A stretch of 64,000 nt of DNA from NCBI GenBank assembly GCA_945898215.1, contig CAMDHY010000002.1:1-64000 (forward strand), read 5' to 3'. The notes below the pieces were generated by a model. That model worked only from the letters and a program-made list of their open reading frames with translations. It did not search any database and was not told where the DNA came from. Positions within the stretch are counted from its first letter, which is position 1, and each line of letters begins with the position of its first letter. Source of the DNA: Pseudoxanthobacter soli DSM 19599 (GTDB lineage: Bacteria; Pseudomonadota; Alphaproteobacteria; Rhizobiales; Segnochrobactraceae). Positions 1-64,000 of the stretch are shown one piece after another. A program made the translations under genes and the position numbers.

Positions 1-87
1 ATCGCGATGGAGGAGAAGCTGCGCTTCGCCATCCGAGAGGGCGGCCGGACGGTAGGCGCGGGCGTCGTCGCCCAGATCATCGAGTAA
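1..87 (+). CDS. tuf: Elongation factor Tu, 3' end (partial)
   Basis: Last 28 codons and stop of EF-Tu, the GTPase that delivers aminoacyl-tRNA to the ribosomal A site. The frame is open from base 1 and ends in REGGRTVGAGVV followed by a short hydrophobic-acidic tail, which is the usual C-terminal strand of EF-Tu domain III. The G domain and domain II lie outside the window. The next gene, rpsJ, starts 93 bases later, the normal alphaproteobacterial order in which tuf joins the str cluster to the S10 cluster. Confidence 0.93.
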   Translation: MAMEEKLRFAIREGGRTVGAGVVAQIIE

Positions 88-180
88 CAAGACCCGCGAC
101 GCAGGACACGGCGACGGGCGACACGCCCGACGCCGCGGTCCGGTCCCGATCAAGACGAGCGCTGAACCGAGGGCGCATCC

Positions 181-489
181 ATGAACGGCCAGAATATCCG
201 GATCCGCCTCAAGGCGTTCGACCATCGCGTGCTCGACGCTTCGACGCGCGAGATCGTGAACACGGCAAAACGGACGGGTGCGCAGGTGCGCGGCCCGGTC
301 CCGCTGCCGACCCGCATCGAGAAGTTCACGGTCAACCGGTCGCCGCACATCGACAAGAAGAGCCGGGAACAGTTCGAGATTCGCACGCACAAGCGCCTGC
401 TCGACATCATCGACCCCACGCCGCAGACCGTCGACGCTCTGATGAAGCTCGACCTTGCGGCCGGTGTCGACGTCGAGATCAAGCTCTGA
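181..489 (+). CDS. rpsJ: 30S ribosomal protein S10
   Basis: S10 sits in the head of the small ribosomal subunit and, as NusE, also takes part in transcription antitermination. The 102-residue length is typical. The sequence opens [15 protein letters not shown] and contains [16 protein letters not shown], both family hallmarks. A GAGGG-like ribosome binding site lies about 8 bases before the ATG. This is the first gene of the S10 cluster and is followed 32 bases later by rplC. Confidence 0.97.
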
Positions 490-521
490 GTAGTGCGGCA
501 CGGTTTGGAGAGGCCTGACCC

Positions 522-1265
522 ATGCGTTCAGGAATGATCGCCCAGAAGGTCGGCATGACCCGCGTCTACAATGAGGCGGGGGAACATGTGCCGGTGACGG
601 TTCTGCGCGTCGAGAACTGCCAGGTGGTCGCCCACCGGACGGCGGAGAAGGACGGCTATGTGGCGCTGCAGCTCGGATCCGGGCGGGCGAAGACGAAGAA
701 CGTCGCCAAGGCGATGCGGGGTCACTTCGCAGTGGCGAGCGTCGAGCCGAAGCGAGAGATCGTCGAGTTCCGGGTGACCCCGGAGAACGTCATCGCGGTC
801 GGCGCCGAGCTGACGGCCGATCACTTCGTCGACGGCCAGTTCGTCGACGTGACCGGCACCTCGATCGGCAAGGGCTTCGCCGGCGTCATGAAGCGCCACA
901 ACTTCGGCGGCGGACGGGCGAGCCACGGCGCGTCGGTCACCCACCGGAGCCACGGCTCGACCGGCCAGCGCCAGGACCCCGGCAAGGTGTTCAAGGGCAA
1001 GAAGATGGCCGGCCACATGGGCCAGGTTCGCGTCACCGCGCAGAACCTCAAGGTCGTCCGCACCGACGCCGAGCGCGGCCTGATCCTCATCGAGGGCGCC
1101 GTTCCCGGCGCCAAGGGTGGGCGGATCCTGGTGCGCGACGCGGTGAAGCGGGCGCTTCCGAAGGACGTTCCGTCGCCGGGCAAGTTTCGCCTGGCCGGTG
1201 AGACCGGTGCTGCGCCGGATGCTGCCGAAGCCCCGGCCGCTCCGGCGGAGAAGGAGAGCGAGTGA
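522..1265 (+). CDS. rplC: 50S ribosomal protein L3
   Basis: L3 is an early-assembling large-subunit protein whose long loop reaches towards the peptidyl transferase centre. It begins [16 protein letters not shown] and contains the conserved glycine- and histidine-rich loop [20 protein letters not shown] around residue 140. At 247 residues it is longer than E. coli L3 because of an Ala/Pro/Glu-rich C-terminal tail of about 25 residues, common in alphaproteobacteria. GGAGAGG precedes the ATG. Its stop codon overlaps the start of rplD, suggesting translational coupling. Confidence 0.97.
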
Positions 1266-1885
1266 TGGAACTCGAGGTCAAGACGCTGGACGGCGCCTCG
1301 GCGGGCTCGATCACGGTCTCCGACGAGATCTTCGGGTTGGAGCCCCGTGCCGACATCCTGCAGCGCATCGTGCGCTGGCAACTGTCGAAGCGCCAGGCCG
1401 GCACCCACAAGGCGAAGATCCGCTCCGAGGTGAACCGCACCGGTCGCAAGATGTACAAGCAGAAGGGCACCGGCCGCGCCCGGCACGGTGACCAGTCGGC
1501 GCCGCAGTTCCGTGGTGGCGGCAAGGCCTTCGGTCCGGTCGTGCGCAGCCATGCCCACGACCTGCCGAAGAAGGTGCGCGCCCTCGGCCTGAAGCATGCG
1601 CTGTCGGCAAAGGCGAAGGCCTCGACGCTGATCGTCGTCGACGAGGCGACGGCGGCCGAGCCGAAGACCAAGGCGCTGCGCGAGCGGCTCGCGGCTCTCG
1701 GCCTCGACCGGGTGCTGATCATCGCCGGCAACGAGTTGGACGCCAACTTCCAGCTCGCCGCCCGCAACATCCCCAATCTCGACGTGCTGCCGGTGCAGGG
1801 CATCAACGTCTACGACATCCTGCGGCGTGACACCCTGGTGCTCACCCGCGAGGCCGTCGAGCGCCTCGAGGAGCGGTTCAAATGA
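1265..1885 (+). CDS. rplD: 50S ribosomal protein L4
   Basis: L4 binds 23S rRNA and lines the nascent-peptide exit tunnel; in enterobacteria it also represses the S10 operon. The 206-residue protein has the conserved [20 protein letters not shown] segment and an intact C-terminal alpha/beta domain ending in a RLEERFK-type helix. I chose the ATG at 1265, which overlaps the rplC stop as TGATG. A GTG at 1262 would add only one residue. The 3' end overlaps rplW by four bases (ATGA). Confidence 0.96.
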
Positions 1886-2175
1886 CCAACCTCAAGCACT
1901 ACGACGTGATCGTAGCGCCGGTCATCACCGAGAAGTCGACCGTGCTCAGCGAGCAGAACAAGGTCGTCTTCCGGGTGGCGCCGAAAGCTTCGAAGCCGGA
2001 GATCAAGGCGGCGGTCGAAGCGCTGTTCGGCGTCAAGGTGACGGCCGTCAACACCCTCGTCCGCAAGGGCAAACTGAAGCGCTTCCGCGGCTCCCTCGGG
2101 CGCCAGTCGGACGTGAAGCGTGCCGTCGTGACCCTGGCCGAGGGCCAGACGATCGACATCACGACCGGCCTGTGA
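1882..2175 (+). CDS. rplW: 50S ribosomal protein L23
   Basis: L23 lies at the mouth of the exit tunnel and is the docking site for trigger factor and the signal recognition particle. The 97-residue length is normal. It opens with the family pattern [14 protein letters not shown] and has [15 protein letters not shown] in the second half. The start overlaps the end of rplD (ATGA), so the two are probably translationally coupled. Its partner in targeting, Ffh, is encoded at 22686 in the same window. Confidence 0.97.
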
Positions 2176-2191
2176 GCGTGGAGCGCAGACC

Positions 2192-3025
2192 ATGGCTCTG
2201 AAATCCTACAAGCCGACGACGGCCGGCCAGCGACAGCTGGTCCTCGTCGATCGTTCCGAGCTCTACAAGGGCAAGCCGGTCAAGTCGCTGACCGAGGGCC
2301 TCTCGGCCTCCGGCGGGCGCAACAACGCCGGTCGCATTACCGTCCGCTTCCGTGGCGGCGGTCACAAGCGCACCTATCGTCTTGTCGACTTCAAGCGCCG
2401 CAAGCGCGAGATGACGGCGACGGTCGACCGAATCGAGTACGATCCGAACCGCACGGCCTTCATCGCGCTCCTCAAGTACGAGGATGGCGAGCTCGCCTAC
2501 ATCCTGGCGCCGCAACGCCTGGCGGTGGGTGACAACGTGATCGCCGGCGCCCAGGCCGACGTGAAGCCGGGCAATGCGATGCCGCTGTCGGCGATGCCGG
2601 TCGGCACGATCGTCCACAACGTCGAGATGAAGCCCGGCAAGGGCGGTCAGATCGCGCGTTCGGCCGGTACCTACGCGCAGATCGTCGGTCGCGACCAGGG
2701 CTATGCGATCCTGCGCCTGAACTCTGGCGAGCAGCGCCGGGTGCTCGGCACCTGCTTCGCCACGGTGGGCGCGGTGTCGAACCCCGACCACGCCAACATC
2801 AATCTCGGCAAGGCCGGCCGTTCGCGCTGGCTCGGCCGCAAGCCGCACAACCGCGGCGTCACGATGAACCCGGTCGACCATCCGCACGGCGGTGGTGAAG
2901 GCCGGACCTCGGGTGGACGCCATCCGGTGACGCCATGGGGCAAGCCCACCAAGGGCAAGAAGACGCGCCGCAACAAGTCGACGGACAAGTTCATCGTCCG
3001 TAGCCGGCACGCCAGGAAGAAGTGA
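2192..3025 (+). CDS. rplB: 50S ribosomal protein L2
   Basis: L2 is needed for subunit joining and peptidyl transfer. The 277-residue protein starts [16 protein letters not shown] and carries the invariant [19 protein letters not shown] segment near the C terminus, which includes the conserved histidine close to the catalytic centre. It follows rplW by 16 bases and precedes rpsS by 10, in the standard S10 cluster order. Confidence 0.97.
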
Positions 3026-3035
3026 GGGCTGAACC

Positions 3036-3314
3036 GTGGCTCGTTCCGTCTGGAAAGGTCCGTTCGTCGACGGCTATATGCTCAAGAAGGCCGAGAAGGC
3101 GCGCGGCTCCGCGCGCTCCGAGGTCGTCAAGATCTGGAGCCGCCGGTCGACCATCCTGCCGCAGTTCGTCGGTCTGACGTTCGGCGTCTACAACGGCCAG
3201 AAGCACATTCCGGTGCAGGTGTCCGAGGACATGGTCGGTCACCGGTTCGGCGAGTTCGCCCCGACGCGGACCTTCTACGGTCACGCGGCCGACAAGAAGT
3301 CCAAGAGGAAGTAA
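3036..3314 (+). CDS. rpsS: 30S ribosomal protein S19
   Basis: S19 forms part of the small-subunit head with S13 and contacts the A-site finger region. At 92 residues it has the standard length. It reads [14 protein letters not shown] at the start and [18 protein letters not shown] further on, both diagnostic. The start is GTG at 3036, ten bases after the rplB stop. An AGTGAGGG sequence, overlapping the rplB stop, serves as a possible ribosome binding site. Confidence 0.97.
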
Positions 3315-3317
3315 CCG

Positions 3318-3698
3318 ATGGGCAAGTCCAAGGCCGCACGGGCCCTCAAGGACAACGAGGCGAAGGCGATCGCCAAGATGCTGCGGGTGTCCCCGCAGAA
3401 GCTCAATCTCGTCGCCCAGCTGATCCGCGGGAAGACGGTGCCGGCGGCGCTCGCCGACCTGACCTTCTCGAAGAAGCGGATCGCCCGCGACGTCAAGAAG
3501 ACGCTGGAATCGGCGGTCGCCAACGCCGAGAACAACCACGACCTCGACGTCGACAGCCTGGTCGTCGCCGAGGCCTTCGTCGGCAAGGCGCTGGTGATGA
3601 AGCGCTTCGCGGCGCGCGGCCGTGGCCGCTCGAGCCGCATCGAGAAGCCTTTCGCGAACCTCACGATCGTGGTCCGCGAAGTCGAGGAGGCCGCCTGA
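3318..3698 (+). CDS. rplV: 50S ribosomal protein L22
   Basis: L22 contributes a beta-hairpin to the peptide exit tunnel and is a site of macrolide resistance mutations. The 126-residue protein has [18 protein letters not shown] near the N terminus and the hairpin tip sequence [13 protein letters not shown] near residue 100, as expected. It starts three bases after rpsS and its stop overlaps the rpsC start (TGATG). Confidence 0.97.
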
Positions 3699-4462
3699 TG
3701 GGTCAGAAAGTCAATCCGATCGGCCTGCGGCTCGGCATCAACCGGACCTGGGATTCGCGCTGGTTCGCCGATCGCGGCGAATACGGCCGTCTGCTTCACG
3801 AGGATCTGAAGATCCGCGAGAAGCTGATGGACGACCTGAAGCAGGCGGCGGTCTCCAAGATCGTCATCGAGCGTCCGCACAAGAAGTGCCGCGTGACGAT
3901 CCATACCGCCCGTCCGGGCGTGGTGATCGGCAAGAAGGGCGCCGACATCGACAAGCTGCGCAAGAAGGTCGCGGCGATGACGGACTCCGAAGTGCACCTC
4001 AACATCGTCGAGGTGCGCAAGCCGGAGATCGACGCAACGCTGGTCGCCGCCTCGATCGCCCAGCAGCTCGAGCGTCGCGTGGCGTTCCGCCGGGCGATGA
4101 AGCGGGCCGTGCAGTCGGCCATGCGCCTCGGTGCGGAAGGCATCCGCATCAACTGCTCCGGTCGTCTCGGCGGTGCCGAGATCGCCCGCATGGAGTGGTA
4201 TCGCGAGGGCCGCGGTCCGCTGCACACGCTGCGGGCCGACGTCGACTACGGCGTCGCCACAGCGAAGACCGCCTACGGCACCTGCGGCGTGAAGGTGTGG
4301 ATCTTCAAGGGCGAGATCCTCGAGCACGATCCGATGGCGTCGGAGCGGCGGGCGAGCGAGGGCAACGAGGCCGGTTCGCACGGCCACGGCGGCCGCGAGC
4401 GGGACCGTGATCGCGACCGCGATCGCGACCACCGCGATCGTCGCCGGCAGGATCACGGCTGA
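3698..4462 (+). CDS. rpsC: 30S ribosomal protein S3
   Basis: S3 lies at the mRNA entry channel and contributes to mRNA helicase activity. The N-terminal [14 protein letters not shown], the KH domain with [14 protein letters not shown] near residue 70, and the C-terminal [21 protein letters not shown] segment are all intact. At 254 residues it exceeds the E. coli length because of a tail rich in Gly, His and alternating Arg-Asp pairs (about residues 225-250). The DNA of that tail, around 4398-4445, is a short imperfect repeat of gaccgcgatcgc units. The start overlaps the rplV stop. Confidence 0.97.
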
Positions 4463-4511
4463 GTTCCGGGCCCCGGCCCGGAGCGCGGACCAGACAGATT
4501 AGAGAAGAGCC

Positions 4512-4925
4512 ATGCTGCAACCGAAGCGCACCAAGTTCCGAAAGCAGTTCAAGGGCCGCATCCATGGCGTCGCCAAGGGCGGTACCGACCTCAATTTCGG
4601 CGCCTTCGGCCTGAAGGCCCTGGAGCCGGATCGCGTCACGGCCCGCCAGATCGAGGCGGCCCGCCGCGCCATCACGCGCCAGATGAAGCGTCAGGGTCGC
4701 GTGTGGATCCGTGTGTTCCCGGACGTGCCCGTGTCGAAGAAGCCGACCGAGGTGCGTATGGGCAAGGGCAAGGGTGCCCCGGAGTATTGGGCGGCGCGGG
4801 TGAAGCCGGGCCGGATCATGTTCGAGGTCGACGGCGTCAGCGAGGAGGTCGCCCGCGAGGCGTTCCGGCTGGCCGCGGCCAAGCTGTCGGTCAAGACGCG
4901 GTTCGTTCAGCGGATCGCCGAGTGA
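4512..4925 (+). CDS. rplP: 50S ribosomal protein L16
   Basis: L16 helps position tRNA in the A and P sites and is required for assembly of the peptidyl transferase centre. The 137-residue protein opens [16 protein letters not shown] and contains [14 protein letters not shown] with the conserved glycine-lysine run. The gap from rpsC is 49 bases. AGAGAAGAG precedes the ATG. Confidence 0.97.
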
Positions 4926-4950
4926 GCGTCGGCACAGCGGAGTGACGGAG

Positions 4951-5151
4951 ATGAAGGCGAGCGACGTGCGCGCGAAGACGCCCGACGAGCTGACCGACGA
5001 CCTCGGCCGGCTCAAGAAGGAGCAGTTCAACCTGCGCTTCCAGAAGGCCACCGGCCAGCTCGAGAACACCGCGCGGGTGCGGCAGGTCCGCCGCGACATC
5101 GCCCGCATACAGACCGTGCTGCGCGCTAAAACCGCGCCGAAGAGCGCCTGA
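4951..5151 (+). CDS. rpmC: 50S ribosomal protein L29
   Basis: L29 is a small helical-hairpin protein next to L23 at the tunnel exit. The frame stays open from a GTG at 4942, but I chose the ATG at 4951. It gives the family start [14 protein letters not shown], and AGCGGAG at 4936-4942 lies at a normal distance before it. The protein is then 66 residues and contains [19 protein letters not shown], the family core. It ends 10 bases before rpsQ. Confidence 0.93.
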
Positions 5152-5161
5152 GGAGGCGGAG

Positions 5162-5422
5162 ATGCCGAAGCGTGTCCTGCAGGGCATCGTCGTCAGCGAC
5201 AAGACCGACAAGACTGTTGTCGTCAAGGTCGAGCGGCGCTTTACCCACCCGCTGTTGAAGAAGACCGTGCGCCGGTCGAAGAAGTATCAGGCGCACGACG
5301 ATGCGAACACATACAAGATCGGCGACACCGTGCTCATCGAAGAGAGCAAGCCGATCTCCAAGACGAAGCGTTGGGTCGTCGTCGGCGCGTTGACGCCGGC
5401 TGGCGAAGCGGCGGCGAGCTGA
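5162..5422 (+). CDS. rpsQ: 30S ribosomal protein S17
   Basis: S17 is an OB-fold protein that binds 16S rRNA early in small-subunit assembly. The 86-residue product has [20 protein letters not shown] at the start and the KKYQAHDD loop with a following GDTV motif. AGGAGGCGGAG stands directly before the ATG, a strong ribosome binding site. It is part of the continuous rplP-rpmC-rpsQ-rplN run that begins the spc cluster. Confidence 0.97.
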
Positions 5423-5463
5423 GCCGTCGCAACGGCGCGTAAGACGAGAAAGACGAGGCGGCC

Positions 5464-5832
5464 ATGATTCAGATGCAGTCGAACCTCGACGTGGCGGATA
5501 ACTCCGGCGCCCGTCGCGTCATGTGCATCAAGGTGCTCGGTGGTTCGAAGCGCAAGTATGCCTCGGTCGGCGACGTCATCGTCGTGTCGATCAAGGAGGC
5601 GGCGCCGCGCGGCCGCGTGAAGAAGGGCGACGTGATGAAGGCGGTGGTCGTCCGGACCGCCAAGGACATCCGTCGCGTCGACGGCAGCGTGATCCGCTTC
5701 GACCGCAATGCGGCGGTGCTGATCAACAACCAGAAGGAGCCGATCGGCACCCGCATCTTCGGACCGGTGCCGCGCGAGCTCCGCGCCAAGAACCACATGA
5801 AGATCATTTCGCTCGCTCCCGAGGTGCTGTGA
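5464..5832 (+). CDS. rplN: 50S ribosomal protein L14
   Basis: L14 lies at the subunit interface and forms bridges to 16S rRNA. At 122 residues it has the invariant bacterial length. Conserved segments include [18 protein letters not shown] and [20 protein letters not shown]. Its TGA overlaps the ATG of rplX, so the two genes are likely coupled. Confidence 0.98.
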
Positions 5833-6149
5833 TGGCCGCGAAGATCAAAAAGGGTGATCGCGTCATCGTCACGACCGGCCGCGACAAGGGCCGTTCCGGC
5901 GAGGTGATCGAAGTTCGGCCGACCGAGAACCGCGCCCTCGTGCGCGGCGTCAACCTCGTCCGCAAGCATCAGAAGCAGACCGCGCGCGACGAAGGCGGCA
6001 TCGTCTCCAAGGAGGCGGCGATCCACCTTTCCAACCTGGCGCTCGCCGACCCGAAGGACGGAAAGCCGACACGCGTCGGCTTCAAGGTCCTCGAGGACGG
6101 CCGCAAGGTTCGCGTCGCCAAGCGTTCGGGAGACCAGATCGATGGCTGA
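5832..6149 (+). CDS. rplX: 50S ribosomal protein L24
   Basis: L24 initiates large-subunit assembly and lies near the tunnel exit. The 105-residue protein carries the KOW motif early ([20 protein letters not shown]) and ends in a basic segment. The ATG at 5832 overlaps the rplN stop. The frame is also open further upstream inside rplN, but family length and overlap favour this start. It overlaps the first eight bases of rplE. Confidence 0.96.
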
Positions 6150-6699
6150 GGCGGCATACGAGCCCCGGCTCCAGAAGCACTACGACGACGTGGTGCGCCC
6201 GCAGCTCGTCAAGGAGTTCGGGTACAAGAATCCGATGGAAGTCCCTCGGATCGACAAGGTCGTGCTCAACATGGGCGTCGGCGAGTCGACCGGCGACTCC
6301 AAGAAGGCGTCCGTCGCGGCGGCCGACCTCGCGATGATCGCCGGCCAGAAGCCGGTCATCACCCGGGCTCGCCTGGCGATCTCGACCTTCAAGCTGCGCG
6401 AGAACATGCCGATCGGCGCGAAAGTCACGCTGCGCAAGACGCGCATGTACGACTTCGTCGACCGCCTGGTGACGATCGCGCTGCCCCGCGTGCGGGACTT
6501 CCGGGGCCTCAACCCCAAGAGCTTCGATGGCCGTGGCAACTTCGCCATGGGCATCAAGGAGCACATCATTTTCCCGGAGATCAACTACGACAAGGTTGAT
6601 CAGATCTGGGGCATGGACGTGATCGTCTGCACGACGGCGAAGTCGGACGACGAGGCGCGAGCGCTCCTCAAGGCGTTCAACTTCCCGTTCCGGCAGTGA
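6142..6699 (+). CDS. rplE: 50S ribosomal protein L5
   Basis: L5 binds 5S rRNA and contacts P-site tRNA and S13. The 185-residue protein includes [26 protein letters not shown] and the C-terminal [14 protein letters not shown], all typical. It overlaps the end of rplX by eight bases and precedes rpsN by 30. Confidence 0.97.
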
Positions 6700-6729
6700 C
6701 CGGCCCGGCCGGCCGCGGAGAGACGTAAG

Positions 6730-7035
6730 ATGGCGAAAAAGAGCTCGATCGAGAAGAACAATCGGCGCGCGAAGCTGGCCAAGCAGTTCGCCCCGAAGCG
6801 CGCCCGTCTGAAGGCGGCGGCGAAGGACCAGTCGCTGTCGATGGAGGAACGGTTCCAGGCGCGGCTCAAGCTCGCCGAGATGCCGCGAAACTCCGCGCCG
6901 ACCCGGGTGCGCAACCGCTGTGAAGTGACCGGCCGCCCGCGTGGCGTGTACCGGAAGCTGAGAATGTCGCGCATCGCACTTCGCGAGCTCGGCAGCGCCG
7001 GGGTGATCCCCGGTCTTGTGAAGTCGAGCTGGTGA
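6730..7035 (+). CDS. rpsN: 30S ribosomal protein S14 (long, zinc-free type)
   Basis: S14 completes the small-subunit head. The 101-residue form with a single cysteine in [16 protein letters not shown] lacks the CXXC pairs of the short zinc-binding type, so this is the C-minus variant normal in proteobacteria. [19 protein letters not shown] near the end is diagnostic. GGAGAGACG precedes the ATG. Confidence 0.97.
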
Positions 7036-7048
7036 GGAGGGCTGCGCG

Positions 7049-7447
7049 ATGGCATTGACCGATCCGCTCGGCGATATGTTGACCCGCATCCGCAATGCGC
7101 AGATGCGGCGCAAGACCAAGGTGTCGACGCCGGCCTCCTCGCTGCGCCAGCACGTCCTCGACGTGCTGCAGTCGGAAGGCTACATCCGCGGCTACACGAC
7201 GGTCGAGGTGACCGGTGTGCAGCCGGAGTTCGAGATCGAGCTGAAGTACTTCGACGGCGAGCCGGTGATCCGCGAGATCGAGCGGGTTTCGAAGCCGGGC
7301 CGCCGCGTGTACGCGTCGGTGAAGGCGTTGCCGCGTGTCGCCAACGGCCTCGGAGTGTCGATCCTATCGACCCCGAAGGGCGTGATGAGCGATCACGAGG
7401 CGCGTGAACAGAATGTCGGCGGGGAGATCCTCTGCCGCGTCTTCTGA
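7049..7447 (+). CDS. rpsH: 30S ribosomal protein S8
   Basis: S8 binds the central domain of 16S rRNA and, in E. coli, represses the spc operon. The 132-residue protein starts [18 protein letters not shown] and ends with [19 protein letters not shown], both conserved. A GAGGAGGG ribosome binding site precedes the ATG. Spacing to rpsN is 13 bases. Confidence 0.97.
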
Positions 7448-7491
7448 CGCGGCGGATGGATCGGCTCCCAGCGAACGGTAGGGTTTGAGAG

Positions 7492-8025
7492 ATGTCGCGG
7501 ATCGGCAAGAAGCCCGTCGCGGTCCCCGGTGGGGTCACCGCGACCGTCGACGGCCAGAAGGTGTCGATGAAGGGTCCGAAGGGTGAACTCACCTTCGTCG
7601 CCCACGATCTCGTCGCCGTCGAGAAGTCGGCGGACGGCATTGCCGTAACGCCGCGCGACGACAGCAAGCAGGCGCGCTCCCTCTGGGGAATGTCGCGGAC
7701 GATGGTCGCGAACCTCGCGACTGGCGTGTCGAAGGGTTTCGAGCGCAAGCTCGAGATCACCGGCGTCGGCTACAAGGCGGCGGTCCAGGGCAAGGCCCTG
7801 AACCTCGCGCTCGGCTTCAGCCACGACGTGCTCTATCCGATCCCGAGCGGGATCACGATCGTCTGCCCGAAGCCGACCGAGATTCTCGTGTCCGGCATCG
7901 ACCGGCAGCAGGTCGGCCAGGTGGCGGCCGAGATCCGCGAATTCCGCGGGCCGGAGCCCTACAAGGGCAAGGGTGTTCGCTATGCGGGCGAGTTCATCGT
8001 CCGCAAAGAAGGCAAGAAGAAGTGA
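7492..8025 (+). CDS. rplF: 50S ribosomal protein L6
   Basis: L6 lies near the factor-binding site at the base of the stalk. The 177-residue protein has two tandem similar domains. [15 protein letters not shown] opens the first, and the C-terminal [20 protein letters not shown] is the family signature. It overlaps the longest possible frame of rplR, but not the rplR start chosen here. Confidence 0.97.
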
Positions 8026-8036
8026 CGGTGGGTGCG

Positions 8037-8399
8037 ATGGCCAACAAGCTCTCCACGATGGAACGCCGGCGCGCACGCGTCCGGCGGAGTCTGAAGGCGG
8101 TTGCCGGAAGCCGGCCTCGCCTCAGCGTACATCGGTCCTCGAAGCACATCTACGCGCAGCTGATCGACGATGCGGCGGGCCGCACGATCGCGGCCGCCTC
8201 GAGCCTCGAGAAGTCGATGCGCGAGGAACTGAAAACAGGCGCCGATACCGGCGCCGCGGCGGCGATCGGCAAGCTGATCGCCGAACGGGCGAAGGCCGCC
8301 GGCGTGTCGCAGGTGGTGTTCGACCGCGGCCCGTACATCTACCACGGGCGCGTCAAGGCGCTCGCCGATGCGGCCCGCGAGGCGGGTCTCGATTTCTGA
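8037..8399 (+). CDS. rplR: 50S ribosomal protein L18
   Basis: L18 binds 5S rRNA together with L5. I start it at the ATG at 8037 ([17 protein letters not shown]), giving 120 residues, the common length. An in-frame GTG at 8022 would add five residues and overlap rplF. The sequence [18 protein letters not shown] and the C-terminal [20 protein letters not shown] are characteristic. Confidence 0.94.
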
Positions 8400-8469
8400 T
8401 CGGACATCCGGCGGCGGTCCGGCGCGGGCGTGAGCCGGCGCGGCGGGCGACGGAGCGAGGAGACAAGAC

Positions 8470-9021
8470 GTGAAGAACGTGCGCGAGCGGGAAGAGCGCG
8501 ACAGCGAGTTCGTGGACAAGCTCGTCCACATCAACCGCGTGGCGAAGGTCGTGAAGGGCGGACGCCGGTTCGGCTTCGCCGCGCTCGTCGTCGTCGGCGA
8601 CCAGAAGGGCCGCGTCGGCTTCGGCCACGGCAAGGCCCGCGAGGTTCCGGAGGCGATCCGCAAGGCGACCGAGGCGGCCAAGCGCAGCCTCGTCCGCGTG
8701 CCGCTGCGTGAGGGTCGGACCCTGCATCACGACGTGCACGGGCGGCACGGCGCCGGCCGCGTCATCGTGCGGGCGGCCCCGGCGGGTACCGGCATCATCG
8801 CCGGCGGCCCGATGCGCGCCGTCTTCGAGACGCTCGGCGTCCAGGACGTCGTCGCCAAGTCGTTCGGTTCGTCCAACCCCTACAACATGGTGCGGGCCAC
8901 CTTCGACGCACTGAAGCAGGAAGACAGCCCGCGCACCGTCGCGGCCCGTCGCGGCATCAAGGTGTCGGCCCTGCAGGCGCGCCGCCGCGACGTCGACGCC
9001 GACGCCGCTGCGGAGGCGTGA
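8470..9021 (+). CDS. rpsE: 30S ribosomal protein S5
   Basis: S5 lies at the mRNA entry tunnel and affects decoding accuracy. The start is GTG at 8470 after CGAGGAGACAAG. The N-terminal double-stranded RNA-binding domain (about residues 14-75) includes [14 protein letters not shown], and the second domain has [15 protein letters not shown]. At 183 residues it is slightly longer than the E. coli protein because of an acidic Ala/Asp tail. Confidence 0.97.
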
Positions 9022-9050
9022 GCGGCCGCCGAGGGATCGAGGAAGAGACG

Positions 9051-9239
9051 ATGACCGACAAGACGATCACGGTCGAACAGACCGGCAGCCCGATCCGCCG
9101 GCCCTCCGACCAGCGCGCGACGCTGATCGGGCTCGGCCTCAACAAGCGCCATCGGGTTCGTACGCTGGAAGACACGCCGCAGGTGCGCGGCATGATCGCC
9201 AAGGTCGCCCACCTCGTCCGCGTGGTCGACGAAGCCTGA
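9051..9239 (+). CDS. rpmD: 50S ribosomal protein L30
   Basis: L30 is a small large-subunit protein found in most but not all bacteria. The frame is open from 9018, but the ATG at 9051 has GAGGAAGAG in front of it and gives the usual 62 residues beginning [34 protein letters not shown] and a [10 protein letters not shown] helix are diagnostic. It lies between rpsE and rplO as expected. Confidence 0.95.
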
Positions 9240-9270
9240 CCGGGCGAAGCCTGACCGACTGGAGTACGTC

Positions 9271-9747
9271 ATGAAACTCAACGAGATCCGGGACAATCCC
9301 GGCGCGGTCAAGGAACGCATGCGCGTCGGCCGCGGCATCGGGTCCGGCAAGGGCAAGACGGCCGGTCGCGGTGTGAAGGGCCAGAAGGCGCGCACCGGCG
9401 TGGCGATCAAGGGCTTCGAGGGCGGCCAGATGCCGCTGCATCGCCGCCTCCCGAAGCGCGGGTTCAACAATATCTTCCGCAAGGACTTCAATATCGTCAG
9501 CCTCGCGCGGGTGCAGCAGGCGATCGACGCCGGCAAGCTCGACGCCGGTGCGACGATCGACGCCGCGGCTCTGAAGGCTGCCGGTGTCCTGAAGCGGCTG
9601 CGGGACGGGGTGCGTCTGCTCTCCGACGGCGAACTGACGGTGAAGGCCACGTTCGAGGTGGAGGGTGCCTCCCGCGCGGCCGTCGCCGCGGTGGAGAAGG
9701 CCGGCGGCTCGGTGACCGTGAAGGGCGCCGCGGTCGAGGCGGCGTAA
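9271..9747 (+). CDS. rplO: 50S ribosomal protein L15
   Basis: L15 joins late in large-subunit assembly. The 158-residue protein begins [20 protein letters not shown] and has the glycine-rich RNA-binding stretch [20 protein letters not shown], then [21 protein letters not shown] precedes the ATG. secY follows after 55 bases. Confidence 0.97.
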
Positions 9748-9802
9748 CCGACGCGGGCTCCCCATATAGCCGGGAGCACGGCGGACGGGACCGGAGTGAA
9801 CG

Positions 9803-11137
9803 ATGGCATCGGCGGCGGAACAACTCGCAGCGAACCTCAACTTTGGCGCCTTCGCCAAGGCGACGGACCTGAAGAAGCGCATCTGGTTCACGCTCGGTGC
9901 GCTCCTCGTCTACCGGCTCGGCACCTACATCCCGCTGCCGGGCATCAACCCCGAGGCCCTCGCCCAGGCGTTCGGTAGCGTTCAGTCCGGCCTGCTCGGC
10001 CTGTTCAACATGTTCGCCGGCGGTGCCGTCGGGCGGATGGCGATCTTCGCCCTCGGCATCATGCCGTACATCTCCGCCTCGATCATCGTGCAGCTGCTGA
10101 CCTCCGTCGTCCCTTCGCTCGAGCAGCTGAAGAAGGAAGGCGAGCAGGGCCGCAAGACGATCAACCAGTACACCCGCTACTTGACCGTCGTGCTGGCTCT
10201 GTTCCAGGCCTATGGCATTGCCATCGGTCTCGAGTCAGCGACGGGCGTCGTCAATGATCCGAGCGTGTTCTTCCGCTTCGTGACCGTCGTGACGCTGGTC
10301 GGCGGCACCTTGTTCCTGATGTGGCTGGGTGAGCAGATCACCGCCCGCGGCATCGGCAACGGCATCTCGCTGATCATCTTTGCCGGCATCGTCGCCGAGC
10401 TGCCGATGGCGATCGCCGGCACCCTCGAGCTCGGTCGGCAAGGCGCGCTCTCGACCGTCCTGATCCTCGCCATCATCATCCTTTCGGTGGTGGTGATCGC
10501 CTTCATCGTCTTCGTCGAGCGGGCGCAGCGCCGGCTGCTGATCCAGTATCCGAAGCGCCAGGTCGGCAACCGTGTCTTCCAGGGCGAATCCTCGCATCTG
10601 CCGCTGAAGCTCAACACCTCGGGCGTCATTCCGCCGATCTTCGCCTCGTCGCTGCTGCTCATCCCGGCGACGCTGTCGAGCTTCTCGGCGACCGGCGGCG
10701 GGCCAGAGTGGCTGACGACGATGACGACGATCCTCGGCCACGGCCAGCCGCTCTACATGGGGCTCTATGCCGCCCTCATCGTCTTCTTCGCCTTCTTCTA
10801 CACGGCGATCGTCTTCAATCCGACCGACACCGCCGACAACCTCAAGAAGCACGGCGGCTTCATCCCCGGCATCCGGCCGGGTGAGCGGACGGCGGAGTAC
10901 ATCGACTACGTGCTGACCCGCATCACCGTCGCCGGCGCCGTCTACCTGGTGATCGTCTGCCTGCTGCCGGAGGTGCTGATCTCCTGGACCGGCGTGCCGT
11001 TCTACTTCGGTGGCACCTCGCTGTTGATCGTCGTCTCGGTGACTATGGACACGGTGGCGCAGGTCCAGGGACACCTGCTCGCGCATCAGTACGAGGGCCT
11101 CGTGAAGAAGGCCAAGCTGGGGGGTAAGCGGCGATGA
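9803..11137 (+). CDS. secY: Protein translocase subunit SecY
   Basis: SecY is the pore of the Sec translocon in the inner membrane and works with SecE, SecG and SecA. The 444-residue protein has about ten hydrophobic segments. Recognisable motifs are the N-terminal [26 protein letters not shown], and the cytoplasmic loops with YPKRQVGNR and [14 protein letters not shown] that bind SecA or the ribosome. It overlaps adk by four bases (ATGA). No rpmJ (L36) gene follows, in contrast to E. coli. Confidence 0.97.
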
Positions 11138-11727
11138 GGCTCATTCTGCTCGGCCCGCCGGGCGCGGGAAAAGGCACGCAGGCCGAGCGTTTGGTGCGCA
11201 AGCATGGGATCGTGCAGCTCTCGACTGGTGACATGCTGCGTGCCGCCGTCGACGCCGGCACAGAGATCGGGCTGAAGGCGAAGGCCGTGATGGATGCCGG
11301 GCAACTCGTCTCCGACGAGATCGTCGTCGGGATTGTCGCCGACCGAATCGAAGAGCCGGACGCCCGCAGCGGTTTCGTGCTCGACGGCTTCCCGCGCACG
11401 ATCGCGCAGGCCGAGGCCCTCGATCGGATGCTCGCCGAGAAGCAGATGCAGCTCGATGCAGTCATCGAGTTCCGCGTGGATGAGGAGGCGCTCGTCGGTC
11501 GCATCGTCAAGCGCGCCGACGAGGCGCAAGCCGCCGGCAAGCCGGTGCGCAAGGACGACAATCCGGACGTGTTCCGCCGGCGCCTTCAGGAATTCCGGGC
11601 GATGACGGCGGCGCTGTCGCCCTATTATCGCGCCAAGGGCATGCTCCACACCGTCGACGGCATGGCGCCGATAGATGGTGTAGAGGCGGCGATCGAAGTG
11701 GCGATCGGCGAGGCGACCAAGGTTTGA
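11134..11727 (+). CDS. adk: Adenylate kinase
   Basis: Converts AMP and ATP to two ADP in the cytoplasm. The P-loop [10 protein letters not shown] is at residues 7-16. [10 protein letters not shown] and [13 protein letters not shown] are the AMP-binding segments. The 197-residue protein has the short LID region without the cysteines of zinc-containing forms. It is translationally coupled to secY and followed by 180 bases before rpsM. The secY-adk-rpsM order is usual in alphaproteobacteria. Confidence 0.96.
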
Positions 11728-11907
11728 CGACGCAACCCGCCGGTTGACGGCGTGGCGTCCGACCGTTAAGAACCGGCACCCATTCGCGAGAGACGGATGA
11801 TCGGTGCCGGGGACCGAGAGGTGACCGGGGCCGGTCCTTGCGTTGTTTGGACCCCTTGGGCTGAAGGAAGACGACCGGCCGGTGGCCGGTGACGAGGAGA
11901 GACGAGC

Positions 11908-12276
11908 GTGGCCCGCATCGCAGGCGTCAATATCCCGACGAACAAGCGCGTCCTCATCGCGCTGCAGTATATCCACGGAATCGGCGCCACCAAGGCGCAG
12001 GAGATTCTGGACAAGGTCGGCATCGATGCGCCGCGCCGTGTCAACGAGCTCAGCGACGCCGAGGTGCTGCAGATTCGCGAGGCGATCGATCGCGACTACA
12101 TCGTCGAGGGCGATCTGCGGCGTGAAGTGTCGATGAACATCAAGCGGCTGATGGACCTCGGCTGCTACCGCGGGCTGCGCCATCGTCGCGGTCTGCCGGT
12201 GCGCGGCCAGCGCACCCACACCAACGCCCGGACCCGCAAGGGACCGGCGAAGCCGATCGCCGGCAAGAAGAAGTAA
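11908..12276 (+). CDS. rpsM: 30S ribosomal protein S13
   Basis: S13 in the subunit head contacts L5 and the P-site tRNA. The 122-residue protein opens [15 protein letters not shown] and carries [20 protein letters not shown], the conserved basic tail segment. The start is GTG after CGAGGAGAGACGAGC, a good ribosome binding site. It begins the alpha cluster; the 180-base gap before it probably holds a promoter, though I cannot point to clear boxes. Confidence 0.97.
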
Positions 12277-12381
12277 CGCCGCGTCTCCGGCCGGCGCTGA
12301 TGCCGCCTGGAGCCCGCGCCCCGAAACGACCTCGCCCGACCGGGACGCCGGTGCGGGCCGCTGCAGGAAGACACAGAGCCC

Positions 12382-12771
12382 ATGGCCAAGGAAGCCACCC
12401 GCGTCAAACGCCGCGAGCGCAAGAACATCGCCTCCGGCATCGCGCACGTGAACGCGTCGTTCAATAACACCATGATCACCATCACCGACGCGCAGGGCAA
12501 CGCGATTTCGTGGTCCTCGGCCGGTGCGATGGGCTTCAAGGGCTCGCGCAAGTCGACGCCCTACGCCGCACAGATGGCCGGCGAGGACGCCGCCCGCAAG
12601 GCGATGGAGCACGGCATGCGCACCCTCGAGGTCGAGGTGAGCGGTCCGGGTTCGGGCCGCGAGTCCGCCCTGCGGGCGCTGCAGGCCTCGGGCTTCATGG
12701 TGACCTCGATCCGCGACGTGACGCCGATCCCGCACAACGGCTGCCGGCCGCGCAAGCGTCGCCGCGTCTGA
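12382..12771 (+). CDS. rpsK: 30S ribosomal protein S11
   Basis: S11 forms the platform of the small subunit, near the mRNA Shine-Dalgarno helix. The 129-residue length is standard. [20 protein letters not shown] and the C-terminal [18 protein letters not shown] are near-invariant. It follows rpsM by 105 bases and precedes rpoA by 118. Confidence 0.98.
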
Positions 12772-12889
12772 GGCCCGGGCCCCGGCGGGGCCCGGCCTCC
12801 GCGATACCGGGTCCGCGCGGTGATGCGCGGCGGGCCCGCCGGCAGGGCCGACCGCGGCCTGCCGGACGAAGAATGGAAAGGGTGCGACC

Positions 12890-13912
12890 GTGACCATCCA
12901 GAAGAACTGGCAGGAGCTGATCCGTCCGACGAAGCTCGACGTTCGCCCGGGGGATGATCCGAAGCGCCTCGCGACCGTCGTCGCCGAGCCGCTGGAGCGC
13001 GGCTTCGGCCTGACGCTCGGCAACGCGCTGCGCCGGGTTCTGCTGTCGTCGCTGCAGGGTGCCGCTGTCACCGCGGTGCAGATCGACGGTGTGCTGCACG
13101 AGTTCTCCTCGATCGCCGGCGTGCGCGAGGACGTCACCGACATCATCCTCAACATCAAGGAAGTCTCGATCCGCATGCAGGGTGACGGCCCCAAGCGGAT
13201 GGTGCTGCGCAAGCATGGTCCGGGCGTCGTCACCGCCGGCGAGATCCAGACCGTCGGCGACATCGAGATCCTCAACCCCGGCCTGGTGCTGTGCACGCTG
13301 GACGAGGGCGCCGAGATCCGCATGGAGTTCACCGTCGACACCGGCAAGGGCTATGTGCCGGCCGACCGCAACCGGCCCGAGGATGCGCCGATCGGCCTGA
13401 TCCCGATCGACAGCCTGTACTCGCCGGTGAAGAAGGTCTCCTACAAGGTCGAGAACACCCGCGAGGGCCAGGTCCTCGACTACGACAAGCTGACGCTGAC
13501 GGTCGAGACCGACGGTTCGGTGACGCCTGAGGATTCGGTCGCCTATGCGGCGCGCATCCTGCAGGACCAGCTGGCGGTGTTCGTCAACTTCGAGGAGCCG
13601 CGGCGCGAGGAGCACCGCGACGACGTCCCCGAGCTCGCCTTCAACCCGGCGCTGCTCAAGAAGGTGGACGAGCTTGAGCTGTCGGTTCGCTCGGCCAACT
13701 GCCTGAAGAACGACAACATCGTCTACATCGGCGACCTCATCCAGAAGACCGAGGCGGAAATGCTCCGCACCCCGAACTTCGGACGCAAGTCGCTGAACGA
13801 GATCAAGGAGGTGCTGGCGCAGATGGGCCTGCACCTCGGCATGGAAGTGACGAACTGGCCGCCCGAGAACATCGAGGAGCTGGCCAAGCGTTACGAGGAC
13901 CACCACTACTGA
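12890..13912 (+). CDS. rpoA: DNA-directed RNA polymerase subunit alpha
   Basis: Alpha dimers start RNA polymerase assembly and contact UP elements and activators. The 340-residue protein has the N-terminal dimerisation domain (about 1-235), including [20 protein letters not shown], and a C-terminal domain (about 255-330) with [13 protein letters not shown] and [13 protein letters not shown], which form the DNA-binding helix-hairpin-helix. The start is GTG at 12890 after GGAAAGGGTG. It sits between rpsK and rplQ as in other bacteria. Confidence 0.97.
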
Positions 13913-13970
13913 GACCGGGCGGACGCCGTCGGCACCGCGTGAATTTTGTTTCGAATGCAAGGAGAGGGCG

Positions 13971-14387
13971 ATGCGCCACGCCAACAGCGGCCGCAAGCTC
14001 GGACGTGACTCGGCCCACCGGAAGGCGATGTTCGCCAACCTCGCCTCGTCTCTGATCGAGCACGAGCAGATCGTCACGACGCTGCCGAAGGCAAAGGACC
14101 TTCGTCCGATCGTCGAGAAGCTGATCACGCTCGGCAAGCGCGGCGACCTGCACGCGCGCCGGCAGGCGATCTCGCAGATGCGCAACGAGGAGGCGGTTCG
14201 CAAGCTCTTCGCCACCATCGGCCCGCGCTACAAGTCGCGCAACGGCGGCTACACCCGCGTGCTGAAGGCAGGCTTCCGCTACGGCGACGGCGCGGCGGTG
14301 GCGGTGATCGAGCTCGTCGATCGCGACGTCTCCGCCAAGGGCGCGGCCGACAAGGCCCGCACCGAGGCCGAGGCCGAAGCGGCCTGA
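13971..14387 (+). CDS. rplQ: 50S ribosomal protein L17
   Basis: L17 lies near the tunnel exit. [20 protein letters not shown] opens the protein and the 138-residue length fits the alphaproteobacterial form, which has an Ala/Glu-rich tail. AAGGAGAGG precedes the ATG. It is the last gene of the alpha cluster and is followed by a hairpin terminator at 14448-14480. Confidence 0.97.
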
Positions 14388-14447
14388 TATCCGCCTTGTG
14401 GCGCCGCCTCCGGCGCCGGCGGGCCTGATGCCACGTTTGGCGTTGCG

Positions 14448-14480
14448 ACGGGTGGCCGAGAGGCCGCCCGTTTCCTTTTC
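14448..14480 (+). terminator. Rho-independent terminator after rplQ
   Basis: A ten-base-pair stem (14448-14457 with 14462-14471, one G-U pair) closed by a GAGA loop is followed by a pyrimidine run, ttccttttc. It lies 60 bases after the rplQ stop and would end the ribosomal protein and rpoA transcript. Confidence 0.75.
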
Positions 14481-14531
14481 TGCCGACGTGTGCAATTCTT
14501 CGCGCGCGCCATCGCGGCACAGGAGCGGGGA

Positions 14532-15665
14532 ATGAGGGACCGGACGGCGGGGGTTTTCGTGCGATTGCGGTCGGTCGCGGCCGTCGTGGCGGTCACTGTG
14601 CTCGCCGCGGCCGCCGCGGTCCGGCCGGGTGCGGCCGAGCCCCATGACGTGCCGCTCTACCACTTCAAGGCCGAGAGCTATCGGGGCTTCCTGATCTACG
14701 CCTCGGTCGGCGGCGGCCCGCTCGTCCCCTTCCTCTTCGACACCGGCTCGCCGGCGATGTTCTCGACCTATGGCGGCTGGTGGCCCGGCTACAGCACGCT
14801 CATCGACGAGCGCGGCGAGGACACGATCGAGTTCGCCTCCGGGACCGTCTATCACTACGACCCGGTGACGACGCCCGTCAGCGTCGGCACCCGCGGCGGC
14901 CGCGTCGTCGCCACCGCCGCCGCCGCCTCGATCGGTCGCATCACCAACATCGACGGCCAGTCGCCACGCCGGTCTTTTCGTGTCTGGGCGAAGAACGTCG
15001 CGGCCGGGCAGCCGGCTCTGTCGGTGGACGGCACCTACGGGAACTTCGGCGCCGCCCTGCATGGCGACGCGAGTTTCGGCACGGTGATGACGCAGTTCCC
15101 CCTGAAGAAGGGGTTGAAGCGCGGTTTCGTCGTCCAGTCGGGCGGGCGCGACGCCAAGGTAGGACGGCTCACCATCGGCCTCACCGAGGAGATGATCGCG
15201 AGTTTCCGGTTGCGTCTGCCGATGGCGCCGACGGGTGAGCGTCTCCCCGGCATCGGCACGGCCGACGGGCCGCCGGGCTACCTCAAGGCTCAGGTCGCCA
15301 ACACGGTGGTTCGGCTCGCGCGCGGCGGCAGGCACTGGAGCGGCGTCATCCCAACAGTCTTCGACACCGGCGGCGGCGACGGCACCTGGGCCTACGGCTC
15401 GAGCGTGCCGCGCGACACCTTCGTCAAGGCCGACAGCAACGAGGCGCGCACCGGCACGGCCTTCGACCTCCGCTACGCCGGCACGTCGATCCTCTCCTAT
15501 CGTAGCGGCAACACGCCGGCGCGCGACATCCTCGGCTTCATCCCCGCGAGCGCCGACGACCTGCGCATCAACCCCGGCATCCTGATGTTCTACACCTACG
15601 ACGTGATGTTCGACCTCGACGACGGTTTCATCGGGCTGCGGCCGGCGGCGAAGCTCGGCCGGTGA
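14532..15665 (+). CDS. Secreted protein resembling a bilobal pepsin-type aspartic protease
   Basis: The 377-residue product has an N-terminal signal peptide (about residues 8-36, ending near AAEPHD) and so is probably periplasmic or secreted. Two aspartic-protease-like motifs are visible: FLFDTGSP with DTG at 70-72, and TVFDTGGG with DTG at 278-280. After the first lobe comes a segment ending GRLTIGLT. Near the end, ILGFIPAS and then YDVMFDLDDGFIGLRP resemble the C-terminal ILG and FD-x-IGLAP strands of pepsins. Two DTG sites in one chain indicate the A1 layout rather than a retropepsin half. The second motif lacks the Thr/Ser that normally follows DTG. The start was chosen for its AGGAG site; a GTG at 14490 is possible. 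The assignment is inferred from motifs only. Confidence 0.65.
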   Translation: MRDRTAGVFVRLRSVAAVVAVTVLAAAAAVRPGAAEPHDVPLYHFKAESYRGFLIYASVGGGPLVPFLFDTGSPAMFSTYGGWWPGYSTLIDERGEDTIEFASGTVYHYDPVTTPVSVGTRGGRVVATAAAASIGRITNIDGQSPRRSFRVWAKNVAAGQPALSVDGTYGNFGAALHGDASFGTVMTQFPLKKGLKRGFVVQSGGRDAKVGRLTIGLTEEMIASFRLRLPMAPTGERLPGIGTADGPPGYLKAQVANTVVRLARGGRHWSGVIPTVFDTGGGDGTWAYGSSVPRDTFVKADSNEARTGTAFDLRYAGTSILSYRSGNTPARDILGFIPASADDLRINPGILMFYTYDVMFDLDDGFIGLRPAAKLGR

Positions 15666-15678
15666 CGGCGCGGCGGTC

Positions 15679-16419
15679 TCACGGGTCGAAGCGGAACATC
15701 CGGTAGAGGTCGGTCGGGGCGGCGTAGATTTCGCAGGTGTGCGAGAAGCCGGCCTCGCGGCCGAGGCGCATCCATCCCTCCGCCGTCTCCGGCAGGTCGC
15801 AGGCATGCACGTGGGCGTCGATCGCCCGCCACTGCTCCTCGCTGAGGATGGCGCGCCAGAGCGGCCGGTTCGTCGCGTCGAAGCGGGCAAGATAGGCGGT
15901 CCGGTCCTCGCCCGCCCGCATCGTCGGCTCGTAGACGAGGAAGACCCCGTCCGGGGCGATCGCCCGGCGGATCGCCGTCATCAGCGCCCGCTTGCCGTCC
16001 GTATCGAGGTGGTGGAGCGACAGGCCGAACCAGAAGGCGTCGGCGTGGGTGTCGCGCGCCGTCACCGCCTCGACGAAGTCGGCGTGGTCGAGGACGACCT
16101 CGAACGGTGCCCCCTCGAGGGTGCGGCTGGCGAGCTCGAGGGCAGGCATCGACAGGTCGACGCCGTGATAGTGGGCGACCCGGGTCCCCTCGAGGGCGCC
16201 GCGGACGACGAAGGCGTCGCCGCAGGCGAGGTCGACGAGGCTGAAGGGCCGGTCGAAGGCGGTGGCGAGGGCATCGTGCAGGTGGTCCGCCACCGCCCGG
16301 TGGAAGAGCGCATCGTTCTCGACGAGCGTCCGGTAGAGGGCCCAGTCCTTCTGGAACTGCTCGAGGGCGGGCGCGTCGACGACCTCCCCCTTCGGATGGT
16401 GGTGCAGGATGTTGACCAA
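15679..16419 (-). CDS. Class I SAM-dependent methyltransferase
   Basis: A 246-residue predicted cytoplasmic methyltransferase of unknown substrate. SLVDLACGDAFVV is the glycine-containing SAM-binding motif I, HYHGVDLSMPALELA the acidic strand 2, and FWFGLSLHHLDTDGKRALM the post-II/motif III region. I start it at a TTG at 16419 because GAGG lies six bases upstream and the gene then begins 20 bases after the TRAP binding protein stop. The frame is open further upstream but would overlap that gene. The two are probably cotranscribed. Confidence 0.75.
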   Translation of the reverse strand: MVNILHHHPKGEVVDAPALEQFQKDWALYRTLVENDALFHRAVADHLHDALATAFDRPFSLVDLACGDAFVVRGALEGTRVAHYHGVDLSMPALELASRTLEGAPFEVVLDHADFVEAVTARDTHADAFWFGLSLHHLDTDGKRALMTAIRRAIAPDGVFLVYEPTMRAGEDRTAYLARFDATNRPLWRAILSEEQWRAIDAHVHACDLPETAEGWMRLGREAGFSHTCEIYAAPTDLYRMFRFDP

Positions 16420-16439
16420 GGCTCGCCTCGTCGGGGTCG

Positions 16440-17528
<1,089 letters not shown>

Positions 17529-17668
17529 CCCGTCGTCCTCCCCCGAAGACCGTGCCGGCCCTGCCTTGCCCGCTGGCGGCCGAGCGACGATTTATCCGCC
17601 CGTGTTCCTTGCAGGCGCCACGAACGCCTAGCATGGAACGCCGGGCGACGCAGTCGGGACGGAACAGG

Positions 17669-19147
17669 ATGAGCTTTGCGGCGATGACGGGACGGGAGCG
17701 GCGGCAGGCGGGCGGCGTGGCGTCACCGCCGGGGGCCGCCGCGCAGCCCACGCTCGCGGCCGTGCTGGGCGCGCTGCTCGTCATCGTGCCGGCCACTGCC
17801 GGCGCGGACACGGTCCGCCGCGTGCCGGCCGAGCAGGCCGAGATCACGCTGTCCTTCGCCCCTGTGGTGCGCCGCGTCGTGCCCGCCGTCGTCAACGTCT
17901 ATGCCTCGCGCGTCGTCGCGACGCGGTCGCTGTCACCGTTCTTCGAGGACCCCTTCTTCCGCCGCTTCTTCGGCGACGGCGGCGGGGAAGGCCCGCGCCA
18001 GCGCCTGCAGTCGTCCCTCGGCTCGGGCGTCATCGTCGAGGGCGGCCTCGTCGTCACCAACCACCACGTCATCGAGAATGCCGATGAGGTCCGCGTCGCC
18101 CTTACCGACCGGCGCGAGTTCGACGCCGACGTGGTGCTGAAGGACGAGGGCTCGGACCTCGCGGTGCTGAAGATCCGCGGCGCACCCGAGGACCTGCCGA
18201 CCGTCCCCTTCGGCGAATCCGACGCGCTGGAGGTCGGCGACATTGTGCTCGCCGTTGGCAATCCGTTCGGCGTCGGCCAGACGGTCACCCAGGGCATCGT
18301 CTCGGCGGTCGCCCGCACCCAGGTCGGCATCACCGACTACCAGTTCTTCATCCAGACCGACGCCGCCATCAATCCCGGCAATTCCGGCGGTGCCCTCGTC
18401 GACATGGCGGGCCGCCTCGTCGGCATCAACACGGCGATCTTCTCGCGCGATGGCGGCTCAAACGGCATCGGCTTCGCGGTGCCCTCCAACATGGTGCGCC
18501 TCGTCGTCGACGCCGCGCGCACCGGCTCGGTCGTCCGGCGGCCCTGGTTTGGCGCGACGCTGCAGGCTGTCTCCGCCGAGATCGCCGAGGGCCTCGGGCT
18601 CGACCGGCCGCGCGGCGCCATCGTCACGACCGTCCATCCGGACGGGCCGGCGGCGGAGGCCGGGCTGCGCGCCGGCGACGTCGTGGTCGCCGTCGACGGT
18701 GTCGCGGTCGACGACCCGGACGCCTTCGGCTACCGCTTCACCACACGCGGCACGGATGGCGCGACGCCGCTCACCATCGTGCGCGACGGGCGCGAGCGCA
18801 CGGTCACCGTCCGCCTCGGCCCGCCGCCCGAGACCGTGCCGCGCGACGAGCGGACGATCGGCGGCTACGCGCCGCTGTCGGGGGCGACGGTGATGAACCT
18901 CTCGCCGGCGGTCGGCGAGGAGCTGAAGCTGCCGTCCGGCAAGACCGGCGTCGTCGTCGCCGCGGTGACGCCCGGCTCGCCCGCCGCCTCGATCGGCTTC
19001 GCGCCGGGCGACGTCGTCGTCGAGGTGAACGGCGAGCGGGTCGACACGACGCGCACGCTGGAGCAGATGATGCGGGAGCGCCCGGGCACCTGGCGCTTGG
19101 TCGTCGATCGCGGCGGCGAACTGCTGCGGCTGGCGCTGCGGGGCTGA
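17669..19147 (+). CDS. HtrA/DegP-type periplasmic serine protease (Do family)
   Basis: A periplasmic quality-control protease of about 492 residues. A hydrophobic segment at about 28-45 is a signal peptide or anchor. The catalytic triad is visible: His133 in TNHHVIENA, Asp163 in GSDLAVLKI and Ser239 in GNSGGA. Two PDZ domains follow, with GAIVTTVHPDGPAAEAGLRAGD and TGVVVAAVTPGSPAASIGF. The loop FFEDPFFRRFFG before the protease core is typical of DegQ/DegP-like proteins. The start is uncertain: ATGs at 17633, 17669 and 17684 are all in frame. rarA follows after 27 bases, a pairing known in Rhizobiales. Confidence 0.9.
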   Translation: MSFAAMTGRERRQAGGVASPPGAAAQPTLAAVLGALLVIVPATAGADTVRRVPAEQAEITLSFAPVVRRVVPAVVNVYASRVVATRSLSPFFEDPFFRRFFGDGGGEGPRQRLQSSLGSGVIVEGGLVVTNHHVIENADEVRVALTDRREFDADVVLKDEGSDLAVLKIRGAPEDLPTVPFGESDALEVGDIVLAVGNPFGVGQTVTQGIVSAVARTQVGITDYQFFIQTDAAINPGNSGGALVDMAGRLVGINTAIFSRDGGSNGIGFAVPSNMVRLVVDAARTGSVVRRPWFGATLQAVSAEIAEGLGLDRPRGAIVTTVHPDGPAAEAGLRAGDVVVAVDGVAVDDPDAFGYRFTTRGTDGATPLTIVRDGRERTVTVRLGPPPETVPRDERTIGGYAPLSGATVMNLSPAVGEELKLPSGKTGVVVAAVTPGSPAASIGFAPGDVVVEVNGERVDTTRTLEQMMRERPGTWRLVVDRGGELLRLALRG

Positions 19148-19174
19148 GGCCCCCCTTCTGGAGCGGATGACGGA

Positions 19175-20485
19175 ATGAGCGACCTCTTCGCCGCTGCCGG
19201 CTTCGAGAGCGATGCGCCGCGGCCGCTCGCCGACCGGCTCCGGCCGACCCGCCTCACCGACGTCGTCGGCCAGGACCATCTCGTCGGCCCCGACGGCACG
19301 CTCGCCCGCATGCTGCGCTCCGGCCGCGTCGGCAGCCTCGTTTTCTGGGGACCGCCCGGCACCGGCAAGACGACGGTGGCGCGGCTCCTGAGCCGCGAGA
19401 CCGATCTCCACTTCGAGCAGGTCTCGGCCATCCACACCGGCGTCGCCGAGCTCAAGAAGCTGTTCGACGGTGCCTGCGGCCGCCGTCGCATCGGCAAGGG
19501 CACGCTCTTGTTCGTCGACGAGATCCACCGCTTCAACAAGGCGCAGCAGGACAGCTTCCTGCCCGTCATGGAGGACGGCACCGTCACCCTGATCGGCGCC
19601 ACCACCGAGAACCCGTCGTTCGAGCTCAACGCCGCGCTGTTGTCGCGGGCGCAGGTGCTCGTCTTCCGGCCGCTCGACGAGGCCGCCGTTGCGCAGCTTC
19701 TGGCCCGCGCCGAGGAGGTCGAGGGGCGGGCGCTGCCGCTCGACGCCGAGGCGCGCGCCGTGCTCGTGCGCATGGCCGACGGCGACGGCCGCGCCTCGCT
19801 GACGCTGGCCGAGGAGGTCTGGCGCGCCGCCGGCGATGGCGAGGTCTTCGACGCCGTGCGCCTGCAGGAGATCCTGCAGCGCCGCGCGCCGATCTACGAC
19901 AAGTCGGACGACGGCCACTACAACGTCATCTCGGCCCTGCACAAGGCGGTGCGCGGCTCGGACCCCGACGCGGCGCTCTACTATCTTTGCCGCATGCTCG
20001 ATGCCGGCGAGGACCCGCTGTTCGTCGCCCGCCGGCTGGTGCGCATGGCGGTCGAGGACATCGGCCTCGCCGATCCGCAGGCCCTCGTGATCTGCAACGC
20101 CGCCAAGGACGCCTATCACTTCCTCGGCTCGCCCGAGGGTGAACTGGCGCTCGCCCAGGCGGCGATCTACATCGCCACCGCGCCGAAATCGAACGCCGCC
20201 TATCTGGCCTACAAGGCGGCGATGCGCACCGCCAAGGAGGGCGGCTCGCTCGTGCCGCCAAAGCACATCCTGAACGCCCCGACGAAGCTGATGAAGTCGG
20301 AGGGCTACGGCTCGGGCTACCGCTACGACCACGACGAGCCCGACGCTTTTTCCGGCCAGGACTATTTCCCCGAGGCGCTCGGCCGCCAGCAATTCTACCG
20401 GCCGACGCCGCGCGGCTTCGAGAAGATCCTCGGCGACCGCCTCGCCCGCTGGGCGGAGCTGCGCGCCACCCGCCGGCGCGACTGA
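19175..20485 (+). CDS. rarA: Replication-associated recombination protein A (AAA+ ATPase)
   Basis: RarA (MgsA) is a clamp-loader-like AAA+ ATPase that acts at stalled replication forks. The 436-residue protein has Walker A GPPGTGKTTVARLL, Walker B LLFVDEIHRFNKAQQDSF, sensor 1 GATTENPSFELN, and the C-terminal tetramerisation region including DKSDDGHYNVISALHKAVRG. The ATG follows a GGAG site at close spacing. It lies just downstream of the HtrA gene and may share its transcript. Confidence 0.95.
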   Translation: MSDLFAAAGFESDAPRPLADRLRPTRLTDVVGQDHLVGPDGTLARMLRSGRVGSLVFWGPPGTGKTTVARLLSRETDLHFEQVSAIHTGVAELKKLFDGACGRRRIGKGTLLFVDEIHRFNKAQQDSFLPVMEDGTVTLIGATTENPSFELNAALLSRAQVLVFRPLDEAAVAQLLARAEEVEGRALPLDAEARAVLVRMADGDGRASLTLAEEVWRAAGDGEVFDAVRLQEILQRRAPIYDKSDDGHYNVISALHKAVRGSDPDAALYYLCRMLDAGEDPLFVARRLVRMAVEDIGLADPQALVICNAAKDAYHFLGSPEGELALAQAAIYIATAPKSNAAYLAYKAAMRTAKEGGSLVPPKHILNAPTKLMKSEGYGSGYRYDHDEPDAFSGQDYFPEALGRQQFYRPTPRGFEKILGDRLARWAELRATRRRD

Positions 20486-20625
20486 CGGATCGCCGCTCTC
20501 GGAGGCTGGCTGCACCAGCGCATTGGGGCGAGCCCGGCCACACACTCGTGAGCGGGGTCGTTGGAATCTCGGTGTAGTTTGTCCCGGTCGCCGGCGCCCC
20601 TGCCTTCGGCGACGGGGAGGTCACC

Positions 20626-21045
20626 ATGACGCCGGAGGAACAGAACGTCGCGCTGCTGCGTCCGCTCTACGCGGCCTGGAACGACACCAAGGGGGCGAGC
20701 TTCGGCGCGTTCCTGGAGATCATCGCCGACGACGTCGACTGGCGCTCGCTCGCCGATGGCGGGGTCGGCATGGACTTCACCCGCTCGGGCAGGACGAAGG
20801 GCGACGTCGAGCGCTATTTCGAGGGGCTCGGGCGCGACTGGGAGATGCTGCACTACGTCATCGACGACTACGTCGCCCAGGGCGACCGCGTCGTCGCGCT
20901 CGGGCGCTGCGGCTTCCGCCACCGCCGCACCGGCCGCGTCGTCGAGACCGACAAGGCCGACGTCGTGCGCATCCGCGACGGCCGCATCGTCAGCTTCTTC
21001 GAGTACTACGACACCGCCGGCGTCGACGCCGCCACGCGCGACTAG
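20626..21045 (+). CDS. SnoaL/NTF2-like fold protein
   Basis: A 139-residue protein of the NTF2-like/SnoaL superfamily, a cone-shaped fold used both by small enzymes and by non-catalytic ligand-binding proteins. The pattern RPLYAAWNDTKGASFGAFLE, then DDVDWRSLADGG, RSGRTKGDVERYFEGL, and the final VRIRDGRIVSFFEYYDTAG fits this family. GGGGAGGTCACC gives a good ribosome binding site. No function can be assigned from the sequence. It converges on the cfa gene. Confidence 0.75.
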   Translation: MTPEEQNVALLRPLYAAWNDTKGASFGAFLEIIADDVDWRSLADGGVGMDFTRSGRTKGDVERYFEGLGRDWEMLHYVIDDYVAQGDRVVALGRCGFRHRRTGRVVETDKADVVRIRDGRIVSFFEYYDTAGVDAATRD

Positions 21046-21073
21046 CGACCCTCCGGCGACGGACGACGGTCCC

Positions 21074-22384
21074 TTAGCAGTAGAGATCGGCGCGCGTCGG
21101 CGGCAGCCCGGACGCGCCCCGGCCGCGCTTGGAGGAGAGCGTCTGGAAGATCTGCAGGGTGCCGCGCTCAAAGGCGAGCGACACGCCGGAGAGATAGAGC
21201 ACCCACATGCGGAAGCGCCGCTCGCCCACCTCGGCGATCGCCGCCTCGCGCTCGGCCATCAGCCGGCGCGCCCACAGCTCCGTGGTGCGGGCGTAGTGCT
21301 CCCGCCAGGCCTCGACGTCGTGCACCTCGAAGCCGTGCGATTCGAGGTTCTTCGCCGTCATGCCGATGTGGTCGAGCTCGGCGCCGGGGAAGATGTAGCG
21401 CGTCATCGCCGCATATTCCGGCCGCTTGCGGCGGAAGGCGCGGTCTGAGACGCGGCCGCGCCGGGTGATGGCGTGGTGCAGGTAGAGCCCGCGGTCGTTG
21501 AGGAGCTTGCGGATCGCCTGGAAGTAGGCCTCGTGGTTGCCGAGGCCGACGTGCTCGAACATGCCGATCGAGGCGATCTTATCGAAGCGACCCTCGAGCG
21601 CGCGGAAGTCCTTGAGCTCCACGGTGACGCGCCCCTCGAGGCCGCGCTCGGCGATGCGCTCCTTGGCGCGCGCGAGCTGCTCGGGCGACAGCGTCACGCC
21701 GTGGGCCGTCACGCCGTAGTGGGTGGCCGCGTGGCAGACGAGCGCGCCCCAGCCGCAGCCGACGTCGAGGAAACGGTCGCCGGGCTTCAGCCTGAGCTTC
21801 CGACAGATCATGTCGAGCTTGTCGCGCTGCGCCGTGGCGATGTCGTTGCCCCAGTCGGTGAAGTAGCCGCAGCTGTAGACCATCTCCGGGTCGAGGAAGA
21901 GCTCGTAGAAGCGGTTGGAGACGTCGTAGTGGAACTCGATGTCGGCCTGGGCGCTGCCGCGGCCGCGGGTCGCGGCGGCGCCGGCGTCGAGCTCGTCGTC
22001 GAAGGCCGGGCGCGACGACACCGCTGAGGTGAAGACGAACGGTAAAAGCGTGCGGATGAGCAGCGGCTTGTCCACGCGGCGGCGGATGTCGGAGCCGCGC
22101 AGCTTCGGCCGGCGCTGCGCGAACTCGAACAGCGTGCCGCCGCGGATGTCGACGGCGCCGCGCACGTAGAGGTCGATCAGGGTGGCAAGCGACGGTCGGC
22201 GGATCAGCGCCGGCATCGCCGCCTCGTCGGCGATGGTGATGCGCAGGCCGTCGGCGGGGGCGTCGGCCGGCACGCGCGAGCCGTCCCACAGCTCGACGGC
22301 GAAATCGAGCGCCAGCGCCTCATGCAGGTGCTGCAGGGCCTCGCGGGCGCGATCGAGCCGGCGCTCGGCGGCGGTGACGGTCAT
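21074..22384 (-). CDS. cfa: Cyclopropane-fatty-acyl-phospholipid synthase
   Basis: Transfers a methylene group from S-adenosylmethionine to double bonds of membrane phospholipid acyl chains, a stress and stationary-phase adaptation. The 436-residue protein has an N-terminal lipid-binding domain and a C-terminal methyltransferase domain with FLDVGCGWGALVCHAA near residue 205, SPEQLARAKERI, and IASIGMFEHVGLGNHEAYF, which carries the conserved acid and aromatic residues of this family. AAGGAAG precedes the ATG. It is divergent from ffh. Confidence 0.92.
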   Translation of the reverse strand: MTVTAAERRLDRAREALQHLHEALALDFAVELWDGSRVPADAPADGLRITIADEAAMPALIRRPSLATLIDLYVRGAVDIRGGTLFEFAQRRPKLRGSDIRRRVDKPLLIRTLLPFVFTSAVSSRPAFDDELDAGAAATRGRGSAQADIEFHYDVSNRFYELFLDPEMVYSCGYFTDWGNDIATAQRDKLDMICRKLRLKPGDRFLDVGCGWGALVCHAATHYGVTAHGVTLSPEQLARAKERIAERGLEGRVTVELKDFRALEGRFDKIASIGMFEHVGLGNHEAYFQAIRKLLNDRGLYLHHAITRRGRVSDRAFRRKRPEYAAMTRYIFPGAELDHIGMTAKNLESHGFEVHDVEAWREHYARTTELWARRLMAEREAAIAEVGERRFRMWVLYLSGVSLAFERGTLQIFQTLSSKRGRGASGLPPTRADLYC

Positions 22385-22685
22385 ACGGCTTCCTTAAGCG
22401 AGGCGCGAATGGCGCACATCAACTCTTTTCACGGCCCCATGACAACCGTCGAGCCGGTCATCGATCCATGCGGAGCGGCCTCGACGGCCCGGCCGCCTTG
22501 ACCGCGCCGCGATTGAAGCCTAGAGAAACCGCGCATCCGGCTTCCGCCGACGCCGAGACACCGACCGGGACTTGATCCCGGAGGTCCCCACCCGCCAGCG
22601 ATTTTCGCCCGCGGGTGCGTTTTGCGTTGGCGGTCCGGCCCGACCTCGCGAGCGGACGGCCCCCCGTCCGACCCACGGAGACGGC
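22385..22685. other. Intergenic region between cfa and ffh
   Basis: About 300 bases between two divergent genes. Apart from the possible ffh promoter at 22498-22526, I see no gene, terminator or repeat here. The ffh frame is open upstream of its ATG for 114 bases without a plausible start that fits the family. Confidence 0.6.
22498..22526 (+). promoter_or_regulatory. Possible sigma-70 promoter for ffh
   Basis: TTGACC at 22498-22503 (five of six matches to the -35 consensus) is followed after 17 bases by TAGAGA at 22521-22526, a weak -10 box. It lies about 160 bases before the ffh ATG. The spacing is ideal but the -10 match is poor, so this is tentative. Confidence 0.35.
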
Positions 22686-24221
22686 ATGTTCGAGAGCCTG
22701 TCCGACCGCCTCGGCGGCATATTCGACAAGCTGACGCGGCGCGGCGCGCTGTCGGAGGCCGATGTCGATCTCGCTCTGCGCGAGGTGCGGCGTGCGCTGA
22801 TCGAGGCGGACGTGGCACTCGACGTCGTGCGCTCGTTCGTCGACAAGGTGCGCGCCCGCGCCGTCGGCGCGGAGGTGGTGAAGTCCGTCACCCCCGGCCA
22901 GATGGTCGTCAAGATCGTCCACGACCAGCTCGTCGAGATGCTCGGCAGCGAGGCGGCGCCGATCGACCTGCACGCCGCCGCCCCGGTGCCGATCATGATG
23001 GTCGGCCTGCAGGGCTCCGGCAAGACCACCACCACCGCCAAGATCGCCCGGCGCCTGCAGATGCGCGACAAGCGCAAGGTGCTGATGGCCTCGCTCGACG
23101 TCCGCCGCCCGGCGGCGCAAGAGCAGCTGCGCGTGCTCGGCGAGCAGAACGGCGTCGCCACGCTGCCGATCGTCGCCGGCCAGACGCCGACCCAGATCGC
23201 CGAGCGTGCGATGAACGCCGCCCGCCTCGGCGGCTACGACGTCGTCATCCTCGACACCGCCGGCCGGCTGCACGTCGACGAGCCGCTGATGCACGAGATG
23301 GCGGAGATCAAGCGGATCGCCCGCCCGCACGAGATCCTGCTCGTCGCCGACAGCCTCACCGGCCAGGACGCCGTCACCGTCGCCCGCACCTTCGACGAGC
23401 GCGTCGGCGTCACCGGCATCGTGCTGACCCGTGTCGACGGCGACGGCCGCGGCGGTGCGGCGCTCTCGATGCGCGCCGTCACCGGCAAGCCGATCAAGCT
23501 CCTCGGCGTCGGCGAGAAGTCGGACGCGCTCGAGGACTTCGACCCGCAGCGCGTCGCCGGCCGCATCCTCGGCATGGGCGACATCGTCGCCCTCGTCGAG
23601 AAGGCGGCCGAGACGATCGACGCGGAGAAGGCGGCCAAGGCCGCCGCCCGCATGCAGAAGGGCGAGTTCGACCTCGACGACCTCGCCGAGCAGCTGCGCC
23701 AGATGAAGAACATGGGCGGCATGTCGGGCCTGCTCGGCATGATGCCGGGCGTCGGCAAGATGAAGGGCCAACTCGCCGCCGCCGGCTTCGACGACAAGAT
23801 GATCGGCCGGCAGATCGCCATCGTCTCGTCGATGACGCCGGCCGAGCGCCGCAAGCCCGACATCCTCAAGGCGAGCCGCAAGCGCCGCATCGCCACCGGT
23901 TCCGGCACCCGCGTCGAGGACGTCAACAAGCTCCTCAAGATGCACCGCCAGATGGCGGACATGATGAAGGCCATGGGCAAGAAGAAGGGCGGCCTGTTCG
24001 GCGGCCTGATGGGCGGCGGCGCGCCCAAGATCGACCCGGCCGAGCTCGAGAAGCTCGCCAAGTCCGGCCAGCTACCCGGTGGCCTTCCGGGTGGCATGCC
24101 CGGCGGGCTGCCGCCCGGCCTGATGAAGGGCCTGTCCGGCGGCATCCCCGGCCTGCCCGGCATGGGCGGGGCGAAGATGCCCGGCCTCGGCGGCTTCCCC
24201 GGCATCGGCCGGAAGAAGTAG
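22686..24221 (+). CDS. ffh: Signal recognition particle protein Ffh
   Basis: Ffh binds signal sequences at the ribosome and targets inner-membrane proteins to SecYEG through FtsY. The 511-residue protein has the N domain, the G domain with GLQGSGKTTTTAKIARRL and DTAGRLHVDEPLM, and the M domain. The M domain contains GVGKMKGQ and the RNA-binding run SRKRRIATGSGTRVEDVNKLL. A Gly/Pro/Met/Leu-rich tail of about 60 residues ends in GIGRKK; such flexible tails are common in alphaproteobacterial Ffh. The ATG at 22686 fits the family start MFESLSDRLGGIF. Confidence 0.97.
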   Translation: MFESLSDRLGGIFDKLTRRGALSEADVDLALREVRRALIEADVALDVVRSFVDKVRARAVGAEVVKSVTPGQMVVKIVHDQLVEMLGSEAAPIDLHAAAPVPIMMVGLQGSGKTTTTAKIARRLQMRDKRKVLMASLDVRRPAAQEQLRVLGEQNGVATLPIVAGQTPTQIAERAMNAARLGGYDVVILDTAGRLHVDEPLMHEMAEIKRIARPHEILLVADSLTGQDAVTVARTFDERVGVTGIVLTRVDGDGRGGAALSMRAVTGKPIKLLGVGEKSDALEDFDPQRVAGRILGMGDIVALVEKAAETIDAEKAAKAAARMQKGEFDLDDLAEQLRQMKNMGGMSGLLGMMPGVGKMKGQLAAAGFDDKMIGRQIAIVSSMTPAERRKPDILKASRKRRIATGSGTRVEDVNKLLKMHRQMADMMKAMGKKKGGLFGGLMGGGAPKIDPAELEKLAKSGQLPGGLPGGMPGGLPPGLMKGLSGGIPGLPGMGGAKMPGLGGFPGIGRKK

Positions 24222-24287
24222 CCGGCTCCACGTTCTCACGTTTAACCGAACCTCAGACACCAACGAACCGAAGACCAGGAGAATACG

Positions 24288-24641
24288 ATGTCCTTGAAGA
24301 TCCGGCTCGCCCGCGGCGGCGCCAAGAAGCGTCCCTACTACCGCATCGTCATCGCCGATGCCCGCAGCCCGCGCGACGGCCGCTTCATCGAGCGCGTCGG
24401 CACCTTCGACCCGCTGCTCGACAAGGAAGACCCCAAGCGCGTGACGCTCGTCAACGAGCGCATCGAGCATTGGCTGTCCCAGGGCGCGCAGCCGACCGAT
24501 CGCGTGCTGCGCTTCCTCGACTCCGCCGGCCTCGCCAAGCGCGAAGCCCGCAACAACCCGAAGAAGGCCGAGCCGGGCGCCAAGGCCAAGGAGCGCGCCG
24601 AAGCCCGCGCCAAGGCCGCCGAGTCCGCCACGGCCGAATGA
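24288..24641 (+). CDS. rpsP: 30S ribosomal protein S16
   Basis: S16 stabilises the 5' domain of 16S r[23 protein letters not shown] and [14 protein letters not shown] are diagnostic. The 117-residue protein has an Ala/Lys/Glu-rich extension after about residue 85, as in other alphaproteobacteria. CAGGAGAATACG precedes the ATG. The stop overlaps the rimM start (ATGA), and the ffh-rpsP-rimM-trmD order is classical. Confidence 0.97.
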
Positions 24642-25264
24642 GCGGAGCCGGCGCCACGGCGGGGCGCCGCCTGCTCGTCGCGCGTCTCGGGGCGGTGCAC
24701 GGGGTGCGGGGCGAGATCCGCGTCAACGCCTTCGGCGACGACCCGCAGGCGCTGATCGGCTATGGCGCGCTCGCCACCGCGGACGGGCGCAGCTTCCGCA
24801 TCCGGTCCCTCAAGATCGTCGGCGGCCGCCTCGTCGGCCGTCTCGACGGCGTCGCCGACCGCAACGCGGCCGAGGCGCTCGTCGGTGTCGATCTCTATGT
24901 CGACCGTGACCGCCTGCCGCCGCCCGAGGACGACGACACCTTCTACCAGGCCGACCTCATCGGCCTCGCGGTGGAAACGACCGACGGCACGCCGCTCGGC
25001 ACCGTCGTCGCCGTGCCGGACTACGGCGCTGGCGAACTCCTCGAGATCGCCCCGCCGCGCGGTCCGACGCTGCTCCTGCCGTTCACGCGGGCCGCGGTGC
25101 CGGTCGTCGACATCGCCGGCGGCCGTGTCGTCGTCGACCCGCCGGCCGGTCTCCTAGACGACGAGGCGCCGCCTCCGGGCGAGGAGCTGGATAACGGGCC
25201 GCGCGACGATCCGGATGATGACCCCGGCGGCGAGGACGACGCCGCGCCGTCGGCGCGGCCGTGA
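24638..25264 (+). CDS. rimM: Ribosome maturation factor RimM
   Basis: RimM binds S19 and assists maturation of the small-subunit head. The 208-residue protein has the N-terminal RimM barrel with [16 protein letters not shown] and a PRC-barrel domain with [12 protein letters not shown] and the GAGELLEI segment. The last 35 residues are acidic and Pro/Asp-rich, a poorly conserved tail. The start overlaps the rpsP stop and the end overlaps trmD (GTGA), so the three are coupled. Confidence 0.94.
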
Positions 25265-25959
25265 GCTTCGCCGCCACCGTCCTGACGCTCTATCCGGAGA
25301 TGTTCCCCGGCCCGCTCGGCGCGAGCCTCGCCGGCCGGGCGCTCGAGCGCGGGCTCTGGTCGCTCGCCGTCCATGACATCCGCGCGGTCGCCACCGACCG
25401 CCACCGCACCGTCGACGATACCCCCTCCGGCGGTGGCCTCGGCATGGTGCTCAAAGCCGACGTGCTCGCCTCGGCGATCGACGCCGCCGCGCCGGCCGAC
25501 GATCCGCGCCCGCGCCTGTTGATGAGCCCGCGCGGTGTGCCGCTCGACCAGGCGCGCGTCCGCGCGCTCGCCGCCGGCCCCGGCGCGCTCGTCGTCTGCG
25601 GCCGCTTCGAGGGGGTCGACCAGCGCGTGATCGACGGCCGCGGCCTCGAGGAGGTGTCGATCGGCGACTATGTGCTGTCCGGCGGCGAACTCGCCGCGAT
25701 GGTGCTGCTCGACGCGGTCGTCCGCCTGTTGCCCGGCGTCATGGGCAAGGAGGCGTCCGGCGAGGACGAGAGCTTCTCGCACGGCCTGCTCGAGTATCCG
25801 CACTACACGCGGCCGGCTGTGTGGGAAGGCCGCGCCATTCCCGACGTCCTCGTCTCCGGCGATCATGGCCGCATAGCCCGATGGCGGAGCGAGCAGGCGG
25901 AGGCGCTGACGCGGCATCGGCGGCCTGACCTCTGGCGGAAGGTGCGGGGCGAGGACTGA
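25261..25959 (+). CDS. trmD: tRNA (guanine-N1)-methyltransferase TrmD
   Basis: Makes m1G37 in tRNAs with G36, which prevents +1 frameshifting. The 232-residue SPOUT enzyme shows [20 protein letters not shown] at the start, [13 protein letters not shown] and the trefoil-knot cofactor segment [14 protein letters not shown], followed by LLPGVMG. It begins with GTG overlapping the rimM stop. The usual next gene, rplS, is not here; an FAD monooxygenase gene follows instead. Confidence 0.96.
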
Positions 25960-26011
25960 GCCGGCGGCTGCGATCGGCGGCCGGAGACCAAAACAGGCGG
26001 GGAGGGGCGTC

Positions 26012-27616
26012 ATGGCCGAAGTTCTGGTGGTCGGTGCCGGTCCGGTCGGGCTGACGATGGCGGCCGAGCTCGCGCGCCACGGCGTGCGCTCCCGCATCAT
26101 CGACAAGCTCGCCGCGCCGCTACCCTGGTGCCGGGCGATCGGCGTGACGCCGCGCACCCTCGAGGTGTTCGATACCATGGGCATCGCCCGGCGCGTCATC
26201 GACGCGGGTCTGTGGCTCGAGGGGCTGCGGCTGATGGTCGACGACCACCCGCCCCTCGACATCGCCATCGACCTCTCGGACCTGCCCTATGGCGAGCTCG
26301 GCATCCGCCAGAGCGAGACGGAGCGCATCCTCACCGAGCATCTCGCGAGCTTCGGCGTCGCCATCGAGCGCGGCACGGCGCTCGCCACGCTGACACCGGC
26401 GGATGACGGCGTCTCCGTGGTGCTCGGCCATCCCGACGGCCGGCAGGAGGCCGCCCGTTTCTTCCATGTCGTCGGCTGCGACGGCGCCCACAGCGCCGTG
26501 CGCCACGCCCTCGGCATCGCCTTCGAGGGCGAGGCCTTCGAGATGGGCTTCATGCTCGGCGAGGTGACGCTCGACGCCGGCCTGCCGCGCGGCGTGGCAC
26601 TCCGGGCGATGAAGCTGCGCGAGAACGATGCGCCGGACATGTTCATCGCCATCCCGCTGCCCGAGCCCGGCCGCTACCGCGTCTCCTCGCTCGCCTCGGT
26701 CGAGATGGGCGGGCCGGCGGCGAGCGGTCACGGCCTGCAGACCGACCGGCCGGGGCCGTCGCTCGGCGAGCTGCAGGCGGTCGCCGACCGCGTCGTGCCG
26801 ACGCCGGTGGCACTGTCCGACCTCTCGTGGTCGTCCTTCTTCCGCATCTCGATGCGGCTCGCGGAGCGCTACCGCGAGGGCCGGGTGTTCCTGGCCGGCG
26901 ACGCCGCCCACGTCCATCCGCCGACCGGCGGGCAGGGTATGAACACCGGCATCCAGGACGCCTTCAACCTCGCCTGGAAGCTCGCCCGCGTCGTGCGCGG
27001 CCGCGCGCCGGTCTCGCTGCTCGACACCTACGAGGCCGAGCGCCGGCCGGTCGGGGCGGACGTCATCGCCCGCACGGTCGCCGCCAGCACCAATCTCGGC
27101 CGGCCGGGCGGGGAGAAGCCGCACCGTCTGGCCGACACGCAGCTGCTCGTCAGCTATCGTGACGGCCCGCTCGCCGCCGAGACGCTGGCGGAGGGAATTG
27201 CCGAGGGCGCGCCGCGTGCGGGCGACCGTGCGCCGCCGGCCGAGGGTCTCGTGCGCGCCCACGTCGGCTTCCCCGTTCGCCTCGCCGACGTGCTGCGCGG
27301 GCCCGAGTTCGTGCTGCTGGCTTGGCTCTCCGACGATACGGAGGCGGCCGGGCTTCAGGAGAGCGCCGCGCGGCTGCGGGCGGCCTTTGGCAGAGAGGTG
27401 CGCTGCGTCGCCATCGCCGAAGCCGCCATCGGCACTACCGACATCCCCGGCGTCGCAGTCTACCGTGACGCGGCCGGGCAGTTCGCCACCGCCTACGAGC
27501 CGACGCGCGGCACGGCCGTGCTGGTACGGCCGGACGGCTACATCGGCTGGCAGGGCCGTCCGTGGTCGGCCGAGGCGGTGGCGGACTACCTGTCGGGCCT
27601 GCTCACCGGCCGCTGA
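26012..27616 (+). CDS. FAD-dependent aromatic monooxygenase-like protein
   Basis: A 534-residue flavoprotein of the phenol hydroxylase/PHBH-like class A monooxygenases, which use NAD(P)H and O2 to hydroxylate aromatic or related substrates. The FAD-binding GxGxxG motif is VVGAGPVGLTMAAELARHG. The DG motif is GCDGAHSAVRHALG and the GD motif GDAAHVHPPTGGQGMNTGIQ. The last 100 residues look like the thioredoxin-like domain typical of the larger members. GGGGAGGGGCGTC precedes the ATG. Substrate is unknown and no pathway neighbours are present. Confidence 0.85.
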   Translation: MAEVLVVGAGPVGLTMAAELARHGVRSRIIDKLAAPLPWCRAIGVTPRTLEVFDTMGIARRVIDAGLWLEGLRLMVDDHPPLDIAIDLSDLPYGELGIRQSETERILTEHLASFGVAIERGTALATLTPADDGVSVVLGHPDGRQEAARFFHVVGCDGAHSAVRHALGIAFEGEAFEMGFMLGEVTLDAGLPRGVALRAMKLRENDAPDMFIAIPLPEPGRYRVSSLASVEMGGPAASGHGLQTDRPGPSLGELQAVADRVVPTPVALSDLSWSSFFRISMRLAERYREGRVFLAGDAAHVHPPTGGQGMNTGIQDAFNLAWKLARVVRGRAPVSLLDTYEAERRPVGADVIARTVAASTNLGRPGGEKPHRLADTQLLVSYRDGPLAAETLAEGIAEGAPRAGDRAPPAEGLVRAHVGFPVRLADVLRGPEFVLLAWLSDDTEAAGLQESAARLRAAFGREVRCVAIAEAAIGTTDIPGVAVYRDAAGQFATAYEPTRGTAVLVRPDGYIGWQGRPWSAEAVADYLSGLLTGR

Positions 27617-27666
27617 CCTGGAGCGGCGCCCGCCACATGCGCCCCGAGGCTGGGGCCAGCCGCCTG

Positions 27667-28440
27667 TCAGCGGTTCTTGAACTGCGGCGTCCGCTTCTCG
27701 GCGAAGGCGGCCATGCCTTCCTTCTGGTCTTCCGTCGAGAACATCGAGTGGAACAGCCGCCGCTCGAAGCGCAGGCCCTCGGAGAGCGTCGTCTCGTAGG
27801 CGCGGTTGACGCTCTCCTTCGCCATCATGACGATCGGCATCGACAGGTCGGCGATCTTGGCGGCGGTGGCGATGGCGTCGTCGAGCAGGGTCGCCAGTGG
27901 CACGACGCGCGAGACGAGGCCCGACCGCTCCGCCTCGGCGGCATCCATGGTGCGACCGGTCAGGCACATTTCCATCGCCTTCGACTTGCCGACGAAGCGC
28001 GTCAGGCGCTGGGTGCCGCCGGCGCCGGGCATGACGCCGAGCTTGATCTCCGGCTGGCCGAACTTGGCGTTGTCGGCGGCGATGATGAAGTCGCACATCA
28101 TCGCGAGCTCGCAGCCCCCGCCGAGGGCATAGCCGGCCACCGCCGCGATCAGCGGCTTGCGCGTCTCGGCGACCTTGTCCCACGGGGCGATGAAGTTGCC
28201 CCTGTAGGCGGAGATGTAGTCGAGGTCGGCCATCTCCTTGATGTCGGCGCCGGCGGCGAAGGCCTTTTCGGAGCCGGTCAGTACGATGGCGCCGATGGCG
28301 TCATCGGCGTCGAAGCCGGCTAGTGCCTGCAGCACTTCGCGGATCAGGTTCGACGACAGCGCATTGAGCGCCGCCGGCCGGTGGAGCGTGATCAGCCCGA
28401 CGCGCCCGCGCGTCTCCACGATGATGCATTCGAAGGACAT
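27667..28440 (-). CDS. Enoyl-CoA hydratase
   Basis: Hydrates 2-trans-enoyl-CoA in beta-oxidation. The 257-residue crotonase-fold protein is close to the canonical mitochondrial and bacterial short-chain hydratase throughout. The oxyanion-hole segment is [14 protein letters not shown]. The two catalytic glutamates are expected in [13 protein letters not shown] and [16 protein letters not shown], and both are present. The gene stands alone on the - strand, divergent from the ABC transporter. Confidence 0.92.
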
Positions 28441-28576
28441 GACGCTGCGTCGCTCCCTGTCGCGTGTCGGCCAAAGGGGTAGCGGGGCGACGCCGGCGGT
28501 GCAACGCCTCCGCCGAGCCCCGCCGTCATCCGTCTGTTACCCGCGGCGGCGAAGGAAAGGAGGGGCTACACCTTCC

Positions 28577-30400
28577 TTGGCTTTGCGATCCGACCAGCGG
28601 CCGTTCTTCCTCGCGGCTGGACAGGGTGTGCGGGAGTGGGTGCCCCTGCCGCATGAGGTCCCCTTGCGCCCGTTGCAATCCACCGCCGATGTCGGGACGC
28701 GATGGTTCCGGCTCAACCTCTGGGACGTGGCGGCCTTCCTGCTGATCATCGGGGCGCTGACCCTCGTCGCGCATGGTAGCCGCGAGACGCTCGTGCCAAT
28801 CGCGGTGCTCGAGACGACGCCGATCACGCTCGACCCGGCAGCTCTGCCCGAGTACGCGCTGCGCACCACGCTGCGGATGCTTGCGGCGATTGTCGCCTCG
28901 CTCGTCTTCACCCTCGTCTATGCCACGCTCGCCGCCAAGAGCCGGCGCGCCGAGATGGTGCTGATCCCGATTCTCGACATCCTGCAGTCCGTCCCGGTTC
29001 TCGGCTTCCTGTCCTTCACGGTGGTGGGCTTCATGGCGATGTTCCCCGGCCAGGTGGTCGGCATCGAGCTCGCCTCGATCTTCGCGATCTTCACGGCCCA
29101 GGCGTGGAACATGACGTTCAGCTTCTACCAGTCGCTGAAGACCGTTCCGCGTGACCTAGAGGAGGCGGCACGCTCGTTCCGGCTGTCGCCGTGGCAGAAA
29201 TTCTGGCGGCTGGAAGTTCCCTTCGCGATGCCCGGCCTCGTCTGGAACACGATGATGTCGATGTCCGGAGGCTGGTTCTTCGTCGTTGCCTCCGAGGCGA
29301 TTTCCGTCGGTTCCAACACCTATGCGTTGCCGGGCATCGGCTCCTATGTGGCGCTCGCCATCGATCAGGAGAACCTTGCCGCCGTCGGTTGGGCGGTGCT
29401 GGCGATGCTCGTGGTGATCCTCGTCTACGACCAGCTGCTGTTCCGGCCACTCGTCGCCTGGGCGGAGAAGTTCCGCTTCGAGCAGTCCGCCCGGTCGACG
29501 GGGACGCGGTCGTGGCTGCTCGACGCCGTTTCCCGCACGTACGCCCTGCGACGGCTCCTCGCCCCGCTCGGCGCCGTCCTGCGCTGGACCGCGAGCCGTC
29601 GCCTGGCGCCCCTGCGACCGCGGACGATGCCGGTCCTCGTGGCGGCGGTGAACGGCCGAGCGGTCGACGTCGCGTGGCTCGCGCTCATTGCCACGGCGGT
29701 CGTCTATGCCGCCTACCAGATCGTCTCCTACATCGGTGCCGAGCTCAGCCTTGACGAGGTGGGCCTGACCTTCGTCTACGGCTTCTACACGCTGGTCCGC
29801 GTCGTCGTCCTGATCGTGCTGGCGACCATCGTCTGGGTGCCGATCGGCGTATGGATCGGGCTCAGGCCGCGGGTCGCCGAGGCGATCCAGCCCGTGGCCC
29901 AGTTCCTCGCCGCCTTCCCGGCGAACATCGCCTTTCCGTTCTTCGTCGTCGTCATCGCCACCTACGACCTCGACGCCAACATCTGGCTGTCACCGCTGAT
30001 GATCCTGGGGACCCAGTGGTACATCCTCTTCAACGTGATCGCCGGCGCGAGTGCCTTTCCGAGCGATCTCAAGGAGGCCGCGGCGAGCTTTCACGTCGGT
30101 GGCTGGAACTGGTGGCGGAAAGTGATCTTGCCCGGCGTCTTCCCCTACTACGTCACGGGCGCGCTGACGGCGAGCGGCGGTTCGTGGAATGCCGCCATCG
30201 TCGCCGAGGTCGCGAGCTGGGGCGACGAGAAGCTCCACGCGAGCGGCATCGGCTCTTACATCGCCGACGCCACCGCCGCCGGCGACTATCCGCGCATCAC
30301 CCTCGGCATCGCCGTGATGTGCCTCTACGTCATCCTGTTCAACCGCCTGCTCTGGCATCCACTCTTCAGCTTCGCGGCGCGCCGCCTGAGGCTCGACTGA
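28577..30400 (+). CDS. ABC transporter permease with two fused NitT/TauT-type domains
   Basis: A membrane protein of about 607 residues made of two consecutive permease domains, each with several membrane segments and an EAA-type loop: DLEEAARSFRLSPWQKFWRLEVPFAMPG in part one (seen as DLEEAARSF...KFWRLEVP) and LKEAAASF...WWRKVILPG in part two. It is therefore a self-contained transmembrane pair of the nitrate/sulfonate/taurine family. The start is uncertain. TTG at 28577 follows AAAGGAGGGG at a long distance; GTG at 28628 or 28640 is possible. The ATPase gene follows after 13 bases. No binding protein gene is adjacent. Confidence 0.82.
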   Translation: MALRSDQRPFFLAAGQGVREWVPLPHEVPLRPLQSTADVGTRWFRLNLWDVAAFLLIIGALTLVAHGSRETLVPIAVLETTPITLDPAALPEYALRTTLRMLAAIVASLVFTLVYATLAAKSRRAEMVLIPILDILQSVPVLGFLSFTVVGFMAMFPGQVVGIELASIFAIFTAQAWNMTFSFYQSLKTVPRDLEEAARSFRLSPWQKFWRLEVPFAMPGLVWNTMMSMSGGWFFVVASEAISVGSNTYALPGIGSYVALAIDQENLAAVGWAVLAMLVVILVYDQLLFRPLVAWAEKFRFEQSARSTGTRSWLLDAVSRTYALRRLLAPLGAVLRWTASRRLAPLRPRTMPVLVAAVNGRAVDVAWLALIATAVVYAAYQIVSYIGAELSLDEVGLTFVYGFYTLVRVVVLIVLATIVWVPIGVWIGLRPRVAEAIQPVAQFLAAFPANIAFPFFVVVIATYDLDANIWLSPLMILGTQWYILFNVIAGASAFPSDLKEAAASFHVGGWNWWRKVILPGVFPYYVTGALTASGGSWNAAIVAEVASWGDEKLHASGIGSYIADATAAGDYPRITLGIAVMCLYVILFNRLLWHPLFSFAARRLRLD

Positions 30401-30413
30401 GGAAAGGCCGCCC

Positions 30414-31762
30414 ATGCCCGAACCCGTCCAGGCGTCCACCCTCGCTGCCCCGCCGATCGTCGAACTCGTCGGCGTCCGCCAGACCTTCCGCTCCGCCGAT
30501 CACGGCGAGCACGTCGTCCTCGATGACGTCGATCTCACCATCCGCGAGGGCGAGATTGTCGGGTTGCTCGGCCGCTCCGGCTCGGGCAAGTCGACCCTGC
30601 TCAGGATCGTCTCCGGGCTCGTGGCTCCGAGCGGCGGCGCGGTCTCCTGGTGCGGCCGACCGGTCACCGGTCCCTGCGACGGCCTCTCGATGGTGTTCCA
30701 GACCTTCGCGCTGTTTCCCTGGCTGACGGTCCTGGAGAACGTCGAGCTCGGCCTCGAGGCGCTCGGCATCGCCGCCGCCGAGCGAAGGCGGCGTGCCCTC
30801 GAGGCGATCGACCTCATCGGCCTCGACGGCTTCGAATCTGCCTACCCGAAGGAGCTCTCGGGCGGCATGCGCCAACGCGTCGGCTTTTCGCGGGCGCTTG
30901 TCGTCCACCCGCGCCTGATGCTGCTCGATGAGCCCTTCTCGGCGCTCGACGTGCTGACGGCTGAAACGCTGCGCACCGACATCATCGAGCTGTGGGTGGA
31001 GGGCCGGCTGCCGCTGAAGTCGATGCTGATGGTGACCCACAACATCGAGGAGGCGGTGCTGATGTGCGACCGCATCCTGATCTTCTCCGTCAATCCGGGC
31101 CGTGTCGCCGCCGAGATCAAGGTCGGGTTCCCGCATCCCCGCAATCGCCTCGATCCCGCCTTCCGGCAACTGGTCGACGACATCTATGCGCGGATGACGA
31201 ACCGCGCATCCGAGGAGATCGAGCGGCGCCTGAAGGATGCCGGCCGGGATCGAGCGCCGGCGTCCGCCGCCGGCCTCGCGGCGCCGCTGCACGCCGTTTC
31301 AGCAACCGCCTCGCGGGACTGCTGGAAACCCTCGCCGCGGCTCCCTATGACGGGCAAGCCGACCTGCCGGCGCTCGCCGACGCCTTCAATCTCGAGGCGA
31401 ACGAACTGTTTCCCATCCTGGAGACGGCGCAACTCTTGGGCTTCGCCGAGATGGCCGACGGCGATGTCCGCTTGAGCGCGCTCGGCCTGCGCTTCGTCGG
31501 CGCCGACATCGATGGCCGAAAGGCGCTGTTCCGGGCGGCGCTGCTGGAATACGTGCCGCTGGTGGCGCTGATCCGCCGCGTCCTCGACGAACGCCCCAAG
31601 CACGAAGCGCCGGCGGCGCGCTTCCGCGGCGAACTCGAGGATCACCTGGCTCCGGGCGATGCGGCCCGTTCGCTCAGGGCGGCAACGGCGTGGGGGCGCT
31701 ACGCCGAACTCTTCGCCTACGACGAGGCGCGGCACGTCTTCAGCCTCGAGAATCCGAGCTGA
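30414..31762 (+). pseudogene. NitT/TauT-type ABC transporter ATPase, frameshifted before its C-terminal domain
   Basis: The first frame encodes a complete ATPase domain with Walker A GRSGSGKST, signature LSGGMRQRVGFSRAL and Walker B LMLLDEPFSALD. After about residue 290 that frame degenerates into an Arg/Pro/Ser-rich run ending at 31475. The expected C-terminal AAA-associated domain of this family (LAGLLETLAAAPYDGQ... to ...YAELFAYDEARHVFSLENPS) is intact, but in the frame ending at 31762. Inserting one base near 31285-31310 would join the two frames. This is either a real one-base deletion, leaving a functional ATPase core without its tail, or a sequencing error. I see no slippery heptamer that would suggest programmed frameshifting. 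Confidence 0.85.
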
Positions 31763-31888
31763 CGTCAGCAGACGAACGGGCATCACCGCCGGCCCGCTTG
31801 CGCTTGCCACGGCGCCGCGGCTCTTTTAATGCGCGGGCAACGGGGGCCGCGCCGGCCAGCCGCCTGCCACGCGAGGATACCGTTCGGG

Positions 31889-33055
31889 ATGGGCGAAGCG
31901 CCAACGCTGCCGCCGACGCGGGTCGCCGATCTCTATGACCGCCGCGTCGCCAGCGGCGCCCTGGAAGCCGATCCCGCCCAGCGCGCCGTCGCCGAGCGGC
32001 TCGATGCGTTGATCGACGACCTCGCCGCACCACCGCCGGCTGGCCCGGGGGGCCTGCTGCGCCGGCTGTTCGGCGGCGCACCGTCGCCAGCCACTGCCAA
32101 CCCGCGCGGCCTCTATGTCTACGGCGACGTCGGCCGCGGCAAGACCATGCTGATGGACACGTTCTTCGAGGTGGTGCCGGTCGAGTGGAAGCGACGCGTC
32201 CACTTCCATGTCTTCATGCAGGACGTGCACGTGCGCATCGGCGAGGCGCGGCGGGCCATTGCCGAGGGGCGGCTGCGCGGCGACGATCCGATCCCGCCGG
32301 TGGCCGAGGCGCTCGCCGCCAGGGCGCGGCTTCTCTGCTTCGACGAGTTCGCCGTCACCGACATCGCCGACGCCATGCTGCTCGGCCGCCTGTTCACGCG
32401 CCTGTTCGAGCTCGGCGTCGTCCTCGTCGCCACCTCCAACGTAGCGCCCGACGATCTCTACCGCGACGGCATCAACCGCGGCCATTTCCTCGGGTTCGTC
32501 GAGCTCCTGAAGACCCGTGTCGACGTCGTCCGCCTCGACGCCCACGAGGACTACCGCCTCGACAAGCTCGCCGGCCTGCCGGTCTACTTCACGCCGCTCG
32601 GCGAAGCGGCGACCGCCGGCGAACGGCGCCTGTTCCGCGCCCTCACAGGTGCGGACTCCGCGCCACCGGCGACGATGTCGGTGGACGGACGGGCCGTGGC
32701 GGTTCCCGAGGCGAAGGGGGGCGTGGCGCGCGCCACCTTCGACGACCTCTGCCGCCAGCCGCTCGGGCCGCACGACTACATCGCGCTGGCGCAGCGCTTC
32801 CACACGCTGGTGCTCACCGGGGTGCCGATCCTCGACGCCTCCAACCGCAACGAGGCGAAGCGCTTCATCACCCTGATCGACGCCCTCTACGACATGCGCG
32901 TCCGCCTGGTCGTCACCGCGGCGGCGGATCCCGTCGGCCTCTATCTCGCCCACGAGGGCACCGAGGCCTTCGAATTCCAGCGCACCGCCTCCCGTCTCTA
33001 CGAGATGCGGTCGGCCTCCTATCTCGCGAGCGTCGAGGCGCCGCCGCTGACCTGA
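31889..33055 (+). CDS. zapE: Cell division protein ZapE (AFG1-like ATPase)
   Basis: ZapE is a conserved P-loop ATPase that in E. coli associates with the Z-ring; the mitochondrial homologue AFG1/LACE1 has roles in protein quality control. The 388-residue protein has Walker A GDVGRGKTMLMD, Walker B LLCFDEFAVTDIADAMLLG, and VLVATSNVAPDDLYRDGINR with the arginine expected for ATP sensing. The ATG at 31889 follows GAGG at 11 bases. It precedes mdh, the common arrangement in alphaproteobacteria. Confidence 0.93.
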   Translation: MGEAPTLPPTRVADLYDRRVASGALEADPAQRAVAERLDALIDDLAAPPPAGPGGLLRRLFGGAPSPATANPRGLYVYGDVGRGKTMLMDTFFEVVPVEWKRRVHFHVFMQDVHVRIGEARRAIAEGRLRGDDPIPPVAEALAARARLLCFDEFAVTDIADAMLLGRLFTRLFELGVVLVATSNVAPDDLYRDGINRGHFLGFVELLKTRVDVVRLDAHEDYRLDKLAGLPVYFTPLGEAATAGERRLFRALTGADSAPPATMSVDGRAVAVPEAKGGVARATFDDLCRQPLGPHDYIALAQRFHTLVLTGVPILDASNRNEAKRFITLIDALYDMRVRLVVTAAADPVGLYLAHEGTEAFEFQRTASRLYEMRSASYLASVEAPPLT

Positions 33056-33140
33056 GGCTGACCTGACGTGCGCGGCAACCGCGGAAAGCGCCGTTCCCGG
33101 GCCGCGACAACTTGAACACCTTGCCCAAAGGGAGTAGTAG

Positions 33141-34154
<1,014 letters not shown>

Positions 34155-34198
34155 GCGCCCTTCCCGAGCCGCGAAACTGAAACTAGCGGGGCTGCCCG

Positions 34199-35392
34199 AT
34201 GAACATCCACGAGTACCAGGCAAAGGCCATCCTCAAGGACTACGGCTGCCCCGTCTCCAAGGGCGTCCCGATCTTCTCCGCCGGCGAGGCGGAGGCGGCG
34301 GCCAAGACCCTCGGCGGCCCGCTGTGGGTGGTAAAGTCGCAGATTCACGCCGGCGGCCGCGGCAAGGGCAAGTTCAAGGAAGCCTCGGCCGGTGAGAAGG
34401 GCGGCGTCCGCCTGGCGAAGTCGATCGACGAGGTGAAGGCGTTCGCCGGCGAGATGCTTGGCGCGACGCTCGTCACCATCCAGACCGGCCCGGCCGGCAA
34501 GCAGGTCAACCGCCTCTACGTCGAGGACGGCTCCGACATCGACAAGGAATTCTACCTGTCGATGCTGGTCGACCGCGCCACCGGCCGCGTCGCCTTCGTC
34601 GTCTCCACCGAGGGCGGCATGGACATCGAGACGGTCGCCCACGAGACGCCGGAGAAGATCGTCACCTTCTCCGTCGATCCGGCCACCGGCGTCATGCCCC
34701 ACCACGGCCGCACCGTCGCCAAGGCCCTGAAGCTCACCGGCCCGCTCGCCAAGCAGGCGGGGGATCTGGTCTCCAAGCTCTATGCCGCCTTCACCGAGAA
34801 GGACATGGCGATGCTCGAGATCAACCCGCTGATCATCACCAAGGGCGGCGAGCTGAAGTGCCTCGACGCCAAGGTGTCGTTCGACTCGAACGCGCTCTAC
34901 CGGCACCCCGAGGTCATGGAACTGCGCGACGTCACCGAGGAGGACGAGAAGGAGATCGAGGCGTCGAAGTACGACCTCTCCTACATCGCCCTCGAAGGCA
35001 CCATCGGCTGCATGGTCAACGGCGCCGGCCTCGCCATGGCGACGATGGACATCATCAAGCTCTACGGCGAGGAGCCGGCGAACTTCCTTGACGTCGGCGG
35101 TGGCGCCAGCAAGGAGAAGGTGACGGCTGCCTTCAAGATCATCACCGCCGATCCGGCGGTGAAGGGCATCCTCGTCAACATTTTCGGCGGCATCATGCGC
35201 TGTGACATCATCGCGGAGGGCGTCATCGCCGCCGTGAAGGAGGTCGGCCTCAAGGTGCCGCTGGTGGTTCGCCTCGAAGGCACCAACGTCGAGCTCGGCA
35301 AGCAGATCCTGTCGCAGTCCGGCCTCAACGTCATCGCCGCCGACGACCTCGACGACGCCGCCGCGAAGATCGTCAAGGCGGTGCGGGGCTGA
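34199..35392 (+). CDS. sucC: Succinyl-CoA synthetase subunit beta
   Basis: The beta subunit binds the nucleotide and succinate in the enzyme that makes ATP or GTP from succinyl-CoA. The 397-residue protein begins [16 protein letters not shown] and has an ATP-grasp domain with [18 protein letters not shown]. The C-terminal domain contains [15 protein letters not shown] and the [11 protein letters not shown] phosphate-loop helix region. It forms a pair with sucD downstream. Confidence 0.97.
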
Positions 35393-35452
35393 ACCCCGCG
35401 TCCGCCCGACCGTCGCTCCGCACCGCCGTCGCCCGAAGCTAGCGAGCCCCGA

Positions 35453-36337
35453 ATGTCCATCCTCATCGACGCGAACACCAAGGTCATCTGCCAGGGCTTC
35501 ACCGGCAAGACCGGCACCTTCCACTCCGAGCAGGCGGTTGCCTACGGAACGAAGATGGTCGGCGGCGTCAGCCCCGGCAAAGGCGGCTCCTCCCATCTCG
35601 GCCTGCCGGTCTTCGACACCGTCGGCGAGGCGGTGGCGGCGACCGGTGCCGACGCCAGCGTCATCTACGTGCCGCCGCCCGGTGCCGCCGACGCCATCTG
35701 CGAGGCGATCGATGCCGGCGTGCCACTGATCGTCTGCATCACCGAGGGCATCCCGGTGCTCGACATGGTGCGCGTCAAACGGGCGCTCGAGGGCTCGCAG
35801 TCGCGCCTCATCGGCCCGAACTGCCCCGGCGTGATGACCGCCGGCGAGTGCAAGATCGGCATCATGCCGGGCTCGATCTTCAATCCCGGCTCGGTCGGTA
35901 TCGTCTCGCGCTCCGGCACGCTCACCTACGAGGCGGTGTTCCAGACGACCCGCGAGGGGCTCGGCCAGACGACCGCCGTTGGCATCGGCGGCGACCCGGT
36001 GAAGGGCACCGAGTTCATCGACATGCTGGAGATGTTCCTCGCCGACGAGAAGACGAAGTCGATCGTGATGATCGGCGAGATCGGCGGCGACGCCGAGGAG
36101 CGCGCCGCCCAGTTCATTGCCGACGAGGCGAAGCGCGGCCGGAAGAAGCCGATGGTCGGCTTCATCGCCGGTCGCACGGCGCCTCCCGGCCGCCGCATGG
36201 GTCATGCTGGTGCCATCATCTCGGGTGGTTCTGGCGGTGCCGAGGCGAAGATCGCCGCCATGGAGGCGGCGGGCATCACCGTCTCGCCGTCGCCGGCCCG
36301 GCTCGGCAAGACGCTGGTCGAAGTCCTGAAGGGCTGA
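35453..36337 (+). CDS. sucD: Succinyl-CoA synthetase subunit alpha
   Basis: The alpha subunit binds CoA and carries the phosphohistidine intermediate. The 294-residue protein has the CoA-binding fold with [38 protein letters not shown], and the active-site histidine at about residue 251 in [10 protein letters not shown]. The gap to sucC is 60 bases. Its stop is followed directly by a 13-base sequence occurring twice in tandem (36336-36361). Confidence 0.97.
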
Positions 36338-36361
36338 CGACGAAGACCGACGACGAAGACC
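36336..36361. repeat. Two tandem copies of a 13-bp sequence after sucD
   Basis: GACGACGAAGACC occurs twice with no gap, starting inside the sucD stop codon, and is followed by a partial third copy (gacgacc). It is probably a replication-slippage product in the sucD-sucA spacer; no function is apparent. Confidence 0.7.
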
Positions 36362-36503
36362 GACGACCGGCGGGGCGAGGGGAGACGCACCGCTTCATTC
36401 GAACGGGCCGCAAGGGCAGGTCCGACTGCCGGAGGACGGCGGGACCCGCTCAGGGCCCTGCGACAAGAAAGGGAGCCGGGGAACCCGGTTCGGACGGACA
36501 ACG

Positions 36504-39461
36504 ATGGCGCGACAGGACGTGAATGCCGCCTTGCAGGCGACTTCCTTCCTCTATGGCGGCAACGCCGCCTATATCGAGGATCTCTACGAGCGCTTCCGAA
36601 AGGACCCGGCGTCCGTCGACGCGGAGTGGCGCGACTTCTTTGCCGCCCTGAAGGACGATCAGGCCGCGCCCGCGCGCCCAGCCTCCGCCGCCGACTGGGC
36701 CCGTCCCGACTGGCCGGTGCCGATGAACGGCGAACTCGTCGCCGCCTTCGACGGCAACTGGGAGCCGATCGCCGTCGCCGTCGAGACGAAGGTGAAGGCG
36801 AAGGCGCAGTCGGCCGGCGTGGCGATCAGCGACGCCGACGTGCTGCGCTCGACCCGTGATTCCGTCCGAGCCATCATGATGATCCGCGCCTACCGGATGC
36901 GCGGCCACCTCTATGCGAGCCTCGATCCGCTCGGCCTCGCGCCGCCGCGCGATCACGAGGAGCTGCACCCGTCCTCCTACGGCTTCACAGAGGCCGACTG
37001 GGACCGCAAGATCTTCCTAGACAACGTGCTCGGGCTCGAGTTCGCGACCATCCGCGAAATGCTGGCGATCCTGCGCCGCACCTACTGCGCGACGATCGGC
37101 GTCGAGTTCATGCATATCTCCGATCCGGCCGAGAAGGCCTGGATCCAGGAGCGCATCGAGGGCCCGGACAAGTTCGTCTCCTTCACCCCCGAGGGCAAGA
37201 AGGCGATCCTCAACAAGCTCGTCGAGGCCGAGGGCTTCGAGAAGTTCATCGACGTCAGATACACCGGCACCAAGCGCTTCGGTCTCGATGGCGGTGAATC
37301 GCTGATCCCCGCGCTCGAGCAGATCATCAAGCGTGGCGGCCATCTCGGCGTGCGCGACATCGTCTTCGGCATGGCCCACCGCGGCCGCCTCAACGTGCTC
37401 GCCCAGGTGATGGGCAAGCCGCACCGGGCGATCTTCCACGAGTTCAAGGGCGGCTCCTACGCCCCCGACGAGGTCGAGGGCTCCGGCGACGTCAAGTACC
37501 ATCTCGGCGCCTCGTCGGACCGCGAGTTCGACAACAACAAGGTGCACCTGTCGCTGACCGCCAACCCGTCGCACCTCGAGATCGTCGATCCCGTCGTGCT
37601 CGGCAAGGCGCGCGCCAAGCAGGACCAGCTCGGCGACGTCGACCGCACCCAGGTGCTGCCGCTGCTCCTGCACGGCGATGCCGCCTTCGCGGGGCAGGGC
37701 GTGGTCGCCGAGTGCCTCGGGCTTTCGGGCCTGAAGGGACACCGCACCGGCGGCTCGATCCACTTCATCATCAACAACCAGATCGGCTTCACGACGAACC
37801 CGCGCTACTCGCGCTCGTCGCCGTACCCCTCCGACGTCGCCAAGATGATCGAGGCGCCGATCTTCCATGTGAACGGCGACGATCCCGAAGCCGTCGTCTA
37901 CTGCGCCAAGATCGCAACCGAGTTCCGCCAGGCGTTCCACAAGCCCGTCGTCGTCGACATGCTGTGCTACCGCCGCTACGGCCACAACGAGGGCGACGAG
38001 CCGGCGTTCACCCAGCCGCTGATGTACAAAAAGATCCGCGGCCAGCCGACGACGCTCGAGATCTACTCGAAGAAGCTCGAGGGCGAGGGGCTGCTCAAGG
38101 CCGGCGAACTCGACGGCATGCGCGCCGCCTGGCGCCAGCGCCTCGACGAGGAGTTCGAGGCCGGCCAGCACTACAAGCCGAACAAGGCCGACTGGCTGGA
38201 CGGTCGCTGGACCGGCCTGCGCCAGGCCGACAGCGAGGACGATCCGCGCCGCGGCCAGACCGGCATGCCGGTGGAGCAGCTGCGCGAGATCGGCGAGAAG
38301 CTCGTCACCGTCCCGCCGGGCCTCGAGGTGCATCGGACCATCCGCCGCTTCCTCGACGGCCGCGCCAAGATGATGGAGACGGGTGAGGGCGTCGACTGGG
38401 CGATGGCCGAGGCGCTCGCCTTCGGCTCGCTGCTCGTCGAGGGCCACCCGGTCCGCCTGTCCGGCCAGGACGTCGAGCGGGGCACCTTCTCGCAACGTCA
38501 CTCGGTGCTGTTCGATCAGAACACCGAGGAGCGCTACATCCCGCTCAACAACCTCGCGCCGAACCAGGGCCGCTACGAGGTCATCAACTCGATGCTCTCG
38601 GAGGAGGCGGTGCTCGGCTTCGAGTACGGCTACTCGCTGTCGGAGCCGAACTGCCTGACCCTCTGGGAAGCCCAGTTCGGCGACTTCGCCAACGGCGCCC
38701 AGGTCGTCTTCGACCAGTTCATCTCGTCCGGCGAGCGCAAGTGGCTGCGCATGTCGGGCCTCGTCTGCCTTTTGCCCCACGGCTACGAGGGCCAGGGACC
38801 TGAGCACTCGTCGGCGCGCCTCGAGCGCTTCCTGCAGATGTGCGCCGAGGACAACATGCAGGTGGCGAACTGCTCGACGCCGGCGAACTACTTCCACGTG
38901 CTGCGCCGGCAGCTTACGCGCGAGTTCCGCAAGCCCTTGATCCTGATGACGCCGAAGTCGCTCCTGCGCCATAAGCGCTGCATCTCGCGGCTCGACGAGA
39001 TGGCGGCCGGCTCGACCTTCCACCGCATCCTGTGGGACGACGCCCAGTTCGCGCCGCACCTGACGACGACGCGTCTCGTCTCCGACGACAAGATCCGCCG
39101 GGTCGTGTTGTGCTCGGGCAAGGTCTACTACGACCTGCTCGAGGAGCGCGAGAAGCGGGGCGTCGACGACGTCTACCTGCTGCGGGTCGAGCAGCTCTAC
39201 CCGTTCCCGACCAAGGCGCTCGCCGGCGAACTCGCGCGCTTCCCCAACGCCGACGTTGCCTGGTGCCAGGAAGAGCCGAAGAACATGGGGTCGTGGACGT
39301 TCGTCCAGCCCTATCTCGAGTGGGTGCTGCCGCAGGCGAAGCTGAAGGTCGACCGGCCGAAATATGTCGGCCGTCCGGCCTCTGCCGCGACCGCCACCGG
39401 CCTGATGTCGAAGCACGCCGCGCAGTTGCAGGCGTTCCTCGACGAGGCGCTCGGCGGCTGA
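36504..39461 (+). CDS. sucA: 2-oxoglutarate dehydrogenase E1 component
   Basis: The thiamine-diphosphate-dependent decarboxylase of the 2-oxoglutarate dehydrogenase complex. The 985-residue length is normal. The N-terminal segment [19 protein letters not shown] is the helix that binds E2. Residues around [19 protein letters not shown] and [16 protein letters not shown], with [13 protein letters not shown], form the cofactor-binding core. The C-terminal [20 protein letters not shown] and VWCQEEP-like segment ([14 protein letters not shown]) are typical. It lies between sucD and sucB. Confidence 0.97.
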
Positions 39462-39531
39462 GGCCGGCAACAACTTCCAGAGGCGCGGGCGGGTCGCCCG
39501 CGCTCAGACAAGAATGGATGAAGGCGAAGCG

Positions 39532-40815
<1,284 letters not shown>

Positions 40816-40843
40816 GCGCTGCGCCGGAGAGTGAGGTCGACCC

Positions 40844-41179
40844 TTGGCCTTCGTCCCGCGCCTCGGCCCGAACTCAGCGCGTCCGGCAACTGCCGGGCGC
40901 CCGCGTAACCGCAAGGCGCGGCTGATCGCCGCGACGCTGGCGCTCGTGCTCGGCGCCGTCGTCATCGCCCTGTCGCTGTGGATGGAGAACTGGGACCGTA
41001 TCCTCGAGGGCGGCCGGCTGTTGTTCATCGCACCGGAGTTCCTCGGCGGCTGGAAGGTGCGGGCGGAGACGGCCGTCTACCTCCGCCAGGTCGGCGGCGG
41101 CGGTCTCGGCGTCGGTGTCGCGATCCTCGTCGGCGACTGGTTGAAGCAGGCGCAAGCCCCGCGCCAGCCCCCTGCTTGA
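40844..41179 (+). CDS. Small predicted membrane protein in the TCA gene block
   Basis: A 111-residue protein of unknown function. It starts with TTG preceded by GAGGTCGACCC. A basic N-terminal part (about 1-26) is followed by one clear membrane segment at about 27-47 (ATLALVLGAVVIALSLW). A weaker glycine-rich hydrophobic stretch at about 83-99 ends VAILVGDWL, and the tail is Pro-rich. It lies between sucB and lpdA in the same direction, so it may be cotranscribed with the dehydrogenase genes. Confidence 0.6.
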   Translation: MAFVPRLGPNSARPATAGRPRNRKARLIAATLALVLGAVVIALSLWMENWDRILEGGRLLFIAPEFLGGWKVRAETAVYLRQVGGGGLGVGVAILVGDWLKQAQAPRQPPA

Positions 41180-41334
41180 TCCTTTTCCCCGCGTGATCCA
41201 GATCACTGACGCACGCTCCGATCGGCGTATACGATTGATTGATCGAAAGCGTCGAACGATGGCACCGACGCCTCATTTCCGACATCGCCCTCGGGCTGAT
41301 GCCGGGCCTCCAACGCAACCGGGCTGTACCTAAG

Positions 41335-41619
41335 ATGAGTGGTTCTCAAGAGATCGCGGCGCTCAAGATCGTGCGTCACGGCGTTCTCGAAGTCTCGTGG
41401 GCCGACGGCTTCGTCGGCCAGATTGACCTGCAGGGGCTGATCGGGCGAGGCGGTGTCTACGCCTCTCTCACCAACCCGAAGACGTTCTCCCGCGTCGCCG
41501 TCGCGCCGGATGGCCAGTCCATCGTCTGGACCGACTGCGACGGCGACCGCATCGAGCTCGGCTCCGCCTCGCTCCGGGTGCGCGGCGAACTGCGCTGCGG
41601 TTTCGACGCCGCCGCCTGA
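41335..41619 (+). CDS. DUF2442-like small protein
   Basis: A protein of about 94 residues resembling the DUF2442 family. It shows the pattern [19 protein letters not shown], then [18 protein letters not shown], and [19 protein letters not shown] near the end. Members of this family often accompany toxin-antitoxin-like or plasmid genes, but none is adjacent. The frame is open from 41239, and TTG 41239 or ATG 41299 are alternative starts. No convincing ribosome binding site decides between them. Confidence 0.6.
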
Positions 41620-41830
41620 TCCGGTCGGCAGCACGGCGCGGGTGCTCGCGGGCACCGGCCGGAAAGTGCGGCCGAAACGGCCGGTCCGGCTTCCGGGTGG
41701 CGCCGGCTTGGGCTATGCGTCGCACGCCGTCGCCAAACCCTCCGGCGCCTCCGTCCGCACGGGTGGCGTCACCGACGGCGCGGGGCTTCTCGCCCCGTCG
41801 TCCGTCCAGCCAGCCCTGCGAGGAACCGCC

Positions 41831-43231
41831 ATGGCCACCTACGACCTCGTCGTCATCGGAACCGGCCCGGGTGGCTATGTCTGCGCGATTCGCGCCGCAC
41901 AGCTCGGCCTGAAGGTCGCCGTCGTCGAGAAGCGCGCCACCCACGGCGGCACCTGCCTCAACGTCGGCTGCATCCCCTCGAAGGCGCTGCTGCACGCGAG
42001 TGAGCTCTTCGAGGAGGCGGGCCACGGCTTCGCCGGCATGGGCATCGGCGTCGAGCCGAAGCTCGATCTCTCCCGCATGCTCGACTTCAAGGACGAGGGC
42101 GTCGACGGCAACGTCAAGGGCGTCGAGTTCCTCCTGAAGAAGAACAAGGTCGATGTCGTCTTCGGCCTCGGTACCATCGTCGCCGCCGGCAAGGTCGCGG
42201 TGAAGGGCAACGACGGCAAGGATACGATCCTCGAGGCGAAGGCGATCGTCATCGCCACCGGCTCCGACGTCACGCCGCTGCCGGGCGTCACCATCGACGA
42301 GAAGCGCATCGTCTCCTCGACCGGTGCCCTCGACCTCGAGACGGTGCCGAAGCACCTCGTCGTGGTCGGCGCCGGCGTCATCGGCCTCGAGCTCGGCTCG
42401 GTCTGGCGCCGTCTCGGCTCCAAGGTGACGGTCGTCGAGTATCTCGACCGCATCCTCCCCGGCATGGACCTCGAGGTGGCCAAGCAGTTCCAGCGCATCC
42501 TCGCCAAGCAGGGGATGACGTTCCGCCTCTCCAGCAAGGTCGCCGGCGTCGAGACGACGGGCGAGGGCGTGAAGGTCACCGTCGAGCCGGCCGCCGGCGG
42601 CGAGCGGCAGACAATCGAGGCCGACGTCGTGCTCGTCGCCATCGGCCGCCGCCCCTACACCGAGGGCCTCGGCCTCGCCGAGGCGGGCGTCGCGCTCGAC
42701 GGCCGGGGCCGCGTCGTCATCGACCAGCACTTCGCCACCAACGTCCCCGGCATCTATGCCATCGGCGACGTCGTCGCCGGCCCGATGCTCGCCCACAAGG
42801 CCGAGGACGAGGGCGTGGCAGTCGCCGAGATCCTCGCCGGCCAAGCGGGCCACGTGAACTACGACGCCATTCCGGGCGTGGTCTATACCTACCCGGAAGT
42901 TGCCGCGGTCGGGAAGACCGAGGAGGAGCTGAAGGAGGCCGGCGTCGCCTACAAGGTCGGCAAGTTCCCGTTCCTGGCGAACGGCCGCGCCAAGGTGAAC
43001 CGCACCACCGACGGCTTCGTGAAGATCCTCGCCGACGCGAAGACCGACCGGGTGCTCGGCGTCCACATCATCGGCCCCACCGCCGGCGAGTTGATCCACG
43101 AGGCGGTAATTGCCATGGAGTTCGGCGGAAGCGCCGAAGACATCGCCCGCTCCACCCACGCCCACCCGACCCTGTCGGAGGCGGTGAAGGAAGCGGCGAT
43201 GGCGGTGGACGGTCGCGCCGTCCACATGTGA
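41831..43231 (+). CDS. lpdA: Dihydrolipoyl dehydrogenase (E3)
   Basis: Reoxidises dihydrolipoamide on E2 with FAD and NAD. The 466-residue protein has the FAD motif [19 protein letters not shown], the redox-active disulfide at Cys42 and Cys47 in [19 protein letters not shown], the NAD motif [16 protein letters not shown], and a C-terminal active-site histidine in [19 protein letters not shown] precedes the ATG. The frame extends to 41453 but the upstream part does not resemble the family. It closes the TCA block and converges on yejF. Confidence 0.96.
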
Positions 43232-43279
43232 CGGCGGCAGGCGAACGGGCCTGGCTCGGCACGTCGCGGCGGCTGCGCC

Positions 43280-44902
43280 TCAGGAGGCGGCGACCGCCGT
43301 GCTGCGCAGGTCGAAGGCCGCCGCCATCAGCGCGCGCGTGTAGTCGGACTTCGGCGCACTGAAGATCTCGTCTGCCGGCCCCGCCTCGACGACCTTGCCG
43401 TTCCGCATGACGATGACGTCGTTGGCGAGCGCCTTCACCACCTTCAGGTCGTGGGAGATGAACAGGTAGGCGAGATTTCGCTTTGCCTGCAGCTCGCGCA
43501 GCAGGTCGACCATCTGCGCCTGCACGCTCATGTCGAGGGCCGAGGTCGGCTCGTCCAGCATGATGAAGGCCGGCGCCAGCACGAGAGCCCGCGCCACTGC
43601 GATGCGCTGCCGCTGCCCGCCGGAGAACTCGTGCGGATAGCGATGCCGCGCCGCCGGGTCGAGGCCGACGTCGACCAGCGCCTCGGCGGCGCGGCGGTCG
43701 CGCTCCTCGAAGCTCGTGCCGGGCTCGTGCACCTTCAGCCCTTCGGTGATGATGTCGCCGACCGACATGCGCGGGCTGAGCGAGCCGTAGGGGTCCTGGA
43801 AGACGATCTGCAGGTTGCGCCGCAGCGGCTGCATGGCCTTCCACGAACGGCCCTGCACCTCCTCGCCGAGCACGACGATGCGACCCTCGGAGTGGATCAG
43901 GCGCAGCAGCGCAAAGCCGAGTGTCGTCTTGCCGGACCCGGACTCGCCCACCACCCCCAGCGTCTGGCCGCGCCGCACCTGCACGTCGACGCCGTCCACC
44001 GCCTTGATGTGGCCGACGGTGCGCCGCAGCAGCCCGCGCTTGATCGGGAACCACACCTTGAGGTCCTTCGCCTCGATCACGACCGGGGCCGACGGGTCGG
44101 ATTTCGGCGGGTCGCCCTTCGGCTCGGCCGCGAGCAGCTTGCGCGTGTAGGCGTGCTGCGGCCGCGCGAACACCTCGGAGACCGGCCCGTGCTCGACGAT
44201 CTTGCCCTGCGTCATCACGCAGACGCGGTCGGCGATCCGCCGGACGATGCCGAGGTCGTGGGTGATGAACAGGATCGCCATGCCGAGGCGGGCCTGCAGG
44301 TCCTTCAGAAGCGCCAGGATCTGCGCCTGCACGGTGACGTCGAGCGCCGTCGTCGGCTCGTCAGCGATGAGGAGCTCCGGTTCGTTGGCGAGCGCCATGG
44401 CGATCATGACGCGCTGCCGCTGGCCGCCGGAGAGCTGGTGCGGGTAGGCGCCGAGGCGGCTCGCCGGGTCGGGAATGCCGACCTGTTCGAGGAGCTCGAT
44501 GGTGCGGGCCCGCGCCGCAGCGCCGCCGAGGCCGCGGTGGACCGAGAGGATCTCGCCGATCTGCCGCTCGATGGTGTGCAGCGGATTGAGCGAACTCATC
44601 GGCTCCTGGAACACCATGGTGATGTCGTTGCCGCGCACCCCCCTGAGCGTCCGCTCGTCGGCCTTCAGCATGTCCTTGCCGTCGAAGATGATCTCGCCGG
44701 ACGGATGGCTCGCGGCCGGATAGGGCAGGAGGCGGACGATCGACAGCGCCGTCACCGACTTGCCGGAGCCGGACTCGCCGACGATCGCCAAGGTCTCGCC
44801 GCGCCCCACCTCGAAGGAGACGCCGTCGACCGCGAGCGTCTTCGTCGCGCCGCTGCCGAACTGCACGGAAAGGTCGCGGACCGAGAGGAGGGGTGGGGTC
44901 AT
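43280..44902 (-). CDS. yejF: ABC transporter ATPase with two fused nucleotide-binding domains (YejF-like)
   Basis: ATPase of a Yej-type peptide importer (the E. coli homologue takes up microcin C). The 540-residue chain has two ATPase domains, each with Walker A GESGSGKS, signatures [16 protein letters not shown] and [16 protein letters not shown], and Walker B DEPTTALD and DEPTSALD. I start at the ATG at 44902; a GTG at 44914 would overlap no gene either. It is separated from yejE by a toxin-antitoxin pair, all in the same direction. Confidence 0.93.
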
Positions 44903-44915
44903 GGCAAAGGGCACG

Positions 44916-45365
44916 TCATGTCGGAGAGCGGGTCGCGTCGGCGATGGCCGCCGCGTCGAGGTCGATCAGCGCCATGCCCGGCGGCAGGCGGAGGCGAGCG
45001 TCAGCCGACACGACGCCTTCACAGGCGGCGAGCTTCGCCGTCGCGACGTGGATGGCGTCGGGCAGCTTCAGGAGGGCGTACTGCGCCCGCAGATCGGCCG
45101 CAGCCTCCAGCACGTCTCGGCTGACCTCGGACACGACGAACCGGTCCGTGCCGGTCAGGATCGTCCGATAAAGGGCCGCGAGTTGGCTGTCCTGGTCCCG
45201 GAGCGGTCGCACGAGGAGCTCGGCGAGGGTCAGGAGGCTCGTTACCGCGTGCATCGACGGCTCCGCGTCCAGCGCACCCAGCAGTTTGCGAGCCGCGTCG
45301 CTGCGCTCGTCGAACCCCTCGAACGCGGCGATGAAGACGTTGGTGTCCAGGTAGAGCCTCGGCAC
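44916..45365 (-). CDS. PIN-domain ribonuclease, probable toxin (VapC-like)
   Basis: A 149-residue PIN-domain protein. The acidic residues that bind metal in this nuclease family are visible: Asp7 in LYLDTNVFI, Glu49 in LTLAELLV, Asp103 in LKLPDAIHVATA and Asp122 in VVSADARL. The start is GTG after GAGGAT. It lies ten bases downstream of a 77-residue gene, the usual antitoxin-toxin order. Toxins of this family usually cleave tRNA or rRNA. The pair lies between yejE and yejF. Confidence 0.85.
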   Translation of the reverse strand: MPRLYLDTNVFIAAFEGFDERSDAARKLLGALDAEPSMHAVTSLLTLAELLVRPLRDQDSQLAALYRTILTGTDRFVVSEVSRDVLEAAADLRAQYALLKLPDAIHVATAKLAACEGVVSADARLRLPPGMALIDLDAAAIADATRSPT

Positions 45366-45374
45366 CGACCATCC

Positions 45375-45608
45375 TCACCCTTCGCCGTCGCGAACGGCGC
45401 GCACATGCGCGAGGATGCCGTCGACGTCCGCAAAGTTCGCGCGCCGCTGGCCGAAGAACCTTGAGAAGTGGCCCGTCGCTTGGTTCGCCGTTTCGCGCGA
45501 CGTCAGCTCGCGCACCGTCACCTCGACAGGGTGCGACGGGTCGATGCCGCCGCGCAGGGCGACGGGGAGTTCGCCCGCGGGCACTTGCCTGACGACGATC
45601 CTGTTCAT
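45375..45608 (-). CDS. Probable antitoxin partner of the PIN toxin
   Basis: A 77-residue protein beginning MNRIVVRQVPAGELPVALR. It has a short beta-rich N-terminal half with VEVTVRELTSRE and a C-terminal half ending DVDGILAHVRAVRDGEG. I do not recognise a known DNA-binding fold with confidence. The antitoxin role is inferred from size and from its position directly upstream of the PIN gene. A GGAG lies about ten bases before the ATG. It begins 55 bases after yejE. Confidence 0.7.
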   Translation of the reverse strand: MNRIVVRQVPAGELPVALRGGIDPSHPVEVTVRELTSRETANQATGHFSRFFGQRRANFADVDGILAHVRAVRDGEG

Positions 45609-45663
45609 GCTGGCATCGCTCCACTGCGGAAGGCACGCAAGTCTATCACGCTGCGTGCTCGGC

Positions 45664-46821
45664 TCACGAAAACGTCTTCCGCGGGTCGAAGGCGTCGCGC
45701 ACCGCTTCGCCGATGAAGATCAAGAGCGACAGCATCAGCGAGATGACGAAGAAGCCGCAGATGCCGAGCCACGGCGCCTGCAGGTTGTTCTTGCCCTGGG
45801 CAAGCAGCTCGCCGAGCGAGGGCGAGCCCGGCGGCAGCCCGAAGCCGAGGAAGTCGAGCGACGTCAGCGTCGTGATCGAGCCGTTGAGGATGAACGGCAT
45901 GAAAGTGAGGGAGGCCACCATGGCGTTCGGCAGCATGTGGCGCAGCATGATCGTGCCGTTGCCGACGCCGAGCGCGCGCGCCGCCGTGACGTATTCATAG
46001 TTGCGGGCGCGCAGGAATTCCGCCCGCACGACGCCGACGAGCGCCACCCACGAGAACAACAACAGGATGCCGAGCAGGAGCCAGAAGCTCGGCGCCAGCA
46101 CGGACGACAAGATCAGCAGCAGGTAGAGCGAGGGGATCGACGTCCAGATCTCCAGCAGGCGCTGGGCGAGGAGGTCGATCCAGCCGCCGAAATAGCCCTG
46201 CACCGCGCCCGCGGCGACGCCGATCACCGAGGAGAACACGGTGAGGATCAGCCCGAAGATGACCGAGATGCGGAAGCCGTAGAGCAGGCGGGCCAGCACG
46301 TCGCGGCCCTGGTCGTCGGTGCCGAGCCAGTTCCAGTTCCACGGCGTACACGAGGGGTCGTCGACCCCCAGCGGCATGCGCGAGCAGCGCTCTTCCTTGC
46401 TCATTCGCCAGGAGGGCGGCGCCGGCGCCGGGACGGGAATCTCGTAGTTCACCGTCATGTAGGAGTAGCGGATCGGCGGCCAGACCATCCAGCCGTTGGC
46501 CCGGATCTCGTCCTGGATGAACGGGTCGCGGTAGTTGGTGGTCGCGAGGAAGCCGCCGAACTTCTCTTCCGGATAGTCGACCAGCACCGGGAACAGCAGT
46601 TCGCCCTTGTAGGAGGCGACAATAGGCCGGTCGTTGGCGATGATCTCCGAGACGAGCGTCACGCCAAACAGCGCGAGGAAGATCCACAGCGACCACCAGC
46701 CGCGCCGGTGTCGGCGGAAGTTCTGCCAGCGCCGCTGGTTGAGCGGCGACAGCGTCCACCGCGAGCGGGGTGGGCTCGCCGCAAGGGTCGAGGGAGGGAG
46801 AGCGTCGGAGCGCGCGTCCAC
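45664..46821 (-). CDS. yejE: Peptide ABC transporter permease (YejE-like)
   Basis: Inner-membrane permease of the oligopeptide/Yej type. The 385-residue protein begins with a basic tail containing LSPLNQRRWQNFRRHRRGWW, typical of YejE, then a first membrane segment. A large periplasmic loop contains WNWLGTDDQGRDVLARLLYG, the OppC-family marker. The C-terminal half has the EAA-type loop TAARALGVGNGTIMLRHMLPN. It starts with GTG one base after the yejB stop. Confidence 0.93.
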   Translation of the reverse strand: MDARSDALPPSTLAASPPRSRWTLSPLNQRRWQNFRRHRRGWWSLWIFLALFGVTLVSEIIANDRPIVASYKGELLFPVLVDYPEEKFGGFLATTNYRDPFIQDEIRANGWMVWPPIRYSYMTVNYEIPVPAPAPPSWRMSKEERCSRMPLGVDDPSCTPWNWNWLGTDDQGRDVLARLLYGFRISVIFGLILTVFSSVIGVAAGAVQGYFGGWIDLLAQRLLEIWTSIPSLYLLLILSSVLAPSFWLLLGILLLFSWVALVGVVRAEFLRARNYEYVTAARALGVGNGTIMLRHMLPNAMVASLTFMPFILNGSITTLTSLDFLGFGLPPGSPSLGELLAQGKNNLQAPWLGICGFFVISLMLSLLIFIGEAVRDAFDPRKTFS

Positions 46822-46822
46822 G

Positions 46823-47929
46823 TCAGACCTCGCGGCTCTCGAAGTCGATGCGCGGATCGACCCACATGTAGGTGAGGTCGGAGATCAGCCCGACGACGAG
46901 GCCCATCAGCGAGAAGATGTAGAGGGTCGCGAACACCACCGCGTAGTCGCGGTTGATCACCGATTCGAAGCCGAGCAGCCCCAGTCCGTCGAGCGAGAAG
47001 ATCGTTTCGATGAGCAGCGACCCGCCGAAAAAGGCGCCGATGAACGCCCCCGGAAAGCCGGCGATAACAATCAGCATGGCGTTGCGGAAGATGTGGCCGT
47101 AGAGCACGCGGTTCTCGGTCAGCCCCTTCATACGCGCGGTCATCACGTACTGCTTGCGCACCTCCTCGAGGAACGAGTTCTTCGTCAGAAGCGTCGTCGT
47201 GGCGAAGGCGCCGAGCGTCATCGCCGTGATCGGCAGCACCATGTGCCAGAGGTAGTCGAGGATCTGCTGGTGCCACGGCAGGGTCGCGAAGTCGTCCGAG
47301 ACGAGCCCGCGCAGCGGGAAGATGTTCCAGAACGAGCCGCCGGCGAACAGCACGATCAGCAGCACCGCGAACAGGAAGCTCGGGATGGCGTAGCCGATGA
47401 TCACCACCGCCGAGGTCCAGATGTCGAAGCGCGAGCCGTCGCGCACCGCCTTCGCCACACCGAGCGGGATCGAGATGCCGTAGGACAGCACCATCATCCA
47501 CAGCCCGATCGAGATCGAGACCGGCAGCTTCTCGAGGATTAGCTCCAGAACCGAGATATCGCGGAAGTAGCTGTCGCCGAAATTGAAGGTCGCGTAGTCG
47601 CCGATCATCTTCAGGAAACGTTCCAGCGGCGGCTTGTCGAAGCCGAACTGCTGCTCGAGCTGCTTGATGAACTCGGGGTCGAGCCCTTGCGCGCCGCGGT
47701 AGGTGGAGGTCGAGCCGCCGCTGCCCTGGGCCGGCACGCCCGAACCGGCGAAGTCGCCGCCGCCGCCACTGATGCGTGCCGTCGCCGAGGTGTCGTTGCC
47801 GGTGATCTGGGCGATCACGCGCTCCACCGGCCCGCCGGGGGCGAACTGGATGATGACGAAGCTCACCGCCATGATCCCGATCAGGGTCGGGATCATCAGA
47901 AGGATGCGGCGCAGGACGTAGGAGCCCAT
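46823..47929 (-). CDS. yejB: Peptide ABC transporter permease (YejB-like)
   Basis: Partner permease of YejE, in the OppB family. The 368-residue protein opens MGSYVLRRILLMIPTLIGIM with the first membrane segment and FVIIQFAPGGPVERV. A glycine/serine-rich periplasmic insertion of about 40 residues lies between 50 and 90. The coupling loop is seen as YVMTARMKGLTENRVLYGHIFRNA. The ATG follows AGGTC and lies nine bases after the upstream binding protein gene. Confidence 0.93.
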   Translation of the reverse strand: MGSYVLRRILLMIPTLIGIMAVSFVIIQFAPGGPVERVIAQITGNDTSATARISGGGGDFAGSGVPAQGSGGSTSTYRGAQGLDPEFIKQLEQQFGFDKPPLERFLKMIGDYATFNFGDSYFRDISVLELILEKLPVSISIGLWMMVLSYGISIPLGVAKAVRDGSRFDIWTSAVVIIGYAIPSFLFAVLLIVLFAGGSFWNIFPLRGLVSDDFATLPWHQQILDYLWHMVLPITAMTLGAFATTTLLTKNSFLEEVRKQYVMTARMKGLTENRVLYGHIFRNAMLIVIAGFPGAFIGAFFGGSLLIETIFSLDGLGLLGFESVINRDYAVVFATLYIFSLMGLVVGLISDLTYMWVDPRIDFESREV

Positions 47930-47938
47930 CGTCTGACC

Positions 47939-49888
47939 TCAGCCCGTCCGGCCGAGCTTCTCGGCCCGCCCGGTGTCCCACCACCAGGTCGTCTCGACCG
48001 GGAAGCCGTAGCGCGGTTTCGTCGCCGGGCTGCCGAACAGATCCCAGAAGGCGGTGTTGTGGGACGCCTTGTACCAGTTCGGCACCCACGGCAGTTCCAC
48101 GCGCAGCACCCGGTCGAGGGCGCGGGCGGCGACCGTCATGTCCTGCCGCGTCGGTGCCGCGATGATCTTCTCGACGAGTGCGTCGACCGCCGGACTGGCG
48201 ATGCCGGCCATGTTGCGGCTGCCGTTGGTGCGGGCGCTCTCGGAGGTGAAGAACTGCCGCAACTCCTCGCCCGGCGTCTCCGGCAGCGAGAAGCGAAGCC
48301 CCGTCATGTCGAAGTCGAAGCCGTCCGTGCGGGCCTGGTACTGGGCGGGGTCGACGATGCGTTCGGTCGCCTCGATGCCGACCCGCTGCAGGTTGCGGAA
48401 GAACGGCTGCAGGATGCGGCTCGAGGAGTTGTCGTTTTCCAGATACTCGATTGTGAACGGCTGACCGCTGGCGTCGACGAGCCGGTTGCCCTCCCGCCGC
48501 CAGCCGGCGGCAAGAAGGAGGTCGTTGGCCTGGCGAAGCAGCGCCCGATCCTGGCCGCTGCCGTCACTCACCGGCGCCCGCCACGCCTCGCCGAACACCG
48601 CGTCCGGAATCTGGCCCCGGAACGGTTCGAGCAGGGCCAACTCTTCCGGCGAGGGGAGGCCGGTCGCCATCATCGCCGAGTTCTGGAAGAAGGACTCGGT
48701 GCGCAGATAGAGCCCGTAGAACAGCGCCTTGTTCGACCATTCGAAGTCGAAGCAGAGCCCGATCGCCGCGCGCGTCCGCGGGTCGGCGAACTTCTCACGC
48801 CGCAGGTTCATGAAGAAGCCCTGGGCACCGGAGGCACTGTCGTCGGGAAAGGTCTCGAGGCGCACGCGGCCGTCGGTGACCGCGGGAAAATTGTACTCGG
48901 TCGCCCAGGTGCGCGAGGTGAACTCCTCGCGGAACGTCACCTCGCCCTTCTTCAACGCCTCGAACGCCACCTGGCGGTCGCGATAGAACTCCATGCGCAC
49001 GACGTCGAAGTTGTGGAGGCCGACGGAGACCGGCAGGTCCTTGCCCCACCAGTCCGGGACCCGATCGTACTCGACATAGCGGCCCGGCTCGAAGCGGCCG
49101 ATCCGATAGGGTCCGGACCCCAGAGGCCGCTCGAGCGTCGAGGCCTCGAAGTCGTGCGTCGTGTAGTAGGCCTTCGAGAGGATCGGCAGCGTCGCGATCA
49201 CCATGACGAGCTGGCGGGACTGCCGGCCGGAGAAGGTCACCACGACGGTATCAGGCGCCGTCGCCTCCGCCGCGGTCATCTCCCGGATCGTCTGGGCGAT
49301 GATCGGGTGACCCTGCTCCTTGAGGATCGTCAGGGAGAACGCCACATCCTCGGCTGTCAGCGGTGAGCCGTCGTGGAAGCGCGCCTCCGGCCGCAGCCGG
49401 AAGGTGAACGTGTTGCCGTCCCCGGACCGCTCGACCGTCCGGGCGACGAGACCGTAGAGGGCGTCCGGCTCATCGAGCGCGCGCACCATCAGGCTGTCGA
49501 AGATCGACTCGACCCGAGGCGGCGCGTCGCCCTTCAGGATGAAGGTGTTGAAGGTGTTGAAGGTCTGCGGGTTCTGGTTGTAGGCCCAGTTCGGCGCGGT
49601 GAAGACGATGCGCCCACCCTTCGGTGCCGCCGCGTTCACCCAGTCGAAACTGGCGAAGTCCGGGCCGTACTTGAGATCGCCGAAGACGGAGATGCCATGC
49701 CGCTCGCCCGCCGGCATCACGGGTGCGGTCGTCGCTGCTTCGCCAGTCTCCTGCGCATCGGCACGGCGGCCGAAGCCGGCGGCGAGCGCAGCGCCCGCCG
49801 CGATCGTCAGCACCGTCCGACGGGTCGTGCCCCGCCGCGCCGGCCCGCCCGTCGCCGCACCCTGCCTGAGGTCCACCGGGCTCGTCAC
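47939..49888 (-). CDS. yejA: Extracellular peptide-binding protein, YejA-like (second copy)
   Basis: A 649-residue periplasmic binding protein of the SBP_bac_5 family. It has a twin-arginine-like signal (TTRRTVLTIAAGAALAAG) after a 22-residue N-terminal stretch. The mature part includes YGLVARTVE, FRLRPEARFHDGSPLTAEDV and the typical DFDMTGLRFS segment near the end. The start is GTG at 49888, overlapping the stop of the upstream paralogue (GTGA), so translation is probably coupled. The two binding proteins differ clearly in sequence, so this is an old duplication. Confidence 0.92.
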   Translation of the reverse strand: MTSPVDLRQGAATGGPARRGTTRRTVLTIAAGAALAAGFGRRADAQETGEAATTAPVMPAGERHGISVFGDLKYGPDFASFDWVNAAAPKGGRIVFTAPNWAYNQNPQTFNTFNTFILKGDAPPRVESIFDSLMVRALDEPDALYGLVARTVERSGDGNTFTFRLRPEARFHDGSPLTAEDVAFSLTILKEQGHPIIAQTIREMTAAEATAPDTVVVTFSGRQSRQLVMVIATLPILSKAYYTTHDFEASTLERPLGSGPYRIGRFEPGRYVEYDRVPDWWGKDLPVSVGLHNFDVVRMEFYRDRQVAFEALKKGEVTFREEFTSRTWATEYNFPAVTDGRVRLETFPDDSASGAQGFFMNLRREKFADPRTRAAIGLCFDFEWSNKALFYGLYLRTESFFQNSAMMATGLPSPEELALLEPFRGQIPDAVFGEAWRAPVSDGSGQDRALLRQANDLLLAAGWRREGNRLVDASGQPFTIEYLENDNSSSRILQPFFRNLQRVGIEATERIVDPAQYQARTDGFDFDMTGLRFSLPETPGEELRQFFTSESARTNGSRNMAGIASPAVDALVEKIIAAPTRQDMTVAARALDRVLRVELPWVPNWYKASHNTAFWDLFGSPATKPRYGFPVETTWWWDTGRAEKLGRTG

Positions 49889-51849
49889 TGCGGCGCCCCG
49901 ACCTTGGCGGCCTTGGCCTCGTCCCACCACCACGTGGTCGGAAAGCCGGGTGTCAGCATCGGCAGCGGCTCGGCGTGGCCGAAACGATCCCAGACGGCCA
50001 CGCGGGTGAAGGGGAGCGTCCAGCCGGGAACGATGTAGTGGTTCCACAAGAGGATGCGGTCGAGCGCCTTCGTCGCCGCGATGAGGTCGTCGCGGTCCTT
50101 GGCGAAGACGACGCGCTGGATCGCCTTCTCGATCGCCGGGTTCTTGATGCCGCCGTAGTTCTGCGAGGCGGCGTGGTCGGCGGCGTCGGCCCCGAAATAG
50201 GCCCACTGCTCATTGCCCGGCGACAGCGACTGACCCCAGCCGCCATAGATCATGTCGAAGTCGCGGTTGCGAATCCGCTCGATGTACTGCGACGTGTCGA
50301 CGGTTCGGACGGACATCTCGATGCCGATCTTGGCGAGCGACTGCTTGTAGAGGAGGGCGACCCGCTCGAAGGTCGGGCCGTTCAGCAGCAGCTCGAAGCG
50401 GAAGGGTTTGCCCTCGGCATCGACGAGCTGGCGCCCCTGGAGCTTCCAGCCCGCCTCCTGCAGGAGGCGCAGCGCCTCGCGCAGGTTGTCGCGCACCGCC
50501 TGCGGCGTCTCCGAGTTCGGCGAGGCGTAGGCCGTCGTGAAGATCGCCTCGGGCATCGAGCGGGCGCGGTCTTCCGGTGTGAGGCCAGCGGCGATCTCCT
50601 CGAGGATGGCCCTCTCGGCCCCCTCCGGCACGCCCTTCGACGCGAGTTCGGTGCCGTAGAAGTAGCTGTCGACCCGGAAATACTGTCCGAAGAACAGAAC
50701 CCGGTTCATCTCGGAGAAGTCGAGGGCGAGATCGAGAGCCCGGCGCACGCGCGGATCGGCGAACATCGCCCGCCGCTGGTTCGGGATGAAGCCCACCATC
50801 ACGCCCGAACCCTCGTCCGGGAAATTTTCGAGCTTCACCCGGCCGTCGTGGACGGCGGGGAAGTCGTAGGCCGTCGCCCAGTTCTTCGCCGAGGTTTCGA
50901 CGCGCCAGTCGAACTGGTCGCCCTTGAAGGCCTCGAGCTCGGCGGTGTCGTCGCGGAAATACTCCCAGCGCAGCTCGTCGAAGTTGTTCTGGCCGACGTT
51001 GACCGGCAGGTCTTTCGCCCAGTAGTCCGGCACCCGCTCGTAGGCGATGGTGCGACCCGGGACGACGCGCTTGATCCGGTAGGGACCCGAGCCGAGCGGC
51101 CATTCGAGGGTGCTGCGCGTAACGTCGCGCTTGTTGCCCTGGGCGTCCGTTCCCTCCCACCAGTGCTTCGGCAGCACCGTCAGCTGGCCGACGATGTGCG
51201 GCAACTCGCGGTTGCCGGTCTCGTCGAAGGTGAAGGTCACCTCGTTCGGGCCCGTCACTTCCGCCTTCGTCACGTGGCGGTAGTAGTACTGTTGCTGCGG
51301 GTTGTTCTTGGTCAGCACCTCGAACGACCAGACGACGTCCTCGGGCGTGATCGGTGCGCCGTCGTGGAACTTCGCCTCGGGTCGCAGGCGGAAGGTCACC
51401 CACGCGAAATCGTCTGGATAGCGCATCGATTCCGCGACGAGGCCGTACATCGATGACGCCTCGTCATAGGACGAGGTCATTAGCGAGTCGTAGAGGAGAT
51501 TGCTCGCCCCGGCCGCGAGAGTACCCTTCGGCACGACGAAGTTGAGGGTGTCGAAAGTGCCATCGGCCGAGAAGCGGGCGAGGCCCCCCTTCGGCGCTTG
51601 CGGGTTGACGTAGCCGAAGTGGGTAAAGCCGTCCGCGTATTTCGGCTCGCCGATCAGCGCCGTACCCGTCCGCCAGGCCGGCTCGGCCTGCGCTGCCGGC
51701 TCGCCCGGGGCCGTCGGGGTGCCGGCTGCCGCGCCGCCGGTCGCCGGAGTGCCACCGATCTCCGTCGCCGCGTCCTGCGCCGACGCGACGGACAGGCCCG
51801 GCAGGGCGAGAAGGGCAGTGAGGCCGATAGCCGCGAGGGAACGGATCAT
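49885..51849 (-). CDS. yejA: Extracellular peptide-binding protein, YejA-like (first copy)
   Basis: A 654-residue binding protein and the first gene of the yej operon. MIRSLAAIGLTALLALPG...ASAQDA is a Sec signal peptide. An Ala/Pro/Gly-rich linker of about 40 residues precedes the SBP_bac_5 domain, which includes FRLRPEAKFHDGAPITPEDV, YDEASSMYGLVAESM and DFDMIYGGWGQSLSPG. The frame is open upstream to 51915, but ATG 51849 gives the signal peptide. A TAATAT sequence on the - strand about 30 bases upstream could be a -10 box. Confidence 0.92.
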   Translation of the reverse strand: MIRSLAAIGLTALLALPGLSVASAQDAATEIGGTPATGGAAAGTPTAPGEPAAQAEPAWRTGTALIGEPKYADGFTHFGYVNPQAPKGGLARFSADGTFDTLNFVVPKGTLAAGASNLLYDSLMTSSYDEASSMYGLVAESMRYPDDFAWVTFRLRPEAKFHDGAPITPEDVVWSFEVLTKNNPQQQYYYRHVTKAEVTGPNEVTFTFDETGNRELPHIVGQLTVLPKHWWEGTDAQGNKRDVTRSTLEWPLGSGPYRIKRVVPGRTIAYERVPDYWAKDLPVNVGQNNFDELRWEYFRDDTAELEAFKGDQFDWRVETSAKNWATAYDFPAVHDGRVKLENFPDEGSGVMVGFIPNQRRAMFADPRVRRALDLALDFSEMNRVLFFGQYFRVDSYFYGTELASKGVPEGAERAILEEIAAGLTPEDRARSMPEAIFTTAYASPNSETPQAVRDNLREALRLLQEAGWKLQGRQLVDAEGKPFRFELLLNGPTFERVALLYKQSLAKIGIEMSVRTVDTSQYIERIRNRDFDMIYGGWGQSLSPGNEQWAYFGADAADHAASQNYGGIKNPAIEKAIQRVVFAKDRDDLIAATKALDRILLWNHYIVPGWTLPFTRVAVWDRFGHAEPLPMLTPGFPTTWWWDEAKAAKVGAPQ

Positions 51850-51975
51850 GCTGCATCCGGGTCGGTTGATCGATCCCGGGATATTAGGGTCGCGGACCCG
51901 GGAGGGACACCGCACAGGCGTCGCGTGGAGAAAATTTAATTCGCCTTTGCCTCGCCGGAAGGACCTCCGGACGCG

Positions 51976-51999
51976 AAAAAGGGGGCGTCGCCGCCCCCC
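51976..51999 (-). terminator. Rho-independent terminator after cycM
   Basis: On the - strand a GC stem (GGGGGC pairing with GCCCCC around a six-base loop, 51981-51998) is followed by five T (51976-51980). It lies about 60 bases after the cycM stop and upstream of the yej operon, separating the two transcripts. Confidence 0.8.
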
Positions 52000-52059
52000 C
52001 GTCGCGTTTTGGTCCGTTGCGTTTCGATAAACCGTGCGTCCGCAGCGGACGCCGCGCCG

Positions 52060-52767
52060 TCACTGCGCCGGTGCGGCGGGGGCGGGCGTCTCGGTCGCAG
52101 CCGGAGCCTCAGTATGAGCCGGAGCCTCGGCCGAAGCCGCCGTGGCCGGAGCCGCCGTGGCGGGAGCCGGTGTCTCCGTCGTCGCGGCCGGCGCGGCCTC
52201 CGTCGAGGCGGCGGCCTCTTCCACCGGCGGCAGCGGCACCGGGCTGTCGGCGAGCGTGCGCAGGTAGGCGACGAGGTCGGCGCGCTCCTGGTCGTTCTTG
52301 ACGCCGGCGAAGCTCATCGCCGTGCCCTCGACGACACCGCGCGGATTGGCGAGGAAGGCGTCGAGGTGGGCGTAGGTCCAGGTCTTTTCCTTCTCCGCGA
52401 ACGCCTGCATGCCGGCCGAGTAGCCGAAGCCCGGCGCGTGCGCGATCTCGCGGTCGACGACGCCCCAGAGATCAGGCCCGACCTTGTTGGGGCCGCCCTT
52501 CTCGAAGCTGTGGCAGGCGCCGCACTTCTTGGAGACGGATTCGCCCTTGGCGACGTCAGCCTGGGCGAGCAGCACCGGCAGCGGCGTCGCTGCCGGGGCG
52601 GGGGCGCCCTCCTCGGTCGGCGCCGCCTCGGCGACCTCGATCAGGTAGCCCGGCGTCTCCGGCGCGTGCGAGGTGAAGAGCAGGTCCGAGACGAAGCCCA
52701 GGCCCATCGCGAAGACGCCGGCGCCGAGCACCGCACCGGCGATCTTGTTCAGCTCGAAAGAGTCCAT
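52060..52767 (-). CDS. cycM: Membrane-anchored cytochrome c (CycM-like)
   Basis: A c-type cytochrome tethered to the periplasmic face of the inner membrane, thought to carry electrons to terminal oxidase. The 235-residue protein begins MDSFELNKIAGAVLGAG, a start typical of rhizobial CycM, with an uncleaved hydrophobic anchor at about 9-31. The haem motif CGACH is at 82-86 and the likely axial methionine is Met151 in GTAMSFAG. A linker (42-65) and a 55-residue C-terminal tail are built almost only of Ala, Pro, Thr and Glu. The frame extends upstream to 52827, but ATG 52767 gives the family start. Confidence 0.92.
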   Translation of the reverse strand: MDSFELNKIAGAVLGAGVFAMGLGFVSDLLFTSHAPETPGYLIEVAEAAPTEEGAPAPAATPLPVLLAQADVAKGESVSKKCGACHSFEKGGPNKVGPDLWGVVDREIAHAPGFGYSAGMQAFAEKEKTWTYAHLDAFLANPRGVVEGTAMSFAGVKNDQERADLVAYLRTLADSPVPLPPVEEAAASTEAAPAATTETPAPATAAPATAASAEAPAHTEAPAATETPAPAAPAQ

Positions 52768-53141
52768 TGCGTCCCACTCTCGGAGGCGCCCAAAGCCGCG
52801 CAGAGCGGCCGCTACGGCGGCAGTCACGGCTCGTTCGGCACCCTCGCCCGCTCCGGTGCGGTGGCGAAGTGGCCGGCGGATCCGGTCATATCACACGGGT
52901 CGCGGCGCCGACGGCGGCCGCATAGCCCGACGGCGCGGAAACTAGCCGCTTCAACTCCGCTGTGTCCATGCCTATAAGTCCGCCGCGGCGTGAGACAATT
53001 CGACACCAAGCCGGCGCGCCGCCCGTCACCGCCACGCCTCGGCGCCGCAGTGGTCGGCGAGTCTGCGGCCACGGCCCGCATTTCCCGTCAGGGACGTGTT
53101 CCGACCCACCCGTTTCCTCCGACCCACCCCCGAGTCCCGAC
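52768..53141. other. Divergent intergenic region between cycM and kdsB
   Basis: This 374-base stretch holds no gene I can support, although frames stay open because of the high GC content. A possible kdsB promoter on the + strand is TTCAAC at 52950-52955 and TATAAG at 52973-52978, spaced 17 apart; the -35 match is weak. No terminator or repeat is evident. Confidence 0.5.
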
Positions 53142-53870
53142 ATGGCCCGCCCGATCGTCGTCGTTCCCGCCCGCATGTCGTCGACCCGCCTGCCCGGCAA
53201 GCCGCTCGCCGACATCGCGGGTCGGCCGATGATCGTGCACGTTCTCGAGCGCGGGCTCGCCGCCGGCATCGGCCCGGTGGTGGTCGCCTGCGACGACCCC
53301 GCCATCGCCGCCGCGGTGGAGGCCGCCGGCGGCACCGCCGTGCTCACCCGCCGCGACCACGAATCCGGCTCCGACCGCATCTTCGAGGCGGTGGAAACGA
53401 TCGACCCCGAGCGCCGCCATGACGTCGTCGTCAACCTGCAGGGCGACCTTCCGACGATCGACCCGGCGCTGCTCATCGGCGCCGCGGCCCTTCTCGACGA
53501 TCCCGGGGTGGCGATCGCGACGCTCGCCGCCGAGATCGTGCGGGAGGAGGAGCGGACACTGTCGCAGGTGGTGAAGGCGGTCGGCACGCCGATCGGCCCG
53601 CGCCGGCTGCGCGCCCTCTATTTCACCCGCGCCACCGCGCCGTGGGGCGAGGGGCCGCTCTACCACCACATCGGCCTCTACGCCTATCGCCGCGCGGCGC
53701 TCGCCCGTTTCGTCGCCCTGACACCGTCGCCCCTCGAGCAGCGCGAGAAGCTCGAGCAGCTGCGGGCGCTCGAGGCCGGCATGCGCATCGACATCGGCCT
53801 CGTCGACGGCGTGCCCTTCGGTGTCGACACCCCCGACGACCTCGCCCGCGCCCGCGCCGAACTCGGCTGA
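53142..53870 (+). CDS. kdsB: 3-deoxy-manno-octulosonate cytidylyltransferase
   Basis: Activates KDO with CTP for attachment to lipid A, so the organism makes KDO-containing lipopolysaccharide. The 242-residue protein has the nucleotide-binding start [20 protein letters not shown], then [29 protein letters not shown] and [13 protein letters not shown]. The frame is open to 52962 upstream, but ATG 53142 gives the family N terminus. The cycM-kdsB-pheA arrangement is common in Rhizobiales. Confidence 0.95.
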
Positions 53871-53911
53871 CGCCGGCCCACACCTTTTCCAGACCTGACG
53901 AGGACGCTTCC

Positions 53912-54805
53912 ATGACCGAGCGCATGCGCATCGCCTATCAGGGCGAACCCGGCGCCAACTCCCACATCGCCTGCCGGGAGGTCTATCCGGACGGCGAGCC
54001 GGTGCCGTGCGCCACCTTCGAGGACTGCTTCGCGGCGCTGGAACAGCGGACCGTCGACCTCGCGATGATCCCAATCGAGAACTCGGTCGCCGGCCGCGTC
54101 GCCGACATCCACCATCTCCTGCCGGACGCCGACGTCCACATCATCGGAGAGCACTTCCTGCCGATCCGCCACCAGCTGATGGCGGTCTGCGGCGCGACGC
54201 TCGCCGGGCTGAAGACGGTGCAGAGCCATGTCCAGGCGCTCGGCCAGTGCCGCCGCACCATCCGCAAGCTCGGCATCACCGCCGTCGTCGGTGCCGACAC
54301 CGCCGGCTCCGCCCGGGAGATCGCCGAGACCGGCGACCCGGCCCAGGCGGCGATTGCCTCCCGGCTCGCCGCCGAGATCTACGGCCTGGACGTGCTTGCC
54401 GAGGACATCGAGGACGAGGCCCACAACACCACGCGCTTCGTCATCCTGTCGCGCACGCCGGCCGTGACCAGCCGCGGTGGCGGCCTCAAGGTGACGACCT
54501 TCGTCTTCCGGGTCCGCAACGTGCCGGCCGCCCTTTACAAGGCGCTCGGCGGCTTCGCCACCAATGGCGTCAACATGACGAAGCTCGAGTCCTACCAGCT
54601 CGCCGGCCAGTTCTTCGCGTCGCAGTTCTATGCCGACGTCGAGGGTCACCCGGACGACCCGTCGCTCGCCCTGGCGCTGGAGGAACTCGCCTTCTTCTCG
54701 AACGAGCTGAAGATCCTCGGCACCTACCCGGCGGCCCCCTTCCGCGAGAAGATCCGCGAGCCGGAGGCGAACCGCGCTCTCCGCCCGTCGCCCGCTGCGG
54801 AGTAG
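53912..54805 (+). CDS. pheA: Prephenate dehydratase
   Basis: Converts prephenate to phenylpyruvate in phenylalanine synthesis. The 297-residue protein starts MTERMRIAYQGEPGANSH, has the catalytic region IPIENSVAGRVADIHHLL and the TRF motif in HNTTRFVILS, and ends with an ACT domain (LYKALGGFATNGVNMTKLES) that binds phenylalanine. There is no chorismate mutase domain. ACGAGGACG precedes the ATG. It follows kdsB by 41 bases and converges on the next gene. Confidence 0.95.
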   Translation: MTERMRIAYQGEPGANSHIACREVYPDGEPVPCATFEDCFAALEQRTVDLAMIPIENSVAGRVADIHHLLPDADVHIIGEHFLPIRHQLMAVCGATLAGLKTVQSHVQALGQCRRTIRKLGITAVVGADTAGSAREIAETGDPAQAAIASRLAAEIYGLDVLAEDIEDEAHNTTRFVILSRTPAVTSRGGGLKVTTFVFRVRNVPAALYKALGGFATNGVNMTKLESYQLAGQFFASQFYADVEGHPDDPSLALALEELAFFSNELKILGTYPAAPFREKIREPEANRALRPSPAAE

Positions 54806-54835
54806 CCCGCGGCAGGCTTCGGCCCGCAGTCACCG

Positions 54836-55327
54836 TCAGCGCAGGGCGATCTTGGCGACCTTGTCCTTGTAGTCTTCCTTCGGGTCGGCCCCGAACAGCA
54901 TCTTGATGCCGGCGACGAGGCTCGAGGCGTCCGCCCAGATCTCGGCGGTCTCGGCGTCCAGTCGCAGCAGCACGAGCTTCGGGTCGTCCTTGCCGCCCTC
55001 GAACCAGGCGGCGACGAAGCGGTTCCACAACCGGTCGACCATCGCCCGGTCCTGTTCGATCGAGAGCGTGCCGTGGACGCTGGCGAAGAGGTCGTGGCCC
55101 TTCGAGGTGAAGGTTGCGATGGCCCGGTTCCCGGCGGGCAGGGCCTGCACGAGGCCGTTGTCCTTCGAGGTGAAGAACCAGATCGGGCCACCGTCCTTGT
55201 CGCCGTCGAGCTGCGCCGTCATCGGCCGGGCGTGGCCGTCCTCGACGCCGTCGATGCCGACCATCATCGTCATGTCGGAGGCGAGCGCCTTCCAGAATTT
55301 CCGTTCGAGATCCGCGTCGGTTGTCAT
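54836..55327 (-). CDS. Pyridoxamine 5'-phosphate oxidase-like flavin-binding protein (general stress protein 26 type)
   Basis: A 163-residue split-barrel protein of the PNPOx-like superfamily. The segment ARPMTAQLDGDKDGGPIWFF and the following TSKDNGLV match the flavin- or cofactor-binding strand. DLFASVHGTLSIEQDRAMVD and YKDKVAKIALR close the domain. Relatives are induced by stress and bind FMN, FAD or F420; the exact activity is unknown. GGAGAACGGCACCC precedes the ATG. The foreign-looking stretch begins just upstream. Confidence 0.85.
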   Translation of the reverse strand: MTTDADLERKFWKALASDMTMMVGIDGVEDGHARPMTAQLDGDKDGGPIWFFTSKDNGLVQALPAGNRAIATFTSKGHDLFASVHGTLSIEQDRAMVDRLWNRFVAAWFEGGKDDPKLVLLRLDAETAEIWADASSLVAGIKMLFGADPKEDYKDKVAKIALR

Positions 55328-55870
55328 GGGTGCCGTTCTCCAGAGTGTCGCCCCTCAACGGGCGAGCACCCGGGACGTTCCCTGGCGTTGGACGAAGCGG
55401 CGGAAGCGCGGCGGGCCAATCTCTTCGCTATGCGCTCAATGCCTGCCTTCTCATCGTCGGCCGAGCGTGCGACTGGCTTTGGCCTCAAGCCACCCGTCTG
55501 CGATGACATGGTTCCACCGAATGCCTTTGCCAATGCGGCCAGCGACTTATCCGACAGCATTTCCCCGAACTGGCTTTTGGCGGCAGTTTGCATCAAAACA
55601 AAGGTCAGATTTCAAAGTATTGACTGGAAAACTGTCTTACTTTTTATGTAAAGAAGATGGTTTAAACTTCAATTATATTTGCTGTCCGCTTGGTAATTTG
55701 TCAAGAAAGACTGTCAAGGCCGACAACGTGAGCAGCTGTCAAATCCGAGAGAGGCGTTCGATTTGATCCGCTGCTCTCCGTTCTGCTAGGAAGAGAATGT
55801 GCTTGCGGAAACTGAATATCTGATCGCAGCCATCGCTCCGGCGGGCGTCTAATGGATGGGAGGGGGTCAT
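55328..55870. other. Intergenic region including an AT-rich patch of foreign composition
   Basis: This 543-base gap changes sharply in composition. From about 55580 to 55800 it is AT-rich, with runs such as ctttttatgtaaag and cttcaattatatttg that occur nowhere else in the window. A weak - strand frame at 55324-55593 would give an 89-residue basic protein but lacks a ribosome binding site; it may be a remnant. The sequence CTGTCAA occurs more than once near 55700-55745. I recognise no transposase, tRNA or attachment site. It probably marks an insertion junction. Confidence 0.55.
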
Positions 55871-56734
55871 ATGATAGATAAAAGCCTTGTTGGGCAGCCG
55901 CTTTGGCTGCGCGCTGTTCAGTTTCCGCTGACCCGCATCATCATTCTTGGATCTTTTCTATTCTTTTTGATGGCATGGGCTCAGTCTTGGCTGGACGAAT
56001 ACCATGACAGGCCCGTGCTGAGTGCAGCCATCCAGATTGTCCTCGGACTGGCGGCTATCGGTGTCTACATAGCCTGGGGGAAAGTCATCGAACGCCGCGA
56101 GGTGACCGAACTTTCGACACCGGGGCTTGGCAGGGAATGGGCCATCGGCGCGTTGGTCGGTGCGGGGCTTTATACTGCAAGCGCGCTGATCCTGATGCTG
56201 CTGGGCATCTACAAGGTCAATGGATTCAATCCCTGGCTGTTCCTGCTGCCCAATCTGGCCATGGCGATCAAGTCGGGCATCTTCGAGGAGTTGATCTTTC
56301 GCGGCGTCCTGTTCCGTTCGACCGAGGCCATGCTGGGTAGCTGGGTCGGGATCTTGGTCTCCTCGCTCGCGTTCGGCCTGATTCACCTGACGAACCCGGG
56401 GGCGACGATAGGTGGGGCTGTCTACATCTGCATCGAGGCGGGGCTGCTCTTGTCTGCAGCCTTTCTGATGACCCGGCGGCTGTGGATCTGCATGGGGCTC
56501 CACATGGCGTGGAACTACTTCCAGTCGGCGGTCTTTTCCGGCGTCGTCTCGGGCGCTGTCAGCGATCCGGGCCTGCTGAGGGCAACAATAGAGGGGCCGG
56601 AACTGCTGACCGGGGGCTCGTTCGGGATGGAGCATTCGGTGGTCGCGCTGGTGCTGTGCACCACGACGGGCGTGATCCTGTTGTTGATCGCCATCCGCCG
56701 CGGCCACCTCTTGCCGCCGATGTGGAAGCGCTGA
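55871..56734 (+). CDS. CPBP-family intramembrane metalloprotease
   Basis: A 287-residue membrane protein of the CPBP (Abi, CAAX protease and bacteriocin-processing) family. About eight hydrophobic segments are visible. The motifs are EE at 139-140 with Arg144 in FEELIFRG, His172 in FGLIHLTNP, and His211/Asn215 in HMAWNYF, all expected metal or catalytic residues. GGGAGGGGGTC precedes the ATG at 55871. Codon use is unlike its neighbours: the first 200 bases use ATA, AAA and TTT-type codons freely. This suggests recent acquisition. The substrate is unknown. Confidence 0.88.
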   Translation: MIDKSLVGQPLWLRAVQFPLTRIIILGSFLFFLMAWAQSWLDEYHDRPVLSAAIQIVLGLAAIGVYIAWGKVIERREVTELSTPGLGREWAIGALVGAGLYTASALILMLLGIYKVNGFNPWLFLLPNLAMAIKSGIFEELIFRGVLFRSTEAMLGSWVGILVSSLAFGLIHLTNPGATIGGAVYICIEAGLLLSAAFLMTRRLWICMGLHMAWNYFQSAVFSGVVSGAVSDPGLLRATIEGPELLTGGSFGMEHSVVALVLCTTTGVILLLIAIRRGHLLPPMWKR

Positions 56735-57130
56735 GATGAGAGCGTCTGTCTGAAAGGGGGGGCAGCCAGTCGTGCTGACTGAAGGCGACGGGCGCCCAGA
56801 CAGCATCGACCTGAACCCGCCTTCGTTTCCTCCGCATGAAATCGCCGACCTGTTCGGCCCTCTGGGCGGCTCCGAGGTGGCCGGCTCATTGCCCCTCTTT
56901 CGCGGCTGTCAAAGCGCAGCGCACGGCGCGGTCGCGGATGGCATGAGTAAACGGCCCGATAGCTGTTGCGTCCAATTCGGGACGGGAAATCTCAGCTGCG
57001 ACGGCCGTTCGCCTCCCAAGGACGCTTTTGCTGATCTCCCGACGTCTTCATCTCAGTGGCAGGCGGAGACCCGCGCAAACGCAAACGCTGTAGATGCGAG
57101 ACGTCTGCGCGACCGCCACGCGCTGCGCAA
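56735..57130. other. Intergenic region after the CPBP gene
   Basis: About 400 bases with no gene I can support. An open + strand frame at 56772-57152 (126 residues, rich in Ser, Arg and Asp) has no ribosome binding site and no recognisable motif. It may be a decayed piece of the acquired segment. The stretch ends at the terminator of the next gene. Confidence 0.5.
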
Positions 57131-57162
57131 AAGCAAAAACGGCCGGCGATGATCGCCGGCCG
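57131..57162 (-). terminator. Rho-independent terminator of the DUF6600-like gene
   Basis: A perfect ten-base-pair stem (57140-57149 with 57153-57162) with a three-base loop is followed on the - strand by TTTTTGCTTTT. It stands about 47 bases after the stop at 57210 and is the clearest terminator in the window. Confidence 0.9.
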
Positions 57163-57209
57163 CGTGTCCACCCGTCACAGCGTTCAGCCGAAGCGAGTCT
57201 CGTCCGAAC

Positions 57210-58559
57210 CTAGTTGCACTTGTTCGGATTGTTCTCGCACTTCGCCTTCTGCTTCTCGGCCTTGGCCTCCTGCCGCTGCTGCTTTTCGGCCTTCTGCTCC
57301 TGGCGCTGCTGCTTCTCGGCCTTGGCTTCCTGGCGCTGCTGCTTGTCATTCTGTTCCTGCTTCTGCGCCTTCTGTTCCTGGCGCTGCTGCTTCTCGGCCT
57401 TCTGCTCCTGCCGAGCCTTCTGTTCCTGCTTGGCGTCCTGGCGCTGCTTCTGTTCCTCGCGCGCCTTCTGCTCCTGCCGCTGCTGCTTCGTCTGCTCCTC
57501 GCGACGCTGCTGCTTCTGCTCTTCCTTACGAACCTCTTCCTTGCGCGTCTCTTCCTTGCGGTTCTCTTCCTTGCGAGTTTCCTGCTTCTTGCTTTCCTCG
57601 CGGACGTTCACCTTCTTGACGTCGGTCTCCTTCTTGACGTCCTTCCGGATGACCGTCTTCTCGACCTTGACCTTCTTGACGACCTCGACCTTCTTCACCA
57701 CCCGCGGCGGCTGGCGGACGACGACGGTGCGATTGTAGCGCGGCCGGTAGACGAAGATCGCATCGTTGGTGCGCACGCCCCAGGCCGGACGGCGGGTCAC
57801 GATCGTCACCTTGCGGACCGGCACGTTGCCGACGCCGACATACTTCACCACGCGCTCGCGGGCGAACGGCCGGTTCACGTAAAAGCGGTCGCGCGGCAGG
57901 TACCAGCGGCGCGGCGTCCGGTTGACGTAGACCACCGTCTCGCGCACCGGATAGGCGTACTGATAGACGCGCGGAGAGACCATCCGCGCCGTCGGCACGA
58001 ACACCCAGGATTCCTCTAGGGCCGGCTCCGGAGTGGCGACGTAGCCGACCGCATAGCCCTGACGCGGCGGTGCGATCGGCGCCCAGCCGGTGACGCTGTC
58101 GTCCTCGCTGTCGCGCCAGTTCACCCACGCCGGCGCCCACTCGTCGCCGGGCACCCAGTACCAGCCGTAGTCGTCGTCGTAGCCCCAGCGGCCGTAGTGG
58201 AAGGTCGCCCAGCCGAAGGGCTCCTCGGACTCCCAGTACCAGCCGTACTCGTCCGTCCAGATCCACTGGCCGACGGTATAGGGGCGCCAGTCGGGGGAGA
58301 CCCCGGTCGGGATGAAGACGTAGCCGTTGCCCGGATGCTCGACCCAGTCGCCATAAGGGGCGAGGTCGTCGTAGAAGGAATCGATGTCGCGGGCTTCCTG
58401 GGCGTTCGCCTCGGCCACCAGCGACAGGCCGCCGCCGGCGTTCATCACGGGCAGCGCCGTCACCGCCACCGCGGCGCACGTCAGTGCCAGGATGCCCTTG
58501 CCGACGAGGCCCTTGCCCAGCCGGTCGGACCAACGACCGCTCATACCGTTCGACGTCAT
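57210..58559 (-). CDS. Exported DUF6600-like protein with a charged repeat tail
   Basis: A 449-residue exported protein of unknown function. A signal peptide covers about residues 20-53. The next 130 residues carry repeated aromatic motifs of the DUF6600 kind: YGDWVEHPGNGYVFIP, QWIWTDEYGWYWES, YGRWGYDDDYGWYWVPG. A basic Val-rich part (about 235-300) precedes a roughly 150-residue tail of Lys, Glu, Gln and Arg, ending in CENNPNKCN with a cysteine pair. The tail should form a long helix or coiled coil. GGGAGAACCGAG precedes the ATG. Confidence 0.8.
   Translation of the reverse strand: MTSNGMSGRWSDRLGKGLVGKGILALTCAAVAVTALPVMNAGGGLSLVAEANAQEARDIDSFYDDLAPYGDWVEHPGNGYVFIPTGVSPDWRPYTVGQWIWTDEYGWYWESEEPFGWATFHYGRWGYDDDYGWYWVPGDEWAPAWVNWRDSEDDSVTGWAPIAPPRQGYAVGYVATPEPALEESWVFVPTARMVSPRVYQYAYPVRETVVYVNRTPRRWYLPRDRFYVNRPFARERVVKYVGVGNVPVRKVTIVTRRPAWGVRTNDAIFVYRPRYNRTVVVRQPPRVVKKVEVVKKVKVEKTVIRKDVKKETDVKKVNVREESKKQETRKEENRKEETRKEEVRKEEQKQQRREEQTKQQRQEQKAREEQKQRQDAKQEQKARQEQKAEKQQRQEQKAQKQEQNDKQQRQEAKAEKQQRQEQKAEKQQRQEAKAEKQKAKCENNPNKCN
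57240..57540 (-). repeat. Imperfect repeats encoding the charged tail
   Basis: Within the previous gene, units reading about 10-12 residues of the form AEKQQRQEQK / AEKQQRQEAK recur, with degenerate versions (KQEQKARQEQK, RKEETRKEEV) upstream. At DNA level the - strand repeats cagcagcgccaggag-like blocks. Such repeats vary in number through slippage between strains. Confidence 0.75.
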
Positions 58560-58660
58560 CTCGGTTCTCCCGGCCGGATCGGCCGCGCAGCCCTCTGCGC
58601 TCGCCTCCGCCTGTTGGCACGAACATTGACGTTCGTCCGCTGAACCTGACGTGAACGATC

Positions 58661-58692
58661 AGCACGGCGAAACGGTGGCGCTCCGCCGTGCT
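58661..58692. repeat. Inverted repeat between trpE(G) and the DUF6600-like gene
   Basis: AGCACGGCG (58661-58669) and CGCCGTGCT (58684-58692) form a perfect nine-base-pair stem with a 14-base loop. It lies 28 bases after the trpE(G) stop on the - strand. No T-run follows, so it may be a transcript-stabilising or weak termination hairpin. Confidence 0.55.
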
Positions 58693-58719
58693 CACATCTC
58701 AACGATTTGTTAAGCCTTT

Positions 58720-60909
58720 TCAGCCCGGTACGGAGCGCCGGGCGGTCTTGTCGGCGACGAGGCGGCCGATGGCGTTGCGCACGATCGCCATGCCCGTCTC
58801 GCCCGACAGCGTCATGATCGATTCGGGGTGGAACTGCACCGCCGCGATCGGCTCGCTGACGTGCTCGATCGCCATCGCCACGCCGTCGGCGGTCTCGGCG
58901 GTGACGACGAGCTCCTTCGGCAGCACCGCGAGATCGGCGTAGAGCGAGTGGTAGCGCCCGACGGCGAAGCGCTCCGGCATGCCGGCGAACAGCCGCCCCG
59001 GCTCCTTCACCGTCACCTCGGACGGCTTGCCGTGCATCGGCAGCTCGAGCTGGCCGAGCCGGCCGCCGAACGCCTCGACGATCGCCTGCAGACCGAGGCA
59101 GACGCCGAAGATCGGGATGCCGCGCGCCCGTGCCCGGGCGATGGTCGTGGCGCAGTCGAAATCCGTCGGCCGGCCGGGGCCGGGCGACAGCACCACGAGG
59201 TCCGGCCGCACCGTGTCGAAGGCCGCTTCCGCCAGCGGCGTGCGCAGCGTCGTCACCACCGCGCCGGTCTGGCGGAGATAGTCGGCGAGCATATGCACGA
59301 ACGAATCCTCGTGATCGACGAGCAGCACGCGCACCGGCTCGGCCGTGCGCGCCGTCGCCGCGGCGGCGGCCGCCACCGGCGGGCTCGCCGCCTCGCGGAT
59401 CGCCGCGCGCATGGCGGATGCCTTCAGCTCGGTCTCGCGCTCCTCCTCCAACGGATCGGAATCGAACAGCACCGTCGCCCCGGCCCGCACCTCGGCGACG
59501 CCGTCCTTGATGCGGACCGTCCTGAGCGTCAGGCCGGTATTGAGGTCGCCGTTGAACAGCACCATGCCGATGGCGCCGCCGTACCAGGCGCGCGGGGTGC
59601 GCTCGTGTTCCTCGATGAAGCGCATCGCCCAGCGCTTCGGCGCCCCCGTCACCGTCACCGCCCAGGCGTGCGACAGGAAGGCGTCGAGGGCGTCCATGCC
59701 CTCGCGCAGCATCCCCTCGATGTGGTCGACGGTGTGGATGAGGCGGGAATACATCTCGATCTGCCGCCGGCCGAGCACGCGCACCGAGCCCGGCACGCAG
59801 ACGCGCGCCTTGTCGTTGCGGTCGACGTCGGAGCACATCGTCAGCTCCGCCTCGTCCTTCTTGGAGTTCAAGAGCTTGCGGATCTGCGCCTCGTCCTCGA
59901 TGGCGTCGCGGCCGCGGGCGATGGTGCCGGAGATCGGACACGTCTCGACGCGCTTGCCGCCGGTGACGCGCACGAACATCTCCGGCGAGGCGCCGACCAG
60001 CCACTCGCCGCGGCCGAGGTTCATGAAGAAGCCGTAGGGCGCCGGGTTGATCGCCGACAGCCGCCGGCTCACCGCCGAGGGCGGCGCCGGGCAGCGCTCG
60101 GTGAACACCTGCCCCGGCACCACCTCGAACAGGTCGCCACGGCGGAAATAGTCGATCGCCTTCGCGACGGTCTGCGCATACTCGCCCGGCGCATGGTCGC
60201 CGCGCCCGACGACGCGGTCGGCCGCCTCGAACGGCACCTTCTCGCCATCGCGCGGCAGTCCCTTGGTCGAGGCCCCGCCGATGGTGAAGTCGTAGGAATG
60301 CACCGACGCCTTGCGGCCGTAGTGGTCGACGACGAGGAACTCGTCCATCACGAACAGCACGAGGTCGCGCTGGTCGTCAGGCCGCTCGAGCTTCAGCGGC
60401 ATCGGCTCGAACTGGTAGGCGAGATCGTAGCCGAAGGCGCCGGCGAGGCCGAGGTGCGGGTCCTCGTCGGAGCGGAACAGCGCCACGATCGCCCGCACCA
60501 CCGAGAACACCGACGGCTGGCGCGAGCGCTCTTCTTCCGTGAACGGGCCGGCCGGCTCCTTCACCGTCACCGCGAGCCGCCCGGCGTCCCCGGAGACCGA
60601 AGCCACGTCCGGCGAGGCGCGCAGCACCGTCTCGATCGCGGGCACGAGCACGCGGCCGCGCTCGTTCAGGGCCGTCACGGTGACCTGTCGGCCGCGCGTC
60701 TCCACCGAAACCGGAGGGTTGACCAGCGCGAAGTCCCAGCGGGTGTAGCGGCCGGGAAACTCGTAGCTCGAGGAGAACACGGCGCCGCGCTCGGCATCGA
60801 GCCGGTCGACGAAGGGCGCGATGGCGCCGGCGTAGGGAACCTCGCGGTGGCTGCGCGTCACCGCGACGCCGCCGTCGGTGACGTAGGTGACTTCCCCGGT
60901 GTGGGACAT
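58720..60909 (-). CDS. trpE(G): Anthranilate synthase, fused TrpE-TrpG
   Basis: Makes anthranilate from chorismate and glutamine, the first step of tryptophan synthesis. The 729-residue chain joins a TrpE domain (about 1-510) and a glutamine amidotransferase domain (about 525-725). The TrpE domain has [14 protein letters not shown] and [17 protein letters not shown]. The amidotransferase domain has [27 protein letters not shown], the nucleophile Cys near residue 603 in GVCLGLQA, and the His-Glu pair in VQFHPESIM. Fusion is typical of rhizobia. ATG 60909 follows AAAGGG. Expression is controlled by the leader and attenuator upstream. Confidence 0.96.
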
Positions 60910-61007
60910 CGATCGACCCTTTCGTGCCGGCACGCTCGTGCCGGGCGGCGCTCCTGCGAGCGCTCCTCTACCAGACTTGGGCGACGGGAGAGACCGGTGT
61001 CGACACG

Positions 61008-61038
61008 AAAAAGGCCGCCCGGTCACCCCGGCGGCCCC
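61008..61038 (-). terminator. trp attenuator (intrinsic terminator before trpE(G))
   Basis: On the - strand GGCCGCC (61030-61036) and GGCGGCC (61013-61019) pair around a ten-base loop and are followed by five T (61008-61012). It lies between the trpL stop and the trpE(G) start. It would end transcription when tryptophanyl-tRNA is plentiful. Confidence 0.88.
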
Positions 61039-61077
61039 TCATCATCGCGTCCTGAAGAACATCGCGCGCGGGCCGCC
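61030..61077 (-). promoter_or_regulatory. trp antiterminator
   Basis: GGCGGCC directly after the trpL stop (61071-61077) is perfectly complementary to the 5' arm of the attenuator (61030-61036). If the ribosome stalls at the Trp codons, this pairing can form and prevent the terminator. The three-segment arrangement matches classical trp attenuation. Confidence 0.75.
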
Positions 61078-61125
61078 TCAAAAGGCAGGCCACCACCACG
61101 CGCCGTTGTGCAGGTTCGTCGACAT
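61078..61125 (-). CDS. trpL: trp leader peptide with three consecutive Trp codons
   Basis: A 15-residue open frame, MSTNLHNGAWWWPAF, starts at the ATG at 61125 and ends with TGA at 61078. Three adjacent TGG codons stand at positions 10-12. It is followed by an antiterminator and an intrinsic terminator, then trpE(G). The same layout is known for trpE(G) of Sinorhizobium. Stalling at the Trp codons when charged tRNA is scarce would let transcription continue. I see no strong ribosome binding site, as is common for leader peptides. Confidence 0.9.
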   Translation of the reverse strand: MSTNLHNGAWWWPAF

Positions 61126-61355
61126 GACGCGTTCGTAGACTATCGCTGTGCGACCGGCAAGCGTCGGGTGTGGCAATCTGGCTCGTGCGCCGTTGACCGC
61201 GCCGCGTTTTCGCCGCTATCTCTGCCGCTTGGCTGAACCGTCTCGTGCCGAGTCGGCACGAGACGACGTCCCGCGGGGGCGCGGGTCATCCGATGGATCG
61301 TGTGTCCAGCGCATCCGGGACGGGGCGGATGGCGGACCGAGGAGGACGATCGCTC

Positions 61356-62057
61356 ATGGCATTCGATCGCGACAAGGCGGCCGAAGGGACGGTGGATGCG
61401 GACGCGGGCGGCCGCGGACTGACACGGCGCGAACTCGTCGCCGGTGGCCTCGCGCTGACGGCTGCGTTCGCAACCGGGCTGGCGCCGGCCTTCGCCCAGA
61501 GCAACGCCTCGAAGTGGTTCAACGGCACCGCCGAGGACAACGGCGTTGTCTTCCGGGCGACCAAGTTCCAGGTCATCAAGCCGCAGTGGAAGCGGCAGAT
61601 CGTGCAGTACTACAGCACGGAACCGCAGGGGACCGTCGTCATCGATACGCGGCACCACTTCCTCTACGTGATCTTCGAGAACAACACCGCGCTGCGCTAC
61701 GGCGTCGGCGTCGGCAAGGAAGGGTTCAAGTGGTACGGCACGGCGCAGGTCGACCGCAAGGCGATCTGGCCGACCTGGACGCCGCCGCCCGAGATGCTTT
61801 TGCGCCGGCCGGACCTGCCGCGCTTCATGGAGGGCGGTGCCGACAACCCGCTCGGCCCCCGCGCCCTCTATCTCTACCGCAACGGCGCCGACCTCGGTTA
61901 CCGGGTTCACGGCACGACCGAGCCGTGGAGCATCGGCTCGGACGTCTCCTCCGGCTGCATCCGCATGTTCAACGAGGACGTCATCGACCTCTACCAGCGG
62001 GTGCCGATCGGCACCAAGGTGCTGGTGCTGCCGCACATCGCCGAGAAGGCGACCTGA
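61356..62057 (+). CDS. L,D-transpeptidase (YkuD domain), Tat-type signal
   Basis: Forms 3-3 cross-links in peptidoglycan or attaches proteins to it in the periplasm. The 233-residue protein has a twin-arginine-like signal (LTRRELVAGG plus hydrophobic run, about 22-48). The YkuD catalytic region contains His185 in YRVHGTTEPWSIG and the nucleophile Cys201 in SSGCIRM. The chosen ATG at 61356 has GAGGAGG upstream; ATGs at 61293 and 61329 are in frame. Downstream genes also encode envelope proteins. Confidence 0.9.
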   Translation: MAFDRDKAAEGTVDADAGGRGLTRRELVAGGLALTAAFATGLAPAFAQSNASKWFNGTAEDNGVVFRATKFQVIKPQWKRQIVQYYSTEPQGTVVIDTRHHFLYVIFENNTALRYGVGVGKEGFKWYGTAQVDRKAIWPTWTPPPEMLLRRPDLPRFMEGGADNPLGPRALYLYRNGADLGYRVHGTTEPWSIGSDVSSGCIRMFNEDVIDLYQRVPIGTKVLVLPHIAEKAT

Positions 62058-62145
62058 GGCGGCGCGCGCGGAGCGGGAACCCGCGCGGGAAACGGGAACG
62101 AGGGCCGTCGCCGCCGCGCGACGTCTTCAACGGAGGGGCTGCCGC

Positions 62146-62688
62146 GTGTCGACCATCAATCTCCTCGCGTCGGCGAGGCACCTCGGCGGTGCCCTGGCGC
62201 TGGGCTTCGCGCTGCTCGCCGCCGGCTGCTCCGGCGGTTCGTTCGACGCCGGCAGTACCAACCTCACGCCCGTCGCCACCGACGCGCCGGCGATGGCCGG
62301 TCTCGGGATGGCGCCGGGCAGCGAGGAGGATTTCATGGTCAACGTCGGCCGTCGCGTCTTCTTCGCCGCCGGTTCCGACGTCATCGACCAGACCGCCATC
62401 GTCACCCTCGACAAGCAGGCCGTCTGGCTCAACCAATATCCGTCCTGGCGGGCGCGCGTGCAGGGCTTCGCCGACGACACCGGCACGCCGGAGGCGCAGA
62501 TGGCGCTGTCGCTGCGCCGCGCCGAGGCGGTGAAGGCGTTCCTGGTCTCGCGCGGCGTCGCCGCCGACCGGCTGCGCGCCAAGGGTTACGGCCGCGACCG
62601 CCTCGTCCGCGACTGCCCGGAGATCGAGTGCAAGTCGCAGAACCGGCGCGTCATCACCAATCTCGACGACGACGACCTCGCCACCTGA
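62146..62688 (+). CDS. OmpA-like lipoprotein resembling Pal
   Basis: A 180-residue outer-membrane lipoprotein candidate. The lipobox LLAAGC places the lipidated cysteine at residue 28. The C-terminal OmpA domain is like Pal: FMVNVGRRVFFAAGSDVID, RVQGFADDTGTPEAQ, LSLRRAEAVKAFLVSRGV and SQNRRVI. It keeps the Asp and Arg that bind diaminopimelate, but a conserved Asn is replaced (EAQ). No tol genes are adjacent, so it is probably a paralogue of the main Pal. The start is GTG after GGAGGGG. Confidence 0.85.
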   Translation: MSTINLLASARHLGGALALGFALLAAGCSGGSFDAGSTNLTPVATDAPAMAGLGMAPGSEEDFMVNVGRRVFFAAGSDVIDQTAIVTLDKQAVWLNQYPSWRARVQGFADDTGTPEAQMALSLRRAEAVKAFLVSRGVAADRLRAKGYGRDRLVRDCPEIECKSQNRRVITNLDDDDLAT

Positions 62689-62869
62689 CGATCCGGCGAC
62701 GGGGCGACCCTGCTCGCGAAGGCGATTGTGCCCCGGTGGGTCGGGCGTCCCCGACAGCCGCGGTGATCGGCAAGGGGCGCGAATGCCCCTGTCGATGGCT
62801 GGGCACGCCGCGGCCGGCTCGCTATTGTCTGCGCGGCGGACGCACCGCCTTAGTTCGTGGGGGTTTCCG

Positions 62870-63763
62870 ATGCCGTTCCGCCCGTCGACCGTCCGCCTGA
62901 CGCTCGCCCCGCTCGCCGTCGCAGCCGCCCTCGCGCTGTCGCTGCCGGGCGCCGCCGTCGCCGCCTGTCCGGACGACGCGACGGTCGCGGCCTTCGCGAA
63001 GGCCTATCTCGCCAAGCAGCCGGTCGAGGCGTTCGGCACGGGGCTCGACGCGGCCGATGCCGCCTGCGCCCGCAACAAGCTCGTTGCCGACCTCGAGAAG
63101 ACCCTCGGTCCGATCGTTGGCTACAAGGCCGGCCTCACCAACAAGGCCGTGCAGGAGCGCTTCGGCGCCACGGCGCCCGTGCTCGGCGTGCTCCTGCAGG
63201 ACATGATACTCGGCGCCGGCGCGCAGATCTCGCCGAATTTCGGCATCAAGCCGGTCTACGAGGCCGACATGGTGCTCGTCGTCGCCGACGAGGGCATCAA
63301 CGCCGCCGGCACGCCGGAGGAGGCGATCCAGCACATCGCCGGCGTCCAGCCGTTCATCGAGCTCGCCGACCTGATGCTCGCCGACCCGAAGCAGATCACC
63401 GCCTCGGTGCTGGCGGCCTCCAATGTCGGCGCCCGCCTCGGCGTGCTCGGCGAGATCGCGCCGATCGACACATCGCCGGCCGGCGTCGCGGCGCTCGCCA
63501 ACGCCGAAGTCGTGCTGACCGACGGTGACGGCAACGTGCTGTCCCAGTCGCCCGGCTCCGCCGTGCTCGGCAACCCGCTGAACGCCGTCATCTGGGTCGC
63601 CCAGGAACTCGCCGCCGAGGGCAAGGCGCTGAAGGCCGGCGACCTCGTCTCGGTCGGCTCGTTCTCGCCGCTGACGCCGCCGAAGCCCGGCCAGATCATC
63701 ACCGTCACCTACAAGGGTCTGCAGGGCGAGCCGTCGGCGAGCGTCGAGTTCAATCTCGACTGA
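62870..63763 (+). CDS. Exported protein of the 2-keto-4-pentenoate hydratase (FAH-like) family
   Basis: A 297-residue protein with a clear Sec signal peptide (about 1-33, cleavage near AVAACP). The rest resembles the hydratase/decarboxylase branch of the fumarylacetoacetase superfamily. GPIVGYKAGLTNKAVQERFG, PVLGVLL, then PVYEADMVLVV with the metal-binding acids, and VQPFIELADLML are visible. Late segments SPGSAVLGNPLNAVIWVAQ and LKAGDLVSVGSFSPL fit too. Members are normally cytoplasmic, so export is unusual. Substrate unknown. GTGGGGG precedes the ATG. Confidence 0.8.
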   Translation: MPFRPSTVRLTLAPLAVAAALALSLPGAAVAACPDDATVAAFAKAYLAKQPVEAFGTGLDAADAACARNKLVADLEKTLGPIVGYKAGLTNKAVQERFGATAPVLGVLLQDMILGAGAQISPNFGIKPVYEADMVLVVADEGINAAGTPEEAIQHIAGVQPFIELADLMLADPKQITASVLAASNVGARLGVLGEIAPIDTSPAGVAALANAEVVLTDGDGNVLSQSPGSAVLGNPLNAVIWVAQELAAEGKALKAGDLVSVGSFSPLTPPKPGQIITVTYKGLQGEPSASVEFNLD

Positions 63764-63787
63764 GCCAGCCGAGGGCCGCCCTGCCGT

Positions 63788-64000
63788 TCAGGCGCGGTCG
63801 CGCAGCGCTTCCACGCCGTCGTGCGAGGCGCAGTGCGCGCAGCAAAACATCCGGCCGTCCTGCTCGACGCCATGGCCGATGATGCGGCAGTCGCAGTGCT
63901 CGCACCGCGGCGCCGCCATCTCGATGGCGCACTCGAAGGAATCGAAGGTCAGTCGCCGACCGCCGATCTCGATCCGGAAGGCCCTGTCGGTGTCGTTGCC
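63788..64000 (-). CDS. Cysteine-rich, metal-binding protein, C-terminal part (partial)
   Basis: The last 70 residues of a gene that runs off the window. The sequence contains TFDSFECAIEM and the cluster RCEHCDCRIIGHGVEQDG followed by MFCCAHCASHDG. Seven cysteines and several histidines suggest zinc or another metal, in a manner like bacterial metallothionein-type or zinc-ribbon proteins. The N terminus lies beyond base 64000. It converges with the hydratase-like gene at 24 bases. Confidence 0.7.
   Translation of the reverse strand, partial: GNDTDRAFRIEIGGRRLTFDSFECAIEMAAPRCEHCDCRIIGHGVEQDGRMFCCAHCASHDGVEALRDRA

Follow-up and report, generated by a model that had tools for sequence, protein, structure and literature searches.

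Does an alphaproteobacterium encode an exported, two-lobed aspartic protease of the pepsin type? The question is raised by one gene in the window analyzed here, a stretch of 64,000 nucleotides from Pseudoxanthobacter soli DSM 19599. A sequence-only reading had proposed such an enzyme on the basis of two FDTG motifs and late segments resembling strands of peptidase family A1. Following up this proposal, we find that the description that fits the protein best is that of a divergent and unannotated offshoot of the two-lobed aspartic proteases that bacteria export; its nearest described relatives are the aspartic protease domains of mycobacterial PE_PGRS16 and PecA.

Gene structure and N-terminus

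The following features define the gene and its immediate upstream region.

14447..14472, forward strand: terminator-like hairpin between rplQ and the protease gene (one match against a shuffle mean of 0.9; weak alone)
14532..15665, forward strand: gene for a predicted exported two-lobed pepsin-fold aspartic protease of 377 amino acids (open frame, AlphaFold2 model, fold searches, homologs)
14532..14639, forward strand: signal-peptide-like N-terminus, residues 1-36 (charged n-region, hydrophobic core and small residues; hydropathy)

The reading frame runs uninterrupted from ATG at 14532 to TGA at 15665. It has the appearance of a real gene because it carries its own Shine-Dalgarno-like site (AGGAG, ~6 nt upstream of the ATG), lies downstream of the terminator-like hairpin, and has a third-position GC content of 92%. 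The predicted product contains no cysteines and has a predicted pI of 9.2. A search of the window's own genome with the profile of alignment A1 (described below) recovered a single copy.

The N-terminus consists of MRDRTAGVFVRLR, a hydrophobic core at residues 14-30, and GAA-EP; both sequence and hydropathy are signal-peptide-like, in agreement with the earlier description of the product as exported. We propose cleavage after ...PGAA or one residue later, and infer that the protein is exported beyond the cytoplasm. The hydrophobic segment could, instead of a signal peptide, constitute a membrane anchor.

Putative catalytic motifs and active-site residues

The motifs expected of a pepsin-type active site, together with their conservation among 55 aligned relatives, are as follows.

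14736..14747, forward strand: first active-site motif FDTG (Asp70); Asp kept in 55/55 relatives
14832..14843, forward strand: flap motif F101-A-S-G; Phe replaces pepsin Tyr75 (family column Tyr in 52/55, Phe in 2/55)
15360..15371, forward strand: second active-site motif FDTG (Asp278), followed by Gly281; Asp kept in 54/55 relatives
15570..15578, forward strand: N347-P348-G349, proposed counterpart of the pepsin C-lobe hydrophobic-hydrophobic-Gly motif (ILG), from the family N-T-G column and the spacing to the final FD strand
15609..15644, forward strand: C-terminal strand pair FDLDDGFIGLRP; FD...G..P conserved across the family

The FDTG motifs occupy residues 69-72 and 277-280, placing Asp70 and Asp278 exactly 208 residues apart, as originally reported, so that each lobe contributes one of the D[TS]G motifs characteristic of family A1. 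At least two FDTG motifs arose in 18 of 200,000 residue shuffles of the mature protein, and at least two DTG motifs in 2.4% of such shuffles; the FDTG pair is well above chance, while the DTG pair on its own is weak evidence. The two-motif observation is settled not by these shuffle statistics but by the retention of both aspartates in 54 of the 55 divergent relatives. The lone exception to the second Asp, L018 (G002:C3:459431-460333), belongs to a genome from the window's own family; its first DTG is intact, its second reads GTG, and its sequence suggests that it is likely a dead protease.

The flap tyrosine of family A1 (Tyr75) is replaced by Phe101. A Mycobacterium relative in alignment A9 also carries Phe at this position, and flap Phe has been listed for A1 homologs of Marinomonas and Sinorhizobium medicae (Rawlings and Bateman, PMC2761423). 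The proposed psi-loop counterparts read NFG (171-173) and NPG (347-349), as compared with a family consensus of NTG and the hydrophobic-hydrophobic-Gly rule of family A1. The earlier reading had identified a late ILG with the corresponding pepsin strand; however, DILG at residues 332-335 is probably not the psi-loop motif. N347-P348-G349, within "INPGILMFYTYDVMFD", fits instead, both in the family alignments and by its spacing of 12 residues from Gly to the Asp of the C-terminal FD, the distance that we count in pepsin. If NPG is the ILG counterpart, the equivalent of pepsin Asp303 would be Ile350. The resemblance drawn to the FD-IGLRP strand was correct, with a match of FD..DGFIGLRP.

At the equivalent of pepsin position 218, the protein has Gly281, and relatives have Ala, Val, Ile, or Thr. 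Small residues at this position are also known in renin and the shewasins. Replacement of Thr218 by Ala has been linked to neutral activity, and Ala218 occurs in most predicted bacterial A1 enzymes (Rawlings and Bateman, PMC2761423). The initial concern that a second site reading DTGGG might alter activity is weakened by the second motif of PE_PGRS16, which reads FDSGG with Gly at the same position (profile match to 4EHC), and by close relatives with DTGA. Because PE_PGRS16 has Gly and the relatives vary at position 218, DTGGG is unusual yet gives no sign of inactivation.

Predicted structure

The AlphaFold2 model, built from alignment A9 (12 rows at 20-27% identity; shallow), has a bilobed pepsin fold with a pTM of 0.76 and a mean pLDDT of 68.4, with weak loops. 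The top solved structure in Foldseek was 4EHC, the C-terminal domain of Mycobacterium tuberculosis PE_PGRS16 (E 1.1e-12, TM 0.61/0.73), followed by plasmepsins, cathepsin D, and fungal pepsins; in all, 539 solved chains were matched at E <= 0.001. A second aligner gave Z 23.4 and an rmsd of 3.3 over ~280 residues against plasmepsins and pepsins, spanning residues 1-341 of 342. The proposed two-lobed pepsin-type fold is thereby borne out by a whole-length match to hundreds of solved pepsin-like enzymes, and the outcome named in advance as refuting it, a model without two lobes, did not occur. We regard the pepsin fold as very likely. The superposition and the conserved motifs would place Asp70 and Asp278 facing each other.

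An autotransporter passenger domain from Fulvimonas, modeled likewise (pTM 0.77), gave listed matches that were all pepsin-type, with poorer superpositions (TM ~0.5). A fold search against viral models had a single hit within E <= 0.001, to a Pandoravirus protein (TM 0.47).

Family membership and taxonomic distribution

Membership in family A1, for which a profile search had been proposed as a check, was not supported: PF00026 gave no match to the 377-residue protein even at E 10. The sole Pfam hint was to PE-PGRS_C (PF20729; E 2e-6, 27.8 bits against a cut-off of 33, residues 50-128), and the NCBIfam PecA model NF038019 reached 19.6 bits against a cut-off of 150. Elsewhere in the wider family, members do pass the PF20729 cut-off, and one distant relative reaches PF00026 at 9.5e-5. 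Pfam searches of the protein gave no match to the PE domain associated with type VII secretion, a signal-peptide-like start being present instead, and none to the retropepsin models (A2, RVP, Asp_protease_2). Four members of the wider family (alignment A1) are matched by DUF3443 (PF11925; best E 9e-8), suggesting from sequence that DUF3443 may be related to pepsin-fold proteases.

Searches with the single protein found no relative in 60 related genomes and nothing close among genome contigs, plasmids, or PDB sequences; a direct search of 385 class genomes recovered two loci, both in one genome (a Reyranella MAG, L075). Reaching the family therefore required a PF20729 search and an alignment profile. 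The former, run on 101 related genomes, identified about a dozen proteins, each carrying two DTG motifs behind a signal-peptide-like start. Two loci (L014, L015) were left out of the family as likely chance PF20729 matches to an unrelated enzyme without DTG, as were two others (L013, L016) that appear one-lobed and retropepsin-like. Alignment A1, comprising the window protein and the proteins found with PF20729, has as common elements D34, G36, S37, a G-L-T element, the second DTG, an invariant Asn, and the final FD...G strand (numbering starts at residue 37).

The alignment A1 profile identified family members in 10 of 385 class genomes and 23 of 397 order genomes. Against the PDB, it matched 4EHC (E 2e-11) and, weakly, BACE1 and rhizopuspepsin (both near 0.01). 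When the profile was limited to the window subfamily (A9), no PDB sequence was matched, and the link to 4EHC therefore rests on the wider profile and on structure. The assertion that pepsin-like enzymes are rare in bacteria stands in part: PF00026 matched none of 289 genomes of the class, though this absence is not proven because control genomes likewise gave no match, whereas the exported two-DTG family, present in those 23 order genomes, does not fit the claim.

The nearest relatives, at ~22-30% identity, are found in Aestuariivirga, Methylococcus, a Mycobacterium MAG, Spartobacteria, and Nitrospirillum; a scan of named genomes had added all of these except the first, along with Dyella, Fulvimonas, and Rhodanobacter. 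None of eleven window-subfamily relatives searched against Pfam matches a peptidase family, and such enzymes consequently go unannotated. A maximum-likelihood tree of 46 domains groups the window protein with an Aestuariivirga litoralis protein (98/82), and then with Reyranella autotransporter proteases; its placement is tentative because its branch is long (2.08). Profile-profile comparison with the other large branch of the family aligns both DTG motifs and the C-terminal strand (P 95.8%). Viral scans with five alignments found no relative.

Domain architectures vary across the family. Autotransporter barrels (PF03797) are confirmed behind a two-DTG N-terminal passenger domain in Dyella, Fulvimonas, and Reyranella. 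Two-DTG passenger domains were observed at L071, L073, L074, and L075, and also at L006, L010, L017, L020, L032, L036, and L037; autotransporter-type members without a confirmed barrel have passenger-type repeats after the protease domain. A search of the open-access literature for pepsin domains carried by autotransporters turned up nothing beyond the retropepsin-type RC1339/APRc. In the Mycobacterium MAG (L069:4209-7811), a related protease domain precedes PGRS-like glycine-rich repeats, reversing the usual PE-PGRS-protease order, and the protein has no PE domain match. The Spartobacteria relative (L070:4821-6215) ends in a PEP-CTERM anchor. One same-family genome, G001, contains five family members, three of which (L005, L020, L059) are clustered at G001:C1:1331870-1337394, one soluble and two long and passenger-type. 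In Methylococcus (L067:1544-6251, L068:6296-7852), ~500-residue proteins without a Pfam match follow the related gene: one MAG has three of them side by side, and M. capsulatus has one, which precedes a gamma-glutamyltranspeptidase gene.

Genomic context

Two conserved genes border the region in which the protease gene lies.

13971..14387, forward strand: rplQ (ribosomal protein L17), end of the ribosomal operon and left border of a variable slot (gene order in relatives)
17552..19147, forward strand: Deg/HtrA-type serine protease with PDZ domains, right border of the slot (rplQ-deg order kept in relatives)

Relatives keep the rplQ-deg order, as well as deg-mgsA where covered. The rplQ-deg gap of the same-family genome G002 is ~450-500 bases, too small for the protease gene, and the gaps in G001 and G480 are longer and filled by other sequence; positions 14388-17551 thus represent a variable slot. 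The slot also holds a methyltransferase gene and a gene for a DctP-type binding protein on the other strand. The neighbors of the protease gene suggest no functional partner, consistent with the sequence-only reading, and Pfam scans of genes flanking the homologs returned unrelated or uncharacterized functions and no partner.

Proposed function and alternative explanations

An exported, single-chain, two-lobed pepsin-fold aspartic protease resembling PecA is the best explanation and, in our judgment, a likely one; that the protein is catalytic is likewise quite probable. The signal peptide would send the chain across the inner membrane, where the protease would be monomeric, without a zymogen stage, and active once folded. 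The catalytic Asp of pepsin is residue 32 of the mature enzyme, and Asp70 falls 33 residues past the proposed cleavage site; this leaves no room for a pepsin-type propeptide, and the enzyme would need only to fold to be active. Asp70 and Asp278, one per lobe, would activate water to cleave peptides, with the substrate held in the cleft beneath the flap bearing Phe101. Gly281 and Ile350, at the positions of pepsin Thr218 and Asp303, may confer less acidic activity suited to the periplasm. Such residue changes are tied to less acidic activity in renin and bacterial pepsins. The enzyme may act on envelope or surface proteins near neutral pH, and its action would be one of limited cleavage, as with mycobacterial PecA. 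Surface-protein processing is a role that we assign tentatively, because it is proven for PecA and because relatives are fused to autotransporter barrels, PGRS repeats, or PEP-CTERM anchors; the putative substrate class is accordingly drawn from the domain fusions of relatives and not from the gene's own neighborhood.

A soluble, anchor-free protein with a basic predicted pI of 9.2 and no linked partner gene might instead be a secreted digestive protease, degrading external protein for nutrition. We consider this unlikely: the distribution is patchy, relatives are tethered at the cell surface, and release from a Gram-negative cell needs a second step, for which secretion genes are not adjacent. 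The protein could also retain the pepsin fold and both aspartates in a binding or structural capacity, as PE_PGRS16 may, that domain having the fold and DTG/DSG motifs yet no observed proteolytic activity (PMC6819658). The GTG of L018, the flap Phe, and the Gly after the second DTG are compatible with such a loss of function. However, retention of both aspartates in 54 of 55 very divergent sequences would be unexpected had catalysis generally been lost, flap Phe occurs in other predicted bacterial pepsin homologs, and PecA is active; a nonproteolytic role therefore seems rather unlikely. More improbable is a diverged true A1 enzyme, either a shewasin-like bacterial pepsin or one acquired from a eukaryote. 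The whole-length structural match to pepsins, the single wider-family member reaching PF00026, and the weak profile matches to BACE1 and rhizopuspepsin would fit such an origin, but the window protein itself does not match PF00026, every relative recovered is bacterial, a PE_PGRS domain gives the best profile match, and signal peptides are absent from shewasin-type homologs (PMC2761423, PMC4814920). A retropepsin-type protein of one lobe, in which the second DTG arose by chance, is ruled out, even though some relatives match retropepsin-type Pfam models, by the two-lobed model that aligns with pepsins over its full length and by conservation of the second motif.

Returning to the PecA-like protease, we give nearly even odds to a broader reading, in which exported proteases with the two-lobed pepsin fold make up a large bacterial lineage apart from eukaryotic A1, with the window protein as one of its branches. 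Members of this lineage would serve in soluble form in the periplasm, as passengers of autotransporters, or mounted on PGRS repeats or PEP-CTERM anchors. In published surveys, the pepsin homologs of bacteria are few and located inside the cell (PMC2761423, PMC4814920); the known exception at the surface is mycobacterial PecA (PMC6819658). A diverse exported family in Alphaproteobacteria, Gammaproteobacteria, and Verrucomicrobia would broaden this picture. If the lineage is real, bacteria would long have used pepsin-type catalysis to process their surface proteins, in contrast to a view of it as invented by eukaryotes and found in bacteria only as a few cytoplasmic strays, and the family's sequences would help in asking whether the two-lobed fold predates eukaryotes.

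Comparison with known aspartic proteases

RloA, secreted by Pseudomonas aeruginosa, is likewise an exported bacterial aspartic protease; however, it is a retropepsin-like RimB homolog with one DTG lobe and bears no full-length resemblance to the two-lobed window protein. Pepsin, cathepsin D, plasmepsins, and BACE1 share with the window protein the fold (Z ~23), two DTG motifs, export, and a single chain. Unlike these enzymes, the window protein has no propeptide and no cysteines, carries a flap Phe, and reads NPG rather than ILG in the second psi-loop, with ~15% identity and no PF00026 match. Shewasins A and D and other bacterial A1 homologs are similarly bacterial, two-lobed, and propeptide-free, with an altered residue at pepsin position 218, but they match family A1, have no signal peptides and, in the case of shewasin D, reside mainly in the cytoplasm, whereas the window protein has a signal-peptide-like start and falls outside PF00026.

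The C-terminal domain of PE_PGRS16 (Rv0977; 4EHC, PF20729) is alike in its two-lobed fold, extracytoplasmic location, similar size, and second motif (FDSGG, as compared with FDTGG here). It differs in that the window protein has neither a PE nor a PGRS domain, relies on Gram-negative signal-peptide-type export, shares 18% identity in structural alignment, and scores under the PF20729 cut-off. PecA (PE_PGRS35; NF038019) differs in its PE domain and secretion route, and its model's cut-off is unreached by the window protein; the two are alike in fold class, two-motif active site, and extracytoplasmic location. PecA is proven to act as an aspartic protease at the surface, where it trims other proteins as well as its own chain, and its DTG Asp is required for activity (PMC6819658).
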